A stretch of DNA of 64,000 bases, taken from an uncultured Flavobacteriales bacterium. Lineage in GTDB: Bacteria > Bacteroidota > Bacteroidia > Flavobacteriales_D > Sanyastnellaceae. Location: assembly GCA_938085425.1 (NCBI GenBank), contig CALKGQ010000028.1, positions 1-64,000 of the forward strand. The letters are read 5' to 3'. The notes below the pieces were generated by a model. The model ran no database searches. It saw only the letters and a list, made by a program, of their open reading frames with translations, and had not been told where the DNA came from. The translations under genes and the position numbers were made by a program. Positions 1-64,000 of the stretch are shown here, piece after piece; the first letter of the stretch is position 1, and every line of letters begins with the position of its first letter.

Positions 1-1799
1 GTTTCATACTCGCAAGACCCATCGTCCACAGTGGCGTCAGCATTGTAATTGCAAGCGCCTGCTTGGGTGCATCCGCAAGTCACTGCATTTTGGGAAAATT
101 CTCCCGCCCCATCAAAATCTGTTGTGATGTTGATGTCTGCATTGGGATTTCCAGAAGGGAAGATTTGGTAATTCAATGTCCCGCTGATGCTGCCCGAAGT
201 TGTGATCTGGCCGATCAAGACTTGACCATTTGCATCTGGCAGCCCATTGATAGCAGTTGACAAGACAAACCAGCTCGAACCGAACTCCGAATCAGAAACC
301 AAATCAGTGGCACCATCGGTGGTGAAGAAATCCGTCACATTCATCCCTGGATCCACAAGCAATGGGTCTGCATAGCCTGTGCCCAATGGAGCAGCAGGGC
401 CATCAATGCCAATGGTCGCGTAGGAATCGTCCACAATCTCAGGAAAGGAAACAAACAACGCAGGATTGACTCCTGAAGCATTCCATGTCGAGGACTCTGG
501 ACTGTTGTAGGCTCCTGAAGCCGCTTGGATGGCTAGTGGGAAATTCGAATCGCCGAAAACGGCGGAAACACGATCGGAAGGATCGCTGGCATTCACATAA
601 ATCCTGTAAGTCGTGAAACCTTCCTGCACTGCAGGTGTGGCGCTGACAGTCAATCCATATTGAAAGTCTCCGCAGGAGCAATAATCACAAGAATCATCAT
701 CGTCCGTGGCATCCGCTTGGTAATTGCAGGCAAAAGGGTCTGTGCAACCGCCCACTTCGTCGACATCACAAACTCCATCGTTGTCTGTGTCCAACACAGA
801 TGAATCACAGTCGCAAAAACCCGGCTGGATGAACGTGCAACTTCCATCATTGACATTTGCCGCGGGATCATAGTTGCAGGCGTCGACAGTGTTGCAACCC
901 AAGACCTCGTCGGGGTCACATATTCCATTGCCGTTGTCATCCATCATGCAGTCACCACCGCATACTCCGATCGCGTCGAGTTGGTTGCCGCTGCAATCGC
1001 AATCGCCTTCTGGCACAGGGGCGCAAGACCCGTCATCCAGGGTTGCGGAAGGGTCGAAGTTGCAAGCCGCTTGGTCGGTGCACCCAAGACAGCTCTCCAA
1101 ATCACAAGAACCATCATCTTCTGTGGCCAGTGCATTGTAATTGCATGCCATGGGATCTGTGCACCCAGGGACTGCGATACCCGCTGCGAAGGTGGAGGAT
1201 TTTTGAATTTCATCCGCTCCTACCCCAAGCGGAAAAACTTGGTAATTCAAAACCCCTGTCACTTCGCCTGAGGTTGTGATTTGAAGGACGAGTACTTTTA
1301 GATCGGCATCAGGAAGGCCATTGGTTGCCGTATTCAGGATGTACCATGAAGACCCGGTCAAGGTGTTGCTTACTACAGAAGTGGCACCCTCCGTGAGGAA
1401 GTAAGGGCTCAATTGTTGGGCTGCATCTTCCACCAAGGATGGATCTGCAGCTCCTTCAACAAGTGAGGCTGGCCCGTCAAGCCCAATCGTTGCATATGAG
1501 TCGTCCACCAATTCTGGGAAGGATACAAAAAAGGCTGGGTTGACGCCAGCCGCACTCCAGCCTGAGTTAAATGCACTGTTGAACGCACCGTCCGGTGTGG
1601 AAATCTCTAGCGGAGATTGATCGTTGCCAAACACGGCGCTCATTCGGTCTGTCGCATCCTCCATGTTCACATAGAACCTGTAAGTCGTCAAACCCTCTTG
1701 TGTCGATGGAGAAGCCTCAACTGAGAGTTCATATTGCTGGGCAGTGCCCGAAATTTGGACCCCCATCAAAAGGGCCGCACAAAACGTAAGGTGTTTCAT
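1..1799 (-). CDS. Secreted repeat protein with GCTDxxACNYN modules (C-terminus cut by window edge)
   Basis: Reading leftward from an ATG at 1799, the frame stays open to base 1 (599 codons), so the gene continues outside the window. The N-terminus (MKHLTFCAALLMGVQISGTAQ) is a signal peptide of about 20 residues. A domain of about 190 residues follows (roughly 1736 to 1170), containing TTYRFYVN, VNPAFFVSFPELVDDSYATIG and LNYQVFPLG. Next come four Cys-rich GCTDxxACNYN..A..DDGSC units, a second copy of the large domain (662 to 85) and a fifth unit. The repeats are typical of secreted proteins of marine Bacteroidota, where they commonly sit before T9SS tails. The tail here is not visible. Function unknown; probably surface or extracellular. 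It is divergent from the giant gene at 2015. Confidence 0.85.
   Translation of the reverse strand, partial: MKHLTFCAALLMGVQISGTAQQYELSVEASPSTQEGLTTYRFYVNMEDATDRMSAVFGNDQSPLEISTPDGAFNSAFNSGWSAAGVNPAFFVSFPELVDDSYATIGLDGPASLVEGAADPSLVEDAAQQLSPYFLTEGATSVVSNTLTGSSWYILNTATNGLPDADLKVLVLQITTSGEVTGVLNYQVFPLGVGADEIQKSSTFAAGIAVPGCTDPMACNYNALATEDDGSCDLESCLGCTDQAACNFDPSATLDDGSCAPVPEGDCDCSGNQLDAIGVCGGDCMMDDNGNGICDPDEVLGCNTVDACNYDPAANVNDGSCTFIQPGFCDCDSSVLDTDNDGVCDVDEVGGCTDPFACNYQADATDDDDSCDYCSCGDFQYGLTVSATPAVQEGFTTYRIYVNASDPSDRVSAVFGDSNFPLAIQAASGAYNSPESSTWNASGVNPALFVSFPEIVDDSYATIGIDGPAAPLGTGYADPLLVDPGMNVTDFFTTDGATDLVSDSEFGSSWFVLSTAINGLPDANGQVLIGQITTSGSISGTLNYQIFPSGNPNADINITTDFDGAGEFSQNAVTCGCTQAGACNYNADATVDDGSCEYE
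12..74 (-). repeat. GCTDxxACNYN Cys-rich unit 5
   Basis: Fifth unit in the truncated gene, reading GCTQAGACNYNADATVDDGSC. It follows the second copy of the large domain. Four cysteine-flanked relatives lie at 687-749, 837-899, 1023-1085 and 1104-1166. Confidence 0.8.
85..1736 (-). repeat. Tandem duplication of a ~190-residue secreted domain
   Basis: Copy 1 runs from about 1736 to 1170 and copy 2 from about 662 to 85. They share TTYR.YVN, AVFG, VNPA.FVSFPE.VDDSYATIG and GLPDA. The Cys-rich cluster separates them, so the gene is built from alternating large-domain and Cys-rich blocks. Confidence 0.75.
687..1166 (-). repeat. Cluster of four GCTDxxACNYN Cys-rich units
   Basis: Units at 1104-1166, 1023-1085, 837-899 and 687-749, each 21 codons long, start with GC(T/N) and end with DGSC or DDSC. 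Between units 2 and 3 and between units 3 and 4 lie short Asp-rich linkers (DCDCSGNQLD and CDCDSSVLDTDNDGVCD) that resemble calcium-binding thrombospondin type 3 linkers. Confidence 0.8.
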
Positions 1800-1829
1800 G
1801 TTTGAAGTGTTTGTTGAATGATTTGGAGT

Positions 1830-1858
1830 CGAAGTTAGGACGGTCCATGGTGGCCAAA
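1830..1858 (-). promoter_or_regulatory. Candidate Bacteroidetes promoter for the gene starting at 1799
   Basis: On the minus strand TTTG (1858-1855) is followed after 17 nt by TAACTTCG (1837-1830). This differs at one base from the TAnnTTTG -7 consensus. The motif would leave a leader of about 25 nt before the ATG at 1799. Confidence 0.4.
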
Positions 1859-2014
1859 GGAGATCCCTATGGAAGGAATCAACAGGGGAGCCTTGAAAAG
1901 CCTCACAGATGCTGCCGCACTTTTTCTCCACGAATCGCTTGAAGTTCTTGGTGTCCCCAAAGCCTTGCTTGACCTCTCCTCCGTAACTTGCTCGATTGAA
2001 GATTCCCTACTTGC

Positions 2015-5000
2015 ATGAACTCACGATTCACCTGCCTCCCCAGTCCCACAAGTGCAAGCCTGCTTGCCTCTTGTTTGGGCCTTTTCGTTGCCTTCTTTAC
2101 AGGAGCTCCTGTCTTCGCTTCCGACTCGGGCAACCCATCGGTCGAAGAGGCTGGTTTGCCTGCGACCGATTTGGTGGTGGACAACCTTGCACCATGTGTC
2201 GGTGTTGTTGTGACCATTGATGTGCAGACGCCAGATTTCCCTGGTGTCACGCCGGCAGATGTCCCTTGGGAAGTCTTGTTTCAAAACAGCCCCGCAGAAG
2301 TTGGCATCCACTTCGAACTTGTTGCTTCCGCTGAGACCGGCTCCGGCCTTGAAGACTGGAACGAGTCCTTGACATTGCAATTCATCCCACTCGTCCAAGG
2401 CTGCTTCGAGGTGGGCATTGGCCAAAGTGCTGAGCCTGGAACAAGTCCAGGGATTTTTTGGGACCCAACTTCGCAAGAGGTCGTCAAAGTGCTGATCAAA
2501 GCTTTTGACGCACCAACAACCCCAGTGATTGACGGCTTCGACAGCAGCGTTCTTTGCGAGGGAGGTTCGGTCGGCGCTGTGGCTTCGGCCTTCACAGAGG
2601 GCGCCTCTAATTTGGACTTGTCGTATGCATTTGTCGAGAACCTCGCTGACGGAACCACAAATGTCCTGACCCAAAACACGACGACCGATCTGTCATTGGA
2701 ATGCAACGGCCCAAGCGCAACGATTGGGTTTGGGTCCGGCCCACTGGCCACCGGAAGCTACACGTACACTGCCACCGCTGCAAATGCTTGTGGCAGCATG
2801 GAGGCCGTGCGCACCGTCGAAATCGTGGCCACCCCAGACTTTGGGTTGACCACGCCCTCTGCCTGTGACTCCGATGCAAGCGTTGTCGTGAGCAGCGACT
2901 TGACCCTTTCCGATTACACCATGTCGAATGGCGTGGAGCCCACCGCCACTTCTGTTTGGTCCGGAGGGGCACTGTCGGAAGACCTGGCGGGCGCGACATT
3001 CCCGACGCCGTTGGATGGAGACCCATTTGAACAGACCGTTGTTTTGACCTATGCCTTTGGCGGCGACTTGGCCCAATGTCAAGGCGAAGCCAATGTCACC
3101 CAGGTGGTGCACAGCCCCCAGTCCATCCTCTTGGATGCAATTGTCAATGGCACAGCCTGGGATGGGAACCCCGTTTGTGAAGGGAGCGAAGTCGTCCTGA
3201 TGCCTTCCCCGTCCCCCAGCGGGCCTGCAAGCACTTTTGCCTTTCTCGACGTCATGCCGAGCCCCAATGACATCAGCCTGGACGGCTCCACCTACACCTG
3301 GGAAAGTGTTTCTTCCAACGTAGAAGTCACGCTTGAGCAAACCACGACGTTTGTCGACGGAAAGGTGTGTGTGAATGAAGCGTCCTTTGACATTCCTGTG
3401 GCACAGCGTCCCGTCTTGACTTGGATTGCAAGCAGCGACATTGTCTGCGAAGGGATCGATGCGTCGCTTGAGGCGGAACTGGACGCGGAAGCCGCAACCG
3501 ATGTGACATGGACGGTGGATGGTGTTGAGGAAGGAACCATCGCTTTGGGTGCAAACGACATTTTGGTGGACATCGAATTGCCTGGAAACTTGTTCGTTGG
3601 GGATGGGACCAGCCTTGTGAGCATCTCCGCTGTGGACGACAACGGTTGCACCTCAATAGCCCTTGCCAATGAAGGCGTGGTGGAACATGTGGCCACCCCC
3701 GATGTCGATGCTAGTGCCGCTGGTTTTCCAGTGGTGTGTTCGGGGGACGACGTCCAGCCCATCAACGTCCCGCTTGACTTGGATGCTCAGTACGCTTGGT
3801 CATTCAATGGCACGCCACTGATGGACCCAGACAACCCCTCTCCCACCTTCGAGGACATCCAATGTGGGGACTTTGTAGAGCTGCAATTGGAGGAAACCAC
3901 CCTTGTGGATGGCGTCCCCCTCGTTTGCTCCTCCCAAACCTACGACCTTGGACTCGAGGTGATCCCAACGCCAGATTTGTCGCTGTCCAGCCCAGAAGTT
4001 CTGTGCGAAGGTTTGGACCTTTCTTTCGAAGTTCAGAATGGCAACACCGGAACAACTTGCGCCAGCCACTCCACCGATTTGGATTGTACGGTGTCCCTTG
4101 ATGGTACTGTAATCAACGAAAGCACAAGTTCCAACATTGACTTGAATGCGGTGGGGAGTGGAGAGCTTTTGTTCGAAGTGGAGGCCACCTCCACCGATGG
4201 CAGCACCTTTTGCCTAGCAACGTTGATGGAAGATGTGACCGTCTTTGGCAACCCTCAGCTCGGTCCATTGGACATTTCCGAAGGCGGTTTTTGCGCCGAC
4301 GAATCCCTCCTCGTCTCGGCGGTCGTCAACTCCGACCCAAACGGTGGTTTGACATATGGCTGGACCGTTGTTGACGAGCCCACCGCATTTGATTTGATCC
4401 CGGCATCGGCGGGTGAAGCGAACCTTGAGCGATTGGCAGGCTTTGACACTGAGGACGGCGAAATTGGCCTTTTGGTCACGGACAATGAAGGTTGCACGGC
4501 AACATCATCTGCCGCGTTTGACGTCTGGGAATTGCCTGAATTGCCGTCCAGTATTGACTGGTCAGCCACCAACATTTGCTCGGGTGAAGTGGTTGAGTTT
4601 GATCTCAATGAAGCCCCCTTTGTGGACAGCGATTTTTCCCTGACGGACTTGAACATCACGTGGACTGTGCAGGCGGACGACGGGACAAGCTTCGTGGTGA
4701 CGGAAGACGCAGCCGGTTTTGGCCACAGCGTGCAGGGACTGGAGGTGCCTGACGCTCCTTGGACCGCATCCCCCAATGTGATGACGGTTTCTTGGCAGGG
4801 AACCTTAGACGATTCGAGATGCACCAGCGAAGTCGCGTTTGACGACCAAGTGGTGGTGCACCCCAATCCAGAAGCGAGCTTGACCAGCGACAACGCTTTG
4901 TGTTCAGGCACACCTTGGATGGGGTCAATCTCAGGGGTCTATGGCCTTGAGAATTCTGTTACTCAGGCCGAAGCAAGTTCTGATGGATTGACCAATTGGG

Positions 5001-8000
5001 CGGTCAGTTGGGCTGATTTTGACCCGAACGCCTCAGGAGCTGTGACCTTCCCCTTAACGGCCCTGGCCGAATTTGATACGGGGGAAGCCGGTCCCTTGGT
5101 GTGCACGTCGCCGTTCGATTTGGAGCTCGTTGTCTTGGACAATCCCGAACCAGCATTCGACAGCAACTCGGACAACAGTTTTTGTTCCGGAAGCAGTTTC
5201 CTTTTGAACGTGAGCAGCACTTCGCCCAATGGCGCACCGACGTACCAATGGAATGCCCCTGATTTTGAACTTGCGCCTGATTTGGACGGGGATTTCAATG
5301 CCGTCACCAACTTGATGTCAGGACCTAGCGAAGGATTGGTAAACGTTGTGGCCACCGATCCTATAGGGTGCGTCGGGGAAGTCTCCATTTTTGTAGATGT
5401 TTTGGACAACCCCACACCTGTGGATGCCGGGTTCTCATCCGAATTGCTGTGCACTGGCGAAGCTCTTTTTCTTGCCATGGATCCACCTGTGCTCGACGCG
5501 GAGAGTGGCGACTTGGCTGATGTGACCTACAGTTGGGAGGTTTCACAGGGCACAACCATCCTTGAGACCCTGACCGATTCTGACGAAAATGCCCCTTGGA
5601 GCGTGCCCGTCAGCCCTGTTGGCCCTGTGCCAGAAGCGTGGAGCTTGACGCCCACTACGGTGGAGCTTCAAGCCGCTTTGACCATCACCGATGGCTCTGG
5701 TTGTTCCACCACCCTTTCGCTTTCGAATCCGGCAACGTTTTTCCCCAACCCCGAGGTGAGCCTGGCCACAGGTTCTGAAAGCCACGTTTGTCAGGGGACC
5801 GACTGGACGGGAGCATTGGTGGGCGCAAGTGAACTGACAGGCTTGTCGGGCATTGTCTTCATTGATGCTCCTGGCAACTTGCAGTGGGAGGTGCCGTGGA
5901 GTGACATCTCGCTCATTGGTCTGGGAAACACCACCTTCCAACTCGATGCGATTGCGGACCATGGTGCTCTTCAGTGCAGCAACACCTATGACCTCGAATT
6001 GGAGGTCGTGGGGAACCCCGAAATCGATGACACTTCCGTCTCAACGACGAGCACTGTGCCCAATGCCATTTGTGAAGGCTCAGTGGCGAACGGCAATCAA
6101 TTGGATGCCACCCTTGTCGGTGGGTCAGGCAATGGTGGTTTGACATGGACTTGGGGCAACTCAGATGGCTCGAACAGCTTCAACATCAACAACTTGGCTT
6201 CCAATGACCCCAATGGACGATTCACAGTGAATTCAGTCACAGACATTGCCGACAATGCAGATTTGGTCCTCACCGTGGTGGACAATCTGGGTTGCATGGA
6301 CATGGCGACGCAAACCGTGGAGATTTTGGAAATCACAGAAGTTGGTGGCATTCTTGCGGTGGCTGAAAATGCCTGCTCGGGTGATGACATCACATTGACC
6401 GTTGATGGCGTCGAGGTGGATGAAAGTTTGAATGAGGCCGATTTGGTGTACACCTGGAATGTTGTTATTCCTGGTGAAGGTTCACAACCCTTGAGCGGGA
6501 CGGGTGCTTCAGTGACGACAACTCCTTCCATCGCCGCGGAATCCACAGCCACGTTCACCGCTCCAGCAGGCCTGCGGGTGAACCTTGCGGTGGACATCGC
6601 AGGCTGTCCCACCCAAGACTCTGTCTTCAACAACGTGGCGCAGATTTACCCTGGGCCAGCTGTCACCGTGTCCAACCCCTACGTCTGCGAAGACCAGTCG
6701 TGGGAAGCCAACTTGATGGGGGCCAATGCGCTGACCGTTGTGGGTACGGGAGGGTTGGCAGATTTGAATTGGCAGGATGCTTCATTGGCCCAAGACAACT
6801 TTGATGTGGTGTGGCCCCAGGACTACATGCTGCTGGCAACTTCACAAACCCAAAACACCCTGGAGTATGAGGCTTTCGCAGAATACAATGGCGTCGGTTT
6901 GGTGTGTTCAACCACGGGGTTTTTTACTCTGGCCAAGCGACTCGCTCCGGCTTTCAATGTACTTGGCTCGGACAACAGTGGCCCAGTGGACGACTTGGTG
7001 CTCTGTCAAGGAGATGATTTGCTGTTGGAAACCGATGCGGGGGTGCCTTACGCCAACATCGATTTGCAGTGGAACCAACAACAGAACATCGGATCAACTT
7101 TCTTGGGGACCGGCGACAATGTTGCCTACGTCGATGTTTCACCTCAGGGACCGTTCAACACGCCCACTTTGGTGGAAGGGTTTGTCGCGGCCAACTACAA
7201 CACCTATACGAACACACCATTGGTCCCTGGATTTGAGTGCATCATTGAGGTGCCTTGGAGCTTCCAAGTGCTTCCAACCCCTGTGGCCAATTGGAGCGTT
7301 GCTTCGGATCACGCCTGCAGCGGCGAAATTGTTCCTGTCGACTTGACCTTGGTGTCGGGTGCTGAAACGCTCAACGGCAATTCCATAGAGTGGGACTGGG
7401 CATTTGAAACGAACACCGTGGATGAGACTTTTCCCACCACCTCCCCTGCCCTTTCTCTGCCTGTCGAAGCTTTGTATGAGTCTGAATTGACCGGCATCTT
7501 TCAACAGGACATGTCCCTTGTCGTGACGGACAGCTATGGATGCGTCTCGGCAACTTCTGAAGCATCGTTCAGCGCATTGGAAACCCCAATTTTGTCTTTG
7601 GATCGGCCGTTGATTTGCACAGGAGACACCCTAGAGTTGACGGCATCAGGAGCCGATGTCTACACTTGGTCTCCTGACACTGCCTTGCTGGATGCCGCCA
7701 TCCCTCCCGCTTTGTTCAACCCTTTCTTCGCGGCAACCGGAGATTTTGTGTCGACGTTCTTGTTTTATGGTCCTCTGGACGGTGAGCCTGCGACCATGAC
7801 GGGTTCGCTATCCCATGCCCTTTCTGATGGCACGGTGGCATTGTGCACGGCGATGCTTGACGTCAATGCCGTGGTGTATGACTTGCCTGTACTGGCACCA
7901 AGTCTCGCGTCGGACCCTGCTCCATTCTGCGAGGACGATGTGGTCACCTTTCTGGACACCAACACAGACAGTGATCCAGCCAACACGGTTTACAGTTTCT

Positions 8001-9880
8001 TCACCAATGCTGGACTCAATCTGGACGATGTTCCCGACAGTGAAACGCCCTTCACCCTGATTCCTGACACCACCATTTTCGAGTGCACCAAAAAGGAGAG
8101 TCACTTCTTGGACGGCTTGTCGGTCCAATGTGAAACTTCGTTCATGGAATTGTTCGAAGTGGTTGCCAACCCCGTCATCGCACTTTCAGGAAACCCTGGT
8201 ATTTGCCAAGACGCCGTGGCCAACTTGGTCTGCGAAGTCAACAATGTCGATTCCAACTTCACCTATGCCTGCGCATGGTTCCCCATCCCAGGAGTCTCTG
8301 TCATTCCAAACGATTCCACCACATTTCTGCTGCAGGCGTACTCAGATGCAGGCGTCACACCAGGGCCATCTGATGCCTTGGTGGTCGATGCCCAAGTGAC
8401 CGACAACAATGGATGTCAGTCGGCCATGGAGTCTTTGGTGGTGGAGGTGCTTGCCACCCCCATTCCCTTCTTTGTGGACTCTCTCTTGGAATCGCACTGC
8501 TCTCCTTCGCAAGATTGCGTGGAACTGTCGTTGGAGAACGTCATGTTGGATCCTGCATTGGACATTCAGTACTTCTTTGACAACGAACCAGCGAGCCCAT
8601 TCAGTGGTTATTGTGCGAATTTTGTCAATCCCACAGCTTGCCCCCGGACAGACTCCACGACTGTCACTGTTCGCTTTGGGCATGAGTTGACGTCAGGAAC
8701 CACGTTGTTCTGCTCGAGCGACTTGGTGGACAGCACCGTTGTGAATCCCACCCATGTGCCCAACTTTGCCTTGACAGTGCCGCAAGCTTGCTACGACGCT
8801 GACCTCGGCAATTGTTTGCCTCTTGTGCATGACTCTTTGGCGTATGACGTTTGCGCCGGAGACAGCCTCTCTTACCGATGGTTCGTGACCCCGCTTGGCG
8901 ATTTGACGCAAAACGATGTCACCGTTCAAGCCGACTCGACGGCATTGGCCTCCATTTGCATGGATTTGCCTGGGGAGATTGAGGTGGTCCTCGAAATTGA
9001 GAATTCTTATGGATGCAGCCAAACCACAGCAAGCGTGCCCTTCATTGTCCGGGATCTGCCCGTACCTGAATTGACTTTCTCACAGGAGAGCATTTGTCTC
9101 CCAACCTCTGTGGCTGTGCTCAATTCCTCCGCCGGGGCCTCGGACTTTTCGATGGCGATTCCCGGGTACCCTGTCTACGAAAACTTCTTGTCGCCCTTGT
9201 CCTTGGACATCGAATTCCCTGGTTATTACAATGCAGAATTCACTGTCTCGAACACACACACCATTGGGCTGCATGATTTGACGTGCACTGTGGACACAGA
9301 ATATGTGGAAGCCTTCGAAGCGCGCACTCCCCCTTCTGCTGGATTCTTGGTGCTCCCAGACACCCTGGTCGAATACGTGAATCCTGTGGTGGAATTCGAA
9401 AACACCTCTGAAGGTCAAATTGAGAACATTTGGTCGTTTGGCAACGGAGAGGGCTCCAGCGAGAACGAACCATCCCTTGAATACGAGGTGCCAGGCTTTT
9501 ACAATGCCCAACTGCTGGTGGTCAATGAATACGGATGCACAGATGTGTTTTCTCAAACCATCGAAGTGTACACCGACCTGTATGTCTATGTCCCCAATGC
9601 CTTCACGCCAGACAACGACGGTTTGAACGATGCGTGGAAGCCTTCCATCCTTGGACAAGATGTCATTGCAACCTACGAGTGTCAGATTTTCAACCGCAGT
9701 GGCCATGTGGTGTTCAGCACCAACGACCCCAACAAAGCTTGGACAGGTGCCAATGAGCCCACCGGAGACGGCCAACACTTTTCAAGTGGAGGCGAAATTT
9801 TCTCATGGAGAATCGCCATCAAGAAAAAAGACGGCGAAGGGGCCAAGGTGTACACGGGCCAAGTCCAAATGGTGAGATGA
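2015..9880 (+). CDS. Giant T9SS-secreted surface protein with >20 PKD/Ig-like domains and CHU_C tail
   Basis: 2621 residues. Residues 1-36 form a signal peptide ending GAPVFA. The body is a chain of about 85-110-residue beta-rich domains, each opening with a C(E/S/T/Q)G(D/S/T) motif and holding Y.W or V.W cores, as in the PKD-like domains of Bacteroidota; I count more than 20 such Cys motifs. Residues from about 2400 hold a PKD domain (NIWSFGNGEGSS). From about 2527 there is a gliding-motility-associated C-terminal domain (YVPNAFTPDNDGLNDAWKP ... IFNRSGHVVF), which marks type B T9SS cargo. Likely role: cell-surface adhesin or filament; ligand unknown. The stop overlaps the next start as ATGA, so it is co-translated with the DUF3078 gene and fabD. 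A three-domain super-repeat occupies the middle. Confidence 0.9.
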   Translation: MNSRFTCLPSPTSASLLASCLGLFVAFFTGAPVFASDSGNPSVEEAGLPATDLVVDNLAPCVGVVVTIDVQTPDFPGVTPADVPWEVLFQNSPAEVGIHFELVASAETGSGLEDWNESLTLQFIPLVQGCFEVGIGQSAEPGTSPGIFWDPTSQEVVKVLIKAFDAPTTPVIDGFDSSVLCEGGSVGAVASAFTEGASNLDLSYAFVENLADGTTNVLTQNTTTDLSLECNGPSATIGFGSGPLATGSYTYTATAANACGSMEAVRTVEIVATPDFGLTTPSACDSDASVVVSSDLTLSDYTMSNGVEPTATSVWSGGALSEDLAGATFPTPLDGDPFEQTVVLTYAFGGDLAQCQGEANVTQVVHSPQSILLDAIVNGTAWDGNPVCEGSEVVLMPSPSPSGPASTFAFLDVMPSPNDISLDGSTYTWESVSSNVEVTLEQTTTFVDGKVCVNEASFDIPVAQRPVLTWIASSDIVCEGIDASLEAELDAEAATDVTWTVDGVEEGTIALGANDILVDIELPGNLFVGDGTSLVSISAVDDNGCTSIALANEGVVEHVATPDVDASAAGFPVVCSGDDVQPINVPLDLDAQYAWSFNGTPLMDPDNPSPTFEDIQCGDFVELQLEETTLVDGVPLVCSSQTYDLGLEVIPTPDLSLSSPEVLCEGLDLSFEVQNGNTGTTCASHSTDLDCTVSLDGTVINESTSSNIDLNAVGSGELLFEVEATSTDGSTFCLATLMEDVTVFGNPQLGPLDISEGGFCADESLLVSAVVNSDPNGGLTYGWTVVDEPTAFDLIPASAGEANLERLAGFDTEDGEIGLLVTDNEGCTATSSAAFDVWELPELPSSIDWSATNICSGEVVEFDLNEAPFVDSDFSLTDLNITWTVQADDGTSFVVTEDAAGFGHSVQGLEVPDAPWTASPNVMTVSWQGTLDDSRCTSEVAFDDQVVVHPNPEASLTSDNALCSGTPWMGSISGVYGLENSVTQAEASSDGLTNWAVSWADFDPNASGAVTFPLTALAEFDTGEAGPLVCTSPFDLELVVLDNPEPAFDSNSDNSFCSGSSFLLNVSSTSPNGAPTYQWNAPDFELAPDLDGDFNAVTNLMSGPSEGLVNVVATDPIGCVGEVSIFVDVLDNPTPVDAGFSSELLCTGEALFLAMDPPVLDAESGDLADVTYSWEVSQGTTILETLTDSDENAPWSVPVSPVGPVPEAWSLTPTTVELQAALTITDGSGCSTTLSLSNPATFFPNPEVSLATGSESHVCQGTDWTGALVGASELTGLSGIVFIDAPGNLQWEVPWSDISLIGLGNTTFQLDAIADHGALQCSNTYDLELEVVGNPEIDDTSVSTTSTVPNAICEGSVANGNQLDATLVGGSGNGGLTWTWGNSDGSNSFNINNLASNDPNGRFTVNSVTDIADNADLVLTVVDNLGCMDMATQTVEILEITEVGGILAVAENACSGDDITLTVDGVEVDESLNEADLVYTWNVVIPGEGSQPLSGTGASVTTTPSIAAESTATFTAPAGLRVNLAVDIAGCPTQDSVFNNVAQIYPGPAVTVSNPYVCEDQSWEANLMGANALTVVGTGGLADLNWQDASLAQDNFDVVWPQDYMLLATSQTQNTLEYEAFAEYNGVGLVCSTTGFFTLAKRLAPAFNVLGSDNSGPVDDLVLCQGDDLLLETDAGVPYANIDLQWNQQQNIGSTFLGTGDNVAYVDVSPQGPFNTPTLVEGFVAANYNTYTNTPLVPGFECIIEVPWSFQVLPTPVANWSVASDHACSGEIVPVDLTLVSGAETLNGNSIEWDWAFETNTVDETFPTTSPALSLPVEALYESELTGIFQQDMSLVVTDSYGCVSATSEASFSALETPILSLDRPLICTGDTLELTASGADVYTWSPDTALLDAAIPPALFNPFFAATGDFVSTFLFYGPLDGEPATMTGSLSHALSDGTVALCTAMLDVNAVVYDLPVLAPSLASDPAPFCEDDVVTFLDTNTDSDPANTVYSFFTNAGLNLDDVPDSETPFTLIPDTTIFECTKKESHFLDGLSVQCETSFMELFEVVANPVIALSGNPGICQDAVANLVCEVNNVDSNFTYACAWFPIPGVSVIPNDSTTFLLQAYSDAGVTPGPSDALVVDAQVTDNNGCQSAMESLVVEVLATPIPFFVDSLLESHCSPSQDCVELSLENVMLDPALDIQYFFDNEPASPFSGYCANFVNPTACPRTDSTTVTVRFGHELTSGTTLFCSSDLVDSTVVNPTHVPNFALTVPQACYDADLGNCLPLVHDSLAYDVCAGDSLSYRWFVTPLGDLTQNDVTVQADSTALASICMDLPGEIEVVLEIENSYGCSQTTASVPFIVRDLPVPELTFSQESICLPTSVAVLNSSAGASDFSMAIPGYPVYENFLSPLSLDIEFPGYYNAEFTVSNTHTIGLHDLTCTVDTEYVEAFEARTPPSAGFLVLPDTLVEYVNPVVEFENTSEGQIENIWSFGNGEGSSENEPSLEYEVPGFYNAQLLVVNEYGCTDVFSQTIEVYTDLYVYVPNAFTPDNDGLNDAWKPSILGQDVIATYECQIFNRSGHVVFSTNDPNKAWTGANEPTGDGQHFSSGGEIFSWRIAIKKKDGEGAKVYTGQVQMVR
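4901..7560 (+). repeat. Three-domain (A-B-C) super-repeat inside the giant surface protein
   Basis: The A domains start at Cys codons 4901 (CSGTPW), 5789 (CQGTDW) and 6686 (CEDQSW), spaced 888 and 897 nt apart. Each A domain has a Trp two residues after the motif core and an LxGA-like segment. B domains begin near 5180, 6065 and 7000. C domains begin near 5445, 6370 and 7310. The first two C domains end in PNPE or PGPA just before the next A domain. The period of about 297 residues equals three Ig-like domains. Confidence 0.65.
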
Positions 9881-10854
9881 ACGTGCGGGTGGCCCTAGTT
9901 CTCATATGGAGCTTCTCGTATTGGAACTGTGTTTGGTCACAATCGCCTGTGGGACCACTCCCCTCCAACGATGAATCGAAATTGAGGGCCTCACTCGTAG
10001 GCAATGCGGACTCTGTCTACCACAAGCATGAAACCCTCGTCAATGTGCAATTCAGCCAAGTGCAATTGAGCCAATGGGCAGCAGGAGGCCAAAGCTCGGC
10101 AAGCCTCATTGCCAAGTTGGACCAATTTTGGGAATACGATGGCACAGCGCTTGGTTGGGACACTGAGGTTCACGCTGCCTTTGGACTGCTGCACCGACCT
10201 GATGAGGGTGTCTTGTTGAAGACCGATGACCGCATCGAATTGGCCACCAAGGTGGGCTATCGCCTGAAAGACAAAGGGTCTTTGACTGCTTTGGGAAGCT
10301 TCAGAACGCAAATGGCACCGGGATTTGCCGCTGTCAATGGCGTCCCGGACCCCAGCCAGGTCACCTCGAGGTTCATGGCCCCCGGCTACCTTGTGGTCGC
10401 CCTTGGCTTGGACCTCAAGCCCAAGGACAACGTCACCGTGTTTTTGGCTCCCTTCACGTCAAAGTCGACCTACGTGCTGGATGAAGAACTCTCAGCTGCA
10501 GGTCTTTTTGGGGTCACGCCCGGAGAATCTGCACGTCATGAGATGGGAGGTTACATCCGCCTTGGCTTCAAAGAAACTGTGTCTGAAAACGTGACGTATG
10601 CGGTCCGACTGGATTTGTTCAGCAACTACCTCGAAGAGCCCGAAGCCGTGGACATTTTTTCCGACCATGTCCTGACCCTTAAGGTCAACGATTGGTTGTC
10701 GACCACATTGGGTTTGACCTTGATTTACGACAAGGACGTCGAACTCATGCTTCGCGAGCCCGACCCCGATGTCCCCGGAGATTTGGGGGAAATAGGCGAT
10801 GGCGTTCAACTCAAACAAATTCTTGCGGTAGGTTTGTCTTTGAAATTTTCTTGA
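9877..10854 (+). CDS. DUF3078-type outer-membrane beta-strand protein
   Basis: 325 residues. The start is the ATG at 9877, which overlaps the stop of the giant gene by 4 nt; an upstream in-frame ATG at 9805 would lie deep inside that gene and adds a basic, non-signal sequence. The N-terminus MNVRVALVLIWSFSYWNCVWSQ is a signal peptide. FSQVQLSQWAAGGQSS near residue 60 is the W..GG.(N/S)S signature of DUF3078 proteins, followed by alternating strands (DRIELATKVGYRLKD, YAVRLDLFSNYLE, LSLKF at the C-terminus) as expected for an outer-membrane barrel. Function unknown; position suggests a partner of the giant surface protein or an envelope role. fabD starts 3 nt downstream. Confidence 0.8.
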   Translation: MNVRVALVLIWSFSYWNCVWSQSPVGPLPSNDESKLRASLVGNADSVYHKHETLVNVQFSQVQLSQWAAGGQSSASLIAKLDQFWEYDGTALGWDTEVHAAFGLLHRPDEGVLLKTDDRIELATKVGYRLKDKGSLTALGSFRTQMAPGFAAVNGVPDPSQVTSRFMAPGYLVVALGLDLKPKDNVTVFLAPFTSKSTYVLDEELSAAGLFGVTPGESARHEMGGYIRLGFKETVSENVTYAVRLDLFSNYLEEPEAVDIFSDHVLTLKVNDWLSTTLGLTLIYDKDVELMLREPDPDVPGDLGEIGDGVQLKQILAVGLSLKFS

Positions 10855-10856
10855 AC

Positions 10857-11750
10857 ATGAAAGCTTACGTATTTCCGGGGCAAGGTGCCCAATTCCCTGG
10901 CATGGGCCAGGATCTTTTCGAAAGTTCAACGGTGGCCCAAGCCCGTTTCAAGCAGGCGGAAGACATCCTCGGCTTTGACATCGCCTCTGTGATGTTTGAA
11001 GGCACCCCTGAACAGCTCAAAGAAACCAAGGTGACCCAACCGGCCATCTTTCTTCACTCTGTCATCCTTGCCGAGTGCTTGGGAGCTGCCTTTGCACCCA
11101 GCATGGTGGCCGGGCACAGCCTTGGAGAGTTCAGTGCATTGGTGGCTGCAGGGTCCTTGAGTTTCGAAGATGGCCTGCGGCTGGTGAGCGCAAGAGCGAA
11201 TGCAATGCAAGAGGCGTGTGAACGCCAAGCCTCGACCATGGCAGCGGTCTTGGGCTTGGACAATGACGTGGTGGAGAATATCTGCAAAGCCACAGAAGGA
11301 ACGGTGGTTGCGGCCAACTACAACTGCCCCGGACAACTCGTCGTCTCAGGAGAAGTGCCTGCGGTGGAGGCGGCATGCGAGGCCTTTACAGAAGCTGGCG
11401 CACGCCGCGCCATCCTGCTTCCCGTTGGCGGAGCCTTTCACAGCCCCCTCATGGAGCCTGCAAGAGAAAAACTCGCGAACGCAATTGCGGATGCCGACAT
11501 CCAACCCCCACGCTGCCCCATCTACCAGAATGTGAGCGCGGAGCCCACGTCTGATCCCGAACTCATCCGGACCCAACTGGTCGCGCAACTGACCGCCCCT
11601 GTGAGGTGGACACAAACCATGGAGGCGATGATGGCCGATGGCGCATCTGAAATGACCGAAGTTGGTCCAGGCAAGGTCCTGCAAGGCCTGTTCAAAAAAG
11701 TCGACCGCGCATTTCCGACCTCGGGAGCCCAACTGGAAACGGTAAGCTGA
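10857..11750 (+). CDS. fabD: Malonyl-CoA:ACP transacylase
   Basis: 297 residues, usual length for FabD. It transfers malonyl groups from CoA to acyl carrier protein in type II fatty acid synthesis, in the cytoplasm. Visible motifs are FPGQGAQ at residues 6-12, the nucleophile elbow GHSLG at 86-90 (Ser88), Arg113 in SARANAMQ, and the catalytic His195 in GGAFHSP. The start was set at the ATG at 10857 because it begins MKAYVFPGQG; the frame is open further upstream, but only inside the DUF3078 gene. No other fab gene is adjacent. The three-gene run 2015-11750 ends in a strong hairpin at 11773. Confidence 0.97.
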   Translation: MKAYVFPGQGAQFPGMGQDLFESSTVAQARFKQAEDILGFDIASVMFEGTPEQLKETKVTQPAIFLHSVILAECLGAAFAPSMVAGHSLGEFSALVAAGSLSFEDGLRLVSARANAMQEACERQASTMAAVLGLDNDVVENICKATEGTVVAANYNCPGQLVVSGEVPAVEAACEAFTEAGARRAILLPVGGAFHSPLMEPAREKLANAIADADIQPPRCPIYQNVSAEPTSDPELIRTQLVAQLTAPVRWTQTMEAMMADGASEMTEVGPGKVLQGLFKKVDRAFPTSGAQLETVS

Positions 11751-11772
11751 GGAGGGGAATCTCGGGTCCCAA

Positions 11773-11808
11773 AAACAAGAAGGCCACCTCTCGGTGGCCT
11801 TCTTGTTT
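11773..11808. terminator. Bidirectional hairpin terminator after fabD
   Basis: Perfect 16-bp stem (11773-11788 with 11793-11808) and a 4-nt TCTC loop. The arms begin with AAACAAGAAGG and end with CCTTCTTGTTT, giving an A/T-rich foot on both strands. It sits between convergent genes (fabD and the gene ending at 11837). Confidence 0.85.
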
Positions 11809-11836
11809 CGTTGTGAATCGAAGTGGAGTGCTGGAC

Positions 11837-12064
11837 TTAAGACGCCTCTTCTCCCAATTGGGTTGCATAGTTGAAGAGATTCGTCGCCTCGTGCTCCGCT
11901 GCCATCAAAGACGTCCTCAAAGCCCGGTTTTCGGATTGCAAGTCGTCATTGCGTTGTTGGGTCCGCACCAATTCAGCCTTCAAGCGAAGAAATTCACCCA
12001 TCACCGACTTGCGGTCGGCCAAGGCTTCTTTGAGTTGTTGTTCGAGCAGCAGTTCCATATCCAT
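11837..12064 (-). CDS. Small coiled-coil protein, function unknown
   Basis: 75 residues, ATG at 12064 (a second ATG six bases downstream is equally possible). The sequence is almost entirely alpha-helical with heptad-like Leu spacing (LLLEQQLKEALADRKSVMGE ... LKAELVRTQQRNDDLQSENRALR), so a dimeric coiled coil is likely. It lies 48 nt downstream of the MFS gene on the same strand and ends near the fabD terminator. I do not recognise a family; size and layout resemble small structural or cell-division accessory proteins, but no motif proves that. Gene status rests on the coherent coiled-coil composition and on the absence of a better frame on either strand. Confidence 0.55.
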   Translation of the reverse strand: MDMELLLEQQLKEALADRKSVMGEFLRLKAELVRTQQRNDDLQSENRALRTSLMAAEHEATNLFNYATQLGEEAS

Positions 12065-12112
12065 AAAGATAGCACCGTGCCTCGGTGTCCACAGCCCCTC
12101 CGGTGGGAGTTC

Positions 12113-13309
12113 TCAACAGCTTGAGGACCGACGATTGTGAATCCGCATCCACCATACCAAAAACAAAGCTCCAACCACCCCACAACCCGCGCAACCTGCG
12201 TAGAGACTGAGGAGCACCGTCGGTGAAGACGCATACCAAGTGCCTGAAACGAAAGCCCCCACACCAATGCCCACCTCCAATGCCATCAGCATCGTGCCCA
12301 ATGCCGTGGCGGCCTTCCCTTCCGGCGCAAGATCAATGGTCCAGGCAAAAATGGCAGGCATGTTGATGCCCACAGACATGCCATACACGACGCCTGCAGC
12401 GAGCAACATGGGGACAGAGGTGGACCATGAAAACAGGGCCATGCCCAGGGTCAGGAGGACTGCTCCTACAAGCAACAACTGAGGCCGTCCATATCGGTCT
12501 GATGCCTTTCCTGCCACCAGACGCATGCCAATGGAAGCCACCACGACCACTGTGTTGAATGACCCCTTGTAAACAAAGCCCAAACCTTCCACCAAGTCTG
12601 GCGTCACTGTCAAAAAGGTCCCGAATGCGATGGCCACTGGCAACAAAAACAAAGAAGCCGGCCAAGCGGCAGGCTCCAACGTTCCTCCTTGAAAGACATT
12701 CAAGTCGGCCCACTCAACAGGCCGCGGATTGGGGAGGGTTTCAGGTAGCCTTTGGGTCATGAGGTAGGACAAGATGCCTAGGACACTGCTGGCCAAAAAC
12801 ATGGCGTCGTATCCAAAATCAACGGCCAACCAACTGCCCAAAGCGGGTCCAAGTGCCATTCCTGCATTCCCAGCAACACCTAGGTATCCGAGCGCCTCTC
12901 CCCTTCTCTGAACTGGCACGAGGTCGGTCAAAAAAGCACTGGTCCCTGTTGGGCGAAACCCCGTCGACATGCCATGCAACAACCTGACCACAAGGAAGCC
13001 TGAAACCGCAAAAGCCACATTGTCGAGTTGGCCTACAGCAACGTAGGCAAACCCAGAGCATGCGGCCACGGCTGTCCCAAAGAGCATCACGGGTTTTCGG
13101 CCTGCCAAATCGGCCAATCGGCCTGAAACAAACCGACTCAAAAAAGCGCCGACCGTGAACAAAGCAACAATCCAACCAATGAGATGGCCCGCACCCAAAC
13201 CCTCCAAATACCCCGGAAGTTCTGGCAAGAGCATGCCAAAGCTGGCCATGAACATCACTGTGCCGGCGCAGAGCAACCAAAACGTCGGGGTAAAGAGCTC
13301 GGATTTCAA
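12113..13309 (-). CDS. Major facilitator superfamily transporter
   Basis: 398 residues, about 12 hydrophobic segments, length typical of an MFS drug or metabolite exporter. The loop 2-3 signature is visible as SGRLADLAGRKPVML near residue 62, and the repeat in the second half as AGKASDRYGRPQLLL near residue 265. RLLHGMSTGFRPTG near residue 108 is a helix 4 motif of drug-resistance-type members. Substrate cannot be told from sequence. The start codon is TTG at 13309; there is no in-frame ATG upstream, and the next Met lies inside helix 1. It is divergent from the hypothetical gene at 13348 with only 38 nt between. Confidence 0.88.
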   Translation of the reverse strand: MKSELFTPTFWLLCAGTVMFMASFGMLLPELPGYLEGLGAGHLIGWIVALFTVGAFLSRFVSGRLADLAGRKPVMLFGTAVAACSGFAYVAVGQLDNVAFAVSGFLVVRLLHGMSTGFRPTGTSAFLTDLVPVQRRGEALGYLGVAGNAGMALGPALGSWLAVDFGYDAMFLASSVLGILSYLMTQRLPETLPNPRPVEWADLNVFQGGTLEPAAWPASLFLLPVAIAFGTFLTVTPDLVEGLGFVYKGSFNTVVVVASIGMRLVAGKASDRYGRPQLLLVGAVLLTLGMALFSWSTSVPMLLAAGVVYGMSVGINMPAIFAWTIDLAPEGKAATALGTMLMALEVGIGVGAFVSGTWYASSPTVLLSLYAGCAGCGVVGALFLVWWMRIHNRRSSSC

Positions 13310-13347
13310 GGTGGCAAAGGTACTCTTCGATTCCGTTCCTTTGCAGG

Positions 13348-13761
13348 GTGGAAAGGCAGTATCCCATCAAAGTACTCGTCGCCTGGGGCGAAGCCATTTC
13401 AGGCAACCGTGAGCTCCGCGATTGGTTGCTGGGAAATGGCTTTCCTGAACTCGGACTTTTTGTCCATGCCATGCACAACCAGCAATCGGCCAGGGAGTGG
13501 TTGCACCAGGAGGGCTTTCCTGAATTGATGGCCCTTTGTTGCGGAGCCGAAGGGGATGCCCGTGCGGTCCAATGGCTGCTCAACCATGGCCACATCACGC
13601 TCGCGAACATGGCCCGCGCTGCAGACAACGACGACGACGCCATGCGCATCCTCATGGAAGAGCCCGACCGGATTTGGGCCACCCTTGCGTTGAAGATGCG
13701 CTCCATCAAGAATGGCATCGAAGAGCGCCACAACGACTGGCACAGCTTCAACAAGGACTGA
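13348..13761 (+). CDS. Conserved hypothetical protein of Bacteroidota
   Basis: 137 residues with a GTG start at 13348 (no ATG is available at the N-terminus). The sequence is soluble and helical, with Trp-rich pairs (VLVAWGEAISGN, LRDWLLGNGFPELG, AREWLHQEGFPELM, VQWLLNHGHITLANM) that look like degenerate ankyrin-type helical repeats of about 33 residues. From memory, similar proteins occur across Flavobacteriia as uncharacterised proteins. No catalytic residues are evident. It converges with the M16 peptidase gene 20 nt downstream, with no visible terminator. Confidence 0.75.
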   Translation: MERQYPIKVLVAWGEAISGNRELRDWLLGNGFPELGLFVHAMHNQQSAREWLHQEGFPELMALCCGAEGDARAVQWLLNHGHITLANMARAADNDDDAMRILMEEPDRIWATLALKMRSIKNGIEERHNDWHSFNKD

Positions 13762-13781
13762 TGTCCTGCGAAGGCTAGACC

Positions 13782-15026
13782 TCAGGGGGTGATGAAGGTC
13801 AAGGAACTCATGCACTCCTCCCCAAGCCACTTGTTGGACACCTCCAACAAATCGCTGGATGTCATGGATTCTATGGCCTTGACCAAGGTGTCAAGTGTCT
13901 CGACGTGGTTGTGCACGGCAAACGCCTTCACAAGCCCCGAAAGCACCGTGCCCCCGTGGTCGTGGCCAAGGGCAATTTGCCCCAACAATTGCTGCTTGGC
14001 TTCGTGCAATTGCCTCACGCCCAATGCCTTGTTGCGCATGACCGCCAACTCCTTTCGGACGAGCCGGTCCACCTTGGTATGGTGCTTGGCATCGGTGCCG
14101 CAATAGACATTGAACACCCCAGCATCTTCATACAGGACATGGTTCGCTTCGATGTGGTACACCATGCCATGACGCTCCCTGATGTTCAAGTTCAAACGAC
14201 AGTTCATCGCAGGTCCCCCCAACAAATTTGCCACCATCGTCATGGCCAATCGATCGCTGTCCTTCGCGCCTGGAGCACGGGTCCCCCACATGAAATGAGA
14301 CTGATGGATGCCCTTCGCTTCTGAAAGGTGAAACGGGGCCATCTCCGGAGGAGAGGGTCTGGCCTGGAGGTCTTCTTTGGGGGTGATGCCGGAGCCCGAC
14401 GCCCCCATCCACCTCTCTGTCCAACCCAAAACTTGCTTCCAAGACACGTCCCCTACAACGCCGAGCACCATGTTATGAGGCTGATAAAAGGTCTGGACGA
14501 ATTTCTTGGCTTGACCGCCGGTCAAATGCTGCACGCTCTCCGAGGTTCCCAAGATGGACCTGGACAAAGGGTGGCCATGAAAAAGATGGGACTCAAATGC
14601 CTCAAAAATCAACTCCCCAGGTTGATCCTTCAGGCCAGAGATTTCATCCAAAATCACCTCCCTCTCTTTGTCCAGCTCCATGGAAGGAAACGTGCTGCAA
14701 AAGGCAATGTCTGCCAAGAGCTCGATGGCCCTTTCCGTGTCCTTGTTGCGCTGAGAGGAGGTGATCCATGTGTCCTCTTTGGAGGTGAAAGCATTGATTT
14801 CTCCCCCCACAGATTCCATTCGGTTCAAAATGTGGAAGGCCTTTCGTTTGTCCGTCCCTTTGAACAAGGCATGCTCAATGAAATGGGCCAAGCCCCATTC
14901 CCCATCGCCTTCATCTCTGGTGCCAGCCTGCACCATCAAAGCACAATGGGTCACGGCGCGCTCCATGGGGGCAAAAATGACACGAAGGCCATTGGGCAAA
15001 ACGTGGGTGTGGAATTCCTTGTTCAT
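13782..15026 (-). CDS. M16-family zinc metallopeptidase (insulinase/processing peptidase type)
   Basis: 414 residues. The inverted zinc motif HxxEH is present as HFIEH at residues 48-52, with the third ligand Glu128 76 residues later in ILDEISG, as in active M16B enzymes. The second domain keeps LLGGPAMNCRLNLNIRERHG near residue 280, with the Arg/Tyr substrate-binding segment (RHGMVYHIEAN). No signal peptide is seen, so a cytoplasmic or membrane-associated peptidase is likely. Many Bacteroidota M16B proteins act in pairs of active and inactive subunits; no partner is adjacent. It is the last gene of the eight-gene run that begins at etfB; the atoE stop lies 9 nt upstream of its ATG. Confidence 0.93.
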   Translation of the reverse strand: MNKEFHTHVLPNGLRVIFAPMERAVTHCALMVQAGTRDEGDGEWGLAHFIEHALFKGTDKRKAFHILNRMESVGGEINAFTSKEDTWITSSQRNKDTERAIELLADIAFCSTFPSMELDKEREVILDEISGLKDQPGELIFEAFESHLFHGHPLSRSILGTSESVQHLTGGQAKKFVQTFYQPHNMVLGVVGDVSWKQVLGWTERWMGASGSGITPKEDLQARPSPPEMAPFHLSEAKGIHQSHFMWGTRAPGAKDSDRLAMTMVANLLGGPAMNCRLNLNIRERHGMVYHIEANHVLYEDAGVFNVYCGTDAKHHTKVDRLVRKELAVMRNKALGVRQLHEAKQQLLGQIALGHDHGGTVLSGLVKAFAVHNHVETLDTLVKAIESMTSSDLLEVSNKWLGEECMSSLTFITP

Positions 15027-15035
15027 GTCATCGAA

Positions 15036-16472
15036 TCACATCCAACAAGCCATGACCACCACCATGGCGCCACCTGCCACCAACATGACCATCAAGGTGT
15101 ACGGCAGAATGTCACGGGCAGACAAGCCCGTCATGCCAAGCAAGGGCAGGGCCCAAAACGGCTGCAACATGTTGGTCAGCTCATCGCCAAAGGCCATCGC
15201 CATGATCCCACGTTCCAATGGCACCCCCAAAGAGTGACAAGCTTCAATCACAAGAGGACCTTGCACAGCCCATTGCCCACCACCACTGGGCACAAAAATG
15301 TTCAGCAACCCAGAAGACAAAAACAAAGCCTCTGGAAGTGCATTGGCCGAGATGTTGGCCACGAGAGCCTGTGCCAAGACCTCTCCCAAGCCCGTCCCGG
15401 TCACAATGCCCATGATGCCGAAGTAGAGTGGGAATTGCACCAAAATGCCAGCTGCATCTGAAATCGCGTGGTCCAAGGCCTTCAAAAAGCCTCGTATTTG
15501 GCCATGGCCCAGCAACGCCAATCCCAACAAGATCATGTTGATCCAATCGGGTGTCACAAAGGACAGGGTCCTCAAAGGCCCTGAATTGGACGCCCAAACC
15601 AACGCGCCAAGCAAGCCCATCCCACCCAGGAGGTATGCGAGCCATCTGCGCGTGTCCAACTTGTCGGACCATCCTTCCGACGCTGGATTCCCAAGTGCAT
15701 CATCTCCGACAACATCGTCTCGATTGGCTTGCAGGATTGGCAGCGCATTGCCCGATTCGGGTTGGATGGTGTGGCCAAGCCATGAAAACAAAAGCACCAC
15801 AGACACAGCGACAGCGGCCGTCACGGCAAGGCTCCAAGGCGCAAAAACGGTTTGGCTCAAAGGGATGGTGTCCGGCAACCATGCAACAGGTTGGTCCAAC
15901 GCAAGCAAGGCTTGAAGGTGGCCGCTCTCGGCAACTTTCAGGGGAGCAGAACCACTCAATCCACCGTGCCAAACCAACAAGCCCGTGTATCCAGCTGCGC
16001 CGAGAACGCCCAATGACACCCGGGACATGCCACTCTCTGAACCTTCATTTCGGCGCCTGTCCATCACGCCTCGGACCAAAATGGCCCCTGCAATGAGGCC
16101 CAAACCCCAATTCGCCCATCCCAAGGCCATGCTCAAAGCCGCCACTTTCGCGGGGGCCCATCGAGGAGACTTCACCACCCAGTCCAAGGCTCTGGAAAGC
16201 AGTCGAAGCACAGGGGGAGCAAGGGCCAACACATGGCCCATGACCAGCATGAACATGGCTTGAAACCCAAAACGCAGCAAGGCAGGGTTCCACAATCCCT
16301 GGGTCCAAGCCTCCAAAACAACTGAAGCAGAGACAGACCTCCACGCCATCAGCGCAGCCAACAGAGACAACAGAATGGCAATGGCAAATGGGCTCGGGAG
16401 CCAACGCTGGAAGGCCCGTGCGTAAGCATTCAGCCCCCTCTCAAGGAGACCTTCCGAACCCGACGACATCAT
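15036..16472 (-). CDS. Short-chain fatty acid transporter, AtoE family
   Basis: 478 residues, about 12 transmembrane segments. The opening (RAFQRWLPSPFAIAILLSLL), FGFQAMFMLVMGHVLA and the C-terminal block SSGLLNIFVPSGGGQWAVQG are family hallmarks of AtoE (TIGR00366). AtoE of E. coli takes up acetoacetate and butyrate, so import of short-chain fatty or keto acids across the inner membrane is probable. It sits in one run with etfBA, which pass electrons from acyl-CoA dehydrogenases, and this fits a fatty acid or keto acid oxidation theme. There is a double ATG at the start (16472). Confidence 0.9.
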   Translation of the reverse strand: MMSSGSEGLLERGLNAYARAFQRWLPSPFAIAILLSLLAALMAWRSVSASVVLEAWTQGLWNPALLRFGFQAMFMLVMGHVLALAPPVLRLLSRALDWVVKSPRWAPAKVAALSMALGWANWGLGLIAGAILVRGVMDRRRNEGSESGMSRVSLGVLGAAGYTGLLVWHGGLSGSAPLKVAESGHLQALLALDQPVAWLPDTIPLSQTVFAPWSLAVTAAVAVSVVLLFSWLGHTIQPESGNALPILQANRDDVVGDDALGNPASEGWSDKLDTRRWLAYLLGGMGLLGALVWASNSGPLRTLSFVTPDWINMILLGLALLGHGQIRGFLKALDHAISDAAGILVQFPLYFGIMGIVTGTGLGEVLAQALVANISANALPEALFLSSGLLNIFVPSGGGQWAVQGPLVIEACHSLGVPLERGIMAMAFGDELTNMLQPFWALPLLGMTGLSARDILPYTLMVMLVAGGAMVVVMACWM

Positions 16473-16485
16473 CGGTCAGCGCGTG

Positions 16486-16866
16486 TCAAAAAGGCAGGTC
16501 GTCGTCAGAAGCAGGAGCAGGTGCCATGGGAGGCACGGGAGGCATGGGCGCAGCGCTCACAGCTGGAGCTTGTGCCCCTTCCACACCTGCGGCCACAGGC
16601 TGGTCCGAACCTTCGATCCGCCAAGCATTCAGGTCGACATAAAAGTTGCCGTTGTACTCGCGTCCACGCAAATCAAACTTGACGTTGATCACGTCTCCCT
16701 CCGCATAACGTCCAAGTTGCTCCGACTTCTCTTTGAGGGCCGAGAACTTGATGTCTTGGGGGTATTGTTCCATGGTGGTGATCACAAAATCGCGCTTGTA
16801 AAATCCACTTGGGAAATCTTGCTGATCGAACAGCTTCTTGAGGGTTCCTTTTACTTCAAATGCCAT
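16486..16866 (-). CDS. DUF3127 protein with an SSB-like acidic C-terminal tip
   Basis: 126 residues. Start chosen at the ATG at 16866 (MAFEVKGTLKKLFDQQ), which gives the family's usual N-terminus; longer in-frame options lie inside the next gene. Residues 1-88 are a DUF3127 domain with strands VKGTLKKLF, FVITTMEQYPQDI, VINVKFDLRGREYNGNFYVDLNAWRI, an OB-fold-like pattern resembling single-stranded-DNA-binding proteins. Residues 95-119 are a flexible Ala/Pro/Met-rich linker. The chain ends DDDLPF, almost identical to the DDDIPF tip of bacterial SSB, which recruits DNA-metabolism partners. The domain function is not established; nucleic acid binding is inference. It lies between atoE and the flavin reductase gene. 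Confidence 0.9.
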   Translation of the reverse strand: MAFEVKGTLKKLFDQQDFPSGFYKRDFVITTMEQYPQDIKFSALKEKSEQLGRYAEGDVINVKFDLRGREYNGNFYVDLNAWRIEGSDQPVAAGVEGAQAPAVSAAPMPPVPPMAPAPASDDDLPF

Positions 16867-16882
16867 GCACCGAAGGTACGCT

Positions 16883-17827
16883 TCAACCGGCGTTGAAACA
16901 GAGCAGGGTTTTCCACGCTTCATCCACCATTCCGCGGTCCAGCAATTCGGATGCCATCCGATGAAGGACTTCCTCCAACGTTCTGCCATCGCTTTCGTGC
17001 TCCATGAACACCTCTGCAAGCTCCAGCAATTTGTGCTCATTGACGTCCGTTTCGTCGGGCATGGATTCGCAACCTCCCAGCATCGCAAGGTGGTTGCCGG
17101 TGAGCCATCGGCTCGTGCGGATGTCTTCGGGCAGGGCATCCACCCCCATGCCAATGGTGGCCAGAGGTTTGGGCACCGCAAAGAGGGCATCGCCAGAGGC
17201 ACGAACGTAGTGGTCGCCACCGCATCTTCCGACCAGGTCGAGCTTGGTGGCGTCAGGCACCCCCGCGTCGCTCAGGACATCGTCTCGGAAATGCATCCGC
17301 ACAATCTCCGCGAACACCAACTGACCTGCGCCCCCGTGATCTCCCAACGACTCCACTTTGACCACTTTGCATTCCAATTGCACCGGCGACTCGGCCACCC
17401 TTGGGGGCTGAACGGCCTCGGAATCGACCGGTGTCAAGCCCGCCTTCACAAACTCATTCACGCCCGTTCCGTAATCCGTGCTCGCCAGGGAGCACGCCTG
17501 AACCATTTGGTGGTCCACCATGTTGACCACCACCTCTGGCACTTCCTGAACATTGTCCCATGTATGCTTGGTGGTGCCATCCCTTCCTCGGCGTGCTGGT
17601 GAAAAAATAACCAACGGCGGTTGGGCAGAAAAGACGTTGAAATAACTGAAGGGTGCGAGGTTGACCTCCCCCTTTCCATTCACCGTGCTGACAAACGCAA
17701 TGGGACGCGGCGCAATGCCTCCGAGCAAGCAGCCATGGAGTTTGCGGGGCTCCAGATCGGAAGGCTGGTAGGTGGTGTAAGAACGCTTCACCTCAGGAAT
17801 GGCTTGGGCCGTGGGACTCCACCGCAT
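16883..17827 (-). CDS. Flavin reductase-like FMN-binding protein
   Basis: 314 residues. Residues 14-200 match the flavin reductase (DIM6/NTAB, Pfam Flavin_Reduct) fold: HGCLLGGIAPRPIAFVSTVN, NLAPFSYFNVFSAQPPLVIFSPARR, and WDNVQEVPEVVVNMV for FMN binding. About 110 further residues form a conserved-looking extension (HYVRASGDALFAVPKP ... SRWLTGNHLAMLGG) that I recall in Bacteroidota members. It probably reduces FMN with NAD(P)H or binds FMN as an oxidoreductase; substrate unknown. The ATG at 17827 makes it overlap purE by 35 nt; a GTG at 17791, right after the purE stop, would remove the overlap and leave the domain intact. Confidence 0.87.
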   Translation of the reverse strand: MRWSPTAQAIPEVKRSYTTYQPSDLEPRKLHGCLLGGIAPRPIAFVSTVNGKGEVNLAPFSYFNVFSAQPPLVIFSPARRGRDGTTKHTWDNVQEVPEVVVNMVDHQMVQACSLASTDYGTGVNEFVKAGLTPVDSEAVQPPRVAESPVQLECKVVKVESLGDHGGAGQLVFAEIVRMHFRDDVLSDAGVPDATKLDLVGRCGGDHYVRASGDALFAVPKPLATIGMGVDALPEDIRTSRWLTGNHLAMLGGCESMPDETDVNEHKLLELAEVFMEHESDGRTLEEVLHRMASELLDRGMVDEAWKTLLCFNAG

Positions 17828-18299
17828 CCAAAGAGTCCATCACTTTGGCCTTCAAATTTTCTTTGAACGCATCGATGCGCTGCCTCAAAGCATCGTCGGA
17901 TGCACCTAGAATTTGAGCGGCCAAAATGCCCGCATTGGTGCCGCCATCGAGTGCAACCGTGGCCACAGGCACACCCGACGGCATTTGAAGGATGCTCAAG
18001 ATTGAATCCCATCCGTCGATGCTGTTCCGGCTCTTGATGGGGACACCAATGACCGGCAAAGATGTCAACGACGCCGTCATCCCAGGCAAATGGGCGGCCC
18101 CTCCTGCTCCAGCAATGACCACACCAAGGCCACGTTCCGCCGCGCTCTTGGCATAGCTGACCATGCGGTCAGGCGTGCGGTGTGCAGAGACCACAGTCAT
18201 TTCACATGGAACACCAAGTTCTTGGAGGACTTTCTGCGCTCCTTCCATCACAGGCAAGTCACTCTTGCTTCCCATGATGATGCCTACGGACTTCTTCAT
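17793..18299 (-). CDS. purE: N5-carboxyaminoimidazole ribonucleotide mutase
   Basis: 168 residues, the usual class I PurE length. It converts N5-CAIR to CAIR in purine synthesis. Motifs: GIIMGSKSDLPVM near the N-terminus, SAHRTPDRM at residues 39-47 (active-site His and Arg), GAGGAAHLPGM and LPVIGVPIKS. PurK, its usual partner, is not adjacent. It is embedded in the etfB-to-M16 run, with the nuclease gene stop 13 nt upstream and a 35-nt overlap with the flavin reductase frame downstream. Confidence 0.97.
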   Translation of the reverse strand: MKKSVGIIMGSKSDLPVMEGAQKVLQELGVPCEMTVVSAHRTPDRMVSYAKSAAERGLGVVIAGAGGAAHLPGMTASLTSLPVIGVPIKSRNSIDGWDSILSILQMPSGVPVATVALDGGTNAGILAAQILGASDDALRQRIDAFKENLKAKVMDSLDAVESHGPSHS

Positions 18300-18312
18300 G
18301 GTGCGAAGATAC

Positions 18313-18888
18313 TCACCCGCCGAGTCCGTCCATTTTCTTCTTGAGCTCCGACGCCAATTCGTAATTCTCCGTCGCGATGGCCTCAGCCAATTGCTTCTTC
18401 AAATCCTCCAGCGACGTCTCTTCTGGGGGATCCTCATGGGGCTCCCCTTCCATCATGTCAGGCTCTTCTTGGTCAGAGGCATCCAAATCCACCCCTGCCG
18501 CATCCATGACTTGTTCACTGCATCGGATGGGACAACCAAAGCGAACCGCCACGGCCACCGCATCCGAGGAACGCGAGTCAATGAGTTCCTCGCGGATGCC
18601 GTCCGTCACCGTCAATTGAGCGTAAAAGATCCCTTCCACCATTTTGTGGATCAATACCTCCGTGACTTCCATGCCAAACGAAGTCATGGTGTTCTTCATC
18701 AAATCGTGCGTCAAAGGACGACTGGGCCGCATGTTTTCCAACTCAATGGCGATGGACTGCGCCTCGGCGCCCCCTATGACAATGGGCAACTTGCGCTTTC
18801 CCTTGACCTCGCCCAAGACGAGGGCATAGGCACCCGAAGAGGATCCGCTCAAGGCAATGTCCAAAATTTCGAGGTCCAGCTTTTTCAT
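18313..18888 (-). CDS. Bifunctional nuclease family protein (DUF151) with UVR-type tail
   Basis: 191 residues. Residues 1-140 carry the DUF151/BFN domain: LPIVIGGAEAQSIAIELE, RPLTHDLMKN, and DSRSSDAVAVAVRFGCPI, the family's conserved blocks. Residues 160-188 form a short helical UvrB/UvrC-type motif (LKKQLAEAIATENYELASEL). Plant BFN1 family members have DNase and RNase activity; bacterial function is not settled. The linker is rich in Glu, Asp and Met. It lies 24 nt after etfA and 13 nt before purE. Confidence 0.9.
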   Translation of the reverse strand: MKKLDLEILDIALSGSSSGAYALVLGEVKGKRKLPIVIGGAEAQSIAIELENMRPSRPLTHDLMKNTMTSFGMEVTEVLIHKMVEGIFYAQLTVTDGIREELIDSRSSDAVAVAVRFGCPIRCSEQVMDAAGVDLDASDQEEPDMMEGEPHEDPPEETSLEDLKKQLAEAIATENYELASELKKKMDGLGG

Positions 18889-18912
18889 GAGATCCGAAGT
18901 CGGTGAATGCGG

Positions 18913-19842
18913 TCAGTCCAGGGATTGAATGGCTGCGGTCAATTTGGGCAACACCTCAAAAGCGTCTCCCACAATGCCATAATCGGCAGCCTTGAAGAAT
19001 GGAGCTTCAGGGTCGGTGTTGATGGCCACAATGACTTTGCTTTGATTCACCCCAGCAAGGTGCTGTATGGCGCCAGAGATGCCAGCAGCAATGTACAGAT
19101 CAGGGCGGATGGTGATGCCCGTTTGCCCCACGTGTTCGTGGTGAGGGCGCCATCCCATGTCACTGACGGGGCGGCTGCAAGCTGTCGTGGCTTCAAGGGC
19201 TTGGGCCAACTCTTCAACGATGCCCCAATGCTCGGGGCCTTTCAATCCACGACCTGCAGAGACCACGCGGACGGCCTCGGGAAGGGGGACAGAACCGTCC
19301 TCGCTGGAGGCATCAAATCCGGTCACCGTCAATTTCGCCGGTTCGAGTTCAGGAGCAAATGACTCCACATTGGCTTGACCTTCCCCCTGATTCACACCGA
19401 ATGCATTGGGGGTGGTGGTCAGCACCTTGCGATCGGTGTGGACGGACACGTGTGCCATGGCCTTTCCGCTGAACACATTGCGCTGGACCGTTGCGCCTTC
19501 AAGCAATCCAGTGACGCCGGGGACCATGCCTGCCTTGAGGCGAACCGCCACACGTGGAGCCACCGCGCGGCCCACGTGGTCATGGGGTGCCACCACCAAA
19601 ACCGCACCTTCTGCCTCCGCGGCAGCGGCCACCGCTTGGGCGAGTTGGGCTTCGTCTTTCAAGTCATCCGAAACATGCAGCACCTTGGAGGCACCTGCGG
19701 CGCCGGCACCACTGTCGCCAGAGATGGGACCTGCCATCATCGCAGTGACCTCTGCACCGCAAGACACGGCGTACGAAACGGCTTCAAGCCCAGCCTTGGT
19801 GGCTGCGCCGTCTTTTGTGGGGACAAATGCCAAACACTTCAT
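18913..19842 (-). CDS. etfA: Electron transfer flavoprotein alpha subunit
   Basis: 309 residues, start at the ATG at 19842 ([12 protein letters not shown]). It binds FAD and, with EtfB, passes electrons from acyl-CoA and other dehydrogenases to ETF-quinone oxidoreductase. The C-terminal FAD domain is clear: [58 protein letters not shown] and [22 protein letters not shown]. The Asp-containing AINTDP.API loop that contacts FAD is intact. It follows etfB by 16 nt. Promoter at 20661-20688 serves both. Confidence 0.97.
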
Positions 19843-19858
19843 GTCGTTCTTTTTGGGG

Positions 19859-20605
19859 TTAAAGGATCTTCGCTTCCTCACGCAACAAACGCACCAGCTC
19901 TTCAGGCTCGTCGGCGGAGACGATTTTGCAATCTCCTTTGGCAGGTGGCAATTCAAATTTGGCCACGCTCGCGCTCTGTGCCGATTCTTCAGCCGAAATG
20001 ACATTCAAAGGCTTTGTACGTGCCGCCATGATGCCACGCATGTTGGGAATGCGCTGTTCTGCCATGCCCTTTGAAGCACTGACCACCACCGGCGATTCCG
20101 CCTGCACGTGTTCCAAGCCACCGCTTGCTTCGCGCTTGGCCTTCACCGTATTCCCCTCGACCTCCAAGCTGGTGGCAAGTGAAATGAAGGGGGCGTCGAT
20201 CAACTCGGCCAGCATGCCGCCGACCACCGATCCATTGTGGTCGATGGTTTCTTTTCCGCACAGAATGACGTCGTAGGCTCCTTGGCGCGCTTGTTCCGCG
20301 ATGAGCGTGGCCACCTGCATGGCGTCCACGGGATTGGCATCGATGCGAATGGCATCGTCGGCGCCAATGGCCAGCGCCTTTCGGATCACTGGATCACAAT
20401 CCGCTTGGCCCACCGTCAGCGTGGTGACGGAGCCTCCGTGTTGTTCTTTCAATTCCAAAGCACGCACCAACGCATACCATTCGTCGTAAGGGTTGACAAT
20501 GAATTGGACGCCATTCGCGTCAAATTGGGTGTCGCCCTCTGTGAAGGCAATCCGGCTCGTGGTGTCCGGGGCTTTGCTGATGCAAACGAGAAACTTCATG
20601 GCCAT
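19859..20605 (-). CDS. etfB: Electron transfer flavoprotein beta subunit
   Basis: 248 residues. MKFLVCISKAPDTTSRIAF at the N-terminus and the AMP/FAD-domain signature VILCGKETIDHNGSVVGGMLAELID are typical of EtfB; the Bacteroidota form has a well-conserved VVSASKGMAEQRIPNMRGIM segment. It pairs with EtfA encoded next. ATG at 20605 is annotated; the ATG at 20599 (MKFLV) is an equally good start. A TTG-N17-TACCTTTG promoter lies 56-83 bases upstream. Confidence 0.96.
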   Translation of the reverse strand: MAMKFLVCISKAPDTTSRIAFTEGDTQFDANGVQFIVNPYDEWYALVRALELKEQHGGSVTTLTVGQADCDPVIRKALAIGADDAIRIDANPVDAMQVATLIAEQARQGAYDVILCGKETIDHNGSVVGGMLAELIDAPFISLATSLEVEGNTVKAKREASGGLEHVQAESPVVVSASKGMAEQRIPNMRGIMAARTKPLNVISAEESAQSASVAKFELPPAKGDCKIVSADEPEELVRLLREEAKIL

Positions 20606-20660
20606 GGGTATGAATCAATCTGCCAAAAGTGCATCCCAAACAAGGGGACTCAAGGCACAA

Positions 20661-20688
20661 CAAAGGTAGGTCAGCAGGGACGATTCAA
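20661..20688 (-). promoter_or_regulatory. Bacteroidetes-type promoter of the etfB operon
   Basis: Minus strand: TTG (20688-20686), 17 nt spacer, then TACCTTTG (20668-20661), an exact TAnnTTTG -7 element. Predicted transcript start is about 50 nt before the etfB ATG. Confidence 0.7.
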
Positions 20689-20716
20689 TGCCGGAAATTG
20701 ACATCACATTCCCCCA

Positions 20717-20750
20717 TTTGGCCAAGGCATCGCTCATTCGTTTACCTTTG
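20717..20750 (+). promoter_or_regulatory. Bacteroidetes-type promoter of pdhB
   Basis: TTTG (20717-20720), 22 nt spacer, then TACCTTTG (20743-20750), the same -7 octamer as the divergent etfB promoter. The leader to the ATG at 20771 would be only about 13 nt. Confidence 0.65.
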
Positions 20751-20770
20751 CGGGCCAAATCAGCATTCAA

Positions 20771-21751
20771 ATGCGTGAAGTCACTTACAGGGAAGCTGTG
20801 GCAGAAGCCATGAGCGAAGAAATGCGCCGAGACGAATCGGTGTTCCTCCTTGGAGAGGAAGTAGCCGAGTACAACGGCGCCTACAAGGCGTCCAAAGGCA
20901 TGCTCGATGAGTTCGGTGCGGACCGTGTGATTGACACCCCCATCGCCGAGCTGGGCTTCAGCGCCATTGCCGTGGGAGCTGCCATGAACGGCCTTCGTCC
21001 CATCGTCGAATACATGACGTGGAATTTCGCGGTGCTCGCCTCCGACCAAATCATCAACCACGCCTCCAAAATGCTTCAGATGAGCGGTGGACAGTTTTCT
21101 GTCCCCATCGTGTTCCGAGGCCCGAATGGCACCGCCGGTCAATTGGCAGCCACCCACAGCCAGAGCTACGAAAGCCTCTACGCCTCCATGCCTGGCTTGA
21201 AAGTGGTCACGCCTTTCACCCCTTACGAGGCCAAGGGACTCCTGAAAAGTGCCATCCGAGACAACGATCCCGTCCTGGTGATGGAATCGGAGAAGATGTA
21301 CGGCGACAAGGGCATGATCCCAGAGGGAGAATTTTTGGTGCCCATTGGGAAAGCCAACGTTCGCCGCAAAGGAGAGGATGTGACCATCGTTTCTTTTGGA
21401 AAAATCCTCAAGACTGTTCACGCTGCAGCGGACGAGTTGGCCAAAGAAGGCATCGACGTGGAAATCATCGATTTGGTGACCATTCGCCCATTGGATTTGG
21501 ACACCATCCTCGAAAGCATCAAAAAAACCAACCGTTTGGTCATTGTGGAAGAGAGCTTCCCTGTGGCCTCCATCGCTACGGAAATCAGCTACCGCGTTCA
21601 ACGTCACGCCTTTGACCACCTCGATGCACCCGTGCGTCGCTTGTGCCAAAGCGACACCCCCTTTGCATTTTCCACCTCTCTGATCGACGAGGCATTGCCT
21701 CAGATCAAGGACATCGTAGAGGCTTGCAAAGACGTAGCATACGTTTCCTGA
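20771..21751 (+). CDS. pdhB: Pyruvate dehydrogenase E1 component, beta subunit
   Basis: 326 residues. The transketolase-type pyrimidine-binding domain is first: GEEVAEYNGAYKASKGMLDEFG, DTPIAELGFSAIAVGAA, and the block GQFSVPIVFRGPNGTAGQLAATHSQS, cut here only by description. The transketolase C-terminal domain follows (VTIVSFGKILKTVHAAADEL, DLVTIRPLDLDTILESIKK). It forms the ThDP-dependent E1 heterotetramer that decarboxylates pyruvate to feed acetyl-CoA formation. No E1 alpha, E2 or E3 gene is adjacent, which is usual in Bacteroidota, where pdhB is often separate. A branched-chain E1 beta cannot be wholly excluded. It faces etfB across a 165-nt divergent region. Confidence 0.93.
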   Translation: MREVTYREAVAEAMSEEMRRDESVFLLGEEVAEYNGAYKASKGMLDEFGADRVIDTPIAELGFSAIAVGAAMNGLRPIVEYMTWNFAVLASDQIINHASKMLQMSGGQFSVPIVFRGPNGTAGQLAATHSQSYESLYASMPGLKVVTPFTPYEAKGLLKSAIRDNDPVLVMESEKMYGDKGMIPEGEFLVPIGKANVRRKGEDVTIVSFGKILKTVHAAADELAKEGIDVEIIDLVTIRPLDLDTILESIKKTNRLVIVEESFPVASIATEISYRVQRHAFDHLDAPVRRLCQSDTPFAFSTSLIDEALPQIKDIVEACKDVAYVS

Positions 21752-21814
21752 CCCATTCTGAATCAACAACCTTAAGATCCACCGGACCGAATGGCGGTCC
21801 CAAACACACAACAC

Positions 21815-24061
21815 ATGCAATCACTGCTTTACCTCGTACCAGCACTGGCCGTTCTCGGCTTGATCGTCATGGCCATCCAAGCTGCTTGGGTGCGCAAACA
21901 AGACACAGGCTCTGCCCGGATGAGTGAAATCGCACAGCACATCCACGAAGGAGCTTTGGCGTTTTTGAGCGCGGAATACCGCATCTTGGCCATCTTCGTC
22001 GTCGTGGCAGGCGCCCTCTTGGGCCTTGTTTCCGCCATGGTGGAAACCACCCACTGGTTCATCGTCGTGGCCTTTGTCATCGGCGCTGTTTTTTCTGCTT
22101 TGGCAGGAAACATCGGCATGCGGATCGCGACCCAAGCCAACGTACGCACCACACAAGCCGCACGCACGAGCTTGAGCGAAGGGTTGAAAGTCTCCTTTAC
22201 AGGAGGCATGGTGATGGGCCTCGGTGTGGCCGGCCTCGCGGTCTTCGGATTGAGCGGTCTCTTCATCCTCCTTCTCAGTTGGATGGGCGGTGACGCTGCT
22301 GGCGCAGGGACTTCCGTGGGTCAAATGACTGTCATCTTGGAGGCCCTTGCAGGCTTCTCGCTGGGCGCAGAGAGCATTGCCCTTTTCGCTCGCGTGGGTG
22401 GCGGGATTTACACCAAAGCAGCCGACGTGGGCGCAGACCTCGTGGGCAAGGTGGAAGCAGGCATCCCCGAGGATGACCCTAGAAACCCTGCCACCATTGC
22501 AGACAACGTGGGCGACAACGTAGGTGATGTCGCGGGCATGGGTGCGGATCTCTTTGGGTCCTACGTGGCCACCGTGCTAGCCGCCATGGTGCTTGGCAAC
22601 TACGTGATCAACGACATGGGCGGCAGCATTGCCGACGACTTCGGTGGCATGTCCACCATCTTGCTTCCATTGGTCATTTCCGCGCTCGGCATTGTGTTCT
22701 CCATCCTTGGGGCGCAAGTCATCCGTGTGGGGGACGATGCGAAGGAGGCACAGGTGCAAGCGGCCTTGAACCGGGGCAATTGGGGGTCAATCGTTTTGAC
22801 CGCCATCGCATGCTATTTCTTGATCGACGTCATGTTGCCTTCGCAATTGAGCATGGACTTCTTTGGAGAAGGCACCCGGACCTTCAGCAGCATGAACGTG
22901 TTCTACGCCGTTCTGGTGGGGTTGATCGTGGGAGGCGCCATCAGTTGGATGACGGAGTACTACACGGGCTTGGGCAAAAAGCCTGTGATGGACATCGTCC
23001 AAAAATCTTCAACAGGTGCGGCCACCAACATCATCGCTGGATTGGCCACAGGCATGATCTCGACCTTTGGTCCCGTGCTTCTCTTTGCTGCGGCCATTTA
23101 CACAGCATACGAGTTTGCAGGCTTCTATGGAGTGGCCATTGCGGCTTGTTCCATGATGGCCACGACGGCCATGCAATTGGCCATTGATGCTTTTGGACCC
23201 ATTGCGGACAACGCAGGCGGAATTGCAGAAATGAGCGAACTTCCTGAGGAAGTGCGTGAACGCACAGACATCTTGGACTCCGTGGGCAACACCACCGCCG
23301 CCATCGGGAAGGGATTCGCGATTGCCTCTGCAGCCCTGACGGCGTTGGCCCTGTTCGCAGCCTACGTCGAATTCACAGGAATCGACGGCATCAACATCTT
23401 CAAGGCCAATGTACTCGCCGCCCTTTTTGTGGGAGGCATGGTGCCTGTGGTGTTTTCAGCCTTGGCCATGAACAGTGTGGGCAAGGCCGCCATGGAAATG
23501 GTCCAGGAAGTGCGTCGTCAATTCAAGGAAATCCCAGGAATCATGGAGGGCACTGGCACTCCAGATTACGGGAAATGTGTGGACATTTCCACCCAAGCCG
23601 CATTGAAAGAAATGATGCTTCCAGGGGCGATGACCATTGCCTTCCCTCTCGTCATTGGTTTGCTCCCGTTGCTGCTGGGCAAAGAAGCTGCTTGGGCGGC
23701 AGAAACCTTGGGCGGTTACATGGCGGGAGTGACTGTCAGCGGCGTGCTGTGGGCCATTTTCCAGAACAACGCAGGTGGAGCATGGGACAACGCAAAGAAA
23801 TCGTTTGAGGCTGGTGTGGAGATTGATGGCGAAATGACCTTCAAAGGTTCAGAAGCACACAAAGCCGCGGTCACAGGAGACACTGTGGGCGATCCGTTCA
23901 AGGACACCTCTGGTCCTTCCATGAACATCTTGATCAAGCTCACGTGCCTTGTGGGGCTAGTCATTGCCCCCATCCTTGGAGGCGAACATGAAAGCGGCCA
24001 TGCTGAAGACGTGAACATCTCGGCGACAGAGGTTGTTGAAATGGCTGAACAAATTCACTGA
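21815..24061 (+). CDS. hppA: Membrane-bound ion-pumping pyrophosphatase (K+-dependent type)
   Basis: 748 residues from the ATG at 21815 ([15 protein letters not shown]), which matches the family N-terminus; an in-frame ATG at 21791 adds eight residues. About 16 transmembrane helices. It couples PPi hydrolysis to H+ or Na+ export. The catalytic block is intact: [20 protein letters not shown], then [20 protein letters not shown], and later [19 protein letters not shown]. The helix 12 segment reads [10 protein letters not shown]; Ala (instead of Lys) after NTT and Gly three residues later are hallmarks of K+-dependent enzymes. Whether it moves H+, Na+ or both cannot be decided by eye. The YceI lipoprotein gene begins 4 nt after its stop. 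Confidence 0.96.
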
Positions 24062-24065
24062 ACCC

Positions 24066-24731
24066 ATGATCCGATTTTTTCTTCCTGTCCTGGCCGCTGC
24101 GATGATGCTAGCATCTTGCGGTGGAGAACAAGCTGAACAGGCTGCCCCAACCACCCCATCGAATGCTGCAGCTGTTGAATTGAAGGATGGAACCTACGTC
24201 CTCAACAAGGTGAAACCCAAAGTCACCTGGGCCGCACAAAAATTGACCGGTGATGGCCACAATGGCACGCTGCACATTGACGCAGGAAAGTTCCAAGTGA
24301 CGGACGGCGCCATCACAGAGGGCATTGTCCTTTTTGACATGTCGAGGATGGAAGTTTCAGACCTCACTGGAGACGCCAAACAAAGCCTCGAGGGCCATCT
24401 CCGTTCGGGCGACTTCTTCAATGTTGAAGAACACCCTCAAGCCACTCTAGAAGTCACCAGCGTGACCCAAGACGACAGCGGCTCCTCGCTGGAAACCACC
24501 CTAACGATGAACGGCGTGGCAGCCGATTACACCATCCCAGTGCAGTTGGTGCCCGCAAGCATCCCAGGAACGGGAGATGGTTTGGCCATTCAGGGAAAAT
24601 TCATGCTTGACCGCACGAAGCACAACATTGTGCACCGCTCCAAAACTTTTGACGACAAGCTCGATTGGTTCATCAAGGATGAAGTGACCTTGGGCTTTTC
24701 TGTGATGGGCGTTCCTGTTGTGAAGCCTTGA
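24066..24731 (+). CDS. YceI-family lipoprotein
   Basis: 221 residues. The ATG at 24066 (MIRFFLPVLAAAMMLASCGG) gives a lipoprotein signal peptide with lipobox LASC; an upstream in-frame ATG at 24033 lies inside hppA. The YceI lipocalin-like barrel follows from about residue 40: VKPKVTWAAQKL, GKFQVTDGAITEGIVLFDMSRMEVSDL, LEGHLRSGDFFNVEEHPQATLEV, and LDRTKHNIVHRSKT. YceI proteins bind polyisoprenoids or other amphiphilic ligands in the periplasm or on the outer membrane. It closes the hppA transcription unit, before a terminator. Confidence 0.93.
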   Translation: MIRFFLPVLAAAMMLASCGGEQAEQAAPTTPSNAAAVELKDGTYVLNKVKPKVTWAAQKLTGDGHNGTLHIDAGKFQVTDGAITEGIVLFDMSRMEVSDLTGDAKQSLEGHLRSGDFFNVEEHPQATLEVTSVTQDDSGSSLETTLTMNGVAADYTIPVQLVPASIPGTGDGLAIQGKFMLDRTKHNIVHRSKTFDDKLDWFIKDEVTLGFSVMGVPVVKP

Positions 24732-24755
24732 TTCCATTGACATTTGTGCACGAAA

Positions 24756-24785
24756 AAAAAGGGCCAGCTTTTGCTGGCCCTTTTT
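24756..24785. terminator. Bidirectional terminator between the YceI gene and the kinase gene
   Basis: AAAAAGGGCCAGC (24756-24768) pairs with GCTGGCCCTTTTT (24773-24785) around a TTTT loop. The A-run before and T-run after the stem make it work for both converging transcripts. The outer GCACGA/TCGTGC bases extend the pairing. Confidence 0.9.
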
Positions 24786-24827
24786 CGTGCACTTGTTTTT
24801 TCCTCAAAGGGAACGGAAGGGAGATGC

Positions 24828-25445
24828 TCAGCTGAACAGGCTGTTCAACTTGCCGTCGATGGAAGTAATGATTCCCCCGAGGTCTTCTTTGCTCTCGTGG
24901 AAGCTGTTGTCGTCCACGTCAATGATCAACAATTCGCCTTTGGTGTACGTGCTGATCCAAGCCTCATACCTCTCGTTCAAACGGTTCAAGTAGTCCAAGC
25001 GAATGGCCTCCTCGTAGTCCCTGCCGCGCTTTTGGATTTGCGCCACGAGGGTGGGCACTGAAGCCCGCAAATAAACCATGAGGTCCGGAGGCGTCACGAA
25101 CTCTTCCATCAATTCAAACAAGGACAAATAGTTTTCGAAGTCACGCGTGGTCATCAAACCCATGGCCTGGAGATTGGGGGCAAAGATGTGGGCGTCTTCG
25201 TAGATGGTGCGGTCCTGAATGATGGGCTTGCCCTTCTTCTTCATCTCGATCAGCTGCGAAAAGCGCGACTTCAGGAAATACACCTGCAGGTTGAAAGACC
25301 AACGGGTCATGTCCTTGTAGAAGTCGTTCAAATAAGGGTTGTCGTCCACCTGCTCGAAGTGAGGGGTGTAGCGATAATGTTTGGCCAACAATGTGGTCAG
25401 CGTGGTTTTGCCGGATCCAATGTTGCCTGCGATGGCGAGATGCAT
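24828..25445 (-). CDS. Deoxynucleoside kinase
   Basis: 205 residues, ATG at 25445 (MHLAIAGNIGSGKTT). The frame is open upstream to 25520, but that stretch is not family-like. P-loop GNIGSGKTT at residues 7-15; the DRTIYEDAHIFA motif (ERS-type catalytic and specificity region) near residue 78; and a lid with KRGRDYEEAIRLDYLNRLNERYE. It phosphorylates deoxynucleosides in salvage, with deoxyadenosine or deoxyguanosine as probable substrates by family. It is the last gene of the run that begins with the phosphoglucosamine mutase-like gene; it converges on the terminator at 24756. Confidence 0.92.
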   Translation of the reverse strand: MHLAIAGNIGSGKTTLTTLLAKHYRYTPHFEQVDDNPYLNDFYKDMTRWSFNLQVYFLKSRFSQLIEMKKKGKPIIQDRTIYEDAHIFAPNLQAMGLMTTRDFENYLSLFELMEEFVTPPDLMVYLRASVPTLVAQIQKRGRDYEEAIRLDYLNRLNERYEAWISTYTKGELLIIDVDDNSFHESKEDLGGIITSIDGKLNSLFS

Positions 25446-25521
25446 GGCTTGTCCTGTGAAAGGGTTCTTGTCAAAAATGGAAGTCCAAAGTAGGCCGGAC
25501 CACCTTCCCCTGCAAGGCACG

Positions 25522-27087
25522 TCAACAGGTTGGGGATAACTCTTGTTTTTGGTCGGTACTTTGTCCGAGCAATTCCTTGACGAAAGTGGCCTCCATGGAC
25601 AGCCGAGGCACCTTGTGCTGGCCGCCCAGACGGCCTTTGGCCTTCATCCAGGCATCGAAAGTGCCAGACGGCACCACATGGACCTGAGGAGGACCAAGGA
25701 CCAAATCGCCCGTGCGCTTCGCGGCATAGTCCCCGTTGAGTGTTTTCAATTCACGGTCAAGGCGGGTTGCCAGGGCCCTCGGCTCCGGCTGCATCTTGCC
25801 CTGCTGGAATTCGACAACCCACTGATGCCCCACTGGCTTTCCCCGCGCGTCCAAGGCTGCACCTCCGAGGTAATTGTACACCGCTGTGCCAAGTTGAGTC
25901 GACAAAGCAGCCCAAGCTTTGTCGGATTGGTGCACCATCAACTCCTCTCCCACCAAATTCAAGTACGAAGAGATTCTTCCAGTGACCTGAATGCGCAAAG
26001 GCAGCCTCGAGGTCACCGTCACCAAATCCCCCACCATGACCCTCCACAATCCGGCACTGGTGGACACCACAAGTGCATAAGTTTCTCCCTCCTCCACCTC
26101 GCGGAATTCCAAGGCTTGCGGCTCATCCTTGTCCAATTCAGAAAGGGGAACAAACTCGTAGTACACCCCATGGTCCATCAGCAGAGCCATGTCGTCCCGG
26201 CCCAAATCGTCCTGGTAGGCAAAGAAGCCTTCCGACGCATTGTACGTCTCCAGGTAGTGCATGCTTTGGCCACCTTGCGCATCAGGAATGAGGGCGTCAA
26301 ACGTCTTTTGGTAGGGGGCAAAGCCAACCCCTCCATGCATGTAAAGCCACAAATTGGGCCACACTTCACGCAAGTTGTTTTTGCCACTGACCTCCAACAC
26401 CTTCTGTCCCACGAGTGCCATCCAACTGGGGATTCCGGCAAGGATCCTGACATCCTCTTTCATGGTGGCCCGCGCCACTGCTTCCACCTTGAGTTCCCAA
26501 TCTTCCATCAATGCGATGGAACGACTTGGGGTTCGGCGCGCCTCGCACCATGGCGGAAGATGGCGGACAATGATGGCACTCAAATCCCCTTTCCAAGTGG
26601 TGGCACTCTCCTGCACCAAAGAACTGGCACCCCCTAGAATCAAATGCTTGCCCTGGTAAAGTTGGGCATTGGGAACCTGCGCACAAAACTGTGCAAGAAC
26701 GTCCTTGCCTCCCTTGTAATGCCCATTCCGTAGGGCCTCTTTGGTGACAGGCAACCACTTTTGTTGGTCGCTTGTGGTGCCTGAACTTTGGGCAAACCAA
26801 TGGGTTTCGCCAGGCCACAAGACATGCTTCTCGCCCCCCATGGCCCTCATGATCCAAGGCTTGAGATCGTCGTAATGCACCATCGGCACCCCCTTCACAA
26901 AGTCCTTTCGTCGCGACAGATCTTTGGGAGATTGGATGCCCAGGTTACGCCCGTACGACGTGGAGGCGAGGGCATGCACAAGTCCCATGAACACTCCGCG
27001 TTGGGCATCTGCTGGGCGATGTTGCGCCCACGAAATGTGCGGCATCCTAGCCGCCATCATCCTGTGAAACAATCGGTTCGCAGCCAT
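25522..27087 (-). CDS. GH3 auxin-responsive promoter family protein (acyl-adenylate ligase fold)
   Basis: 521 residues, usual length for bacterial GH3 proteins. Blocks that support it: HWFAQSSGTTSDQQKWLPVT (phosphate-binding loop of the ANL superfamily), PNLWLYMHGGVGFAPYQ, YNASEGFFAYQDDLGRDDMALLMDHGVYYEFVP, and RISSYLNLVGEELM near residue 350. Plant GH3 enzymes conjugate amino acids to hormones through acyl-AMP; the substrate in Bacteroidota is unknown. It lies between the cysteine desulfurase and deoxynucleoside kinase genes on the same strand, with 21 nt to the former. Confidence 0.9.
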   Translation of the reverse strand: MAANRLFHRMMAARMPHISWAQHRPADAQRGVFMGLVHALASTSYGRNLGIQSPKDLSRRKDFVKGVPMVHYDDLKPWIMRAMGGEKHVLWPGETHWFAQSSGTTSDQQKWLPVTKEALRNGHYKGGKDVLAQFCAQVPNAQLYQGKHLILGGASSLVQESATTWKGDLSAIIVRHLPPWCEARRTPSRSIALMEDWELKVEAVARATMKEDVRILAGIPSWMALVGQKVLEVSGKNNLREVWPNLWLYMHGGVGFAPYQKTFDALIPDAQGGQSMHYLETYNASEGFFAYQDDLGRDDMALLMDHGVYYEFVPLSELDKDEPQALEFREVEEGETYALVVSTSAGLWRVMVGDLVTVTSRLPLRIQVTGRISSYLNLVGEELMVHQSDKAWAALSTQLGTAVYNYLGGAALDARGKPVGHQWVVEFQQGKMQPEPRALATRLDRELKTLNGDYAAKRTGDLVLGPPQVHVVPSGTFDAWMKAKGRLGGQHKVPRLSMEATFVKELLGQSTDQKQELSPTC

Positions 27088-27108
27088 GGGCGCGAAGGTA
27101 AGTCGGGA

Positions 27109-28260
27109 TCAGTCGGCAAGCTCCAAGACCCCAAAGACCTTGGTCACTGCTTCCAATGCGGAATCAATGTCTGATTCGCTGGTGTAACGCGAGAATGAAA
27201 ACCGAACACTGGCCCTGGTCTCGTCATGGAAACCAAGGGCACGCAGGACATGTGATCCCGTGGTGGCCCCACTGGAGCAAGCACTGCCACCAGAGCAGGC
27301 GATGCCTTCCAAATCCAGCAAAAAAGTGGCCATGCCACCATTGGGGTGAGGTGGGAATTTCACGTTCAAAACCGTGTACAAATGGTCCTCTCCATCCGAG
27401 TGGCCGTTGAATTCAACACCGTCAATACGTTGCTTCAGCCCTTCCACCATTCGCCGCTTCAGCCCTCGGATGTGGGCCTCGTGGGGAACCATGTGGGCAA
27501 ACGCCTCATCAAATGCCTTGGTCAATCCCACAATGCCCGCAACATTCTCCGTCCCTCCGCGCATGGCCCGTTCTTGCCCCCCACCGACGATCATTCCTTC
27601 GATGCGAAGGGCCGGATTCGTGTAGAGAAAGCCCGTTCCCTTGGGGCCGTGGAATTTGTGGGCGCTGCACGCCAAAAAGTCGATGTTCAACTCCGACAAA
27701 TCCAGGGCGTAATGCCCCATGGTTTGAACTGTATCGCTGTGGAAGAGTGCGCCGTGCGCCTTGCACATCGCCCCCACCTTCCGGATGTCCAAAATCACCC
27801 CAACTTCATTGTTGGCATGCATCAAAGTCACCAAAGTTTTGGCTTGACTGTCGGAGAGCAGTTGTTCCAAATGGTCAAGGTCCACCCCCCCGTCAGGGAG
27901 GTGCTTCACATGGACCACCTCCACCCCTTCCTCTCCTGCATTCTGAGATGCCTTGATCACTGCACTGTGCTCCGCCTGTGAGGTGATGATGCGCGTCACC
28001 TTCAAGCAAGACACCGCAGCCCGCAGCGCATGGTTGTCCGCTTCCGTGCCTCCTGAGGTGAAACAAATGGAACGGGCAGGACAATTCAAGTGCTCTGCAA
28101 TCCTCCGCCGACTCGTTTCCACCAAGGCTTTGGCTTTTCTGCCCACAGCGTGGGAAGAAGATGGGTTGCCATGCACCGTTTGGTACACCTCCATCATGGC
28201 GGCCACCACTTCAGGTGCCACTGGCGTGGTGGCGGCATTGTCCAAATACACCATACTCAT
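27109..28260 (-). CDS. Cysteine desulfurase (NifS/IscS class V aminotransferase)
   Basis: 383 residues. It removes sulfur from cysteine with PLP to give a persulfide used for Fe-S clusters or thiolation. Motifs: MVYLDNAATTPV at the N-terminus; TSGGTEADNHAL; the PLP His in ITSQAEHSAV; the Schiff-base Lys in SAHKFHGPKGTGFLY; and the active-site Cys in the mobile loop IACSGGSACSSGATTGSHVLRALG. The long loop with SAC.SG places it in the NifS/IscS group. No IscU or SufU is adjacent. Two start ATGs, 28260 and 28254, are possible. Confidence 0.95.
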   Translation of the reverse strand: MSMVYLDNAATTPVAPEVVAAMMEVYQTVHGNPSSSHAVGRKAKALVETSRRRIAEHLNCPARSICFTSGGTEADNHALRAAVSCLKVTRIITSQAEHSAVIKASQNAGEEGVEVVHVKHLPDGGVDLDHLEQLLSDSQAKTLVTLMHANNEVGVILDIRKVGAMCKAHGALFHSDTVQTMGHYALDLSELNIDFLACSAHKFHGPKGTGFLYTNPALRIEGMIVGGGQERAMRGGTENVAGIVGLTKAFDEAFAHMVPHEAHIRGLKRRMVEGLKQRIDGVEFNGHSDGEDHLYTVLNVKFPPHPNGGMATFLLDLEGIACSGGSACSSGATTGSHVLRALGFHDETRASVRFSFSRYTSESDIDSALEAVTKVFGVLELAD

Positions 28261-28277
28261 GCGCCAAATTTATGCAC

Positions 28278-29675
28278 TTAGGCCCCTGTTGATGCCAAAA
28301 GTTCTCGCAACTCTGCAGCGAAGGTGTCGGCGAGCCGTCTTGCCGCTTCATGGGATCCCGCTTCGGCATAAATGCGCAAAATGGGCTCCGTGTTGCTCTT
28401 GCGCAGATGGACCCACCCTTCCTCGAGGTCAAATTTCACGCCGTCGACATCGTTGATTTCAGCGTCTGTGACGCTTTCCTTCAATGCCTGCAGGGCCGCG
28501 TCCACATCCACTGGCGGGAGTGCCATCTTGTCCTTGACCATGTGGAAGGTCGGATAGCTTGCACGCAGTGAACTGCACGTCCCACCGCGTTCCACGAGCA
28601 ACGTCAAAAACAAACCAATGCCGACCAAGGCATCTCGCCCGGCATGAGATGTGGGGTATATCACTCCTCCATTTCCTTCCCCACCAATGACCGCATCGCA
28701 AGCACGCATCTGGGCCACCACATTGACCTCCCCCACTGCCGCCGCAGTATGGCTGCAACCATGGCGATGGGCCACCTCCCGCAACGCTCTGGTGCTGGAC
28801 AAGTTGCTGACTGTGGGACCTGGCGTATGGGCCAAAATGTGGTCGGCCACAGCCACCAAGGTGTATTCCTCCCCAAAAAAGCTGCCGTCTTCGCAGACAA
28901 AACACAAGCGATCCACGTCAGGGTCCACACTGATGCCCAAGTTGCAACCTTCGCGAAGCACCGCTTGGGTCAGGTCATCAAGATGCTGAGGGAGCGGTTC
29001 TGGATTGTGGGCAAATTGCCCCGTGGGCTCGCAGTGGACAGGCACCACTTCCACATCGAGCGCTTTCAAAAGTTTGGGCACAGCGATGCCTCCAGAAGAA
29101 TTCACCGCATCCACGGCGACCTTGAGTTTCGCGGCGCGGATGCGGGAAGCATCGACCAACGACAACCCAAGCACATGTTCCACGTGATGGTCCAACCATC
29201 CTTCTTCCAGGGTCGTTTGACCGGTGCGGTCCACCTCGGCAAAGGTCAAGTCCTCTTTTGCAAGTGCCAGCACCCGGTCTCCATCCTCGCCCGAGAGAAA
29301 TTCTCCCTTTTCATTCAACAGCTTCAACGCATTCCATTGTTTGGGGTTGTGCGAAGCCGTCAAAATCAGCCCTCCCTCCGCCTGCAGCTCGGGCACGGCG
29401 ATCTCCACAGTGGGCGTGGTGCTGAGGCCCAAATCCACGACATCCACGCCAAGGGCGTTCAAAGTTCCACAGACCACATCGCGGACCCAAGGACCAGAGA
29501 TGCGTGCATCGCGTCCGACGACCACTTTGGGCCGCCCAACTTTGTCGGCAGACCTCCGCTCCCAAACCCAAGCGCCATACCCTGCTGCGAACTCTGCGAC
29601 GTCAATGGGGCTCAGGCCTTCTCCCCGCTTTCCACCCACGGTGCCGCGGATGCCTGAAATGGATGCAATCAACAT
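28278..29675 (-). CDS. glmM: Phosphoglucosamine mutase-like phosphohexomutase
   Basis: 465 residues, ATG at 29675 (MLIASISGIRGTVGG). The four alpha-D-phosphohexomutase elements are visible: the catalytic serine loop LTASHNPKQWNALK, the Mg2+ loop DPDVDRL, the sugar loop IGGEGNGGVIYPT, and the phosphate loop RKSNTEPILRIYAEA. It probably makes glucosamine-1-phosphate for peptidoglycan; the same fold serves phosphomannomutases, so the substrate is less certain than the family. It is first in the run toward the deoxynucleoside kinase gene and is divergent from the TPR gene. The frame stays open upstream on the same strand, but the sequence there loses all family character. Confidence 0.9.
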   Translation of the reverse strand: MLIASISGIRGTVGGKRGEGLSPIDVAEFAAGYGAWVWERRSADKVGRPKVVVGRDARISGPWVRDVVCGTLNALGVDVVDLGLSTTPTVEIAVPELQAEGGLILTASHNPKQWNALKLLNEKGEFLSGEDGDRVLALAKEDLTFAEVDRTGQTTLEEGWLDHHVEHVLGLSLVDASRIRAAKLKVAVDAVNSSGGIAVPKLLKALDVEVVPVHCEPTGQFAHNPEPLPQHLDDLTQAVLREGCNLGISVDPDVDRLCFVCEDGSFFGEEYTLVAVADHILAHTPGPTVSNLSSTRALREVAHRHGCSHTAAAVGEVNVVAQMRACDAVIGGEGNGGVIYPTSHAGRDALVGIGLFLTLLVERGGTCSSLRASYPTFHMVKDKMALPPVDVDAALQALKESVTDAEINDVDGVKFDLEEGWVHLRKSNTEPILRIYAEAGSHEAARRLADTFAAELRELLASTGA

Positions 29676-29792
29676 GCTGGCAAGGTAGCCATGGCGAGGC
29701 AGCCCCCTTTGTGCATTTTTCCACGAAACCTGTTCAAAATCAGCCACAGCTTCCACTTTTCTTCCGACATTTGCGGCGTACTTTGAACGTGC

Positions 29793-31208
29793 ATGCAGGA
29801 CGAAGGACGCCCACATCAGGAAGAAGAGCAAATGCTCGCGCTCGTCAAGGCTTTTGAAGCCATGATGGCTGCTGGGGATTCCAAGTTTTTTGACCACGAC
29901 GACTTGGAAATGCTCATCGAGCACTACCTCGAAAGAGGTTCGTTGAGAAAGGCTCAACAAGTCCATCACTACGCCATCGGCTTGTACCCCGAGAGTTTGG
30001 GGTTGCAATTGAGAGAAGCCCAAATCCTTGCGGGCAATGGCAAGCACGTTCAGGCCATTCCTCGTTTGAAAAATCTGCTTTCCTTTGAGCCGCGCAACGA
30101 GGAGATCCACCTGACCCTGGCCAACATCTACAGCCAGATGCACGAGCACAAATTGGCCCTGCATCATTTCCGTGAACTGCTTTCATTCTCAGACTCCGAG
30201 TTGAAGAAGGAACTTTTCATCGACGTTGCCCTCGAGCATGAGAACCTTGGGGAGTGGAAACAAGCCATCCGCGTCCTTCACGACGCCCTGCGGGAAGACC
30301 CAAGCAACGAGACGGCATTGTACGAGTTGGCCTTTTGCTACGACAAAGAAGGGCGCATCCAAGAGGCGGAAGCCTTTTACCTGACCTACATCGACGACTT
30401 TCCCTACAGTTTCGCCGCGTGGTACAACTTGGGCAATGCGAGGCAGCGTTTGGGCAAATTGAAAGAAGCTGTGGAGGCGTACGACTACGCCATCCTCATC
30501 GAAGACAGCTTTGCCCCAGCCTACCACCAAAAGGCCGAAGCTCTGACGGCCATGGAGAACTTTGGGGATGCCTTGGAAGTCCACAAAGAAGCATTGGGCC
30601 TTGACATCCCCCAACCAAGCACCTATTGCTACATGGGGGAATGTTTGGAACATCTCGGAAAATTGGACGAGGCGGCAGAGTATTACCACCAATGTCTTGA
30701 ACTGGATGCCAACTTCCTCGAGGCGCACATTGGCCTTGGGGTCCTTGCCGACTTGAGAGAGGACCACTCAGCTGCCTTGGAGCACATGGCCCAAGCCCTT
30801 TTGCTCAACCCCAACCACGAAGACACCTTGCTGATGATGGCCACCATTTTGAAAAAGATGGGGCGCCATGAGGAAGCAGACACTTGCCTTGTCCAGCTGT
30901 TGGAACGCAACCCCAAGCACGTGGAAGCGTGGGAGGAACGCATCGACAACATGCAGGCCTTGGAGGCCCACGATCAAGCGTTGATTTTGCTCGACAATGC
31001 ATTCGAGCATGTCCCACCCACCTCGACAACGCTGGGGTACAAACAATTTGTCAGTCTGTTCGCTTTGCGGCTGGATGGAGAAGCCTTGAGGCTCCTTGAC
31101 CACTTGCTTCTTGCAGACTTTGATGGCATGAATCAGTTGCTGGAAACCTACCCAGGTCTCCTAGACGACACGCGCGTGGCCAGCCGCTACGAGCGCATGA
31201 AACCCTAA
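29793..31208 (+). CDS. Tetratricopeptide repeat protein
   Basis: 471 residues. After an acidic N-terminus, roughly eleven 34-residue TPR units run from residue 40 to 440. Clear ones include SFAAWYNLGNARQRLGKLKE, STYCYMGECLEHLGKLDEAA and FLEAHIGLGVLADLREDHSA. There is no signal peptide or membrane segment, so a cytoplasmic scaffold is likely. It starts a seven-gene run (to 35524) with the ComA gene 3 nt downstream. I recall this TPR protein next to the ComA-like gene in other Bacteroidota. Its partner is unknown. Confidence 0.92.
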   Translation: MQDEGRPHQEEEQMLALVKAFEAMMAAGDSKFFDHDDLEMLIEHYLERGSLRKAQQVHHYAIGLYPESLGLQLREAQILAGNGKHVQAIPRLKNLLSFEPRNEEIHLTLANIYSQMHEHKLALHHFRELLSFSDSELKKELFIDVALEHENLGEWKQAIRVLHDALREDPSNETALYELAFCYDKEGRIQEAEAFYLTYIDDFPYSFAAWYNLGNARQRLGKLKEAVEAYDYAILIEDSFAPAYHQKAEALTAMENFGDALEVHKEALGLDIPQPSTYCYMGECLEHLGKLDEAAEYYHQCLELDANFLEAHIGLGVLADLREDHSAALEHMAQALLLNPNHEDTLLMMATILKKMGRHEEADTCLVQLLERNPKHVEAWEERIDNMQALEAHDQALILLDNAFEHVPPTSTTLGYKQFVSLFALRLDGEALRLLDHLLLADFDGMNQLLETYPGLLDDTRVASRYERMKP

Positions 31209-31211
31209 CGT

Positions 31212-32027
31212 ATGAATCACAACCTCACCCACCTTCCGGAGCGCCCCAACAAGCCCCGTGAATCGGGATTGACCATGGTCATGGACAAAGGCCTCAGCCT
31301 TCGTCAAGCAGAGGACTTCCTGGAAGTCAATGCCGACAAAGTCGACTTGCTCAAACTTGGTTTTGGGACGTCCATCGTGACGCCCAACGTCAAAGAAAAA
31401 ATCAAACTCTACCACGAGGCCGGCCTCATGGTTTATCCAGGAGGAACCTTGTTTGAAGCGTACTTCGTGCGCAACCAAATGGACGATTTTTTGCGGTTTG
31501 TGGACCACCTTGGTCTGGAAACGTTGGAAGTCAGCGACGGTTCAATGGTCATCGAGGAGGATGTCAAATGTGAAATGATCCGCCGTTTGGCCAAAAACTA
31601 CCGTGTCCTCAGTGAGGTGGGGTCCAAAGAAGCTGGCATCCTCATCAGTCCCAACAAGTGGACGACCATGATGGAAAAAGAACTTCAGGCAGGAAGTTGG
31701 AAGGTCATTGCAGAGGCCCGAGAAAGTGGCAATGTGGGCATTTACCGGCCCAACGGCACGGCCCATACCGCACTCGTCCGCCGCATTTTGGCCAAGGTCA
31801 AGCTGGAAGACATCCTGTGGGAGGCCCCCAAGAAGCCACAGCAGGTGTGGTTCCTCAAACAATTCGGAGCCAACGTCAACCTGGGCAACATTGGACCGCA
31901 TGACCTCATTCCATTGGAGTGCCTTCGTTTGGGTCTTCGTGGGGACACCTTCTTCGACCACCTCCCAGAGGCCATGGCCGAAGGCGTGCGTCAAATTCCG
32001 GACGAAGAAGCCCTCGAAGAAGACTGA
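31212..32027 (+). CDS. comA: Phosphosulfolactate synthase (ComA family)
   Basis: 271 residues. ComA adds sulfite to phosphoenolpyruvate to give (2R)-3-phosphosulfolactate, the first step of coenzyme M synthesis in methanogens. Family blocks are all intact: VDLLKLGFGTS, GLMVYPGGTLFEAYF, LETLEVSDGSM, VLSEVGSKEAG, VIAEARESGNVGIY, QVWFLKQFGANVNLGNI and LECLRLGLRGDTFFDH. Members are widespread in Bacteroidota without coenzyme M, so the end product here is unknown; sulfolactate or a sulfonolipid precursor is inference. No ComB or ComC is adjacent. The rhodanese gene follows by 17 nt. Confidence 0.92.
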   Translation: MNHNLTHLPERPNKPRESGLTMVMDKGLSLRQAEDFLEVNADKVDLLKLGFGTSIVTPNVKEKIKLYHEAGLMVYPGGTLFEAYFVRNQMDDFLRFVDHLGLETLEVSDGSMVIEEDVKCEMIRRLAKNYRVLSEVGSKEAGILISPNKWTTMMEKELQAGSWKVIAEARESGNVGIYRPNGTAHTALVRRILAKVKLEDILWEAPKKPQQVWFLKQFGANVNLGNIGPHDLIPLECLRLGLRGDTFFDHLPEAMAEGVRQIPDEEALEED

Positions 32028-32044
32028 ACCGCTACCTTTCTTCC

Positions 32045-32362
32045 ATGAAAAGCATCACAGTCGAGCAATTGCAGGCCTGGCGACAGGACGGCACACCGCA
32101 CACACTGGTGGACATCCGTGAGCCTTACGAGCGAAGTGTGAGCCACCTCGACGGCTTGCACATCCCCATGTCGGAAGTCATGAACAGAATCAGTGAACTG
32201 CCTCAAGACGGGCCATTGGTCATCCATTGCCGCTCAGGGGCAAGGTCAGCAGCCGTCACCCAGGCGTTGACCCTTCAACATGGCATGGACAATGTGCACA
32301 ATCTGACGGGTGGCATCATGGCGTGGGCTTCCACGATTGAGCCACAGATGGACGTGGCATGA
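32045..32362 (+). CDS. Single-domain rhodanese-like sulfurtransferase
   Basis: 105 residues, ATG at 32045 (MKSITVEQLQAW). VDIREPYERSVSHLDG and the active-site loop IHCRSGARSA (Cys followed by RSGARS, a six-residue loop of the sulfurtransferase type rather than the seven-residue Cdc25 type) identify it. It can carry a persulfide and release sulfite from thiosulfate in vitro, by family knowledge. The stop overlaps the DUF368 start (ATGATG), so the two are translationally coupled. Its neighbour ComA uses sulfite. Confidence 0.93.
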   Translation: MKSITVEQLQAWRQDGTPHTLVDIREPYERSVSHLDGLHIPMSEVMNRISELPQDGPLVIHCRSGARSAAVTQALTLQHGMDNVHNLTGGIMAWASTIEPQMDVA

Positions 32363-33270
32363 TGCGTCATTGGCAGGTCGCTCTCAAGGGATTTGCCATG
32401 GGCATGGCGGATTTGGTGCCAGGGGTCAGCGGAGGCACAGTGGCCTTCATTGCGGGCATTTATGACCCCCTGCTCGACAGCCTCTCGGCCCTCAGTGGCG
32501 AAGGCTTTCAAGCGCTCAAAAAAGGCCAAATGCGCGAAGCTTGGAACGCCGTCAACGGACCCTTTCTTTTGGCATTGGGAGGGGGCATCATGGCTGCGGT
32601 TCTTTCCTTGGCCACGCCGTTGCACTGGCTCCTTGAGCACGAACCAACCTTGTTGCGCGCCTTCTTCATTGGACTTGTGGCCACCTCCGTCCCTTTGGTG
32701 GGAAGACATGTGCGCCCGTGGGGACTCGATGCATGGGTGTGGGCAGCCATTGGCTGTGCTGTTGCGGGCTTCGTCACTTCGCTGCCTCCTTTGGTGCAAT
32801 CCGACCACCCCCTTCTTTTGATGGCCGCTGGGGCCTTGGCCATTTGCGCCATGCTTCTTCCCGGGATTTCCGGCAGCTTTCTCTTGTTGATCTTGGGCGC
32901 CTATGCCCCTGTGTTGTTGGCGTTGAAGACCATGGACTTGACCAAAATCCTGGCCTTTGGCAGCGGAGCCGCATTGGGGCTACTCCTGTTCAGCAGGGCA
33001 CTGAAGTGGCTGCTCTCCCAACACCGTGCGCCCACCCTGTCCTTGCTGACCGGGTTTTTGGTGGGTTCTCTTCAAGCCTTGTGGCCATGGAAAGAGGCGA
33101 TCCGTCCCCTCTACACCCACAGCGATGGCCGTGTGGAGTGGCTTTGGGAAAACGCCTGGCCGGGTCCAGAGGCCGCCTGGCTGCAGGCCTTGGCGCTTGC
33201 TGTTGCAGGTGGACTTGTCGTCTGGGGCCTGCACAGGGTGGGCGCTTCGGCACAATCCGACGTCAGGTGA
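32359..33270 (+). CDS. DUF368 integral membrane protein (polyprenyl-phosphate transporter family)
   Basis: 303 residues, about eight to ten membrane segments. The N-terminal block KGFAMGMADLVPGVSGGTVAF and the repeated MLLPGISGSFLLLILGAY are the diagnostic DUF368 motifs (two GxSGG/GISGS re-entrant segments). Recent work on this family (PopT) shows undecaprenyl-phosphate recycling across the cytoplasmic membrane, so a role in cell envelope lipid-carrier recycling is likely. It overlaps the rhodanese gene by 4 nt and the aroE gene by 4 nt. Confidence 0.93.
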   Translation: MMRHWQVALKGFAMGMADLVPGVSGGTVAFIAGIYDPLLDSLSALSGEGFQALKKGQMREAWNAVNGPFLLALGGGIMAAVLSLATPLHWLLEHEPTLLRAFFIGLVATSVPLVGRHVRPWGLDAWVWAAIGCAVAGFVTSLPPLVQSDHPLLLMAAGALAICAMLLPGISGSFLLLILGAYAPVLLALKTMDLTKILAFGSGAALGLLLFSRALKWLLSQHRAPTLSLLTGFLVGSLQALWPWKEAIRPLYTHSDGRVEWLWENAWPGPEAAWLQALALAVAGGLVVWGLHRVGASAQSDVR

Positions 33271-34064
33271 CCGCGCGCAGCAAGGCATCCGCACTGCCCA
33301 AGGTGTTGGGCGTGATGGGGCATCCAGTGGCACATTCACAAAGCCCCAAGTTGTTCGCCCAACGGTTCGAACAACTCGGACGCACCGATCTGACCTATGA
33401 GAAGTTTGACCTTCCCAACGCCGATGATTTTCCCGCCTGGTCCCAGTCGCATCCAGAAGTCTTTGGGCTCAACGTCACAGTCCCCCATAAAAAGTCATTG
33501 ATTCCACATTTGTTGGGGTTGTCGGCTGAAGCCCAAGCGGTGGGCGCGGTGAACACATTGGTGCGCACACCCGAAGGATGGATTGGCCACAACACCGACG
33601 TTTGGGGATTTCAGCGGTCGATCCAACCCTTTTTGGCAAAGCATCATGAACGTGCGTTGGTCCTGGGCACGGGGGGAAGTGCAGCTGCTGTGCATCATGT
33701 CTTGGGCAATCTCGGCATCGATACCGTGGGGGTGTCCCGACAGGGCAACAGTGCCGATGGAAAGACTTACGCTGGGCGACCCTTGGTGGGGTACCAAGAA
33801 CTGAATGGCGCCCTCCTGCAACACCATCTCCTTGTCGTGCATTGCACCCCAGTGGGCATGTCACCCCACACAGACCAAATGGTGCCGTTTCCAGTGGAAC
33901 ACCTTGGGCCACGGCACCTTGTCGTGGACTTGATTTACACCCCAGAGAACACCTTGTTGCTGTCCAAGGCCCGAGCCCAAGGCGCAGAAGTGCTCCATGG
34001 AGGTGACATGCTTCGGCTCCAGGCGGACCGCGCTTGGGACATTTGGGCGGCATCTGGAGTCTGA
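33267..34064 (+). CDS. aroE: Shikimate dehydrogenase
   Basis: 265 residues from a GTG at 33267 that overlaps the DUF368 stop as GTGA; no ATG gives a full N-terminal domain. It reduces 3-dehydroshikimate with NADPH. Substrate site: GVMGHPVAHSQSPKLF, FGLNVTVPHKKSLI (catalytic Lys), GAVNTLV and GHNTDVWGF (catalytic Asp). Cofactor site: ALVLGTGGSAAAVHHVL. Family end motif: DLIYTPENTLLLSKARAQGAEVLHG. Part of the ComA-rhodanese-DUF368-aroE-murQ run. Confidence 0.95.
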   Translation: MTARSKASALPKVLGVMGHPVAHSQSPKLFAQRFEQLGRTDLTYEKFDLPNADDFPAWSQSHPEVFGLNVTVPHKKSLIPHLLGLSAEAQAVGAVNTLVRTPEGWIGHNTDVWGFQRSIQPFLAKHHERALVLGTGGSAAAVHHVLGNLGIDTVGVSRQGNSADGKTYAGRPLVGYQELNGALLQHHLLVVHCTPVGMSPHTDQMVPFPVEHLGPRHLVVDLIYTPENTLLLSKARAQGAEVLHGGDMLRLQADRAWDIWAASGV

Positions 34065-34100
34065 CACCCCCACTTCAAGTAAGTTTGGGCAACAACTGGA

Positions 34101-34940
34101 ATGCCGCAAAGCCCCCTCATGAACCCTTCCCTTCCTCCTACGGAACAGTCCGGACCTTTTGACAACCTCCAAAACATGTCTGTGGAGGCCTTGCTTCAAG
34201 CCATGCACGAAGTGGATGATGCGGTGCAGCCCGCCGTAGAAGCGGCGTTGCCTGCGCTGGCAGAATTGACCAAGGCCTTGGTCGAACGCATGCAGCAAGG
34301 AGGGCGACTTTTCTACCTCGGTGCCGGAACCAGTGGGCGCCTGGGGGTGGTGGACGCCAGCGAATGTCCACCCACGTTTGGGGTTGCTCCAGGTGTGGTG
34401 GTGGGCCTCATGGCTGGCGGAGACAACGCCATACGAGCAGCTGTTGAGGGTGCAGAGGACGATCGGTTGCAAGGATGGAAAGATTTGATGGCGCACCAGG
34501 CGGGCCCCTTGGACACCGTGGTGGGCATCGCCGCGAGCGGACGAACTCCCTATGTCTTGGGTGCACTGGAGGAGGCGAGAGCCAATGGACTCTTGACAGG
34601 TTGCATCACCTGCAATCCCAAGAGCCAAGTGGTGGCAGTTTGCAAGCACCCTGTGGTGGCGGTGACAGGGGCTGAATTTGTGACGGGGTCCACGCGAATG
34701 AAAGCTGGAACGGCGACGAAGTTGTTGCTCAATCGCCTCACCACAGCAGCCATGATCCAACTGGGACACGTGCAAGGCAATCGGATGGTCGACATGCAAT
34801 TGTCCAATGAAAAACTTGTGCAACGGGGGGCGAGAATGGTCGCAGAAGCCACTGGTTTGGCCATGCCTCACGCCCAAGCCCTCTTGCTGGACCAAGGCAG
34901 TGTGCGGGCCGCCATCGATGCCCACCAGAAGGAGAAATAA
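34101..34940 (+). CDS. murQ: N-acetylmuramic acid 6-phosphate etherase
   Basis: 279 residues. It cleaves the lactyl ether of MurNAc-6-phosphate to give GlcNAc-6-phosphate and lactate in peptidoglycan recycling. The SIS fold and signatures are clear: FYLGAGTSGRLGVVDASECP (residues 72-91), GIAASGRTPYVLGAL, ITCNPKSQV and GAEFVTGSTRMKAGTATKLL. The catalytic Glu in DASECPP is present. No MurP, AnmK or MurK gene is adjacent. An alternative ATG at 34119 (MNPSLPPTEQ) is possible. Confidence 0.96.
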   Translation: MPQSPLMNPSLPPTEQSGPFDNLQNMSVEALLQAMHEVDDAVQPAVEAALPALAELTKALVERMQQGGRLFYLGAGTSGRLGVVDASECPPTFGVAPGVVVGLMAGGDNAIRAAVEGAEDDRLQGWKDLMAHQAGPLDTVVGIAASGRTPYVLGALEEARANGLLTGCITCNPKSQVVAVCKHPVVAVTGAEFVTGSTRMKAGTATKLLLNRLTTAAMIQLGHVQGNRMVDMQLSNEKLVQRGARMVAEATGLAMPHAQALLLDQGSVRAAIDAHQKEK

Positions 34941-34942
34941 CC

Positions 34943-35524
34943 ATGCACGCCCTGGAACCCTACTATGCGTGGCGCAACCACTACATCGCCAGCAACGACC
35001 CCGAGAGCCCCTTTTTCGAGAGGGTCTACAATGAATTTGCCTACCATCTCAAGGTTTACAACCACTACATCCATCCACAATGGGATGAGTTTGGAAGCCA
35101 AACCCTCTACACCAAAATCCTGTATGCCGACTACAATGAAGGGTATGCCGTCCTCGAATTCATTGGCGAATGGAACGACTGTTTGTTCAACGACATCATG
35201 CTGCTGAAACGGAAGGTGGTGGACCGACTCATGGAGGCCGGCATTTCCAAATTCGTCCTGATCGGTGAAAATGTGTTGAACTTTCACCACAGCGACGACG
35301 CCTACTACGAGGAGTGGTTCGATGAGGTGAATGAAGAGGATGGCTGGATCGCGTTGCTCAACTTTCGAGAGCATGTCTTGGCCGACATGCAAGGCATTGA
35401 TTTGGACTCTTATTTCGTGTTGGGAGGGGAACTGAATGAAATGGGCTGGCGCACCTTCACTCCAGAACAGTTGTGTCTGCGCATTGACGATTGCGTCGAG
35501 CACAGGTGGGGGTTGATTGGCTGA
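34943..35524 (+). CDS. Conserved hypothetical protein of Bacteroidota
   Basis: 193 residues, two bases after the murQ stop. Soluble and rich in aromatic and acidic residues (YYAWRNHYIASNDPESPFF, YNHYIHPQWDEFGSQTLYTK, EFIGEWNDCLFNDIMLLKR, FVLIGENVLNFHHSDDAYYE). These blocks look strongly conserved in proteins I recall next to murQ in Flavobacteriia, but no function is known. The paired His/Asp/Tyr could bind metal; that is a guess. It converges with the MnmD-Nudix gene 13 nt away, without a visible terminator. Confidence 0.82.
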   Translation: MHALEPYYAWRNHYIASNDPESPFFERVYNEFAYHLKVYNHYIHPQWDEFGSQTLYTKILYADYNEGYAVLEFIGEWNDCLFNDIMLLKRKVVDRLMEAGISKFVLIGENVLNFHHSDDAYYEEWFDEVNEEDGWIALLNFREHVLADMQGIDLDSYFVLGGELNEMGWRTFTPEQLCLRIDDCVEHRWGLIG

Positions 35525-35537
35525 TGGTCAGGATGGG

Positions 35538-36683
35538 CTACTTGAGCCCTTCTAGAAATGCCCTCCAGGCCTCGCGGTCGGACGAAAATTCAAAGTCTTC
35601 CGGGACCAAAGCATCCACCCTTCGCCACCCCAACCTCTGCGACATCATGGCCACCTTTTTCCCCTGAACGTCCTCTTTCTCCCCTGCGTCGTCAAACTTG
35701 ATCTCGTCAGGCAGGGACGCCAAATGATGCACCGCAATGACCTGTTGGTTGGGGTCAAAGGAACTGACATGGGCATTTTGGCTGACGTGCAGCAGCTCTC
35801 CAACGTCAACGCGTTGGCCCAACTCTTCGAGCGCCTCTCGCCTCAAACAGGCTGCTGTGCCCTCGCCCCACTCCAATCCCCCTCCAGGAAATTTCATGAC
35901 GGCCCCCATGGGCAACCGTTCATACGACACCAAAACCTCCTGCGCGGGGCCGCCGTCGTGGTCCCTTGTCAAGACCATGTACACCCGCACATTCAACCTT
36001 CCCTCAGGTGCATGCACCCTGGTCGCCCGCAACATTTCCCTCTTGCCCGGAGGTCCAGGCAAGCGCTCCACCTGAAACCCTGCCGATTCCATGTTTCGCC
36101 GCACCTGTCCCTTGGCGCAATACGTCACGAGATGCCCGCCAGGCCGCAGCGAACAGCGCATCCTGTCCATCACCTCGGACGTCCAGAGCTCTGGCTGCGA
36201 GGCTGGGGCAAAAGCATCAAACAAAATGACATCAAATCGCCTCTCTTCAAGTGGAGCCTCCAACACGCCAGATGGCCACCTTTCAAAGGTCATGTGCGCG
36301 TCGGACCACGCCCCGTGTTTGTGGATGGCCTCTAGCATGGGGCGAGATTCAGGGACCCACTCGTCATGCCCCATGGGTTCCACCTCTGACCAACTCAAGG
36401 GGTGCGGTTCCAGACTGACCAAGACGACGTGACGCCCTGAGGCCTGGGCGCGGCCCCAAACGTCCAAGACATTCAGTCCTGTGCCCAACCCCACTTCCAA
36501 AATGTGAAGGGAGCCTTCCGACTTGCCCGCCCATGCCGCCTCCACCCCCATGACCCCAAAGACATGTTGGGTCTCCGTCCAAGCGCCATGCACGCTGTGG
36601 TAGCACACTTCCAACTCGGGGTGGAACAGTGTTTGACTGCCATCACCTGTTTGACGCATTTTCACGGTGGCAAGTTCGGCCAC
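35538..36683 (-). CDS. mnmD: Fusion of tRNA mnm5s2U34-type methyltransferase (MnmD) and Nudix hydrolase
   Basis: 381 residues from a GTG at 36683; an ATG at 36659 also fits. Residues 1-230 are MnmD (DUF752): the SAM-binding motif LEVGLGTGLNVLDVWG and DVILFDAFAPASQPELWTSEV. It would methylate the nm5 group of tRNA wobble uridine 34 to complete mnm5U or mnm5s2U. Residues 235-381 are a Nudix domain, with Nudix box GGGLEWGEGTAACLRREALE followed by ELG, starting at RLNVRVYMVLTRDHDG. The two lie in one frame with no stop between. Nudix substrate unknown. Fusion of these two is not standard for MnmD, which is usually single or fused to the MnmC1 oxidase. TIGR02757 gene ends 12 nt upstream. Confidence 0.88.
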   Translation of the reverse strand: MAELATVKMRQTGDGSQTLFHPELEVCYHSVHGAWTETQHVFGVMGVEAAWAGKSEGSLHILEVGLGTGLNVLDVWGRAQASGRHVVLVSLEPHPLSWSEVEPMGHDEWVPESRPMLEAIHKHGAWSDAHMTFERWPSGVLEAPLEERRFDVILFDAFAPASQPELWTSEVMDRMRCSLRPGGHLVTYCAKGQVRRNMESAGFQVERLPGPPGKREMLRATRVHAPEGRLNVRVYMVLTRDHDGGPAQEVLVSYERLPMGAVMKFPGGGLEWGEGTAACLRREALEELGQRVDVGELLHVSQNAHVSSFDPNQQVIAVHHLASLPDEIKFDDAGEKEDVQGKKVAMMSQRLGWRRVDALVPEDFEFSSDREAWRAFLEGLK

Positions 36684-36695
36684 AGAGAGGGTTTC

Positions 36696-37475
36696 TCAGA
36701 ACCCCTCCAGGGCGCCCAGTCCAAACAAGGCAAAATCCAATCGAATGGGGTCCTCTGGGTCCATCTCCCTCAGGACTTGGGTCAGTTCCTCCACGGCGCG
36801 CCAATCGTTGGACTTGCGCTGCAAGAGCCCCAATTTCCTTCCAACATTGGACGTGTGGACGTCCAATGGGATGCACAAGTCACGGGGAGAAAAGGACGTC
36901 CAAAGCCCCAAATCCACTCCACGGTGGGCGGGGCGTACCATCCAACGCAAGAACATGTTCAATCGTTTGGCAGCAGAACCAGCTGCCGGATTGGCCACAT
37001 GTTTTTTGGTCCTTGGCAAAACACCTGGGCACGACATGAAGTCCAAATGAAAACCCGACAACATGCCCCGGATCGAAGGTCCATCTTTCCCCGAAGACCA
37101 ATGCCTCATGAAGGACGCTTCCAAACTCCCATCTCGCAGGTGCAACCGCTTCAGAGCGGACACGAATCCAATGGCATCTTCTGCCTTGAACGTCCTGTGC
37201 ACAAAACCACGGAGGGCTTGCAGGTCAGACGCTTCATGTTCCCTCACAAATTGGCCCGGTGCATGGTCCATCCGCTCCATCAGGTCGTGGAGACTCTTGA
37301 GGATGGACACCCTGTTGCCCCAGGCCAATGTGGCCGACAAAAAAGCAGACACTTCCACATCCATGGCATCGGTGTATTGATGCGGCACAGACAGGGGGTC
37401 GCGCGGCAAGAAATCAGGGACTTCATACCGATCTGCCTTCTCCAACAAAAACTCCTTCAGCTCCTCGCGTGTCAT
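36696..37475 (-). CDS. TIGR02757 (DUF2400) family protein
   Basis: 259 residues. LSVPHQYTDAMDVEVSAFLSATLAWGNR near the N-terminus and KRLNMFLRWMVRP ... GVDLGLWTSFSPRDLCIPLDVHTSNVGRKLGL are diagnostic. The second block resembles the helix-hairpin-helix and Asp region of DNA glycosylases, so nucleic acid binding is possible; the function is unproven. It is divergent from the BatA-like gene with only 28 nt between the starts, so both promoters must share that gap. Confidence 0.9.
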   Translation of the reverse strand: MTREELKEFLLEKADRYEVPDFLPRDPLSVPHQYTDAMDVEVSAFLSATLAWGNRVSILKSLHDLMERMDHAPGQFVREHEASDLQALRGFVHRTFKAEDAIGFVSALKRLHLRDGSLEASFMRHWSSGKDGPSIRGMLSGFHLDFMSCPGVLPRTKKHVANPAAGSAAKRLNMFLRWMVRPAHRGVDLGLWTSFSPRDLCIPLDVHTSNVGRKLGLLQRKSNDWRAVEELTQVLREMDPEDPIRLDFALFGLGALEGF

Positions 37476-37503
37476 GCCGCAAAAATCGGGCTAAATTCGC
37501 GAC

Positions 37504-39591
37504 GTGTGGGGAAGGCCTGATATACTCTGGGGATTGCTGGCGCTGTCCATCCCCATCGCCTTGCACCTCTTGCAGTTGCGGAGGTTCAAGAGGGTGGCTT
37601 TTTCCAATGTCGCCTTCCTGAAAGATGTCCAAAAAGAAACCCGTTCCCGCCACCGGCTGAGGAACTTGCTGATCCTCTTGGCCCGATTGTTGGCTTTTGC
37701 GCTGGTGATCATGGCCTTTGCTGACCCCATGCTTGCACCTGAGAAGGCTTCTGCCAATGGCGGACAACAGGCTGTGTCCATTTACGTGGACAGCAGCCCG
37801 TCCATGATGGCATCCGGCGAGTCAGGACCTTTGATTCAAGTGGCCAAGCAAAAAGCCACGGCCTTGGTCGAGGCCTTTCGAGAAACGGACAAATACCACG
37901 TCTTTGCAAGCGACTTTGCTGGGGTGGACCAACGCTTCATGACCCAAGATGAGGCCCTCGAGCGCATCGCAGCCATCCAACTCTCGACGCAAGCACCTTC
38001 CTTGGAAGCTGTGGTGCAACGCGGCTTGGACCAATTGCAGCGGGCACCCGAAGCCTCAGGACAAGGATTTTGGATTTCAGATTTGCAGAAAAGCAGCCAC
38101 AACCTGCAACGCCCCATGGCACTTGACTCCTCTGTCACCTGGCATGTTCTGCCAGTGGAGGCCAACAAGGTGCCCAACATTTGGATCGACTCCGTCTGGT
38201 TTGGCAGCCCATTGGCCTTGCCCGACCAGCCAGCTGCTCTTCATGTCCGCATTGGCCATGATGCATTGGAAGGCATGGACGGCTTGCCCCTGTCCCTTCG
38301 CCTAGATGGGGTGCCTGCCGCATTGGGGTCTTACCATCTCGTGCCTGGCTTGCCCACAGATACGGTGCTGAGGTTCACGCATGGCGCCCCCGGACCCCAC
38401 CACTTGAAGGTGGAATTGGAAGATGCCCCGGTTCAATTTGACGATGCCCACTTCATGGGGTACAACGTCGAAGAGCGGGTCGAAATCTTCCATTGGACGA
38501 GTGCCAATGCCCCTTTTCGCGCGGCTTCTTTGTCCGTGCAGCAAGCCTTGGAAAGTGCCAATCCCCTCTTGGGGGTGGAGCGCGGCAGTGCCCTCCCCTC
38601 CCCTCAACGGCTGGCAGCCTTTGACCTCGTGGTCGTGGATGCCTTGGAAGCACCTTCTTCTGGAGAAGCATCCATGCTTGAGGCATTCCAACAGCAAGGG
38701 GGAACCCTGCTCCTCATCCCTGACAGTTCAGCCGTGGGCATGGCCACGTGGATGGATGGATTGACATTGGGGAATTCAAGCGGCTGGGTCCGTGGAGCAG
38801 GCCAAGTGGCCACGGTGCGCTGGAGCCACCCACTTTACGAGGGTGTCTTTCGCAGCATCCCATCAAGGGTGGACTGGCCCACTTACGACCGCATCTTGGA
38901 CCGCCGTCCAGGACCCCGTGAAGAATGGCTGGTCCGAGCAGCCAATGGCTTGCCTTACCTCAGTGTGGTGGGCGGCGCAGATGCAGAGGGTGACGTGTAC
39001 ATCTTGGGGACATCCCTGGAAACGGGGAACCTGACCCGTCATGGATTGTTCGTGCCAACGTTGCTTCGGATCGCAGAATCCTCGAGAAAGGCATCGCACT
39101 TTGCCCTTGAGTTGGGCAAAGATGCCAGCCTGACGCTCGCCCTCGACCCCAATGAAAATGGACGGGTGGCCGATGACTTGAACTGGCGCATTCGCCGAAC
39201 GGATTTGGAGGGGGGAGCCTCTTCCAATGGGGCCGTCCCTGAAATGCAATCCACCTCGGAAGGCTTGAAGTTGGGGTGGGGAGAAAGTTTGCAGGAACCC
39301 GGCGGGTACGATGTTTTGCGCAACAACGACAAGGTGGCGAGTTTTGGCCTCAACCATCGTTCATCTGAATCGTTCATGGACACATGGTTGCCAGAAGAGT
39401 GGACGGCCAAGGTGGAAGCCTTGGGATGGCCCACCATTGAAGTCTGGCGAGGACCTGCAAGCCAGTTGAAAAGTCTTGTGGATGAACGGATTGCAGGTCA
39501 GCGATTGGCTTGGTATTTTTTCGTCGGTGCACTGTGCGCTTTGGCTCTTGAAACTTTACTTCTTCGCAAATGGAACAAGCTATTCTCCTAA
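37504..39591 (+). CDS. BatA-domain membrane protein with vWA-like fold
   Basis: 695 residues, GTG start at 37504. The N-terminal BatA domain (ALSIPIALHLLQLRRFKRVAFSN) and two membrane helices (residues 8-22 and 55-75) anchor it in the inner membrane. Residues 92-220 hold a von Willebrand A-like region (VSIYVDSSPSM is a DxSxS MIDAS start). A C-terminal helix (LAWYFFVGALCALALETLLL) near residue 670 ends the large periplasmic part. Such proteins are Bacteroidota-specific; some act in aerotolerance (BatABD) systems, but no MoxR ATPase or BatB gene is here. The last 22 nt overlap the dihydroorotase-like gene. Confidence 0.88.
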   Translation: MWGRPDILWGLLALSIPIALHLLQLRRFKRVAFSNVAFLKDVQKETRSRHRLRNLLILLARLLAFALVIMAFADPMLAPEKASANGGQQAVSIYVDSSPSMMASGESGPLIQVAKQKATALVEAFRETDKYHVFASDFAGVDQRFMTQDEALERIAAIQLSTQAPSLEAVVQRGLDQLQRAPEASGQGFWISDLQKSSHNLQRPMALDSSVTWHVLPVEANKVPNIWIDSVWFGSPLALPDQPAALHVRIGHDALEGMDGLPLSLRLDGVPAALGSYHLVPGLPTDTVLRFTHGAPGPHHLKVELEDAPVQFDDAHFMGYNVEERVEIFHWTSANAPFRAASLSVQQALESANPLLGVERGSALPSPQRLAAFDLVVVDALEAPSSGEASMLEAFQQQGGTLLLIPDSSAVGMATWMDGLTLGNSSGWVRGAGQVATVRWSHPLYEGVFRSIPSRVDWPTYDRILDRRPGPREEWLVRAANGLPYLSVVGGADAEGDVYILGTSLETGNLTRHGLFVPTLLRIAESSRKASHFALELGKDASLTLALDPNENGRVADDLNWRIRRTDLEGGASSNGAVPEMQSTSEGLKLGWGESLQEPGGYDVLRNNDKVASFGLNHRSSESFMDTWLPEEWTAKVEALGWPTIEVWRGPASQLKSLVDERIAGQRLAWYFFVGALCALALETLLLRKWNKLFS

Positions 39592-40853
39592 CCTCAGTCC
39601 GGGTATGGGACCCCAAAGGTCCATGGCACGACCAAACGGTGGACATCCGTGTGGCAGATGGGGTCATCCAACAAGTAGGACCATCGTTGGCTTCCAAAGG
39701 GGCAAAAGTGTTGGAGAGCCCAGGAAGCATGGTCAGCTCTGGCTGGATCGATGGGCAAGTGCATTTCAGAGAGCCAGGAGAAGAAACAAAGGAGGGCATT
39801 GTCAGAGGTTTGAAGGCCGCTTCCGCTGCAGGATTCACGCATGTCGCCTTGCTGCCGTCCAACTCTCCTGCCACGGACCATGCCGGCGCCGTCCTCCATG
39901 TCATGGCCAAAGCCAGTGTTGCCCATGAACATGGCATCCCTGCGAGGGTGCTTCCAATGGCCTGCATCACAGAAGGAGGTCAAGGAGCCCAATTGGCCGA
40001 GATGCATGACTTGAGCCAAGCAGGTGCAGTGGCTTTCACCGACGACGGGCCTCTGCATCGTGTTGGGGTGTTGCAAAGGGCGCTTACCTACGCCCAAACC
40101 CATGACAAAACGGTCATGGACCAACCATTGGACCTCGATTTGAACGCGGAAGGCGTCATGCACGAGGGTGTTGTCAGCACAGAAATGGGACTGACAGGCA
40201 TCCCTTCGGAAGCTGAGACGCTTCGTGTGTCGAGAGACTTGGACATTTTGCGGTACACCGGTGGGCGGTTGCACTTCCCCATTTTGACCGCGGCCAAAAG
40301 CCTTGATTTGGTGCGCATCGCCAAGTCCGAAGGCCTTTCCGTAACCTGTGGCACCTCGGCGGTCCACCTCGCCTTTTGTGACGAAGATTTAAGGGGATTC
40401 GAGGGAACCCTTCGGATGTTGCCTCCGCTGAGAAGTGCAAAAGACCAAAGGGCCCTCTGCCATGCCGTGCTCGACGGCACCATCGACATGGTGGTGAGCG
40501 ACCACCGTCCTGAAGATTTGGAGCACCACGACGTGGAATTCATGCTCAGTCCCAATGGCGTGGCAGGGCTGCCTTCCGCATTTGCATGGACCTTCCACTC
40601 CTTGCATGGCATCGACACCAAGAATGCACTCGGCGCCACGCTTCGCGCCTTGACCTCCGGTCCTGCAGACGTGCTACAATCGCCGGGCTCCACCATCGAG
40701 GAAGGGGCCACCGTGAACCTCACTTGGTTCCACCCGGAGCTGGACCACCAACCTCATCCGGGGACAGGTGGTGTGAATTTGGGGGCCACTGAAGGCCGAA
40801 CCAAGGGTCAGGTCCTCGGCACCTTTGTCGAGAACCGGTCCTGGATGGCCTGA
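39570..40853 (+). CDS. Dihydroorotase-like amidohydrolase lacking key metal ligands (probably inactive)
   Basis: 427 residues; a full-length amidohydrolase of the PyrC/AllB class. The metal motif DxHxHFREPG reads DGQVHFREPG, so the first His is Gln. The region where type I enzymes have the HCED motif reads MDQPLDLDL, and the later metal His segment is LHFPILTAAKSLDLV, with Pro and Ile where His is expected. SDHRPED retains the Asp of the TDHAPH motif, and FREPG is intact. In several bacteria an inactive PyrC-like chain supports aspartate transcarbamoylase assembly; a similar non-catalytic second dihydroorotase exists next to BatA-like genes in Flavobacteriia, as far as I recall. The start overlaps the BatA-like gene by 22 nt. 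Confidence 0.85.
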   Translation: MEQAILLTSVRVWDPKGPWHDQTVDIRVADGVIQQVGPSLASKGAKVLESPGSMVSSGWIDGQVHFREPGEETKEGIVRGLKAASAAGFTHVALLPSNSPATDHAGAVLHVMAKASVAHEHGIPARVLPMACITEGGQGAQLAEMHDLSQAGAVAFTDDGPLHRVGVLQRALTYAQTHDKTVMDQPLDLDLNAEGVMHEGVVSTEMGLTGIPSEAETLRVSRDLDILRYTGGRLHFPILTAAKSLDLVRIAKSEGLSVTCGTSAVHLAFCDEDLRGFEGTLRMLPPLRSAKDQRALCHAVLDGTIDMVVSDHRPEDLEHHDVEFMLSPNGVAGLPSAFAWTFHSLHGIDTKNALGATLRALTSGPADVLQSPGSTIEEGATVNLTWFHPELDHQPHPGTGGVNLGATEGRTKGQVLGTFVENRSWMA

Positions 40854-40865
40854 CAGAGCTGAGGT

Positions 40866-41183
40866 TTAAGCCTGGCCTTGAGGCCCCATGTAAGGAAGGG
40901 GCATGCCAGCATCTCCATTGCCATGCTCTTGAATGGGGCCGTGTTGCTTTTCAAAACGCTGGACATTTTCAGCCAACGCCCCCAACAGCCTTTTCACATG
41001 TTGCGGCGACATCACCACCCTGCTCCTCACCTTGGCTTTGGGCATGCCCGGCATGACCTGGATGAAATCCATCACGAATTCTGCCGGACTGTGTGTGATG
41101 ACGGCCAAATTGGCGTACACCCCTGTGGCCTTTTCTTCTGGAAGCTCAATGTTGAGTTTGCCCTTTTTTTCTTGATCTGACAT
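40866..41183 (-). CDS. DUF3467 protein
   Basis: 105 residues, ATG at 41183 (MSDQEKKGKLNIELPEEKA). Family features: GVYANLAVITHSPAEFVMDFIQVMPG, then KAKVRSRVVMSPQHVKRLLGALAENVQRFE. Small cytoplasmic alpha/beta protein; I know no function. DUF3467 proteins often occur near RNA polymerase or translation genes in Bacteroidota, but here the gene ends the radC-to-phosphatase run. The start was chosen because residues before it are not family-like. It converges with the dihydroorotase-like gene. Confidence 0.92.
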   Translation of the reverse strand: MSDQEKKGKLNIELPEEKATGVYANLAVITHSPAEFVMDFIQVMPGMPKAKVRSRVVMSPQHVKRLLGALAENVQRFEKQHGPIQEHGNGDAGMPLPYMGPQGQA

Positions 41184-41197
41184 GACCACAAGGTACA

Positions 41198-41911
41198 TCA
41201 GACATGAAGCGGCAAGTCCTTCAGCTGCTCGAGCACCTCGATCGTTTTCCAAGACTCAGGATGCGCATCCAACCCAGGGGCAAAATGAACCCCCCGCCAT
41301 CCAACGGCTTGCGCACCCAGGACATCGCTCTCCAAACTGTCGCCAATCATGATGACCCCCGCATCCATTTCCACCTTTGCAAGGGACGCTGCACGGCGGT
41401 AGGCTTCAGGATTGGGCTTTTTCACAGACAGGGCATCGCTGGTGTAGACCCCACGGAAAAATCCAGCGAGACCACTGTTCTCCACCTTGATGTGTTGCAC
41501 TTCTTCGAATCCATTGGTCAAAATCCACATGGCATGTCCCCGAGACGCCAGGCACTCAAGCATGTCCAAGGTTCCTGGAATCAGCGCAGTTTGATAAGGG
41601 CTATGGTCCAAATAATGTTCCCCCAATTGACTCGCCAAGGATTCATTTTCCGGCATGCCACACCGCTCCATGGCCATCGCAAAACGCTTGGCGCGCAGGG
41701 TGGACTTGGTCATTTCTCCTGCCCTGAACTGCGCCCAGCACCAATCGTTGGCGGCTTCGTAATGGACAATCCACTCCTGCTCAGACGCGAGACCATGGGA
41801 AAGAAGTGCCAAATCCTTGACTCCTCTGCGGAGAGCGAGCCGTGAGTTGGTTTCAAAATCCCACAGGGTGTGGTCCAAGTCAAAAAAAAGAGGGGCCAAT
41901 TTCGAGGTCAT
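41198..41911 (-). CDS. HAD-family pyrimidine nucleotidase, YjjG type
   Basis: 237 residues, ATG at 41911 overlapping the stop of the membrane-protein gene (ATGA). HAD motifs: I LFFDLDHTLWDF (nucleophile Asp and acid Asp), II WILTNGFEEVQ, III Lys in SVKKPNPEAYRRA, and IV IMIGDSLESDVLGAQ. The length and cap size fit YjjG, which removes phosphate from non-canonical pyrimidine nucleotides such as dUMP and 5-fluoro-dUMP. It is in one run with radC and wecB. Confidence 0.92.
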   Translation of the reverse strand: MTSKLAPLFFDLDHTLWDFETNSRLALRRGVKDLALLSHGLASEQEWIVHYEAANDWCWAQFRAGEMTKSTLRAKRFAMAMERCGMPENESLASQLGEHYLDHSPYQTALIPGTLDMLECLASRGHAMWILTNGFEEVQHIKVENSGLAGFFRGVYTSDALSVKKPNPEAYRRAASLAKVEMDAGVIMIGDSLESDVLGAQAVGWRGVHFAPGLDAHPESWKTIEVLEQLKDLPLHV

Positions 41912-42351
41912 GGTGTCCAGTATTTCACAGCCTCTGATCCTGCAGAAAGAAGGGCTGCCCAAATGGAAAAGGCCGCCATCAACTTCCACATGGTGCCGGG
42001 TTGGTGGCGGAAATATTTCGCAGCCAGCACAGTCGCCACAGGCACAGAAATCAGACCAGAAATTGCCAAAAGACCTGAGAGGCCCATGGCGTTCTTCCAA
42101 CGGACGATGGTTCTTCTCCGCCTTGTGAAGGTGCGTTTGCCACGATCGACACGTGGGCCAAGTCGTTCTTCAAACCAAGCAAACCACCACTTGCCAAAAT
42201 GCCAAATCCCCCAAACACCTGCCACTGCTCCAAAAGACGTGGTCGACCACGCAAGCCACCAAGACATGCCTCGTGCAACCATCAAAGAAGGCGTCACGAC
42301 AAATTTGACCACCGCCATGAACGCCCACCACAACAGCTCAAGTAGCTCCAT
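41908..42351 (-). CDS. Small multi-pass membrane protein, function unknown
   Basis: 147 residues, ATG at 42351 (MELLELLWWAFMAVVKFV). About four hydrophobic helices: residues 2-24, 33-55, 95-113 and 125-142. A strongly basic loop (RVDRGKRTFTRRRRTIVRWK) lies in the middle and would face the cytoplasm. I do not recognise a family. It starts 2 nt after the deacetylase-like gene and overlaps the phosphatase gene by 4 nt, so it is translated with them. Confidence 0.75.
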   Translation of the reverse strand: MELLELLWWAFMAVVKFVVTPSLMVARGMSWWLAWSTTSFGAVAGVWGIWHFGKWWFAWFEERLGPRVDRGKRTFTRRRRTIVRWKNAMGLSGLLAISGLISVPVATVLAAKYFRHQPGTMWKLMAAFSIWAALLSAGSEAVKYWTP

Positions 42352-42353
42352 GG

Positions 42354-43760
42354 CTATAAGGTAGTCACCCCGAGGTGTTGGGCATGGCCCAACATGTGAA
42401 CGTATGTTGCCCGCCATCCCTCCCATTCCCCATCCTCACTCACCGACGTGTTGTGCCAACAAGACATCCATTGGCCGCCCACAACGGCCACGGCGTCCAT
42501 GGATCGCGTCAATTCAACGACTGCCTTTTGTGGCGTCCACCCCAAGGGGCCTCGCATGGCCTCGTCCATGACGGCCATGGGTTGAATGACAAGGGACATG
42601 CATTCCTCGCGTGTCAAATCATATGCCTGGAAGGGTTGGCTGATGCCATTCCTGAACCCCATGTCGTCCGACCACCCCAAGGAGGCATCGTGTGAGATGC
42701 CATGCTCCACCAAGCGCTTCCACCATTTGCCTGGTGTCCCACGCAAAAAATGGGAACGCACCGCATGGGGGTCAATGCCCGGCCACGAATGCACCATCGT
42801 CGATTCCGCATCGAACACCCCTGAATCGCTCAGGGCAGTCCAACTGGGGTGCCAAGACACCCGGTGTTCAGGCCCGGCGAGATCAAGTTGCTCCACCAAT
42901 GCTGGCAACACCGACCGGGCAGGGTCCAAACCTACATCGAACGGCTTTCTTCGATTGGCCGCGAGCACAAACCACGTCAACGGCATTCCATGGTGCGTCT
43001 TCGTGATCCAACCATAGGTGTCATAAGGATCCCTCCAACGGCCCTTCATCACGCTCCATCTTTCCAACACCAACGACCAGCGGCCCATGAAAACATCACG
43101 GCATTGCAGGGCCCAATGCTTCCTCCGCGACCGGCCCAAATGCTTGAACGCCACATCCACATCGAAGGTCCATTGGCAAGTCATCGTGGGGATTTCTGCC
43201 CACTCCGTTCTGCCGCGAAGTCCGTGCCACATGCACTCCACCCAAGGGAGGCGGTGCTGATCCGCAGCGGCCCATTTGGAGCCATGGAAGTGAACCTCCT
43301 GTTGACTGGATGCCCAAGGGGCGGACCCAACCTGCGGCCGGCCATGCAAGTCCAACGCGAATTCCCCAGCCTGTTCTGACCAGCACGTGAGGGCCCAAAA
43401 CGTCACTGCCAACGGGTCCATCGGCAAGAAAGAGGACGCGTCCTCTTGTGGTTCAGGATCCCTGGGGGCGAAAAAAGGAAGCCAAAGGGCCATCTTCTCG
43501 TTCTCACTCCACAATCCCCATTGACACCTCACCCCATCCTTGGGTTGCAAGCTTGACGTCACCAGCGAATGGTCCTCCCAAGTCGCCACTGTCTTCCCAT
43601 CCCAATGAAGTGAGGATTCTCCCTTGATCGCACCTTCCGAACTCCAGGACCACGATTGACCCCACCACCGTCCCAAAACGGTGTCCAAAACATACGTCTG
43701 TCGCGGACTGAGCGCTGCGCTTTGAAACAGCCACTTTGCCTGGGACGACGACTCACCCAT
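42354..43760 (-). CDS. Polysaccharide deacetylase-like protein (probable DUF7033 type)
   Basis: 468 residues from the ATG at 43760, which overlaps the wecB stop by 8 nt; the frame is open further upstream, but only inside wecB. The C-terminal half carries the pattern of Bacteroidota deacetylase-like proteins: TKTHHGMPLTWFVLAANRRKPFD, HRVSWHPSWTAL, RSHFLRGTPGKWWKRLVEHGI and DASLGWSDDMGFRNGISQPFQAYDL. I do not see a standard TFDDG metal motif, so activity is uncertain. It is Trp-rich (about 20 Trp). The pairing with UDP-GlcNAc 2-epimerase suggests surface polysaccharide synthesis; the link is inference. Confidence 0.7.
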   Translation of the reverse strand: MGESSSQAKWLFQSAALSPRQTYVLDTVLGRWWGQSWSWSSEGAIKGESSLHWDGKTVATWEDHSLVTSSLQPKDGVRCQWGLWSENEKMALWLPFFAPRDPEPQEDASSFLPMDPLAVTFWALTCWSEQAGEFALDLHGRPQVGSAPWASSQQEVHFHGSKWAAADQHRLPWVECMWHGLRGRTEWAEIPTMTCQWTFDVDVAFKHLGRSRRKHWALQCRDVFMGRWSLVLERWSVMKGRWRDPYDTYGWITKTHHGMPLTWFVLAANRRKPFDVGLDPARSVLPALVEQLDLAGPEHRVSWHPSWTALSDSGVFDAESTMVHSWPGIDPHAVRSHFLRGTPGKWWKRLVEHGISHDASLGWSDDMGFRNGISQPFQAYDLTREECMSLVIQPMAVMDEAMRGPLGWTPQKAVVELTRSMDAVAVVGGQWMSCWHNTSVSEDGEWEGWRATYVHMLGHAQHLGVTTL

Positions 43761-44892
43761 GGTGCACCGCCATATGTTCCAGGGCGTCCACCAATTCCAC
43801 TGCCGCAAGTCCGTTGCCGTACAAATCGTCTGGCACATGCCCCCCCTTTCCCAGCATTTCATCCGCCAAAGACGACAACTCGGTTGGGCCAGATGCCAAA
43901 ACGGATTGGCCTCGATCCACTTGCTCTGTCCATTCCGTTGAATCCCTGAGTACCACACAACGTGTCCCCAGGCTAAAGCTCTCTTTTTGCACCCCCCCAC
44001 TGTCTGTCAAGACCAATGGCGCGGCGTGAATGCACTTCAACAAATTCAGGTAACCAAGCGGCTCTTCCAGCTTCCAACCTCGGTTGCCCAATTCCTTTCG
44101 CCAATCTGGTCGGTGAAGGTCCAAGGCTTGGGCTGTGCGCGGATGGACAGGCCAAATGACCTCGAGTTGTCGGGATGTCAACCAATCTTCGATGGCGTCC
44201 AGCCACGACAAAAGACGGGGACCGTCATCCACATTGCTTGGACGATGCATGGTCAGCAAAACAGGGCCTTTCGAAGCTTGATCCAAAGGGAAAGTGGATC
44301 CAAAATGCAACGCGTTGTCATGCATCACATCCCCCATCCTAAGCACCCTCGGATGCACAGGACTCGGTCGATGTGTCGGGTCCGAATCCACGATGCCTTC
44401 AGCCCCCAAATGCTGCACCGCAGCATCCGTGGGACAAATCAAAACCGAGGACATCCGATCGCAAAGCACGCGGTTGACTTCCTCTGGCATTCCCCAGTCG
44501 TGGGAGCGCAGCCCCGCTTCCACATGGACAATGGGAACGCCCACTGCCGCAGCGGCCCACGCTCCAGCGAGGGTTGAATCCGTGTCCCCAAAGACCATCA
44601 CCCATCGGGGGGGGTGTCCTTCGATGTCAGCCCGAATGCCGTCCATCATGTCCCCAAGTCTTTTCTCCCGGGAAGATGTGTCGGGGTGCAACCTCACGTG
44701 CGGCACCGGCAGTCCAAGTTCATGAAAGAATTGGTCGCTCAAGGCCCCGTCATGGTGTTGGCCGGTGTGCAGCCACCGAACCTCCCACTCAGGGCGATCC
44801 TTCAGCGCACGATGCAAAGCCGCAGCCTTGATGAATTGCGGCCTGGCGCCCACAATCACCAGCATGCTTTGGGGTTGAGTCAATTCAGCCAT
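43753..44892 (-). CDS. wecB: UDP-N-acetylglucosamine 2-epimerase (non-hydrolysing)
   Basis: 379 residues. It interconverts UDP-GlcNAc and UDP-ManNAc for envelope polysaccharides. Motifs: VGARPQFIKAAALHRAL, LHTGQHHDGALSDQFF, MVFGDTDSTLAGAWAAA, PIVHVEAGLRSHDWGMPEEVNR, VLLTMHRPSNVDDG, and LVLTDSGGVQKESFSLGTRC, all of the WecB family. It overlaps the radC stop by 13 nt and the deacetylase-like gene start by 8 nt. No UDP-ManNAc dehydrogenase (wecC) is in view. Confidence 0.96.
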   Translation of the reverse strand: MAELTQPQSMLVIVGARPQFIKAAALHRALKDRPEWEVRWLHTGQHHDGALSDQFFHELGLPVPHVRLHPDTSSREKRLGDMMDGIRADIEGHPPRWVMVFGDTDSTLAGAWAAAAVGVPIVHVEAGLRSHDWGMPEEVNRVLCDRMSSVLICPTDAAVQHLGAEGIVDSDPTHRPSPVHPRVLRMGDVMHDNALHFGSTFPLDQASKGPVLLTMHRPSNVDDGPRLLSWLDAIEDWLTSRQLEVIWPVHPRTAQALDLHRPDWRKELGNRGWKLEEPLGYLNLLKCIHAAPLVLTDSGGVQKESFSLGTRCVVLRDSTEWTEQVDRGQSVLASGPTELSSLADEMLGKGGHVPDDLYGNGLAAVELVDALEHMAVHHG

Positions 44893-45545
44893 CCTTCGTC
44901 GGCAAAGCTAACGTACCCGTCGCCCGCCACAATCACATGGTCCAAAATGGGCAAGTCCAACAACAGCCCAGCCCTGCAAAGAGAGCGGGTCAGCTCACGA
45001 TCCGATGCACTTGGCCGGGGATTCCCCGAAGGATGGTTGTGCACGAGCACCATGGCCGCTGCCCGCATGGCCAGGGCTCGACCAAAAACAATTTTGGGAT
45101 CCACCACCGTCCCAGTGAGGCCTCCCTTGGAGATGCAAACCTCGGCCAATACATCGTTGGACCGTTTCAAGAGCATGATCCAGAATTCTTCGTGCTGCAA
45201 ATCGGACAACCTCGATTGAAACCGACCAAAGACATCTTGGCTTCCTTTCATCATTTGGGGCAAGGGCCTCGAGGCATGTTGACGCCGTCGCCCAAGCTCC
45301 ATGGCCGCCGCCACCAAAAAAGCCTTCGCGGGTCCCACCCCTGGCACCTGGGTCAAACAGTCCGGAGGCCAAGTGGCCAGGTTGTGCAATGAACCTCCTG
45401 CGAGATGCAAAAGATCATCTGCCAAGCGCTCCGCAGGTCGACCTGGCTGACCTGTCCCCAGCAGCAATGCAAGCAACTCCGCGTCCTGAAGCGAACCAAG
45501 GCCTTCCCTTTCCATCCGCTCTCTGGGTCTCAATGTCTCCATCAT
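44880..45545 (-). CDS. radC: RadC-family JAB1/MPN domain protein
   Basis: 221 residues from ATG at 45545 (a second ATG directly follows). The N-terminal helix-hairpin-helix region (GLGSLQDAELLALLLGTGQP, LTQVPGVGPAKAFLVAAAMELGRR) and C-terminal MPN domain (EEFWIMLLKRSNDVL, VLVHNHPSGNPRPSASDREL) are complete; the zinc motif HxHx7D is HNHPSGNPRPSASD. The historical repair function is doubtful; the biochemical role is unknown. It starts just after the rpsT terminator hairpin and its stop overlaps wecB by 13 nt. Confidence 0.95.
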   Translation of the reverse strand: MMETLRPRERMEREGLGSLQDAELLALLLGTGQPGRPAERLADDLLHLAGGSLHNLATWPPDCLTQVPGVGPAKAFLVAAAMELGRRRQHASRPLPQMMKGSQDVFGRFQSRLSDLQHEEFWIMLLKRSNDVLAEVCISKGGLTGTVVDPKIVFGRALAMRAAAMVLVHNHPSGNPRPSASDRELTRSLCRAGLLLDLPILDHVIVAGDGYVSFADEGWLN

Positions 45546-45550
45546 GGCAC

Positions 45551-45580
45551 AAAAAAAGCCCTCCGCGAGATGCGGAGGGC
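45551..45580 (-). terminator. Intrinsic terminator of rpsT
   Basis: On the minus strand GCCCTCCGC (45580-45572), ATCTC loop, GCGGAGGGC (45566-45558), then seven T (45557-45551). It lies between the rpsT stop and the radC ATG at 45545, so radC needs read-through or its own start. Confidence 0.9.
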
Positions 45581-45612
45581 CCATGCGTTTGTCAGCGCAT
45601 ACCTTCAATCCA

Positions 45613-45864
45613 TCAGAGACTTCCGACGTGCTTGGTCAAGCTTGATTTGAGGTTGGCTGCTTTGTTCTTGTGGATGATGTTCCGCTTGGCCAGTTTGTCC
45701 AACATTGCACTCACGACGGGGAGAAGCGCAGAAGCTTCTTTGGCGTCAGTGGAGTCGCGCAGGTTGCGCACGGCGTTGCGGGCCGTCTTGTGCTGGTAAC
45801 GGTTGCGGTCGCGCTTCTTCTCGTCGGAACGAATGCGCTTGAGGGCTGATTTGTGATGTGCCAT
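45613..45864 (-). CDS. rpsT: 30S ribosomal protein bS20
   Basis: 83 residues, ATG at 45864 (MAHHKSALKRIRSDEKKRDR). The basic helical protein binds 16S rRNA early in 30S assembly. KSALKRIRSDEKKRDRNRY, TARNAVRNLR and KLAKRNIIHKNKAANLKSSL are family blocks. It is a single-gene unit with its own promoter (45892-45921) and terminator (45551-45580). Confidence 0.97.
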   Translation of the reverse strand: MAHHKSALKRIRSDEKKRDRNRYQHKTARNAVRNLRDSTDAKEASALLPVVSAMLDKLAKRNIIHKNKAANLKSSLTKHVGSL

Positions 45865-45891
45865 GGATGGACTTTGCTGAAAACAGGGGTG

Positions 45892-45921
45892 CAAATATAG
45901 CGAGAGGTGGCAGGATGACAA
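45892..45921 (-). promoter_or_regulatory. Bacteroidetes-type promoter of rpsT
   Basis: Minus strand: TTG (45921-45919), 19 nt, TATATTTG (45899-45892), an exact TAnnTTTG element. The leader to the ATG at 45864 would be about 20 nt. Confidence 0.8.
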
Positions 45922-45948
45922 TGGGTTTTGGTCAAAAATCCCAGAATG

Positions 45949-46413
45949 TCACCAAGCCAGCAACAAATCCAGTTGCAAATAGCCGCCGTAAAGGCTGTGC
46001 CGCGTGGGCTCGTCGTCCATCAAATCCCTCGGCACAAAGGTCACCTGCCCTACGAAGTCATCAAGGGAGTCATCGTCTTGATCGAAGAGACGCAATTCCA
46101 CCGTTTGGTCCAACTCCACACCTTGAAACACCAAATCTTGTGCCGCCAATCGGACAGGCAATGCCTCATTGATGCCCACTTCCGAGGTGGCGTACGGTGT
46201 TTCCTGCACGGAGACTTCCACAAAGAAGTCTGGCAGTCCATCTTCTCCCCAAGGATCCTCGCTGTAGGCCTGGTCGTAGGCCATCACCTCAAAAAAGGAA
46301 ATGCGGACTTCAGGATTCCCACCTCCGTCCCCACAACCAGAACATCCTGTGAGGAACATCAAGAGCGCACCCAAAGTCCATGGGCCCAGAGACAAAAAAC
46401 GCATGCGTTCCAT
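45949..46413 (-). CDS. Hypothetical lipoprotein
   Basis: 154 residues. ATG at 46413 (or 46404) gives a lipoprotein signal ending LLMFLTGCSGCGDGGG, with lipobox LTGC. The mature part is beta-rich and acidic: SFFEVMAYDQAYSEDPWGED, DFFVEVSVQE, ELRLFDQDDDSLDDFVGQVTFVPRDL. DQDDDSLDDFVGQ resembles a C2-type calcium-loop region (D.DDD..D..G), which suggests a small C2-like fold on the periplasmic side. No homolog named. Downstream lies rpsT on the same strand. Confidence 0.75.
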   Translation of the reverse strand: MERMRFLSLGPWTLGALLMFLTGCSGCGDGGGNPEVRISFFEVMAYDQAYSEDPWGEDGLPDFFVEVSVQETPYATSEVGINEALPVRLAAQDLVFQGVELDQTVELRLFDQDDDSLDDFVGQVTFVPRDLMDDEPTRHSLYGGYLQLDLLLAW

Positions 46414-46445
46414 GATTGTAAGGTACCAAAGTTTGGCGCAACAAG

Positions 46446-46465
46446 AAGGGCGCCTAAGCGCCCTT
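46446..46465. other. Perfect 8-bp hairpin in a divergent intergenic region
   Basis: AAGGGCGC (46446-46453) pairs with GCGCCCTT (46458-46465) around CTAA. It lies between the lipoprotein gene (minus) and the FG-GAP gene (plus), so it terminates neither; it may lie in the lipoprotein leader or end an unseen small RNA. The rest of this 235-nt gap is A/T-rich. Confidence 0.4.
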
Positions 46466-46618
46466 CCATCCTAACAATCTACTTGTACCCAATCAAACAG
46501 CCAGTGCGTGAGCATCCGGTCATTATCTTGATGCACGACACAAACCTAACACCACACACATATAAGACCTGAACATTATATACTGAGTGTTGAAAAAAGT
46601 TCTTCACACCTCGTCTTG

Positions 46619-46648
46619 TTGCCGACGAACCGCACAACCGTATCTTAG
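46619..46648 (+). promoter_or_regulatory. Candidate promoter directly before the FG-GAP gene
   Basis: TTG (46619-46621), 19 nt, TATCTTAG (46641-46648), one mismatch from TAnnTTTG. It abuts the ATG at 46649, so a transcript would start near the second ATG at 46658 (MKKSYLT), giving a nearly leaderless mRNA. Confidence 0.35.
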
Positions 46649-48298
46649 ATGGACCGCATGAAAAAATCCTATTTGACTCTTCTGAATGTCGCTGTGGCAG
46701 CCATGGTCGGAGACGCTTGTGGTCAAGTCGAAGCTCCCACATTTGTCGATGTTGGGGCTGCCTCAGGGCTTTTGGCCGAGGGGCTGCACCATGCTGTGGC
46801 CATTGGAGATTACAACGGCGACGGATGGGAGGACTTGTATGTCGGGAGCAGATCCACTGGCAATTCTCTCTACCGGAACAATGGAGACATGACCTTCACC
46901 GAAGTGGGCGAAGAAGCAGGGGTGGCAGACGAAGGGTACACGAATGCGGCCATTTGGCTTGATTTTGACAACGACGGTGACCTTGACTTGGCCACGGGGA
47001 ATGGATATGCATTTGGCGGCAGTGAACCTGCCCCCAACCGATTCTACGTCAACCAGGGAGATGGAACGTTTGTCGACATGGCTGCCACCTTCGGGGTGGC
47101 AAGCACCTCGATGTGTCGCAGCCTGCATGCCGCGGACTATGACGGCGACGGCTTCACCGACCTCTATGTGGTGAATCTCAATTCGGCGAACCATTTTTAC
47201 AAAAACACCACGGGCCAAGGCTTCAGCAACGTCTACTTTCAAACAGGAACCGTGGACACAGGTGTCGGGATGGGGAGCATTTTCTTCGATTACGACAACG
47301 ACGGGGACCAAGACCTGTACCTCACCCACGACGCCAACCAGACCAACAAACTGTACCGCAACAACAACGACGGCACCTTTTACGATTTGGCCTTCCTCTC
47401 GGGATTGAATTACCAAGGAAATTGCATGGGGGTTGATGTGGCGGACATCAACCACGACGGCCATTTGGACTTGTACATCACAGACCTCTTCCCCAGCGCC
47501 ATGTTTGCCAACAATGGAGATGGCACCTTCGACGACATCAGCATTTTTTCCAGCACCAACGATTCTGGAATGACCTGGGGCTGCGTTTTCTTGGATTACG
47601 ACCACGACGGGGAATGGGATTTGTACCTGGTGAACGACTATCAATTTGCCCCCATCCCCAACATTCTGTACAAAGGCCAAGGCGACATGACCTTCTCCAA
47701 GGTGAGCGAAGGAGACCCCACTTTGGAACACCGTCATTCAGACTTTGGATTGGCCATGGGCGATTTGGACCGGGACGGGGACATGGACATGGTCATTGCC
47801 ACCACAAATTCCGACACCCAGCCCGGGCTCGCACTTTTGCGCAACGACGCCTCCATCAATGGCCATTGGCTTCAGGTCAAATTGATTGGGACACAAAGCA
47901 ACCGGGATGCCGTCGGGGCCCGCGCCATCCTTCATTTTGACGGAAAGACCCGAATGGACGAGGTCAACATTGGCCAAGGCTATTCCGGCGCCAGCACGTT
48001 GGATTTGCATTGGGGATTGGGGTGGAGCCCTGCCGTGGATTCCCTCGAAGTGCGATGGCCTTCAGGAGAAATCACCATGCACCACGAACTCGCCATCAAC
48101 ACCAGGCATGAAATTTGGGAGCCCACGAACTGCCTCGCCGATTTCGACTACGACTTTGCCCGCTCCTCTGGTGACTTGTTGGTGCTGCTCAGCGGGTTTG
48201 GCCAGTTTGGGACCCCCACCGACTTGGACGGTGACGGGGTCGTGGCCGCATCCGACCTGCTCGTGTTCCTGACCGTCTTTGGCACCTCCTGCGATTGA
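46649..48298 (+). CDS. Secreted FG-GAP/ASPIC-UnbV (CRTAC1-like) protein with dockerin-like tail
   Basis: 549 residues (546 from the ATG at 46658). After a signal peptide, about seven FG-GAP/VCBS blades with calcium loops run to residue 420, for example IGDYNGDGWEDLYVGS, LDFDNDGDLDLATGN, ADYDGDGFTDLYVV and FDYDNDGDQDLYLTHD; they should form an integrin-like propeller. Residues 425-490 are an ASPIC/UnbV domain (VGARAILHFDGKTRMDE, DSLEVRWPSGE). The last 55 residues are two EF-hand-like Asp loops with Leu-rich helices (SSGDLLVLLSGFGQFGTPTD, then LDGDGVVAASDLLVFLTVFG), a dockerin-like module also found in the esterase at 53129. No type A or B T9SS tail is seen. Function: extracellular binding or attachment. 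Confidence 0.9.
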   Translation: MDRMKKSYLTLLNVAVAAMVGDACGQVEAPTFVDVGAASGLLAEGLHHAVAIGDYNGDGWEDLYVGSRSTGNSLYRNNGDMTFTEVGEEAGVADEGYTNAAIWLDFDNDGDLDLATGNGYAFGGSEPAPNRFYVNQGDGTFVDMAATFGVASTSMCRSLHAADYDGDGFTDLYVVNLNSANHFYKNTTGQGFSNVYFQTGTVDTGVGMGSIFFDYDNDGDQDLYLTHDANQTNKLYRNNNDGTFYDLAFLSGLNYQGNCMGVDVADINHDGHLDLYITDLFPSAMFANNGDGTFDDISIFSSTNDSGMTWGCVFLDYDHDGEWDLYLVNDYQFAPIPNILYKGQGDMTFSKVSEGDPTLEHRHSDFGLAMGDLDRDGDMDMVIATTNSDTQPGLALLRNDASINGHWLQVKLIGTQSNRDAVGARAILHFDGKTRMDEVNIGQGYSGASTLDLHWGLGWSPAVDSLEVRWPSGEITMHHELAINTRHEIWEPTNCLADFDYDFARSSGDLLVLLSGFGQFGTPTDLDGDGVVAASDLLVFLTVFGTSCD

Positions 48299-48325
48299 CA
48301 CATGCGCCTCGATGCGCCCTGGTCG

Positions 48326-50620
48326 TCAATCCAAACCCTCGAGATCTCCGAGCACCACAAACTCATCCACAAACATCCACGTGGGTTCTGTGGCGGCATC
48401 GTGCCAAGAAGGACAAACCCCAGGGTTGACCAACTCCATGGAGACATACCTCGCCTTCCGGCCCTCCAATGGGAGGTCGATGGCCACTGTCTTTTGACGC
48501 GAATCGGGCTCCAAAGAGGACATGTCGTCCAGACTTTGGCCCACGAGATCAAAGGCCACCCCATCCATGGAGGTGGACCAAAGAACCTGCTCAGGAAGGA
48601 AAATCCAGGCATCTTGGTAGAGGTACAACTGGGCATGAAGTGAACGGAGCGACTTCACCTCTCCCAAGTCCACCGTCACGGCCATGTTGTCGCCTTGCAC
48701 CGCCTGCCATGCACCATCTCTGAAATCCTGGGACCCCCGTCTGCCGTCTGCCAGCGCCTGTGCCCCTCCTCCCGTGTACGAGGCGCTCGGGTCATGGCCC
48801 AGCGACAGAGGTTGATGGGCCGCCAAATGTCCTGCCACGGGGAACGTCTCGGTCACCCCTGTGGCACGGCCCCGCATCATCACATCCACCTCGACGACCC
48901 CCATCCCTTGGATGGTCATCGATTCCCCCACCTTGCAAGACTGAACGCGGTCTCCATCTTTTGCGAAATGGACCATGCCTCCTGCTTTGCGAAGGGCGGG
49001 AAGGACAGCGATTTGCAACGCGCCCTGAGACGAAGGGGAAATTTCCAAAGACACAGGGACGCCCTCCAGACCGGGCTCCACCCCCATGAAGGCCCAGTGC
49101 TGACCAAGACCATCCAAGCGGTCCAAAAAGTTGGCATACGCTCCCTCCTTTTGAGTCACCTGGGGACCTGACCACAACACTTCTGCAAGACCTGTGGCAC
49201 GAGGAAACACCTTGGCCATGACTTCGTTTTGCGGGGCGCGTTCCGTCCACATGTTGCATTCCCCCCCAACAATGCTTCCGGGCTGGTCCAGCGCCGCCTC
49301 AGGCACAGGAACGAAGTGGTACACCTCTTTCAAGTCCGTCGACCTTAAAGGATAGTCCAAATAACAATGGCTTGTCGGGGAGACGACCGCGTCTGTCCCC
49401 AGATGCGTGGCCTCCAAGGCGCCTTCCATGCCGCGCCAACTTTGGACCATGGCGCCTTGGGGAAGTCCTCCTTCCAAGATTTCATCCCACCCCATGATGC
49501 GCCTTCCCTTCGACGCCAAGTGTGCGCCCATTTCTTGGATGAAATGGGTCTGCAATTCTGCCTCGTCGCGGAGGCCCAGGAGACGGATTTTGGACTGGCA
49601 CTTTGCGCATTGCGCCCATCGAACCTTGGGCACCTCGTCGCCGCCAATGTGGATGATCTCGGAAGGGAACATTTCACATACTTCGTCCAGCACCGTTTTC
49701 ATGAAGGCCAAGGTGGAGTCGTTGCCTGCGCAGTACACATCCTTGAACACACCCCAATTGCAAGGCACGTCCAACGAGTCCCCCGTGCAGCCCAGCCAAG
49801 GATAGGCCGCCAAGGCAGCTCGGCAATGTCCTGGGAGTTCAATCTCTGGGATGACCGTGACGTGGCGCTCTGCTGCATGCTCCAGGATGCTTCGGATGTC
49901 CTCCCTGGTGTAGAATCCGCCATGGACGCTGCCATCGGCCTCCTTGCGAAAGCCGCCCACCTCCGTCAATTTGGGATAGGCCTTCACCGGCAGACGCCAG
50001 CCCTGGTCCTCTGTCAGATGCCAATGCAACACGTTCATTTTTTGCAAGGCCAACACGTCGATGATCTCCTTCACAAATTCTGGGGCCATGAAATGTCGAC
50101 AGCAATCGAGGAGGAGCCCACGGTGTGCCAAATAAGCATGGTCCTCTACATGGATGGCAGGAAGTGTGAAGCCTGATGGGCAACCCTGCTCACAAACGGC
50201 AGGCATCAATTGACGCAGTGTGGTCCAAGCCCTGAAGGCGCCCTCCGCGTCGTTTGACGTCATGTCCACTCGATCCTCTGACACCGTCAGCGTATAGCCT
50301 TCAAGGCCCAGGTTTTGCTCGACCAAGGTCCAAGCCACATCTGCTTGGGAAACGTCTTCTGTACGATTCCAGCTCCACCCTGCCGACTCCATCCAATCGG
50401 TCGCAGCCACCACATCCCATTCCTGGGGCCAAAACAACTGGAGCTGACCGTCACATCTCATGCCACGGCCATCCACTTCGTTGTCGGGCTGTTCGACCCT
50501 TTGAGGCTGCGGCACGAGACCCTTCACATGGCCTTGGGGCAATGGGTGGACAGAGGGACTTTGGCAGCCCAAGAGCGTCCACGCCAGCAACCAAGAGATG
50601 CAACATCCCTCAATCCTCAT
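48326..50620 (-). CDS. GH20 beta-N-acetylhexosaminidase lipoprotein
   Basis: 764 residues, ATG at 50620 (MRIEGCCISWLLAWTLLGCQS), lipobox LLGC; this start overlaps cutC by 11 nt. An N-terminal GH20b domain leads to the catalytic TIM barrel: HRGLLLDCCRHFMAPEFVKEI, NVLHWHLTEDQGWRLPVKAYPK, VIPEIELPGHCRAALAAYP, then the catalytic pair Asp328-Glu329 in HIGGDEVPK, and GWDEILEGGLPQ. Residues from about 600 form an F5/8 type C-like sugar-binding domain (YTGGGAQALADGRRG, DLGEVKSLRSLHAQLYLYQD). It removes terminal GlcNAc or GalNAc from chitin, peptidoglycan or glycoprotein fragments outside the inner membrane. It is last in a run after a symporter and CutC. Confidence 0.94.
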   Translation of the reverse strand: MRIEGCCISWLLAWTLLGCQSPSVHPLPQGHVKGLVPQPQRVEQPDNEVDGRGMRCDGQLQLFWPQEWDVVAATDWMESAGWSWNRTEDVSQADVAWTLVEQNLGLEGYTLTVSEDRVDMTSNDAEGAFRAWTTLRQLMPAVCEQGCPSGFTLPAIHVEDHAYLAHRGLLLDCCRHFMAPEFVKEIIDVLALQKMNVLHWHLTEDQGWRLPVKAYPKLTEVGGFRKEADGSVHGGFYTREDIRSILEHAAERHVTVIPEIELPGHCRAALAAYPWLGCTGDSLDVPCNWGVFKDVYCAGNDSTLAFMKTVLDEVCEMFPSEIIHIGGDEVPKVRWAQCAKCQSKIRLLGLRDEAELQTHFIQEMGAHLASKGRRIMGWDEILEGGLPQGAMVQSWRGMEGALEATHLGTDAVVSPTSHCYLDYPLRSTDLKEVYHFVPVPEAALDQPGSIVGGECNMWTERAPQNEVMAKVFPRATGLAEVLWSGPQVTQKEGAYANFLDRLDGLGQHWAFMGVEPGLEGVPVSLEISPSSQGALQIAVLPALRKAGGMVHFAKDGDRVQSCKVGESMTIQGMGVVEVDVMMRGRATGVTETFPVAGHLAAHQPLSLGHDPSASYTGGGAQALADGRRGSQDFRDGAWQAVQGDNMAVTVDLGEVKSLRSLHAQLYLYQDAWIFLPEQVLWSTSMDGVAFDLVGQSLDDMSSLEPDSRQKTVAIDLPLEGRKARYVSMELVNPGVCPSWHDAATEPTWMFVDEFVVLGDLEGLD

Positions 50621-51317
50621 GGCTGAGGTGTTGGGCGGCGTCAACTAGGGCCATGGCCTTGTCCGGATCCACCGGATGCACTGCATCGTCAAACAAAGGA
50701 GAAGCCTGGCACCCTGTGGTCAACCGACAACTGGCGTGGACAGCTTCCACACCTGCCTCTGCAAGGGCCTTGACATCCTTGGGCCGCACCCCTCCCCCTG
50801 CCACGACGTCCATGCCCAGGTCTGCCATGCGCTGGAGCCGATCCAACCCCTCGACAGCCCGAGCAGCTCCCCCGCTTGAAAGCACCGAGATCACCCCTGC
50901 GTTCAAAAGCAGTTCAACATCGGCCATGGCGTCTTCACTCATGTCAATGGCGCGATGCCAAACCAATTGCTCAGGACCGACCGCCTCGCACATGGCCTCC
51001 AAATACCTTTCATCCAGTCTCCCCTCCTCCGTAAGGCCGCCAACGACCACCCGATCTGCCCCGCAGTCCAACATCAGCTTGGCCTCTTCCGTGCTCCAAA
51101 CAAGCTCCGATCGGGAATGCACGAAAGTGCCCTCCCGAGGGCGAATCAAGGCACGAACTTCCATGCCCATGGCCACAGCGGACTGCACCACGACAATTCC
51201 CGGAGTGATGCCCCCTGCCTTCCAAACAGAACAAAGTTCCACCCTGTCCACTCCTGCTTCCACCGACACCGCCACATCACGGATGGTGCTTGCGCAAATT
51301 TCAGTGGAGAGGGTCAT
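50610..51317 (-). CDS. cutC: CutC family protein
   Basis: 235 residues, ATG at 51317 overlapping the symporter stop (ATGA). TIM-barrel protein with TEICASTIRDVAVSVEAGVDRVELC, GGITPGIVVVQSA, VRALIRPREGTFVHS, VGGLTEEGRLD, WHRAIDMSEDAM and SSGGAARAVEGLDRLQ, all CutC signatures. Its name comes from copper tolerance in E. coli, but later work questioned that role. Here it lies between a solute symporter and a GH20 hexosaminidase, which suggests amino sugar use rather than copper. The GH20 gene start overlaps its stop by 11 nt. Confidence 0.95.
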   Translation of the reverse strand: MTLSTEICASTIRDVAVSVEAGVDRVELCSVWKAGGITPGIVVVQSAVAMGMEVRALIRPREGTFVHSRSELVWSTEEAKLMLDCGADRVVVGGLTEEGRLDERYLEAMCEAVGPEQLVWHRAIDMSEDAMADVELLLNAGVISVLSSGGAARAVEGLDRLQRMADLGMDVVAGGGVRPKDVKALAEAGVEAVHASCRLTTGCQASPLFDDAVHPVDPDKAMALVDAAQHLSHED

Positions 51318-53089
51318 GCGGCAGAAGGTTGGGTACGTGCATGGACAAGGTAGACCCCAGCTCCAGCCAACAAGCTCCCGACGGTCAAACAACACCCCAT
51401 CCCCGTTTCTCCGTAAAGCCAGGATCCTGTGGCCAACAAGGCCGCATACACCGCCACAGAGCCCATAAAGGCCTGCAGCAATCCCGAGCCGATGCTCCCT
51501 CCGCGGTGCACTGAGGCTTCCGGCTCCAGATAAGGCCGCCACCCTGGTCCTGAAACGCCCGTCTTTTTGACGAATGCACGCAGCACCTCTGGATCCTCAC
51601 TGGGCAACATCCATGCACTGGCAAGCCACCCAGCCGTGGTGATGGCCGTCCCCCAGATCAACTTTTCCCATGCTTCCAATTCAGGCATGCCCCATGCCTC
51701 ATGGAACCAGGTGAAGTAGGCTGCCACGGCAAGAGAAATGACCATCGCAGCAATCTCCGTGGCGGCTGAAATGCGCCACCAAAACCACCGCAACAAAAAC
51801 AATCCACCCGTCCCAGCACCCAACAATAGCAACAGCTGAAAAGCTTGTCCCGCATCGGTCAAGGTGAGTCCCAAGCCTGCCCCCATCACCAAAGAGACGC
51901 CCGTGGCCAGCTGGCCCGCCACCACACGCTGACGCTCGCTTGCATCCGGCCGGATGAAACGTCCATAGACATCGTGCACCAAGTAACTCGCACCCAAGTT
52001 GAGCTGCGTGCTCATCGTGCTCATGAAGGCGGCCAAGAGCGAAGCTGCCACGAGACCCAACAATCCCGAAGGCAACAAGGACAGCATGGCGGGATAGGCC
52101 AAATCATGGCCCACTTTGTCCTCTGCGATGCTGGGAAAGGCCACGCGCAAGGACTCCAAATCTGGGAAGACCACCAACGAAGCGAGTGCCACCAGGATCC
52201 AAGGCCATGGCCGAAGCGCGTAATGGGCCACATTGAAAAGCAAAGTTGCCCCAACCGCATGGCCCTCGTTCTTGGCAGAAAACATGCGTTGTGCGATGTA
52301 CCCGCCGCCGCCCGGCTCTGCACCAGGATAGTAACTGGACCACCATTGCACCGCCAAGGGAATCAACAGCACGGGGATCCATGCATCGGGGTCCGTCAAA
52401 TCGGGAAGCATGGACAGTTTGGGCTGCACCGAAGGGTGGGACAAGAGCCCCTCAAGACCACCTATTTCTGGCAGGTCCAAAATCCACCAGGCGGCCCACA
52501 CTGAACCGACCATCGCCAAGAAAAACTGGACAAAGTCCGTGAGGATCACCGCCCGAAGTCCACCAAGTACACTGTAGACCAAGGTGATTGTGCACGTCAC
52601 CAAAAGGGTCAACCACCCCGGCCAACCCAACAGAATGCCCCCAAGCTTGATCGCCGCCAAACTCACGGTCGCCATGACCAAGACGTTGAACACCAGCCCC
52701 AAATACAATGCCCTGAATCCCCTCAAAAATGCCGCAGACCTTCCACCATAGCGCAACTCGTAAAAACTGATGTCTGTCAGCACCCCTGAACGTCTCCAAA
52801 GCCGGGCATACACAAAGACCGTCACCATGCCCGTCAGAAGGAAGGCCCACCAGGCCCAATTGCCTGAAACGCCCTGTTGGCGCACCAGGTCGGTCACCAA
52901 ATTGGGCGTGTCGGTGCTGAAGGTGGTGGCCACCATGCTGACCCCGAGAAGCCACCAGGGCATGTTTCGCCCCGCCAAGAAGTAGCCGGCAGAGTCCGTT
53001 TTGGCTTGTTTACTGGCCCAAAGGCCCACGCCCAATGCCAAGGCAAAATACCCCGCGATAAGGGTCCAATCCAGTGTGGTCAATTGCAT
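51314..53089 (-). CDS. Sodium:solute symporter (SSS family)
   Basis: 591 residues, about 13-14 membrane helices. MQLTTLDWTLIAGYFALALGVGLWASK, SAGYFLAGRNMPWWLLGVSMVATTFSTDTPNLV (Na+-site helix 1), VYSVLGGLRAVILTDFVQFFLA and SLLAAFMSTMSTQLNLGASYLVHDVY (helix 8 Na2 site with Ser/Thr) are typical of the sugar and sialate branch of the SSS family. Substrate unknown; position next to cutC and GH20 favours N-acetylated sugars. The esterase gene lies 39 nt upstream on the same strand. Confidence 0.93.
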   Translation of the reverse strand: MQLTTLDWTLIAGYFALALGVGLWASKQAKTDSAGYFLAGRNMPWWLLGVSMVATTFSTDTPNLVTDLVRQQGVSGNWAWWAFLLTGMVTVFVYARLWRRSGVLTDISFYELRYGGRSAAFLRGFRALYLGLVFNVLVMATVSLAAIKLGGILLGWPGWLTLLVTCTITLVYSVLGGLRAVILTDFVQFFLAMVGSVWAAWWILDLPEIGGLEGLLSHPSVQPKLSMLPDLTDPDAWIPVLLIPLAVQWWSSYYPGAEPGGGGYIAQRMFSAKNEGHAVGATLLFNVAHYALRPWPWILVALASLVVFPDLESLRVAFPSIAEDKVGHDLAYPAMLSLLPSGLLGLVAASLLAAFMSTMSTQLNLGASYLVHDVYGRFIRPDASERQRVVAGQLATGVSLVMGAGLGLTLTDAGQAFQLLLLLGAGTGGLFLLRWFWWRISAATEIAAMVISLAVAAYFTWFHEAWGMPELEAWEKLIWGTAITTAGWLASAWMLPSEDPEVLRAFVKKTGVSGPGWRPYLEPEASVHRGGSIGSGLLQAFMGSVAVYAALLATGSWLYGETGMGCCLTVGSLLAGAGVYLVHARTQPSAA

Positions 53090-53128
53090 GAAAACAAGGA
53101 TACGTCAACCAAGGAGAGGGTGCCTCCT

Positions 53129-54319
53129 CTATCCACAAGGAGTTCCAAACACCCCCAAGAGGACCAAAACGTCTGTCACAGTCACCGCGCCATCGGCATC
53201 CAAGTCGGACGAACAAAAGCTGCCACATCCAAAATCAGCGAGCAGCAGCAGCAAATCCTCCACGGCCACCGTGCCGTCCAAGGACAAGTCCCCAGAACAT
53301 CCGACAGCGGGAGGCGCATCCACATCATAGTACGCGGGAATGGACGGGTACTGCGGACAAACTTGTTGGCTTGTGAAGGACATCACCGCAGCCCTCGTCA
53401 CGTCGTAGGCCTGGGCATCCGTCATGTGGGGGACGTGGCCCTCTCCTTCCAAGGCTGTGAATGCATGGGGCACCCCCACTTCTTCCGCCTGAATGTGGAT
53501 GGGCCAACTCCCGTCCACTTGGGTCACATTGAGTCCGAGCAACTGCACCATGCCTGTGCCAAAAGGCACGACGTTGTCCTGGGTGCCATGGGTGGACACA
53601 ATGCCTGCATCGCCCGGTTCCATCCAGTCTGCATCGCCCAAGGCACCTGAAATATTGATGATGGACAGCACGTCTGAAGGGTAACCCGGATGGCCGCTTT
53701 CTCCCTCCAAACCTCCCTGCAGGCCAGGTTGGGTAAGGTCGATGACATCCGGCACCTCGGCCAAGTCATCGATGTAGGCAGAGTGCAAGGCGATGAAGGC
53801 TCCAGCGGAAGATCCCCCAAGGACCACCCGTTGAGGGTCGATGCCCCATGGATTGCCGTCCAGCGTATGAGATTCACGAAAGAATCGGATGGCCGCCTTC
53901 GCGTCATGGACCCCACGCAACACCGCTTCGAGAAGCGAAGTTTCCAGGTCGAAGAAATTGTCAATGCCCAACCGGTAACTGATGCTGACTGCCACATAGC
54001 CCATGCGCGCCAAATCTTCGCAAAGCGGAACCACATCCGTCCCGTCTTTGCTCCCCGCCAGAAAAAACCCTCCATGGGCCAAAATGACCAGAGGCCGCTC
54101 CTCTTCTCCATCGTTGGCGGGCCTGTAGATGTCCATGCGCAATTCCTCATTGGCACCTGAAGCCCCCACATTGGCGCCATACAAGACATCGGTGTCGACA
54201 ATGATCTCCTCAAAAATCCGATACCGGTAGCGTGCCCCATCGCATTGGGCCCACATTTGGGAGCCCATCAGCAAGAGCGAAATGGGCAACAACAACCTCA
54301 CAAAAAACCCTTGAGCCAT
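53129..54319 (-). CDS. Secreted alpha/beta hydrolase (esterase) with dockerin-like C-terminal module
   Basis: 396 residues, ATG at 54319 (MAQGFFVRLLLPISLLLMGSQMWAQ), signal peptide. Alpha/beta hydrolase fold: oxyanion motif AHGGFFLAGSKDG, MGYVAVSISYRLG, nucleophile elbow GGSSAGAF (Ser near residue 170), acid region STHGTQDNVVPFG and catalytic His region EVGVPHAFTALEGEGH. Residues 345-396 are dockerin-like: CSGDLSLDGTVAVEDLLLLLADFG and SDLDADGAVTVTDVLVLLGVFG, paired Asp loops as in the FG-GAP protein at 46649. Likely a carboxyl esterase on extracellular polymers; substrate unknown. A 7-bp inverted repeat covers the sequence just before the ATG. Confidence 0.88.
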   Translation of the reverse strand: MAQGFFVRLLLPISLLLMGSQMWAQCDGARYRYRIFEEIIVDTDVLYGANVGASGANEELRMDIYRPANDGEEERPLVILAHGGFFLAGSKDGTDVVPLCEDLARMGYVAVSISYRLGIDNFFDLETSLLEAVLRGVHDAKAAIRFFRESHTLDGNPWGIDPQRVVLGGSSAGAFIALHSAYIDDLAEVPDVIDLTQPGLQGGLEGESGHPGYPSDVLSIINISGALGDADWMEPGDAGIVSTHGTQDNVVPFGTGMVQLLGLNVTQVDGSWPIHIQAEEVGVPHAFTALEGEGHVPHMTDAQAYDVTRAAVMSFTSQQVCPQYPSIPAYYDVDAPPAVGCSGDLSLDGTVAVEDLLLLLADFGCGSFCSSDLDADGAVTVTDVLVLLGVFGTPCG

Positions 54320-54338
54320 GTGATGAAGGTACATCACA
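54319..54338. promoter_or_regulatory. Inverted repeat abutting the esterase start codon
   Basis: TGTGATG (54319-54325) and CATCACA (54332-54338) separated by AAGGTA. It sits directly 5' of the esterase ATG and overlaps a weak TACCTT element, so it could be an operator or an mRNA hairpin hiding the start. Confidence 0.35.
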
Positions 54339-54376
54339 CCGCCCAAGGGTGTTCAGGAAACGAAGGGGGGCAGTCG

Positions 54377-56575
54377 TTACTGGATGGCCAAGCGCTTGCT
54401 GGCCGTTTGGCCATTGGGCAAGGTCAACGCCAGGTGGTACATGCCAGACGACAATCCGCCAAACGCCAATTGCACAGCACTTCCTTGACGCCACTGGGTC
54501 ACATCCACCTCGCGTCCACTGGCGTCCATCAAAGAAAGGACCGCATCTGCAGGCACTCCTTGCACCCAAACTTGATCTCGGGCAGGGTTGGGCATCACGT
54601 TCCATTCGACGAATCGAGCATCCGACACCCCATCCGCACCCGTCACAGCGTTGACGATGGCTCGGAATTCTTGGTGGTACAAGTTGGCCACCCTTGCGCT
54701 GTGGACAATCACTGTGTTTTCATCGTTCACCGTTTCTGCTGTGGAAGACCAATTGTGAGATCCTGTGATCACCAATGGGTCTGTGCCGACTTCGCTGTGG
54801 TCGATGATGCAGTACTTGTGGTGCAAGTCCCCACTCAAATCATGGTGGTACACCTGCACCCCGTTGGCGATCAAGTTGTCAAATTCACTGCCCGTTGTGT
54901 TGACCTGCTCAATGACGCCAATGGGGCTGACAAAGAAGCTCTGGTTCAGGTCAACGATGGCCTCTCCAAGGTCGTCCCGCGTCAATGTGAGCAAGGCGAA
55001 CTCCATGTCCGCGTTGGCCGCATCGATTTCTTTTTGGATGGCGGCAGTCGTGCCGTCGGACGGCGAGAAGTACAAATCAACTTCATGGCCACCGATCAAA
55101 AAGTCGACTGGCGTGTTCCACGTCTTTTCGGCGCCAAACTTTGCATTCGAAGGGTCGGGGGTCATGCCTTCCGCGCCCCACATCTCCTCAAATTCCAACT
55201 CGTAGGCCCTGGCCAAACTTTGGTCTTCGAAGATGATCACGTCGTTCAAATCACTGACCAAGTTGCCCGTGGTCAGGTTCGTGGATCCCGTCAAGACAAA
55301 GGCCAAATCGGCATGGTCGGCATCGGCGATGATGAACTTGTTGTGCATGCCACTGCCGTCGCCGTCCGTCCTTGGGTGCGTCACCACAGATGCGTCCAAG
55401 CTTCCAAGGCCTGTGTTCGCATTTTGACCTTCGTAGATCCAACGGATTTGGACACCGTTGGAAGCGGCCGTGTTGAAGGCTGCAGCAAGCGTTTGGTCGT
55501 TGAAGTTGTAGGCTGCGACATCCAATGTGTGCTGGGCGCTGGTGATCCAGGCCGCCACGGTGTCGTTCATGTCGGTGCCAAGGGACAAGGCCAGCTCGTC
55601 CGTGGCCACGCTGTGGTCGACGGCGCCATTGAAGTAGACATGGATGTCACCGCTGCTCTCGGACACGGTGGCATAAGGGCGAATCTGAGAAGTCGCAGAC
55701 GCACCATCTGCTGTGGTGCAAACTGCCCTCGCGTAGTAAATGCTGCCGGCATCAAGCCCCACCAAATCCACAAAGTGACTTGGGGTGTTCAATTGCAAGG
55801 CCTCTGCGACAAAACCCAAATCTGGGGTCGGGCCATATTCCACGGAACCGTCGCACGCCAAGTCTGTGGTCCAAGACAGGCGAAATCCGTCTGTGGCCAA
55901 ATTGGTCTGGCTGACCGGAGAGGTGAAGCACAGGTCCGCTGCAGGAATCAAATCCACTGGTCCCCGGGGCAACAATTGGTAGCCCCCAAAACCATCGAAA
56001 GAAAACTGCGAAACGATGCCGATCATGTCAATTTCGCAGCCGGTGAGTTCCTCTCCGACAAGGCTGTTGCTTGTGCGTACATACATGATGCCATAGGCCC
56101 CATCCGCCTGAAAATCATAGGTGGCATTGCCCGCAATGAAGGTGCCTGCCAAGGGGAACGTCACCCCATTGACGCGCACGAGCTGCCCTTCAAGGCTTTC
56201 GTCCATGGCATCCGGCGCGATTTCCAAGGGCTCGGGCACTGTGCCCGTCCCGAAGAACTGCACAGATGTCAAATTGGGTCCAACTTCAAGCAGGCCGTTG
56301 TACTCTGTGATTTCACCGGTGACCGTGAGGCTGTCCCCAATTTCTGGGGTGGCATCCCAATCCGACCAGTCTTCTCCCGGATAAAGGGCGATGCCGGCTG
56401 TGGCATCCTGCAAGTAGCGCACGGAACCGAGGTTGTCGTCGCTGGTCACCACGCCTGTCACTGTGACGGTTTGACCAATGTTGTAATTCTCGCGCATGTC
56501 GAGAATGTTGTCTTGGGCCACCGCTTGTGCAGCGAACACCAGGGCCGCAAGGGCCAAATTCGTTTTCAAATTCAT
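54377..56575 (-). CDS. T9SS-secreted phospholipase D-like protein with OB and FnIII domains
   Basis: 732 residues with a signal peptide (MNLKTNLALAALVFAAQAVAQ). Residues 25-210 hold OB-fold-like repeats (QTVTVTGVVTSDDNLGSVRYLQD, GDSLTVTGEITEYNGLLEVGP) often found in extracellular nucleases. Residues 222-305 are a fibronectin III domain. Two HKD motifs follow: HNKFIIAD starting at His411 and HHKYCIID starting at His585, each with a GS.N(L/W)(T/S) segment after it, as in PLD enzymes. The last 75 residues are a type A T9SS sorting domain (NVMPNPARDQVWVQG ... SSGMYHLALTLPNG). PLD-like phosphodiesterases cut phospholipids or nucleic acids; which is unclear. It overlaps the TonB receptor stop by 4 nt. 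Confidence 0.92.
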   Translation of the reverse strand: MNLKTNLALAALVFAAQAVAQDNILDMRENYNIGQTVTVTGVVTSDDNLGSVRYLQDATAGIALYPGEDWSDWDATPEIGDSLTVTGEITEYNGLLEVGPNLTSVQFFGTGTVPEPLEIAPDAMDESLEGQLVRVNGVTFPLAGTFIAGNATYDFQADGAYGIMYVRTSNSLVGEELTGCEIDMIGIVSQFSFDGFGGYQLLPRGPVDLIPAADLCFTSPVSQTNLATDGFRLSWTTDLACDGSVEYGPTPDLGFVAEALQLNTPSHFVDLVGLDAGSIYYARAVCTTADGASATSQIRPYATVSESSGDIHVYFNGAVDHSVATDELALSLGTDMNDTVAAWITSAQHTLDVAAYNFNDQTLAAAFNTAASNGVQIRWIYEGQNANTGLGSLDASVVTHPRTDGDGSGMHNKFIIADADHADLAFVLTGSTNLTTGNLVSDLNDVIIFEDQSLARAYELEFEEMWGAEGMTPDPSNAKFGAEKTWNTPVDFLIGGHEVDLYFSPSDGTTAAIQKEIDAANADMEFALLTLTRDDLGEAIVDLNQSFFVSPIGVIEQVNTTGSEFDNLIANGVQVYHHDLSGDLHHKYCIIDHSEVGTDPLVITGSHNWSSTAETVNDENTVIVHSARVANLYHQEFRAIVNAVTGADGVSDARFVEWNVMPNPARDQVWVQGVPADAVLSLMDASGREVDVTQWRQGSAVQLAFGGLSSGMYHLALTLPNGQTASKRLAIQ

Positions 56576-59500
56576 GGGTTTGGTTTCTTGTTTTGCAGGC
56601 CTTTCAATTCCAAGACAGCACTCAAACGGACCATCCGTGGTGGCCCGACAAATACTTCTGCCCTTCCACTTCCTCCCTCTGCACCATATGGGTTGGCCGC
56701 ATAGCGAGAGTTGTTGGTGGCGTCGGTGATGTACAACTGGTCCAGGACATTCGTCACACTGAGACGGACCCTCAAAATGGCATTGGGAGAAACGTCAAAA
56801 CTGGTGCCAGCATTGAGGTCCCAGAGTCCATACGCTGGGGTCACCCAAACCTCTTTGGGCGCTCCATCCGTGATCACGTCGTCCGGCGAAAAATTGGCAT
56901 AGTGTTGCCAAAAACGCGTCCCTCGAAGGGAAATGTAGGTGCCCCATTTGGGCTGGAAGCGCACAGACCCAGACATCTGTCTTTGCGCAGCATCTCCTAC
57001 ACGGACCCCATTCAAATTGACCGTTTCCTGGGCCACTGCGCCGTCCGACAACTGCGTGATGAAGGCATTGGTGTTCTGGTTCACCAAATCCACACTCTCG
57101 TTGCTTGTCCAACGCCAATTGCCTGCCGAGACCACGCCTTGGATGCCCCATTTGGTGGTGGGGTCATACGCAAAGTCCCATTCGACGCCAGAGTGAATGG
57201 CATCGGCATTCAAAAGGTTGAACCCCAAGTTTCGGTCCACATCCTCAATCACAGTGACCGCTGCCTCGCCCCATTCTTCTGCGCTCACATCGCTCTCCGC
57301 CAAGGCGATGAGCGTCTCTCGACCTTCGACCGTGGCGGTGTCGGCGTAGACCGACAAGTTCGGATCGTTCCACAATCCAGACACACTGTAGAAGCGATTG
57401 ACCGGCTTGTTCTCCCAAGACGTTCGATAGGCATTGACATTCGTGGCCCATTTCCCTCGGGCATATTTGACCCCGACCTCCACTGCTTTCACGTATTGGT
57501 TCTCGTACCCTTCAATGACTTCGTTGTTCAAGTCAAACACAGAATTGAACAAAGGTGCGCGGTTCAGATACCCTACGTTCGTGTAGGCATTCACCCACTC
57601 GTTGAAGTTGTAGTTGCCTCCGGCTTTGATGGTGGCGCTGTTCAGCCGCTCCCAATCTGTGGTGTACGTGGACAAGCCAGGGTGCGATGCCGTCAAGAAC
57701 GTAGTGTCAGTGGTCCATTCTGTTTCTCCCAAGACACGGTATTCATCTGTGGACCGGACCTCGTAGGTGGTGCCATCCAACGTCACGACATTGGGGCGGA
57801 AGTAGTCGATGCCTCTGTACCAACTTTGGGCGCCGGAAACGTTGACGAAGGCTGAATAATTGTACTTGTCCAGCTCAAACTGAACGTAGGAACCACCCCA
57901 TGCCACCTGTCCATCGTCGTGGTAAAAGTACTTGTCCCCCTCGCGAAGCGGGGTGTCAAAGTCGGTGTTTTGATTGCGGCGATCTTCAGGCGCGTCGTAA
58001 TAATCAGCCCCCAGCAAATCGGTGATTGACCGGTAGTGGCTGCCGGTGTAATGGCGGGCGTCCAAGCCTGTGCTGAAGTTCAGCTCATCGTTGAGGTCGA
58101 TTGTAAAGTTGGTCAGCGCACCAAACCATCGATGGTCGTTGTGCGACGTTCGGATAAAATTGGAACCCTTGCGCTCCCCGTTTTCATCGACATTGAGGCC
58201 ATTGGGGCCAAATTCGAAGAGCTGATGAGCGTCCCAAAGCGGCTGCAAATTGAGCGTCCCGTCTGCCAGCCTGGAACTGGGTGTGCTGTTGAGCGCCTCT
58301 CCACCCCCACTGCCAAAACTGGCATAGGCCGTGGTGGTCAAAGTGGCGCGGTCGGAAATGCTCCACACGTCGCGCACCGTGAAAATGGGTTTGAAGTAGC
58401 GGTTTTGTCGCGGACTGTAGCGGCGTTTTTCGCCGTAGGTCGTGTCCACTTGGCCCGTTTCTGAGTTGTAGTTGTAATAGACCTCCTGGTAGTTCGAGAT
58501 GAACTCATTGAACGTCCGTCCACGCGAAACAATGGCACTTGTGTCCACGGTGGCGTCGTACTCCGACAACAATTCACTCAAACCATCTTGTGCCTCCCGG
58601 TCGTCCGCAATTTGCGACGCCAGCAGCGTATCGTACTCGAACACTTGCATCTGGTAGGACCTCTGCCCGTGGCGCTGAGGGGCACCAAAAGCGGTGAAAC
58701 TCAAGTTGTGGTTGCCAATGGTCTTGCGCGCTTTGATGTAGTATGCATACGCCTCAGATTCGAGGCCTTCTGCAAAGCCTTGGTTTTGTTTGTAAGAGCC
58801 CACGAAATGAAGAAATCCCTTTTCCTGGCTCCCAAACACTCCTGAAAGGCTGTTCCGGTAGTAACCATAGGATCCAATCTCCGACTGGTAATTGATGGCC
58901 CCATTGGCCGACTCGTCTCCCCCCGTCAAAATGTTGATGGTTCCGCCCACAGAAGGAATGGCCAATTTGCTTGCGCCCAAACCGCGTTGCACTTGTGTGG
59001 TGCGAACCACGAGGTCCAACCCCGCCCAATTGCTCCAGTACACCCAGCCATTTTCCATGTCGTTCATGGGGACCCCATCCACCATCACCGCGAGGTTCGT
59101 TTGGTCAAAACCACGGATGGTGACCCTCGCATCGCCATCTCCACCGCCTTGCTGCGTGGCGTACACGCCCGGCGTGGTGTTGAGCACCATCGGCAAGTCC
59201 CTTCCCGCCAACTCCTCTTGAATTTGAGCCGGCAAAACATTTGAAAAAGCGACTGGCGTTTTTCTGGAAATGGCGATGTCTGCTGAAACGACCGCCTCCT
59301 TCATGATCAGGGTCTCGAGGCGAAAGCGAACAAAGGTCTCCTCTCCCGTGCAAGTCACATCTTGGGCCAAACTGCTGTATCCGATGTACGACACCTCCAA
59401 GGACGATTTCCCTTTGGGCAAAGCCATGGAAAAGGTCCCGTCCAAATCGGTGGCGACCACAGCATTGCCCGACTTCACATAGGCCCCAATCAAGGGCTCT

Positions 59501-59604
59501 CCAGTCAGCGCATCTTCCACCGTTCCGGTCACCGAACAAAGTTGAGCGCCCGCGCTGAAGGTCATTGCCCAAAAAAGCAATGCCCAAGTCCATGATTTTG
59601 TCAT
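56572..59604 (-). CDS. TonB-dependent outer-membrane receptor
   Basis: 1010 residues. Signal peptide 1-20; carboxypeptidase-regulatory/CNA-B-like domain 22-95 (CSVTGTVEDALTGEPLIGAY, VVATDLDGTFSMALPKG, LEVSYIGYSS); plug from about 115 (LPAQIQEELAGRDLPMVLNT, TIRGFDQTNLAVMVDGVPMN, GLGASKLAIPSVGGTINIL); then a 22-strand barrel with the final strand ending in aromatic-rich sequence (RMVRLSAVLELKGL). It imports a ligand across the outer membrane with TonB energy. No SusD partner is adjacent. It is translationally coupled to the PLD-like gene, and the lamin-tail gene lies 21 nt upstream. Confidence 0.95.
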   Translation of the reverse strand: MTKSWTWALLFWAMTFSAGAQLCSVTGTVEDALTGEPLIGAYVKSGNAVVATDLDGTFSMALPKGKSSLEVSYIGYSSLAQDVTCTGEETFVRFRLETLIMKEAVVSADIAISRKTPVAFSNVLPAQIQEELAGRDLPMVLNTTPGVYATQQGGGDGDARVTIRGFDQTNLAVMVDGVPMNDMENGWVYWSNWAGLDLVVRTTQVQRGLGASKLAIPSVGGTINILTGGDESANGAINYQSEIGSYGYYRNSLSGVFGSQEKGFLHFVGSYKQNQGFAEGLESEAYAYYIKARKTIGNHNLSFTAFGAPQRHGQRSYQMQVFEYDTLLASQIADDREAQDGLSELLSEYDATVDTSAIVSRGRTFNEFISNYQEVYYNYNSETGQVDTTYGEKRRYSPRQNRYFKPIFTVRDVWSISDRATLTTTAYASFGSGGGEALNSTPSSRLADGTLNLQPLWDAHQLFEFGPNGLNVDENGERKGSNFIRTSHNDHRWFGALTNFTIDLNDELNFSTGLDARHYTGSHYRSITDLLGADYYDAPEDRRNQNTDFDTPLREGDKYFYHDDGQVAWGGSYVQFELDKYNYSAFVNVSGAQSWYRGIDYFRPNVVTLDGTTYEVRSTDEYRVLGETEWTTDTTFLTASHPGLSTYTTDWERLNSATIKAGGNYNFNEWVNAYTNVGYLNRAPLFNSVFDLNNEVIEGYENQYVKAVEVGVKYARGKWATNVNAYRTSWENKPVNRFYSVSGLWNDPNLSVYADTATVEGRETLIALAESDVSAEEWGEAAVTVIEDVDRNLGFNLLNADAIHSGVEWDFAYDPTTKWGIQGVVSAGNWRWTSNESVDLVNQNTNAFITQLSDGAVAQETVNLNGVRVGDAAQRQMSGSVRFQPKWGTYISLRGTRFWQHYANFSPDDVITDGAPKEVWVTPAYGLWDLNAGTSFDVSPNAILRVRLSVTNVLDQLYITDATNNSRYAANPYGAEGGSGRAEVFVGPPRMVRLSAVLELKGLQNKKPNP

Positions 59605-59625
59605 CTGATCGACAGTGTTGCGGTC

Positions 59626-60540
59626 TTACTTGCGGACCATGCGGTGCGTGGAGCGAAGACCATGTTCGTTCCAAGCCTCCACCAGGTACAATCCGGGAGC
59701 CACAGCGCCGAGGTCCACTTCTGCAACCTTTCGGCCATTGACCGATTGGCGCTGCACCTCTTGACCCGCCAGGTTCCTGAGGGTCAAGCTGTGAAAGCCA
59801 ACATTCGACCGGACAAAGACCACTTCACCGGAGGCGGGGTTGGGGAACACGTCCAATTCCATACGCTGTGGGGTCTCCAAAACCGATGTTGTCCCACAAT
59901 CACAAAAATGGAAACCGAGTTGATCAAAGGTGTTGACCTCCAAGGAATCCCACTGGTCGTATACGCCAAAATCGTCGACGGCATTGATGTCTCCTGCGGT
60001 GACGGACTGCTTCCTCACGAGGGTGTGATTCTGCGTCACCTCTGCCCAGCCTGTCGTTCCTGGATCCTCTCCAATCTTTCCGAAGACATCCACGCCATCG
60101 TTCGTTGAAATTTGGCGAAGCACCCTGGCATCGTTGCCATTGAAGTACATTGTGTTGTTGTCGTTGTACACGGGGCACAGCCACAAATCGGCCACAGCCG
60201 CCAGCTCGTCCCACACAGGAGCTTCAAAGTCAACTCCATCGGGGTCCTGCTTGTCCAAGACCACCACGACCACGTCGTCTGCCATCAAAGTGCCTTCGAG
60301 GGCCACCTTCTGGTTGTCTTCGGCTGCCGTCGCTCCGTTTGAATAACGCTCAATTCGGTAATCGCTCAAGTCAATTTGTGCATCTGTGGGATTGTAAATC
60401 TCGAGTGCCTTGTTGTTGGACCACCCCTCGATGTATTCTGAAAAAAACAAATCTGAGCATTGTGCTTGGGCAGTTGCGTTGCCCAAAAAAGCAACAGCTG
60501 CAATCGAAAAAACAAAGCGCGAAACGTCGAATGATTTCAT
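59626..60540 (-). CDS. Lamin-tail-domain protein with T9SS type A tail
   Basis: 304 residues. Signal peptide to about residue 27. A lamin-tail domain (LTD) follows: LFFSEYIEGWSNNKALEIYNPTDAQIDLSDYRIERYSNG and VVVVLDKQDPDG. No catalytic domain is visible; the middle (DNNTMYFNGNDARVLRQ, GKIGEDPGTTGWAE) is part of the same LTD type seen in secreted nuclease loci. The last 80 residues form a T9SS tail (LDVFPNPASGEVVFVRSN, LRNLAGQEVQRQSVNGR, LYLVEAWNEHG). It heads the seven-gene run down to 48326, and its promoter is at 60587-60616. Confidence 0.93.
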   Translation of the reverse strand: MKSFDVSRFVFSIAAVAFLGNATAQAQCSDLFFSEYIEGWSNNKALEIYNPTDAQIDLSDYRIERYSNGATAAEDNQKVALEGTLMADDVVVVVLDKQDPDGVDFEAPVWDELAAVADLWLCPVYNDNNTMYFNGNDARVLRQISTNDGVDVFGKIGEDPGTTGWAEVTQNHTLVRKQSVTAGDINAVDDFGVYDQWDSLEVNTFDQLGFHFCDCGTTSVLETPQRMELDVFPNPASGEVVFVRSNVGFHSLTLRNLAGQEVQRQSVNGRKVAEVDLGAVAPGLYLVEAWNEHGLRSTHRMVRK

Positions 60541-60586
60541 GATGGGAGGGATTGGGTTGTGAACTTGTTTTGAAGACTCGAGGGTT

Positions 60587-60616
60587 CAAAATTACCGCGA
60601 GATTCCTTAATTTCAA
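60587..60616 (-). promoter_or_regulatory. Bacteroidetes-type promoter of the lamin-tail/TonB/PLD operon
   Basis: Minus strand: TTG (60616-60614), 19 nt, TAATTTTG (60594-60587), an exact TAnnTTTG element at ideal spacing. The leader to the ATG at 60540 is about 40 nt. Confidence 0.75.
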
Positions 60617-60639
60617 CGTCTCAACCAAATCGCAGCTTC

Positions 60640-63600
60640 ATGCGCATTTATTTCTCGCTTAATCCGCTCGCTGAAAATGTGTTGCGTTCGATCCTTTTGG
60701 CACTGACCACAGTGCTCTGCCTTCCTTTCTCTGGCTTGGCGCAAACCGAGCCATTGGGATGCGTCGTGAACGCCGGGATTGACCCCCAAGAAGTGTGCCG
60801 CCTGGACCACATTCAATTGGGCGGTTCCCCCACTGTGAATGAGACTTTGAGTGCCGAGTTGCAGTCTTTGGAGTGGACGGTGCTGTCGGGATCCAATGTC
60901 GAATTCATGTCGTCCACCTCTGATGAAAACCCCATGGTTCAAATCGAGGAGACTTCAGTCTTTCAGGTGACCCTGACCTTGACCGACGGGTCGGTTTGTC
61001 TTGACTCCATCACTTTGGTGCCCATCGTCGAGCCTACGCTTGACCTTCAAGGAAGTTGGGTGCAGTGCGATGGAAGCACGTCATTGACTTTTTACAACAC
61101 CTCGCCTTCCAACAGCGTGGACATCACGTACGATGTGGCTTGGGGGGATGGTCAAACAACAGAAGGCCTGCCTTTCGCCTCGGCGTTCGAACACACCTAC
61201 GAAGCGGAAGGCGCTTACAGTGTAGAGGTGTCCGCCTCACTCGGGAGCTGCGTGAACGAAGAAACTGTGGACGTGTTCCTCGGCACTCCTGCCGGCGAGG
61301 TGGAACTTGTGGTGCCTGAGGAAATCTGTTCGGGAGCTGAACTGGCCTTTGATTGGAATGGGCTGTCCGATTATCCACTTGGGTCGTCATGGCAAATCCT
61401 CATCGACGGCCTGCCTGCATTCAGCGGCCTCGTCAACGACGAAACTGAAGGGTCGTTCACATGGTCCTTTGATCCGGCAGACAATTGCTTGGATGCCATT
61501 GCCTCGCACACTGTCTCCGCCGAAGTCGTCAATGCATGCTTACCTCCTGCAAGCGGCCAGGCCAATGTGCAAGTCAGTTTGGGCCCCCAAGCCGACTTCG
61601 TGCTGGGTGCTGACTCCTGCAGCGTGGTGCAATTCAGTCTTGGCGCAGGCACACCTTGTGGCGACCTGTTCGATGTGGCATGGAACATCACCGACGGCAA
61701 CGGGGACGCGGTTGTCCCTGTGACCATCTCCGGCGCCCCAAATGGACTCTATTGGCAAGCCCAAATGGACACTGGTGCTTACCAAGCCACACTCACCGTT
61801 CAAAATGAGGGATGTGGCCTGTCGATGGACACCGCCAATTTTTGCATCGAAATGTCTTCACCCTCCGATTGGAATGCGCCAAGTCTCAGCAATGGGGGCG
61901 AACTGGCCATTTGTGTCGGGGATTCCGTGGATTTGGGCATTGAGGAAATGGTCTCCATTTGCGGCGCTGAACTTGCGACCACATGGACTTTGTCCGACTT
62001 GACACCCGCCTCTGACCTAGGATCTGTGACGGTCCTGGAAGCTTCCGATTGGTCACGTCGGTTGAAGTTTGACGAACCTGGTTTGTTTTTGGTGGAATTG
62101 GATGGGACCCTGGGCTGCGGCGATTTGCATTTGTTCGCGACAGTCATTGTCGCAGAATTGCCCGTGCTCGAAGTACAAGGATTCAACAATGGCGTCGTGG
62201 ACACCGTCGTCTGCGAGGGAGAAGACGTCACGGTGGTGGCCTCACTGAATGGCGACGGCATTGAAAATGGAGCTTACGACTTGATGTGGACATTGTTGAA
62301 CGACAATGGAGACATGCACCCTTCTGCATCACAAACCCTTTTTGGCGACTCTTCCATTGTGGTGAATGCGCCGGAAGCGGGCAACATTTGGGTGGCGCTC
62401 GAAGTCAACAGCCCATGCGGCGCCCTCCATGACACCCTTCAAATTGTTGTCGAAGGCCCCATGGTGCCTGAATACACTCTTTTGCAGGGTACGGAAGGCA
62501 TCCCCAACAATGGTGTCCCTGAATTTCTGGGATGCTTGGGCGACAGCCTGATGCTCGGTTTCAACGTACCGTGGGCCAGCGAGGTGGATGTGTACTCGAG
62601 CACCACAGATTTGTGGAACATCTCCTTTGAAGAAGCCGACAACATGGGGTCCTTGCACTGGCTGGCCAATGGAGAGGATTGGGAGTTTGAGATTGAATAC
62701 ACCTCCTATGAAGGGTGCATCACGACGGACCAACTTTCATTTCGTACGGTCCTCCCTCCGACGGCATTTGTTCCAAATGCCCAAGTGGTGTGCCAAGGAG
62801 AGCTCTCTTCCTTCGAGGCGATTGTGGGTCCTGGTTCATCGAATACGTATGACAACTTCACATGGTGGGTCGATGGAATTGCTGCAGAGGACAGCGGCGA
62901 TGCCGTGTTTGAGACCGTATTGCCTTGTGGATCGGAGGCTTTGGTCTCCCTTCAAGTGACGGACGACTTGGGGTGTTCCGTGCAATCTCCACTTGCAACA
63001 GGCCCGGTGAGTTGCCCCACGGCCAACATCCAGGAATTCTATGGCTGTTCAGGAATGGGCGACACCTTGTGCTCACCCTTCGGAATGGATGCCGTTCCTG
63101 ACGGATGGGGATTGCCCAGTGCAATGTGGCTTTCCCCAGACTCAAACGCTGCATGTGTTGTGGTTGACACGTTGCCGCAGCAGTTCGACATCAGCTACAT
63201 TTCATTGACTGGACTCGGATGCCCAAGGAGCAATGAAATTTGCTGGAGTGTGGGCCTTGAAGGAGAGAATGGGGAGTGCAACGCCTTGCCTTGTTCGGCT
63301 CCGCAGGAATGCGACGCTGTAGTGTCATGCACAGACCCCGAAGCATGCAATTACATGATGGAGTCTTGTTGCATTGACAGTTGCCTTTACGCAGCGGACT
63401 TTGCTGCTGCGAATTCGGGCATGGACACCTTGGTGCATTGCCAGAGCTATACAACGGTAGGGTTGGCGGCCTTGGAGCCATGGATCGGAGAATGGAGCGG
63501 CCCAGGAGTTTCAAACCAAACCCCTGGTTGCCCTGGCACAGAGGCCCACCTTTCCATCTCAAATCCCGGAGAATGGGACATCGTTTTCACCGGGGGCTTG

Positions 63601-64000
63601 GGGGCTTGCCGCACCATGGACACCGTCCATGTCATCGTCCACGCACTCCCCCAATACACGCCTGAAGGTGCCATTTACGCATGCCACCAAGAGGTGGTGA
63701 ATTTGTCGCTTGGTGCCCAAGGCGCGGGCGACTTGTGCTGGAACATCGCGTGGCTCGGCAGTGAATCGACATGTGCACAAGACACCCTTTGGACCATGGA
63801 TGGTTCAGGCAACGTCAGCTGGTCCGTGACAGACGCGAACGGCTGCAGCAACCAAACCAACTTCCAAGTGATCGACTGGGGGGTGCCCAATGCGTATGCC
63901 GGAGAAGACAAGATCTTCTGCAACCAGCCCTACCCAGAGGCCATGGAATTCCAATTTGGAGAACCCTATGCACTGGGTTGCGATGAGACGATCGGAACTT
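60640..64000 (+). CDS. Giant secreted PKD-domain protein (C-terminus cut by window edge)
   Basis: Open from ATG at 60640 to the window end, 1120 codons with no stop. Residues 1-35 are a signal peptide (ILLALTTVLCLPFSGLAQ). A PKD domain lies around residues 155-205 (VAWGDGQTTEGL, FEHTYEAEGAYSVEVS). Cys-led beta domains follow about every 90-110 residues (EEICSGAELAFDWN, VVCEGEDVTVVASLN, QVVCQGELSSFEAI). Near 63328-63390 a SCTDPEACNYMMESCC segment is a variant of the Cys-rich repeat in the gene at 1-1799. A T9SS tail is expected past the edge. Probable surface adhesin. It is divergent from the lamin-tail gene, sharing a 99-nt gap. Confidence 0.9.
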   Translation, partial: MRIYFSLNPLAENVLRSILLALTTVLCLPFSGLAQTEPLGCVVNAGIDPQEVCRLDHIQLGGSPTVNETLSAELQSLEWTVLSGSNVEFMSSTSDENPMVQIEETSVFQVTLTLTDGSVCLDSITLVPIVEPTLDLQGSWVQCDGSTSLTFYNTSPSNSVDITYDVAWGDGQTTEGLPFASAFEHTYEAEGAYSVEVSASLGSCVNEETVDVFLGTPAGEVELVVPEEICSGAELAFDWNGLSDYPLGSSWQILIDGLPAFSGLVNDETEGSFTWSFDPADNCLDAIASHTVSAEVVNACLPPASGQANVQVSLGPQADFVLGADSCSVVQFSLGAGTPCGDLFDVAWNITDGNGDAVVPVTISGAPNGLYWQAQMDTGAYQATLTVQNEGCGLSMDTANFCIEMSSPSDWNAPSLSNGGELAICVGDSVDLGIEEMVSICGAELATTWTLSDLTPASDLGSVTVLEASDWSRRLKFDEPGLFLVELDGTLGCGDLHLFATVIVAELPVLEVQGFNNGVVDTVVCEGEDVTVVASLNGDGIENGAYDLMWTLLNDNGDMHPSASQTLFGDSSIVVNAPEAGNIWVALEVNSPCGALHDTLQIVVEGPMVPEYTLLQGTEGIPNNGVPEFLGCLGDSLMLGFNVPWASEVDVYSSTTDLWNISFEEADNMGSLHWLANGEDWEFEIEYTSYEGCITTDQLSFRTVLPPTAFVPNAQVVCQGELSSFEAIVGPGSSNTYDNFTWWVDGIAAEDSGDAVFETVLPCGSEALVSLQVTDDLGCSVQSPLATGPVSCPTANIQEFYGCSGMGDTLCSPFGMDAVPDGWGLPSAMWLSPDSNAACVVVDTLPQQFDISYISLTGLGCPRSNEICWSVGLEGENGECNALPCSAPQECDAVVSCTDPEACNYMMESCCIDSCLYAADFAAANSGMDTLVHCQSYTTVGLAALEPWIGEWSGPGVSNQTPGCPGTEAHLSISNPGEWDIVFTGGLGACRTMDTVHVIVHALPQYTPEGAIYACHQEVVNLSLGAQGAGDLCWNIAWLGSESTCAQDTLWTMDGSGNVSWSVTDANGCSNQTNFQVIDWGVPNAYAGEDKIFCNQPYPEAMEFQFGEPYALGCDETIGT

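Follow-up and report, generated by a model that had tools for sequence, protein, structure and literature searches.

A DUF3127 protein of Bacteroidota with a predicted SSB-type OB fold and a conserved SSB-like C-terminal tip

In E. coli, more than 17 proteins dock on the C-terminal tip of the single-stranded DNA-binding protein (SSB), and in the case of RecO the proline and phenylalanine of the tip enter a hydrophobic pocket (PMC7145534). SSB-like proteins also occur in phages. In phage HK620, a DUF669 protein encoded beside sak4 proved to be a distant SSB, and it stimulates Sak4 only if its terminal hexapeptide, NDYPPF, is present (PMC5928155). Cellular DUF3127 is listed in Pfam as an uncharacterised DUF, and the SSB name has so far been given to phage members; the literature says of a Pantoea phage SSB that it contains a DUF3127 domain. 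Our literature searches found nothing on the cellular DUF3127 family, nor under PF11325, and none on the SSB tip in Bacteroides or Bacteroidota. For F. psychrophilum, a 2014 report describes an additional ssDNA-binding-domain-like gene with a product of unknown function, and the part of that report dealing with this gene states no link to DUF3127 (PMC3991886).

Here, we analyzed a DUF3127 gene in a stretch of 64,000 nucleotides from an uncultured Flavobacteriales bacterium (the window; contig CALKGQ010000028.1 of assembly GCA_938085425.1, positions 1 to 64,000). The gene, its parts and its upstream neighbor are as follows.

16486–16866, minus strand: DUF3127 gene, 126 amino acids plus stop, with matches to Pfam PF11325 and PHROG 4932.
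16606–16866, minus strand: predicted OB fold, residues 1–87 (AlphaFold2 model, Foldseek, VIA-align).
16507–16605, minus strand: Ala/Pro-rich linker, residues 88–120, predicted to be disordered (low pLDDT; poor conservation).
16489–16506, minus strand: SSB-Ct-like tip DDDLPF, residues 121–126 (sequence; family-wide PF end).
16883–17827, minus strand: flavin-reductase-like gene upstream of DUF3127, separated by a 16-base gap; name read from sequence.

A first-pass annotation of the window had proposed a DUF3127 protein ending in DDDLPF at this position, and the open reading frame, the PF11325 match and the C-terminus (...PAPASDDDLPF) all agree with it. PF11325 (DUF3127) matched residues 4–85 (E = 1.2e-24; 86.8 bits vs a cut-off of 27), and PHROG 4932, named “single strand DNA binding protein”, spanned residues 4–126 with the tip included (E = 4.2e-22). 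Searches of three proteins against NCBIfam gave no match. The SSB profile PF00436 gave no hit to the window protein at E-values up to 1 and matched only one of 59 DUF3127 family members, at E = 0.1. Because the PF00436 profile does not recognize the protein, DUF3127 is filed here outside PF00436, as an SSB-like protein that would work like an SSB.

With the bacterial SSB of PF00436 (locus L062 in the window genome; SsbA in other bacteria) DUF3127 shares the predicted OB fold, a disordered Ala/Pro linker, an acidic-LPF tip and an alignable RxW/RxY strand. Its OB domain is, however, shorter than that of bacterial SSBs (87 vs about 105–110 amino acids), and compared with L062 the linker is shorter and the genomic place is different, both genes being present in the window genome. 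The HK620 protein offers a parallel in that a “DUF” turned out to be a distant SSB, which adjoins an annealing-protein gene and ends in an SSB-like hexapeptide (PMC5928155). It differs in belonging to another Pfam family, in being a phage protein with the tip NDYPPF, and in having been tested in vitro and in vivo, whereas DUF3127 is known from sequence and model.

A single-chain AlphaFold2 model, calculated from 59 aligned sequences of the window protein and its relatives, had the topology β1-β2-β3-α-β4-β5 (β1, residues 3–17; β2, 23–31; β3, 38–44; helix, 46–51; β4, 59–71; β5, 74–86). Block pLDDT was 91–94 for residues 1–80, with 72 residues at pLDDT ≥90, and 47–60 from residue 91 onward, which predicts a disordered tail. 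All 50 matches listed in a Foldseek search against the PDB were SSB or PriB, and SSBs ranked first (best E = 1.6e-6). VIA-align superimposed the model on S. ruber SSB (5odn) with a Z-score of 13.1 (1.6 Å, 87 residues) and on the PriB-type structure 3klw (“primosomal replication protein n”) with the same score (1.9 Å, 85 residues). A profile–profile comparison with 20 Bacteroidota SSBs (probability 91.8, E = 7.5e-7) aligned KLKTRQW of SSB with DLRGREY of DUF3127; in E. coli SSB, the residue at the W/Y position of this strand stacks on the ssDNA. When the family profile was searched against PDB chain sequences nothing significant was found, the best match being 1se8, a single-strand binding protein (E = 0.095), and RhoGDI (E = 0.5–1.3) was taken as a chance match and rejected as a sequence relative. 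An SSB-type OB fold in DUF3127 is supported by the predicted model, which also backs the OB-like N-terminal domain of the first-pass annotation; the Ala/Pro linker named there is plain in the protein sequence. The SSB-like architecture as a whole (OB domain, disordered linker and SSB-Ct tip) finds support in the structure model, the structural search, the profile–profile comparison and the tip conservation described below.

With an E-value limit of 0.01, the window protein matched 121 of 50,697 phage records, comprising phages of Flavobacterium (76), Polaribacter (17), Cellulophaga (13), Bacteroides (5) and others. Phage members already carry the SSB name, by annotation, in PHROGs and many RefSeq records: three RefSeq phage records label DUF3127 “single strand DNA binding protein”, one of them citing Pfam PF11325, and two Polaribacter RefSeq records label it “hypothetical protein”. 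By profile, the PHROG 4932 phage SSB belongs to the same family as DUF3127, tip included, its SSB name being an annotation; in contrast to the phage members, which often lie among recombination and replication genes, the window copy is chromosomal and has a conserved housekeeping-type neighborhood. Among the 30 viral neighbor proteins that were scanned (of 96 listed, from 16 loci, mostly the larger or nearer ones), 19 had a DNA-metabolism PHROG match, including Erf, RecT-like and Sak4-like annealing proteins, Mu Gam-like proteins, a RecE-like exonuclease, NinG, primase and helicase. The other 11 included methyltransferases, a terminase and proteins without any match. At viral locus L074 (3301–4278), DUF3127 lies one gene from a protein whose second-best PHROG match is Sak4-like annealing (E = 1.6e-16); this resembles the DUF669 SSB of phage HK620 beside sak4. 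A search of 26 viral records that carry DUF3127, namely three named phages and 23 of the longer contigs among the 80 viral loci, found no PF00436. This is weak evidence because records may be fragments, longer ones were chosen and few phages match an SSB query (a single query matched only 2,291 of the 50,697 records). The idea that DUF3127 and PF00436 exclude each other in phages was considered and rejected, as 0/26 is not significant alone with so few phages matching.

The equal structural score of 3klw and SSB (Z = 13.1) could also be read differently, with DUF3127 as a PriB-like primosome protein, whose SSB-derived OB domain would load the replicative helicase at restart and whose SSB-type tip would hold PriA. 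DUF3127 would then be the natural counterpart of an engineered PriB-SSBc chimera, which gained ssDNA affinity and stimulated PriA (PMC8509808). PriB shares the OB fold with DUF3127 but is described in the same source as lacking a C-terminal tail domain, whereas DUF3127 has a conserved tail and tip. Moreover, Foldseek puts SSBs first, and several phage copies of DUF3127 adjoin annealing proteins or exonucleases, the reported place of phage SSB genes (PMC5928155). We therefore regard a PriB-like role as unlikely.

The window genome, a 2.07 Mb draft, contains one DUF3127 and two PF00436 SSBs. The main SSB (L062) has an Ala/Pro linker and ends in ADDLPF. The second PF00436 protein (L063; contig C34, 3688–3996) is short and has no tail; at least two PF00436 matches were also found in 47 of 60 relatives, where several of the extra proteins that were read are short and tail-less and a few have a tip (L290, L298). 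The whole genome was scanned for the tip pattern [DE][DE]-(F/L/I/M/V)-P-F-stop, with the same pattern read backwards as control. Three matches were obtained, one of which has TGG instead of a stop codon, leaving the main SSB and DUF3127 as the only true ones. Since the backward control gave one match, about one chance match per genome is to be expected; the scan alone is therefore no proof, which has to come from conservation within the family.

For this purpose, 198 cellular DUF3127 loci were pooled, of which four were dropped (two contained N and two were cut by a contig end), giving 176 distinct C-termini. The pool is non-random: it comprised the best-scoring matches from 395 phylum genomes and 60 relatives, the 80 nearest named-genome loci, 30 hand-picked weaker or distant loci and 27 more from relatives, and duplicate fetches of one gene were merged solely via the C-terminal 70 residues. 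The genome-search sets were gathered with an 85-position domain profile that ends before the tail; named-genome and viral loci were retrieved through patterns that lie outside the tip, although their ranking used the whole protein. Pro-Phe ended 173 of the 176 distinct C-termini from cells and 60 of the 63 from viruses, with two or more acidic residues shortly ahead of it in 171/176 and 48/63, respectively. All 60 readable sequences among the first 61 (best-scoring) cellular loci end in PF, as do 79/80 of the named-genome set, where the remaining one has unread bases, and 76/80 of the viral set before collapsing. Information content in the cellular C-termini was 3.3–4.2 bits at positions −5 to −1, 1.8 bits at −6 and 0.6–1.3 bits at −7 to −26, and the final Pro-Phe was more conserved than the acidic residues in both cells and viruses. 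Across 136 distinct C-termini, DDLPF is encoded by 73 different 15-mers, which argues for selection on the peptide rather than on the DNA. A conserved acidic-xPF tip after a disordered linker is a feature of the SSB family, and DUF3127 has it. The tip, on whose conservation the earlier reading had depended, is thus conserved in this comparison except in the lineage of loci L277 and L282.

These two loci are among three cellular exceptions to PF. The third, L416, has a reading frame that is broken ahead of the tail and an in-pattern tip just downstream. L277 (genome G006) and L282 (G001) belong to one Bacteroidota family, in which DUF3127 ends acidic without Pro-Phe (read in two of its four genomes) and the SSB of all four genomes searched ends in DDLPF (DDDLPF in three, NDDLPF in one). 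As DUF3127 lacks Pro-Phe and SSB keeps the tip in this lineage, the DUF3127 tip is not indispensable everywhere. Other lineage-shared variants retain Pro-Phe (DGEAPF and DGDMPF in L021 and L029; DHDVPF in L012, L020, L022 and L028). By eye, no co-variation of DUF3127 and SSB tip variants was seen within genomes: DUF3127 proteins ending in DHDVPF (G250) or DGEAPF (G102) are paired with an SSB ending in DDLPF.

OB folds bind many kinds of ligand, and the domain might bind RNA or nucleic acids in general, with the acidic tail serving as an intramolecular mimic that tunes binding, as in Hfq. Acidic tails can indeed autoregulate (PMC5606850). However, the most conserved part of the DUF3127 tail is its final Pro-Phe, which in the SSB tip enters the RecO pocket (PMC7145534) and which a mere mimic would not need, and we consider such a function very improbable. 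The reading of the tip as an end that arose incidentally or by chance and docks nothing is close to refuted: one lineage lacks it and the backward control also finds one site in the genome, but PF is kept in 173/176 cellular and 60/63 viral C-termini behind a poorly conserved linker and through many synonymous codings.

In the genome searches, DUF3127 was present in 222 of 395 phylum genomes and 57 of 60 relatives; its presence in every Bacteroidota genome is ruled out by the 173 phylum genomes without a match. Only Bacteroides ihuae matched among 14 control genomes. The best named-genome matches are titled Flavobacteriales or Crocinitomicaceae, and the first eight are 70–86% identical; the window genome thus groups with MAGs of marine Flavobacteriales type. 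The flavin-reductase-like neighbor had a tblastn match in the flanks of 68 of 80 loci (L150–L229), and a transporter-like neighbor (name read from sequence) was found in 43 of the 80 loci nearest to the window. That neighbors are kept in the nearest loci suggests that cellular DUF3127 is a vertically inherited chromosomal gene. The cellular neighbors (flavin-reductase-like, transporter-like, M16-peptidase-like and purE-like, all named from sequence) are no DNA-repair genes, and operon context was rejected as a pointer to DNA repair, on which these conserved neighbors say nothing. PF-ended DUF3127 also occurs on contigs whose titles name Verrucomicrobia, Akkermansiaceae, Puniceicoccaceae or PVC MAGs (L214, L220, L221, L225, L226). 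Either the family truly extends outside Bacteroidota, or these contigs were mis-binned or given a wrong label. L161, under the title Euryarchaeota, and L178 and L228, under Chryseobacterium gleum, look mislabelled. Extra DUF3127 copies were found in G394 (four matches) and in G351, G290, G232 and G045 (two each); the extra copy of G045 (L413) ends in TAQDQPF, a weak tip, and is possibly prophage-borne.

The tips of DUF3127 and SSB were compared in 63 genomes in which both genes were readable, namely 50 of the 60 relatives and 13 of 18 further genomes, the latter 13 placed by a FastTree tree. Seven genomes had no readable pair (G398, G399, G403, G404, G409, G415, G439), three had no DUF3127 (G430, G440, G450) and one had its main SSB only in pieces (G485); matching contigs identified G482, G488 and G489 as the same MAGs as G416, G397 and G400, and G416 was counted once. 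A tip was called strong if it consisted of PF with at least two acidic residues among the four preceding ones, a cut set in this analysis; a weak tip, for instance GDLPF, may well be functional. By this measure, the DUF3127 tip was strong in 62 genomes and weak in one, and the SSB tip was strong in 44, weak in 13 and without PF in six, these being related genomes and not independent events. As the SSB tip is strong in 44/63, DUF3127 is no general replacement for SSB. The SSB tip was also strong in all three of the 60 relatives that have no DUF3127.

The six SSBs without PF fall in three places of the FastTree tree: G422, whose SSB (L385) ends in MVEETEF, G412, whose SSB (L375) ends in DASALPL, and a clade of four MAGs (G416, G480, G483, G484; support 1.0). 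DUF3127 of G422 and G412 ends in DDLPF. G416, G412 and G422 belong to the family of the window, and G480, G483 and G484 cluster with G416. The main SSB of the four-MAG clade (L249/L329 in G416/G482, L331 in G480, L327 in G483, L325 in G484) has neither linker nor tip and ends right after the OB domain (MLDKKSGNTLPT, LGKKSDHSLSI, LDKKSDNSLSK and LDKKSDNSLPK). No SSB tail was seen in other reading frames in this clade, and the gene after the tail-less SSB starts at once, in another frame. All genomes with SSB tail loss are MAGs; that the tail-less ends differ among the four argues against one assembly error. DUF3127 of the clade ends in SDDDLPF and is 134–146 amino acids long, vs 127–132 in the nearest relatives. 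The SSB tips of these nearest relatives are mostly weakened (STETPF, STESPF, three GGDLPF), and one relative has GDDLPF. The SSB loci L322 and L323, in nearby MAGs, have the weak tips TESPF and TETPF. In a scan of G416 with the tip pattern, which does not cover every possible tip, DUF3127 was the only match with a true stop. The loss of the SSB tip where DUF3127 keeps its own looks like a division or takeover of the hub role, a more specific reading than competition for partners.

DUF3127 is probably a second ssDNA-binding protein with a docking tail, one that shares the hub role of SSB and may in places have taken it over. The analysis shows the conserved tip, the predicted fold, the genomic distribution, the viral context and, in some lineages, the loss of the SSB tip, and from these we infer ssDNA binding, oligomeric state, partner docking and hub takeover. 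Either as a homo-oligomer or in company with SSB, the OB domain would bind ssDNA at forks, gaps and breaks, and the disordered linker would present DDLPF to the SSB-Ct pockets of RecO, RecQ, PriA and the like. A RecO pocket that takes up proline and phenylalanine fits with PF as the least changeable part of DUF3127. In most Bacteroidota that have it, DUF3127 would work alongside a tailed SSB, adding or specializing docking sites, and competition for SSB partners or a sharing of them, as the first-pass annotation proposed, is plausible. In lineages with a tip-less SSB it would act as the main or only hub that recruits partners. Phages of the bacteria with DUF3127 carry their own copy in a recombination or replication module, as other phages carry SSB.

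More tentatively, and with somewhat less than even confidence, we suggest that many Bacteroidota have a two-protein ssDNA hub, in which the DUF3127 tip is the more faithfully kept one in the order of the window, and that at least one marine Flavobacteriales clade has split the tasks, so that a tail-less SSB would coat the DNA and DUF3127 alone would recruit repair and restart proteins. If many Bacteroidota do carry a second protein with this tip, interaction studies, genetics and inhibitor ideas that assume a single tailed SSB in each cell may not hold for Bacteroidota. The clade with the tail-less SSB provides a natural test of whether DNA coating and partner recruitment must share one protein, and a family of “unknown function” would gain a concrete and testable role.

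Follow-up and report, generated by a model that had tools for sequence, protein, structure and literature searches.

Two exported proteins encoded in the window, the whole 64,000-nucleotide stretch of DNA analysed here, end in similar modules with two Asp loops, and neither carries a usual tail of the type IX secretion system (T9SS). The locus raises the question of whether these modules form a separate sorting or docking signal and, if so, what receives them. The original prediction suggested a possible signal with its own receptor, perhaps a cohesin-like one. The two proteins and their tails are arranged as follows:

46649..48298, + strand: P0001, exported FG-GAP/ASPIC-UnbV protein of 549 aa (Pfam FG-GAP_3, E 2.4e-48; UnbV_ASPIC, E 3.7e-15)
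48131..48295, + strand: two-repeat dockerin-fold tail of P0001, residues 495-549, with the stop at 48296-48298 (NF041540, 22.9 bits; genome-wide matches)
48140..48175, + strand: calcium loop 1 of P0001, DFDYDFARSSGD, degenerate at position 6 (sequence; family loop statistics)
48221..48256, + strand: calcium loop 2 of P0001, DLDGDGVVAASD (sequence; family loop statistics)
53129..54346, - strand: P0002, exported BD-FAE/carboxylesterase-family protein (Pfam BD-FAE, E 3.5e-15; COesterase, E 1.1e-11), with the stop at 53129-53131
53132..53299, - strand: two-repeat dockerin-fold tail of P0002, in which all four Cys are present (NF041540, 26.5 bits; AlphaFold2; PDB 2y3n_B)
53255..53290, - strand: calcium loop 1 of P0002, DLSLDGTVAVED (sequence; loop statistics)
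53171..53206, - strand: calcium loop 2 of P0002, DLDADGAVTVTD (sequence; loop statistics)

The tails are 55-56 residues long, and each contains two 12-residue D...D loops, with a short Leu-rich helix after each loop, and closes with the common motif FGT.C. Tails of about 55 residues with two Asp loops were thus confirmed on both proteins at the coordinates listed above. The motifs DLDGDG and DLDADG, which had been quoted for the two loops, are present, but each comes from the second loop of its protein; the first loops are DFDYDFARSSGD in P0001 and DLSLDGTVAVED in P0002. The P0001 tail has the outer Cys pair and lacks the linker pair. On visual inspection, the N-terminus of P0001, MDRMKKSYLTLLNVAVAAMVGDACGQ, looks like a signal peptide that would place Gln at +1; the crude rule used below misses it. 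P0002 is likely to start at the ATG at 54334 or 54319, and its signal peptide ends in ...QMWAQ, followed by C.

The fold of the tail was examined using an AlphaFold2 model of the P0002 esterase tail (model A4; 38 input sequences from the window and related loci), which had a pLDDT of 90.1 and a pTM of 0.76. The best Foldseek match was the type II dockerin 2y3n_B (TM 0.84/0.86). The same chain was the top match in VIA-align (Z 10.8, rmsd 1.4 over 59 residues), and 24 of the 24 chains in the VIA table came from cohesin/dockerin or scaffoldin entries; the absence of a match carries no weight in either search. Profile A1, built from an alignment of 18 tails from the same genome, also matched the solved dockerin 2y3n_B by sequence (E 3.8e-7). 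Since 2y3n_B was matched by profile A1 and was the best match in Foldseek and VIA-align, and all VIA chains were from cohesin, dockerin or scaffoldin entries, the modeled tail module is a true dockerin fold, with two calcium F-hand loops, Asp at positions 1 and 12, the helix and the dockerin packing. D5 is nearly universal across the parsed tails; the parser, which accepted 113 of 115 tails, demands D1 and D12. Helix and loop positions 10, 14, 17 and 18 are conserved across unrelated protein bodies and phyla, and part of this conservation is due to the fold.

The domain is already named in NCBIfam as the GC-type dockerin, NF041540. For both window tails the alignment spanned most of this model, although the scores listed above did not reach its cut-off of 29 bits (15.8 and 22.8 bits for the whole proteins P0001 and P0002). 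It matched 17 of the 18 A1 tails at E<=1. Like the GC-type dockerin, the tails are C-terminal two-repeat dockerins with terminal Cys, and Phycisphaerales copies were found together with them. Unlike it, many of the modules are half-modules and most carriers score below the cut-off, with about 2 of 43 genome carriers reaching E<=1.2e-6, which corresponds roughly to 29 bits. The Pfam Dockerin_1 and EF-hand models matched the tails weakly. For PF00404 (Dockerin_1, cut-off 22.9 bits), single matches in the same genome scored at most 20.8 bits, the P0001 tail 13.1 bits, and a few carriers reached 22.9-25.2 bits with neighbors. The literature searched contained no paper on the GC-type dockerin and named no partner or function for it; judged by titles and abstracts, the publications on dockerins and type IX secretion held nothing evidently about the tail module. 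As far as could be found, a tail class that stands opposite to T9SS, its Cys pairing and the missing cohesin are undescribed.

The cysteines follow a regular pattern. Of 113 distinct tails that were parsed, drawn from Bacteroidota and Planctomycetota, 112 have either no Cys or two in the linker, and in 110 the N- and C-terminal Cys occur together or are missing together (Fisher p 8e-8, with shared ancestry ignored). Losses occur in both phyla, and at least one of the exceptions, L105, looks like a parsing error. The simplest reading of this sequence pattern is that the module would form two disulfides, one between the first and the last Cys, which would staple the module ends, and one within the linker pair.

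Genome-wide searches placed the two window proteins in a much larger set. The P0001 tail alone gave 50 matches in the 2.07-Mb genome, the P0002 tail among them at E 2.4e-6, and profile A1 gave 59 matches, 23 of which had E below 1e-15. The 59 matches fall in 55 ORFs, 44 with the module at the C-terminus (0-6 residues from the end) and approximately 11 with an N-terminal or internal module. About 23 of the 44 C-terminal modules have two repeats and about 20 a single repeat. Both window proteins carry the module, as predicted, but rather than being confined to two secreted proteins it defines a genome-wide tail class of about 55 copies. A coincidence between two proteins was rejected based on these 50-59 matches. 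The bodies of the carriers include reprolysin-type, M43 and S8 peptidases, esterases, arylsulfotransferase, FG-GAP, MopE and LTD proteins; NCBIfam places two of the carriers in "choice-of-anchor" families.

Eight of the approximately 11 proteins with N-terminal or internal repeats end in Ala-Glu (RCVRDAE, PYWSEAE, WKYAE), an ending seen in one other of 307 ORFs examined. These are located at G000:C13:7691, 8736, 9433 and 10865, C14:38660, C17:26332, C51:296 and C56:3196 (loci L021, L025, L057, L058 and L028). Some share a FISUMP-like C-terminal region, which is absent in others. A second half-module match at G000:C17:2711-3038 lies in another frame just past a tail carrier, and may be the displaced end of a gene.

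Signal peptides were assigned with a crude rule of our own, counted over 5'-complete ORFs and scored alike for the classes compared. The rule was passed by 32 of 39 C-tail ORFs and 37 of 43 T9SS type A ORFs, as compared to 23 of 112 other ORFs. An AxA/Q signal peptide, with Gln following the AxA motif, was present in 29 of 39 C-tail and 31 of 43 type A ORFs versus 5 of 112 others. Six of the seven C-tail ORFs that failed the rule show a signal peptide by eye, and the seventh (C17:2973), a frame of 159 aa, looks like a displaced fragment. Signal peptides, which the prediction had called for on tail carriers, are thus seen, by the rule or by eye, on all 5'-complete C-tail ORFs but this one, and the possibility that the carriers are cytoplasmic was rejected. 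Gln at +1 agrees with the Q-rule described for substrates of signal peptidase I in Bacteroidetes; the authors of the rule do not regard it as a generic sorting signal (PMC5837995). Two further candidates were discarded. Lipoprotein anchoring was rejected based on a lipobox-like match in 1 of 39 ORFs, and type II secretion because no Pfam secretin was detected in the window's genome, so that no type II path through the outer membrane is evident.

The tails were then compared with those of T9SS, of which the genome encodes 46 of type A and 13 of type B over cut-off, along with a SprA-like translocon gene (a SprA match at a contig edge). None of the 53 module ORFs matched TIGR04183 (type A) or TIGR04131 (type B). 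This result agrees with the claim that P0001 and P0002 lack a usual T9SS tail, extends it to the other carriers, and argues against a type A or B tail in disguise, which was rejected. A paralogue with a T9SS tail (>=40% identity over >=250 aa) was found for 13 of the 44 C-tail proteins. Esterase copies have the dockerin tail in the window's genus and in genus g14, and a type A tail in other genera and in a paralogue from the window's own genome. In a maximum-likelihood tree of the esterases, the ten dockerin-tailed copies formed one clade (support 100/98), with the T9SS-tailed sequences, including those of another family, on the other side, and 0 of 500 shuffles gave a value as low. A single replacement of the tail is therefore sufficient. 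Among the homologues of P0001, those of family f1 end in dockerin tails and those of another family, f8, in type A tails. A further case involves a gene beside P0002:

54377..56575, - strand: neighboring exported protein with a T9SS type A tail at 54380-54598 (TIGR04183, 28.4 bits, over cut-off)

This protein is 76.5% identical over 626 aa to the G000:C17 ORF ending at 27390 (+). Instead of a type A tail, the C17 copy has DDGSC repeats, a dockerin-like repeat and a region resembling FISUMP at its C-terminus. The pair is another natural tail swap. Exclusion and replacement of T9SS tails is the behavior expected of a separate terminal sorting or docking module.

The module is widespread in the family and almost missing from other families of the order. 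Profile A1 was positive in 34 of 36 sampled genomes of the same family, mostly with dozens of copies, and found nothing in two genomes of genus g3; outside the family, 1 of 23 genomes was positive, at a marginal E. The scan of genome contigs, for which a tighter four-sequence profile was used, identified the module in metagenome-assembled genomes of marine Flavobacteriales and in Phycisphaerales/Planctomycetota. Loci L076 and L109 (PBNL01), titled Euryarchaeota archaeon SP189, carry a Flavobacteriales-type module, which suggests that the title or the bin is probably wrong.

A dockerin fold directs attention to cohesins. The Pfam cohesin model PF00963, the one model on which these absences rest, had no match in the window's genome at E<=10, nor in five other members of the genus tested at E<=0.1. 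Among 61 genomes of the family, 17 had a match at E<=0.1 and 5 a match over cut-off, and the matches that were read lie mostly in ORFs ending in T9SS type A tails. Across the 32 genomes with both counts there was no positive association between cohesins and tails, and 16 of the 18 genomes with at least 20 tails had no cohesin match at E<=0.1. The relative G018 encodes a protein (L252:6526-8379, - strand) of scaffoldin-like layout, in which four cohesin-like modules in tandem (PF00963, 52.2 bits; cut-off 24.1) lie between a signal peptide and the same dockerin-fold tail; its gene adjoins that of another tail carrier. A profile of its cohesin modules had no further match in 1.26 Mb of loci, and no homologue of the protein was found in stretches covering part of the window's genome. 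Several T9SS type A proteins from relatives (loci L249 and L253-L264), with lengths of about 1,000-1,330 aa, match the cohesin model weakly, in some cases twice, whether their genomes have few tails or many; some of these proteins have an internal dockerin-like repeat in between. No cohesin-bearing scaffoldin was thus identified in the window's genome. A cohesin partner may exist in the G018 lineage, but with the present models cohesins cannot serve as a general explanation of the tails. The fold, the signal peptides and the exclusion and replacement of T9SS tails are consistent with the predicted sorting or docking signal, but the cohesin-like receptor was not borne out for the window's genome. 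Because none is detectable, the receptor in this genus is probably not a canonical cohesin.

Taken together, the reading that we consider to have about an even chance of being correct is that the tail is a calcium-binding, disulfide-stapled and interchangeable terminal module that anchors or docks exported proteins through a shared, non-canonical receptor. The proteins would be exported by Sec across the inner membrane and cleaved by signal peptidase I, with Gln at +1. In the periplasm, the tail would fold with calcium and form its disulfides, and the folded tail would bind a receptor common to many such proteins. Receptor binding would bring the protein to the cell surface or into a surface complex, replacing the export and anchoring directed by the T9SS C-terminal domain (CTD). 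The approximately 20 one-repeat tails and 11 N-terminal or internal modules fit poorly with a fixed C-terminal sorting signal. Furthermore, the conserved final residues could reflect folding and not recognition, and the loss of a T9SS tail could mean that the protein had turned periplasmic instead. More tentatively, the tails may constitute a second surface-targeting system independent of T9SS, in which a dedicated receptor that is not itself a recognizable cohesin captures them and proteins have moved between the two systems by tail exchange. We regard this as possible but clearly less probable.

It is unlikely that the stapled module is only a structural cap, stabilizing the chain end outside the cytoplasm with no receptor. 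The putative end-to-end disulfide suggested by Cys co-occurrence, the half-modules and N-terminal copies, and the fusion to very different bodies are all consistent with a cap; the strict exclusion and replacement of T9SS tails would be unexpected of a neutral cap, and the conservation of positions 10, 14, 17 and 18 also speaks against it, although this partly reflects the fold. Two other explanations appear less probable still, and about equally so. The exchange of dockerin and type A tails on homologous bodies, the SprA-like gene and the lack of a detected secretin or type II route would all suit an unusual third class of T9SS signal, by which the T9SS machinery recognizes the dockerin tail and exports the protein. 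However, structurally analyzed T9SS CTDs are Ig-like beta-sandwiches (PMC11285876), unlike the two-helix calcium-loop fold of the tail, and the module occurs also at protein N-termini and in Phycisphaerales, leaving aside the presence of T9SS there. A classical non-cellulosomal cohesin-dockerin system, with tails plugged into the cohesins of a surface scaffoldin, would account for the G018 protein beside a tail carrier and for the nearest fold, that of a dockerin whose structure was determined together with a type II cohesin. Against it stand the failure to detect PF00963 in the window's genome and five genus members, the tail-rich genomes without cohesins and the isolation of the G018 module profile.

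Compared to known systems, the tail shares with the cellulosomal type II dockerin 2y3n_B of Bacteroides cellulosolvens the fold and the two 12-residue loops with Asp at 12. It differs in that the identity is only about 30%, that two disulfides are proposed here, that the genome has no detectable cohesin, and that the carriers include peptidases, esterases, FG-GAP and MopE proteins, not cellulases. The "planctosome" proposed for freshwater Planctomycetes consists of non-cellulosomal cohesin/dockerin proteins with cohesins as the proposed partners (PMC6461901); its M12B reprolysin-type peptidases and LTD domains are also represented among the carriers here, but its cohesins have no detectable counterpart in the present genome. 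The T9SS type A domain (TIGR04183/PF18962) is likewise terminal on Sec-exported proteins and exchanged on homologous bodies, but it shows no sequence match and is a beta-sandwich rather than a helix-loop structure.

T9SS tails and lipoproteins are the usual explanation for surface display in Bacteroidota. In this family of marine species, the carriers of a dockerin-fold tail are about as numerous as those of a T9SS type A tail, and the two have been exchanged between related proteins, the esterase pair being a notable natural swap. Should the tails have a receptor in common, they would form a dockerin system independent of cohesins. If they do not, a large set of non-cellulosomal "dockerin" annotations still need not imply cohesins.
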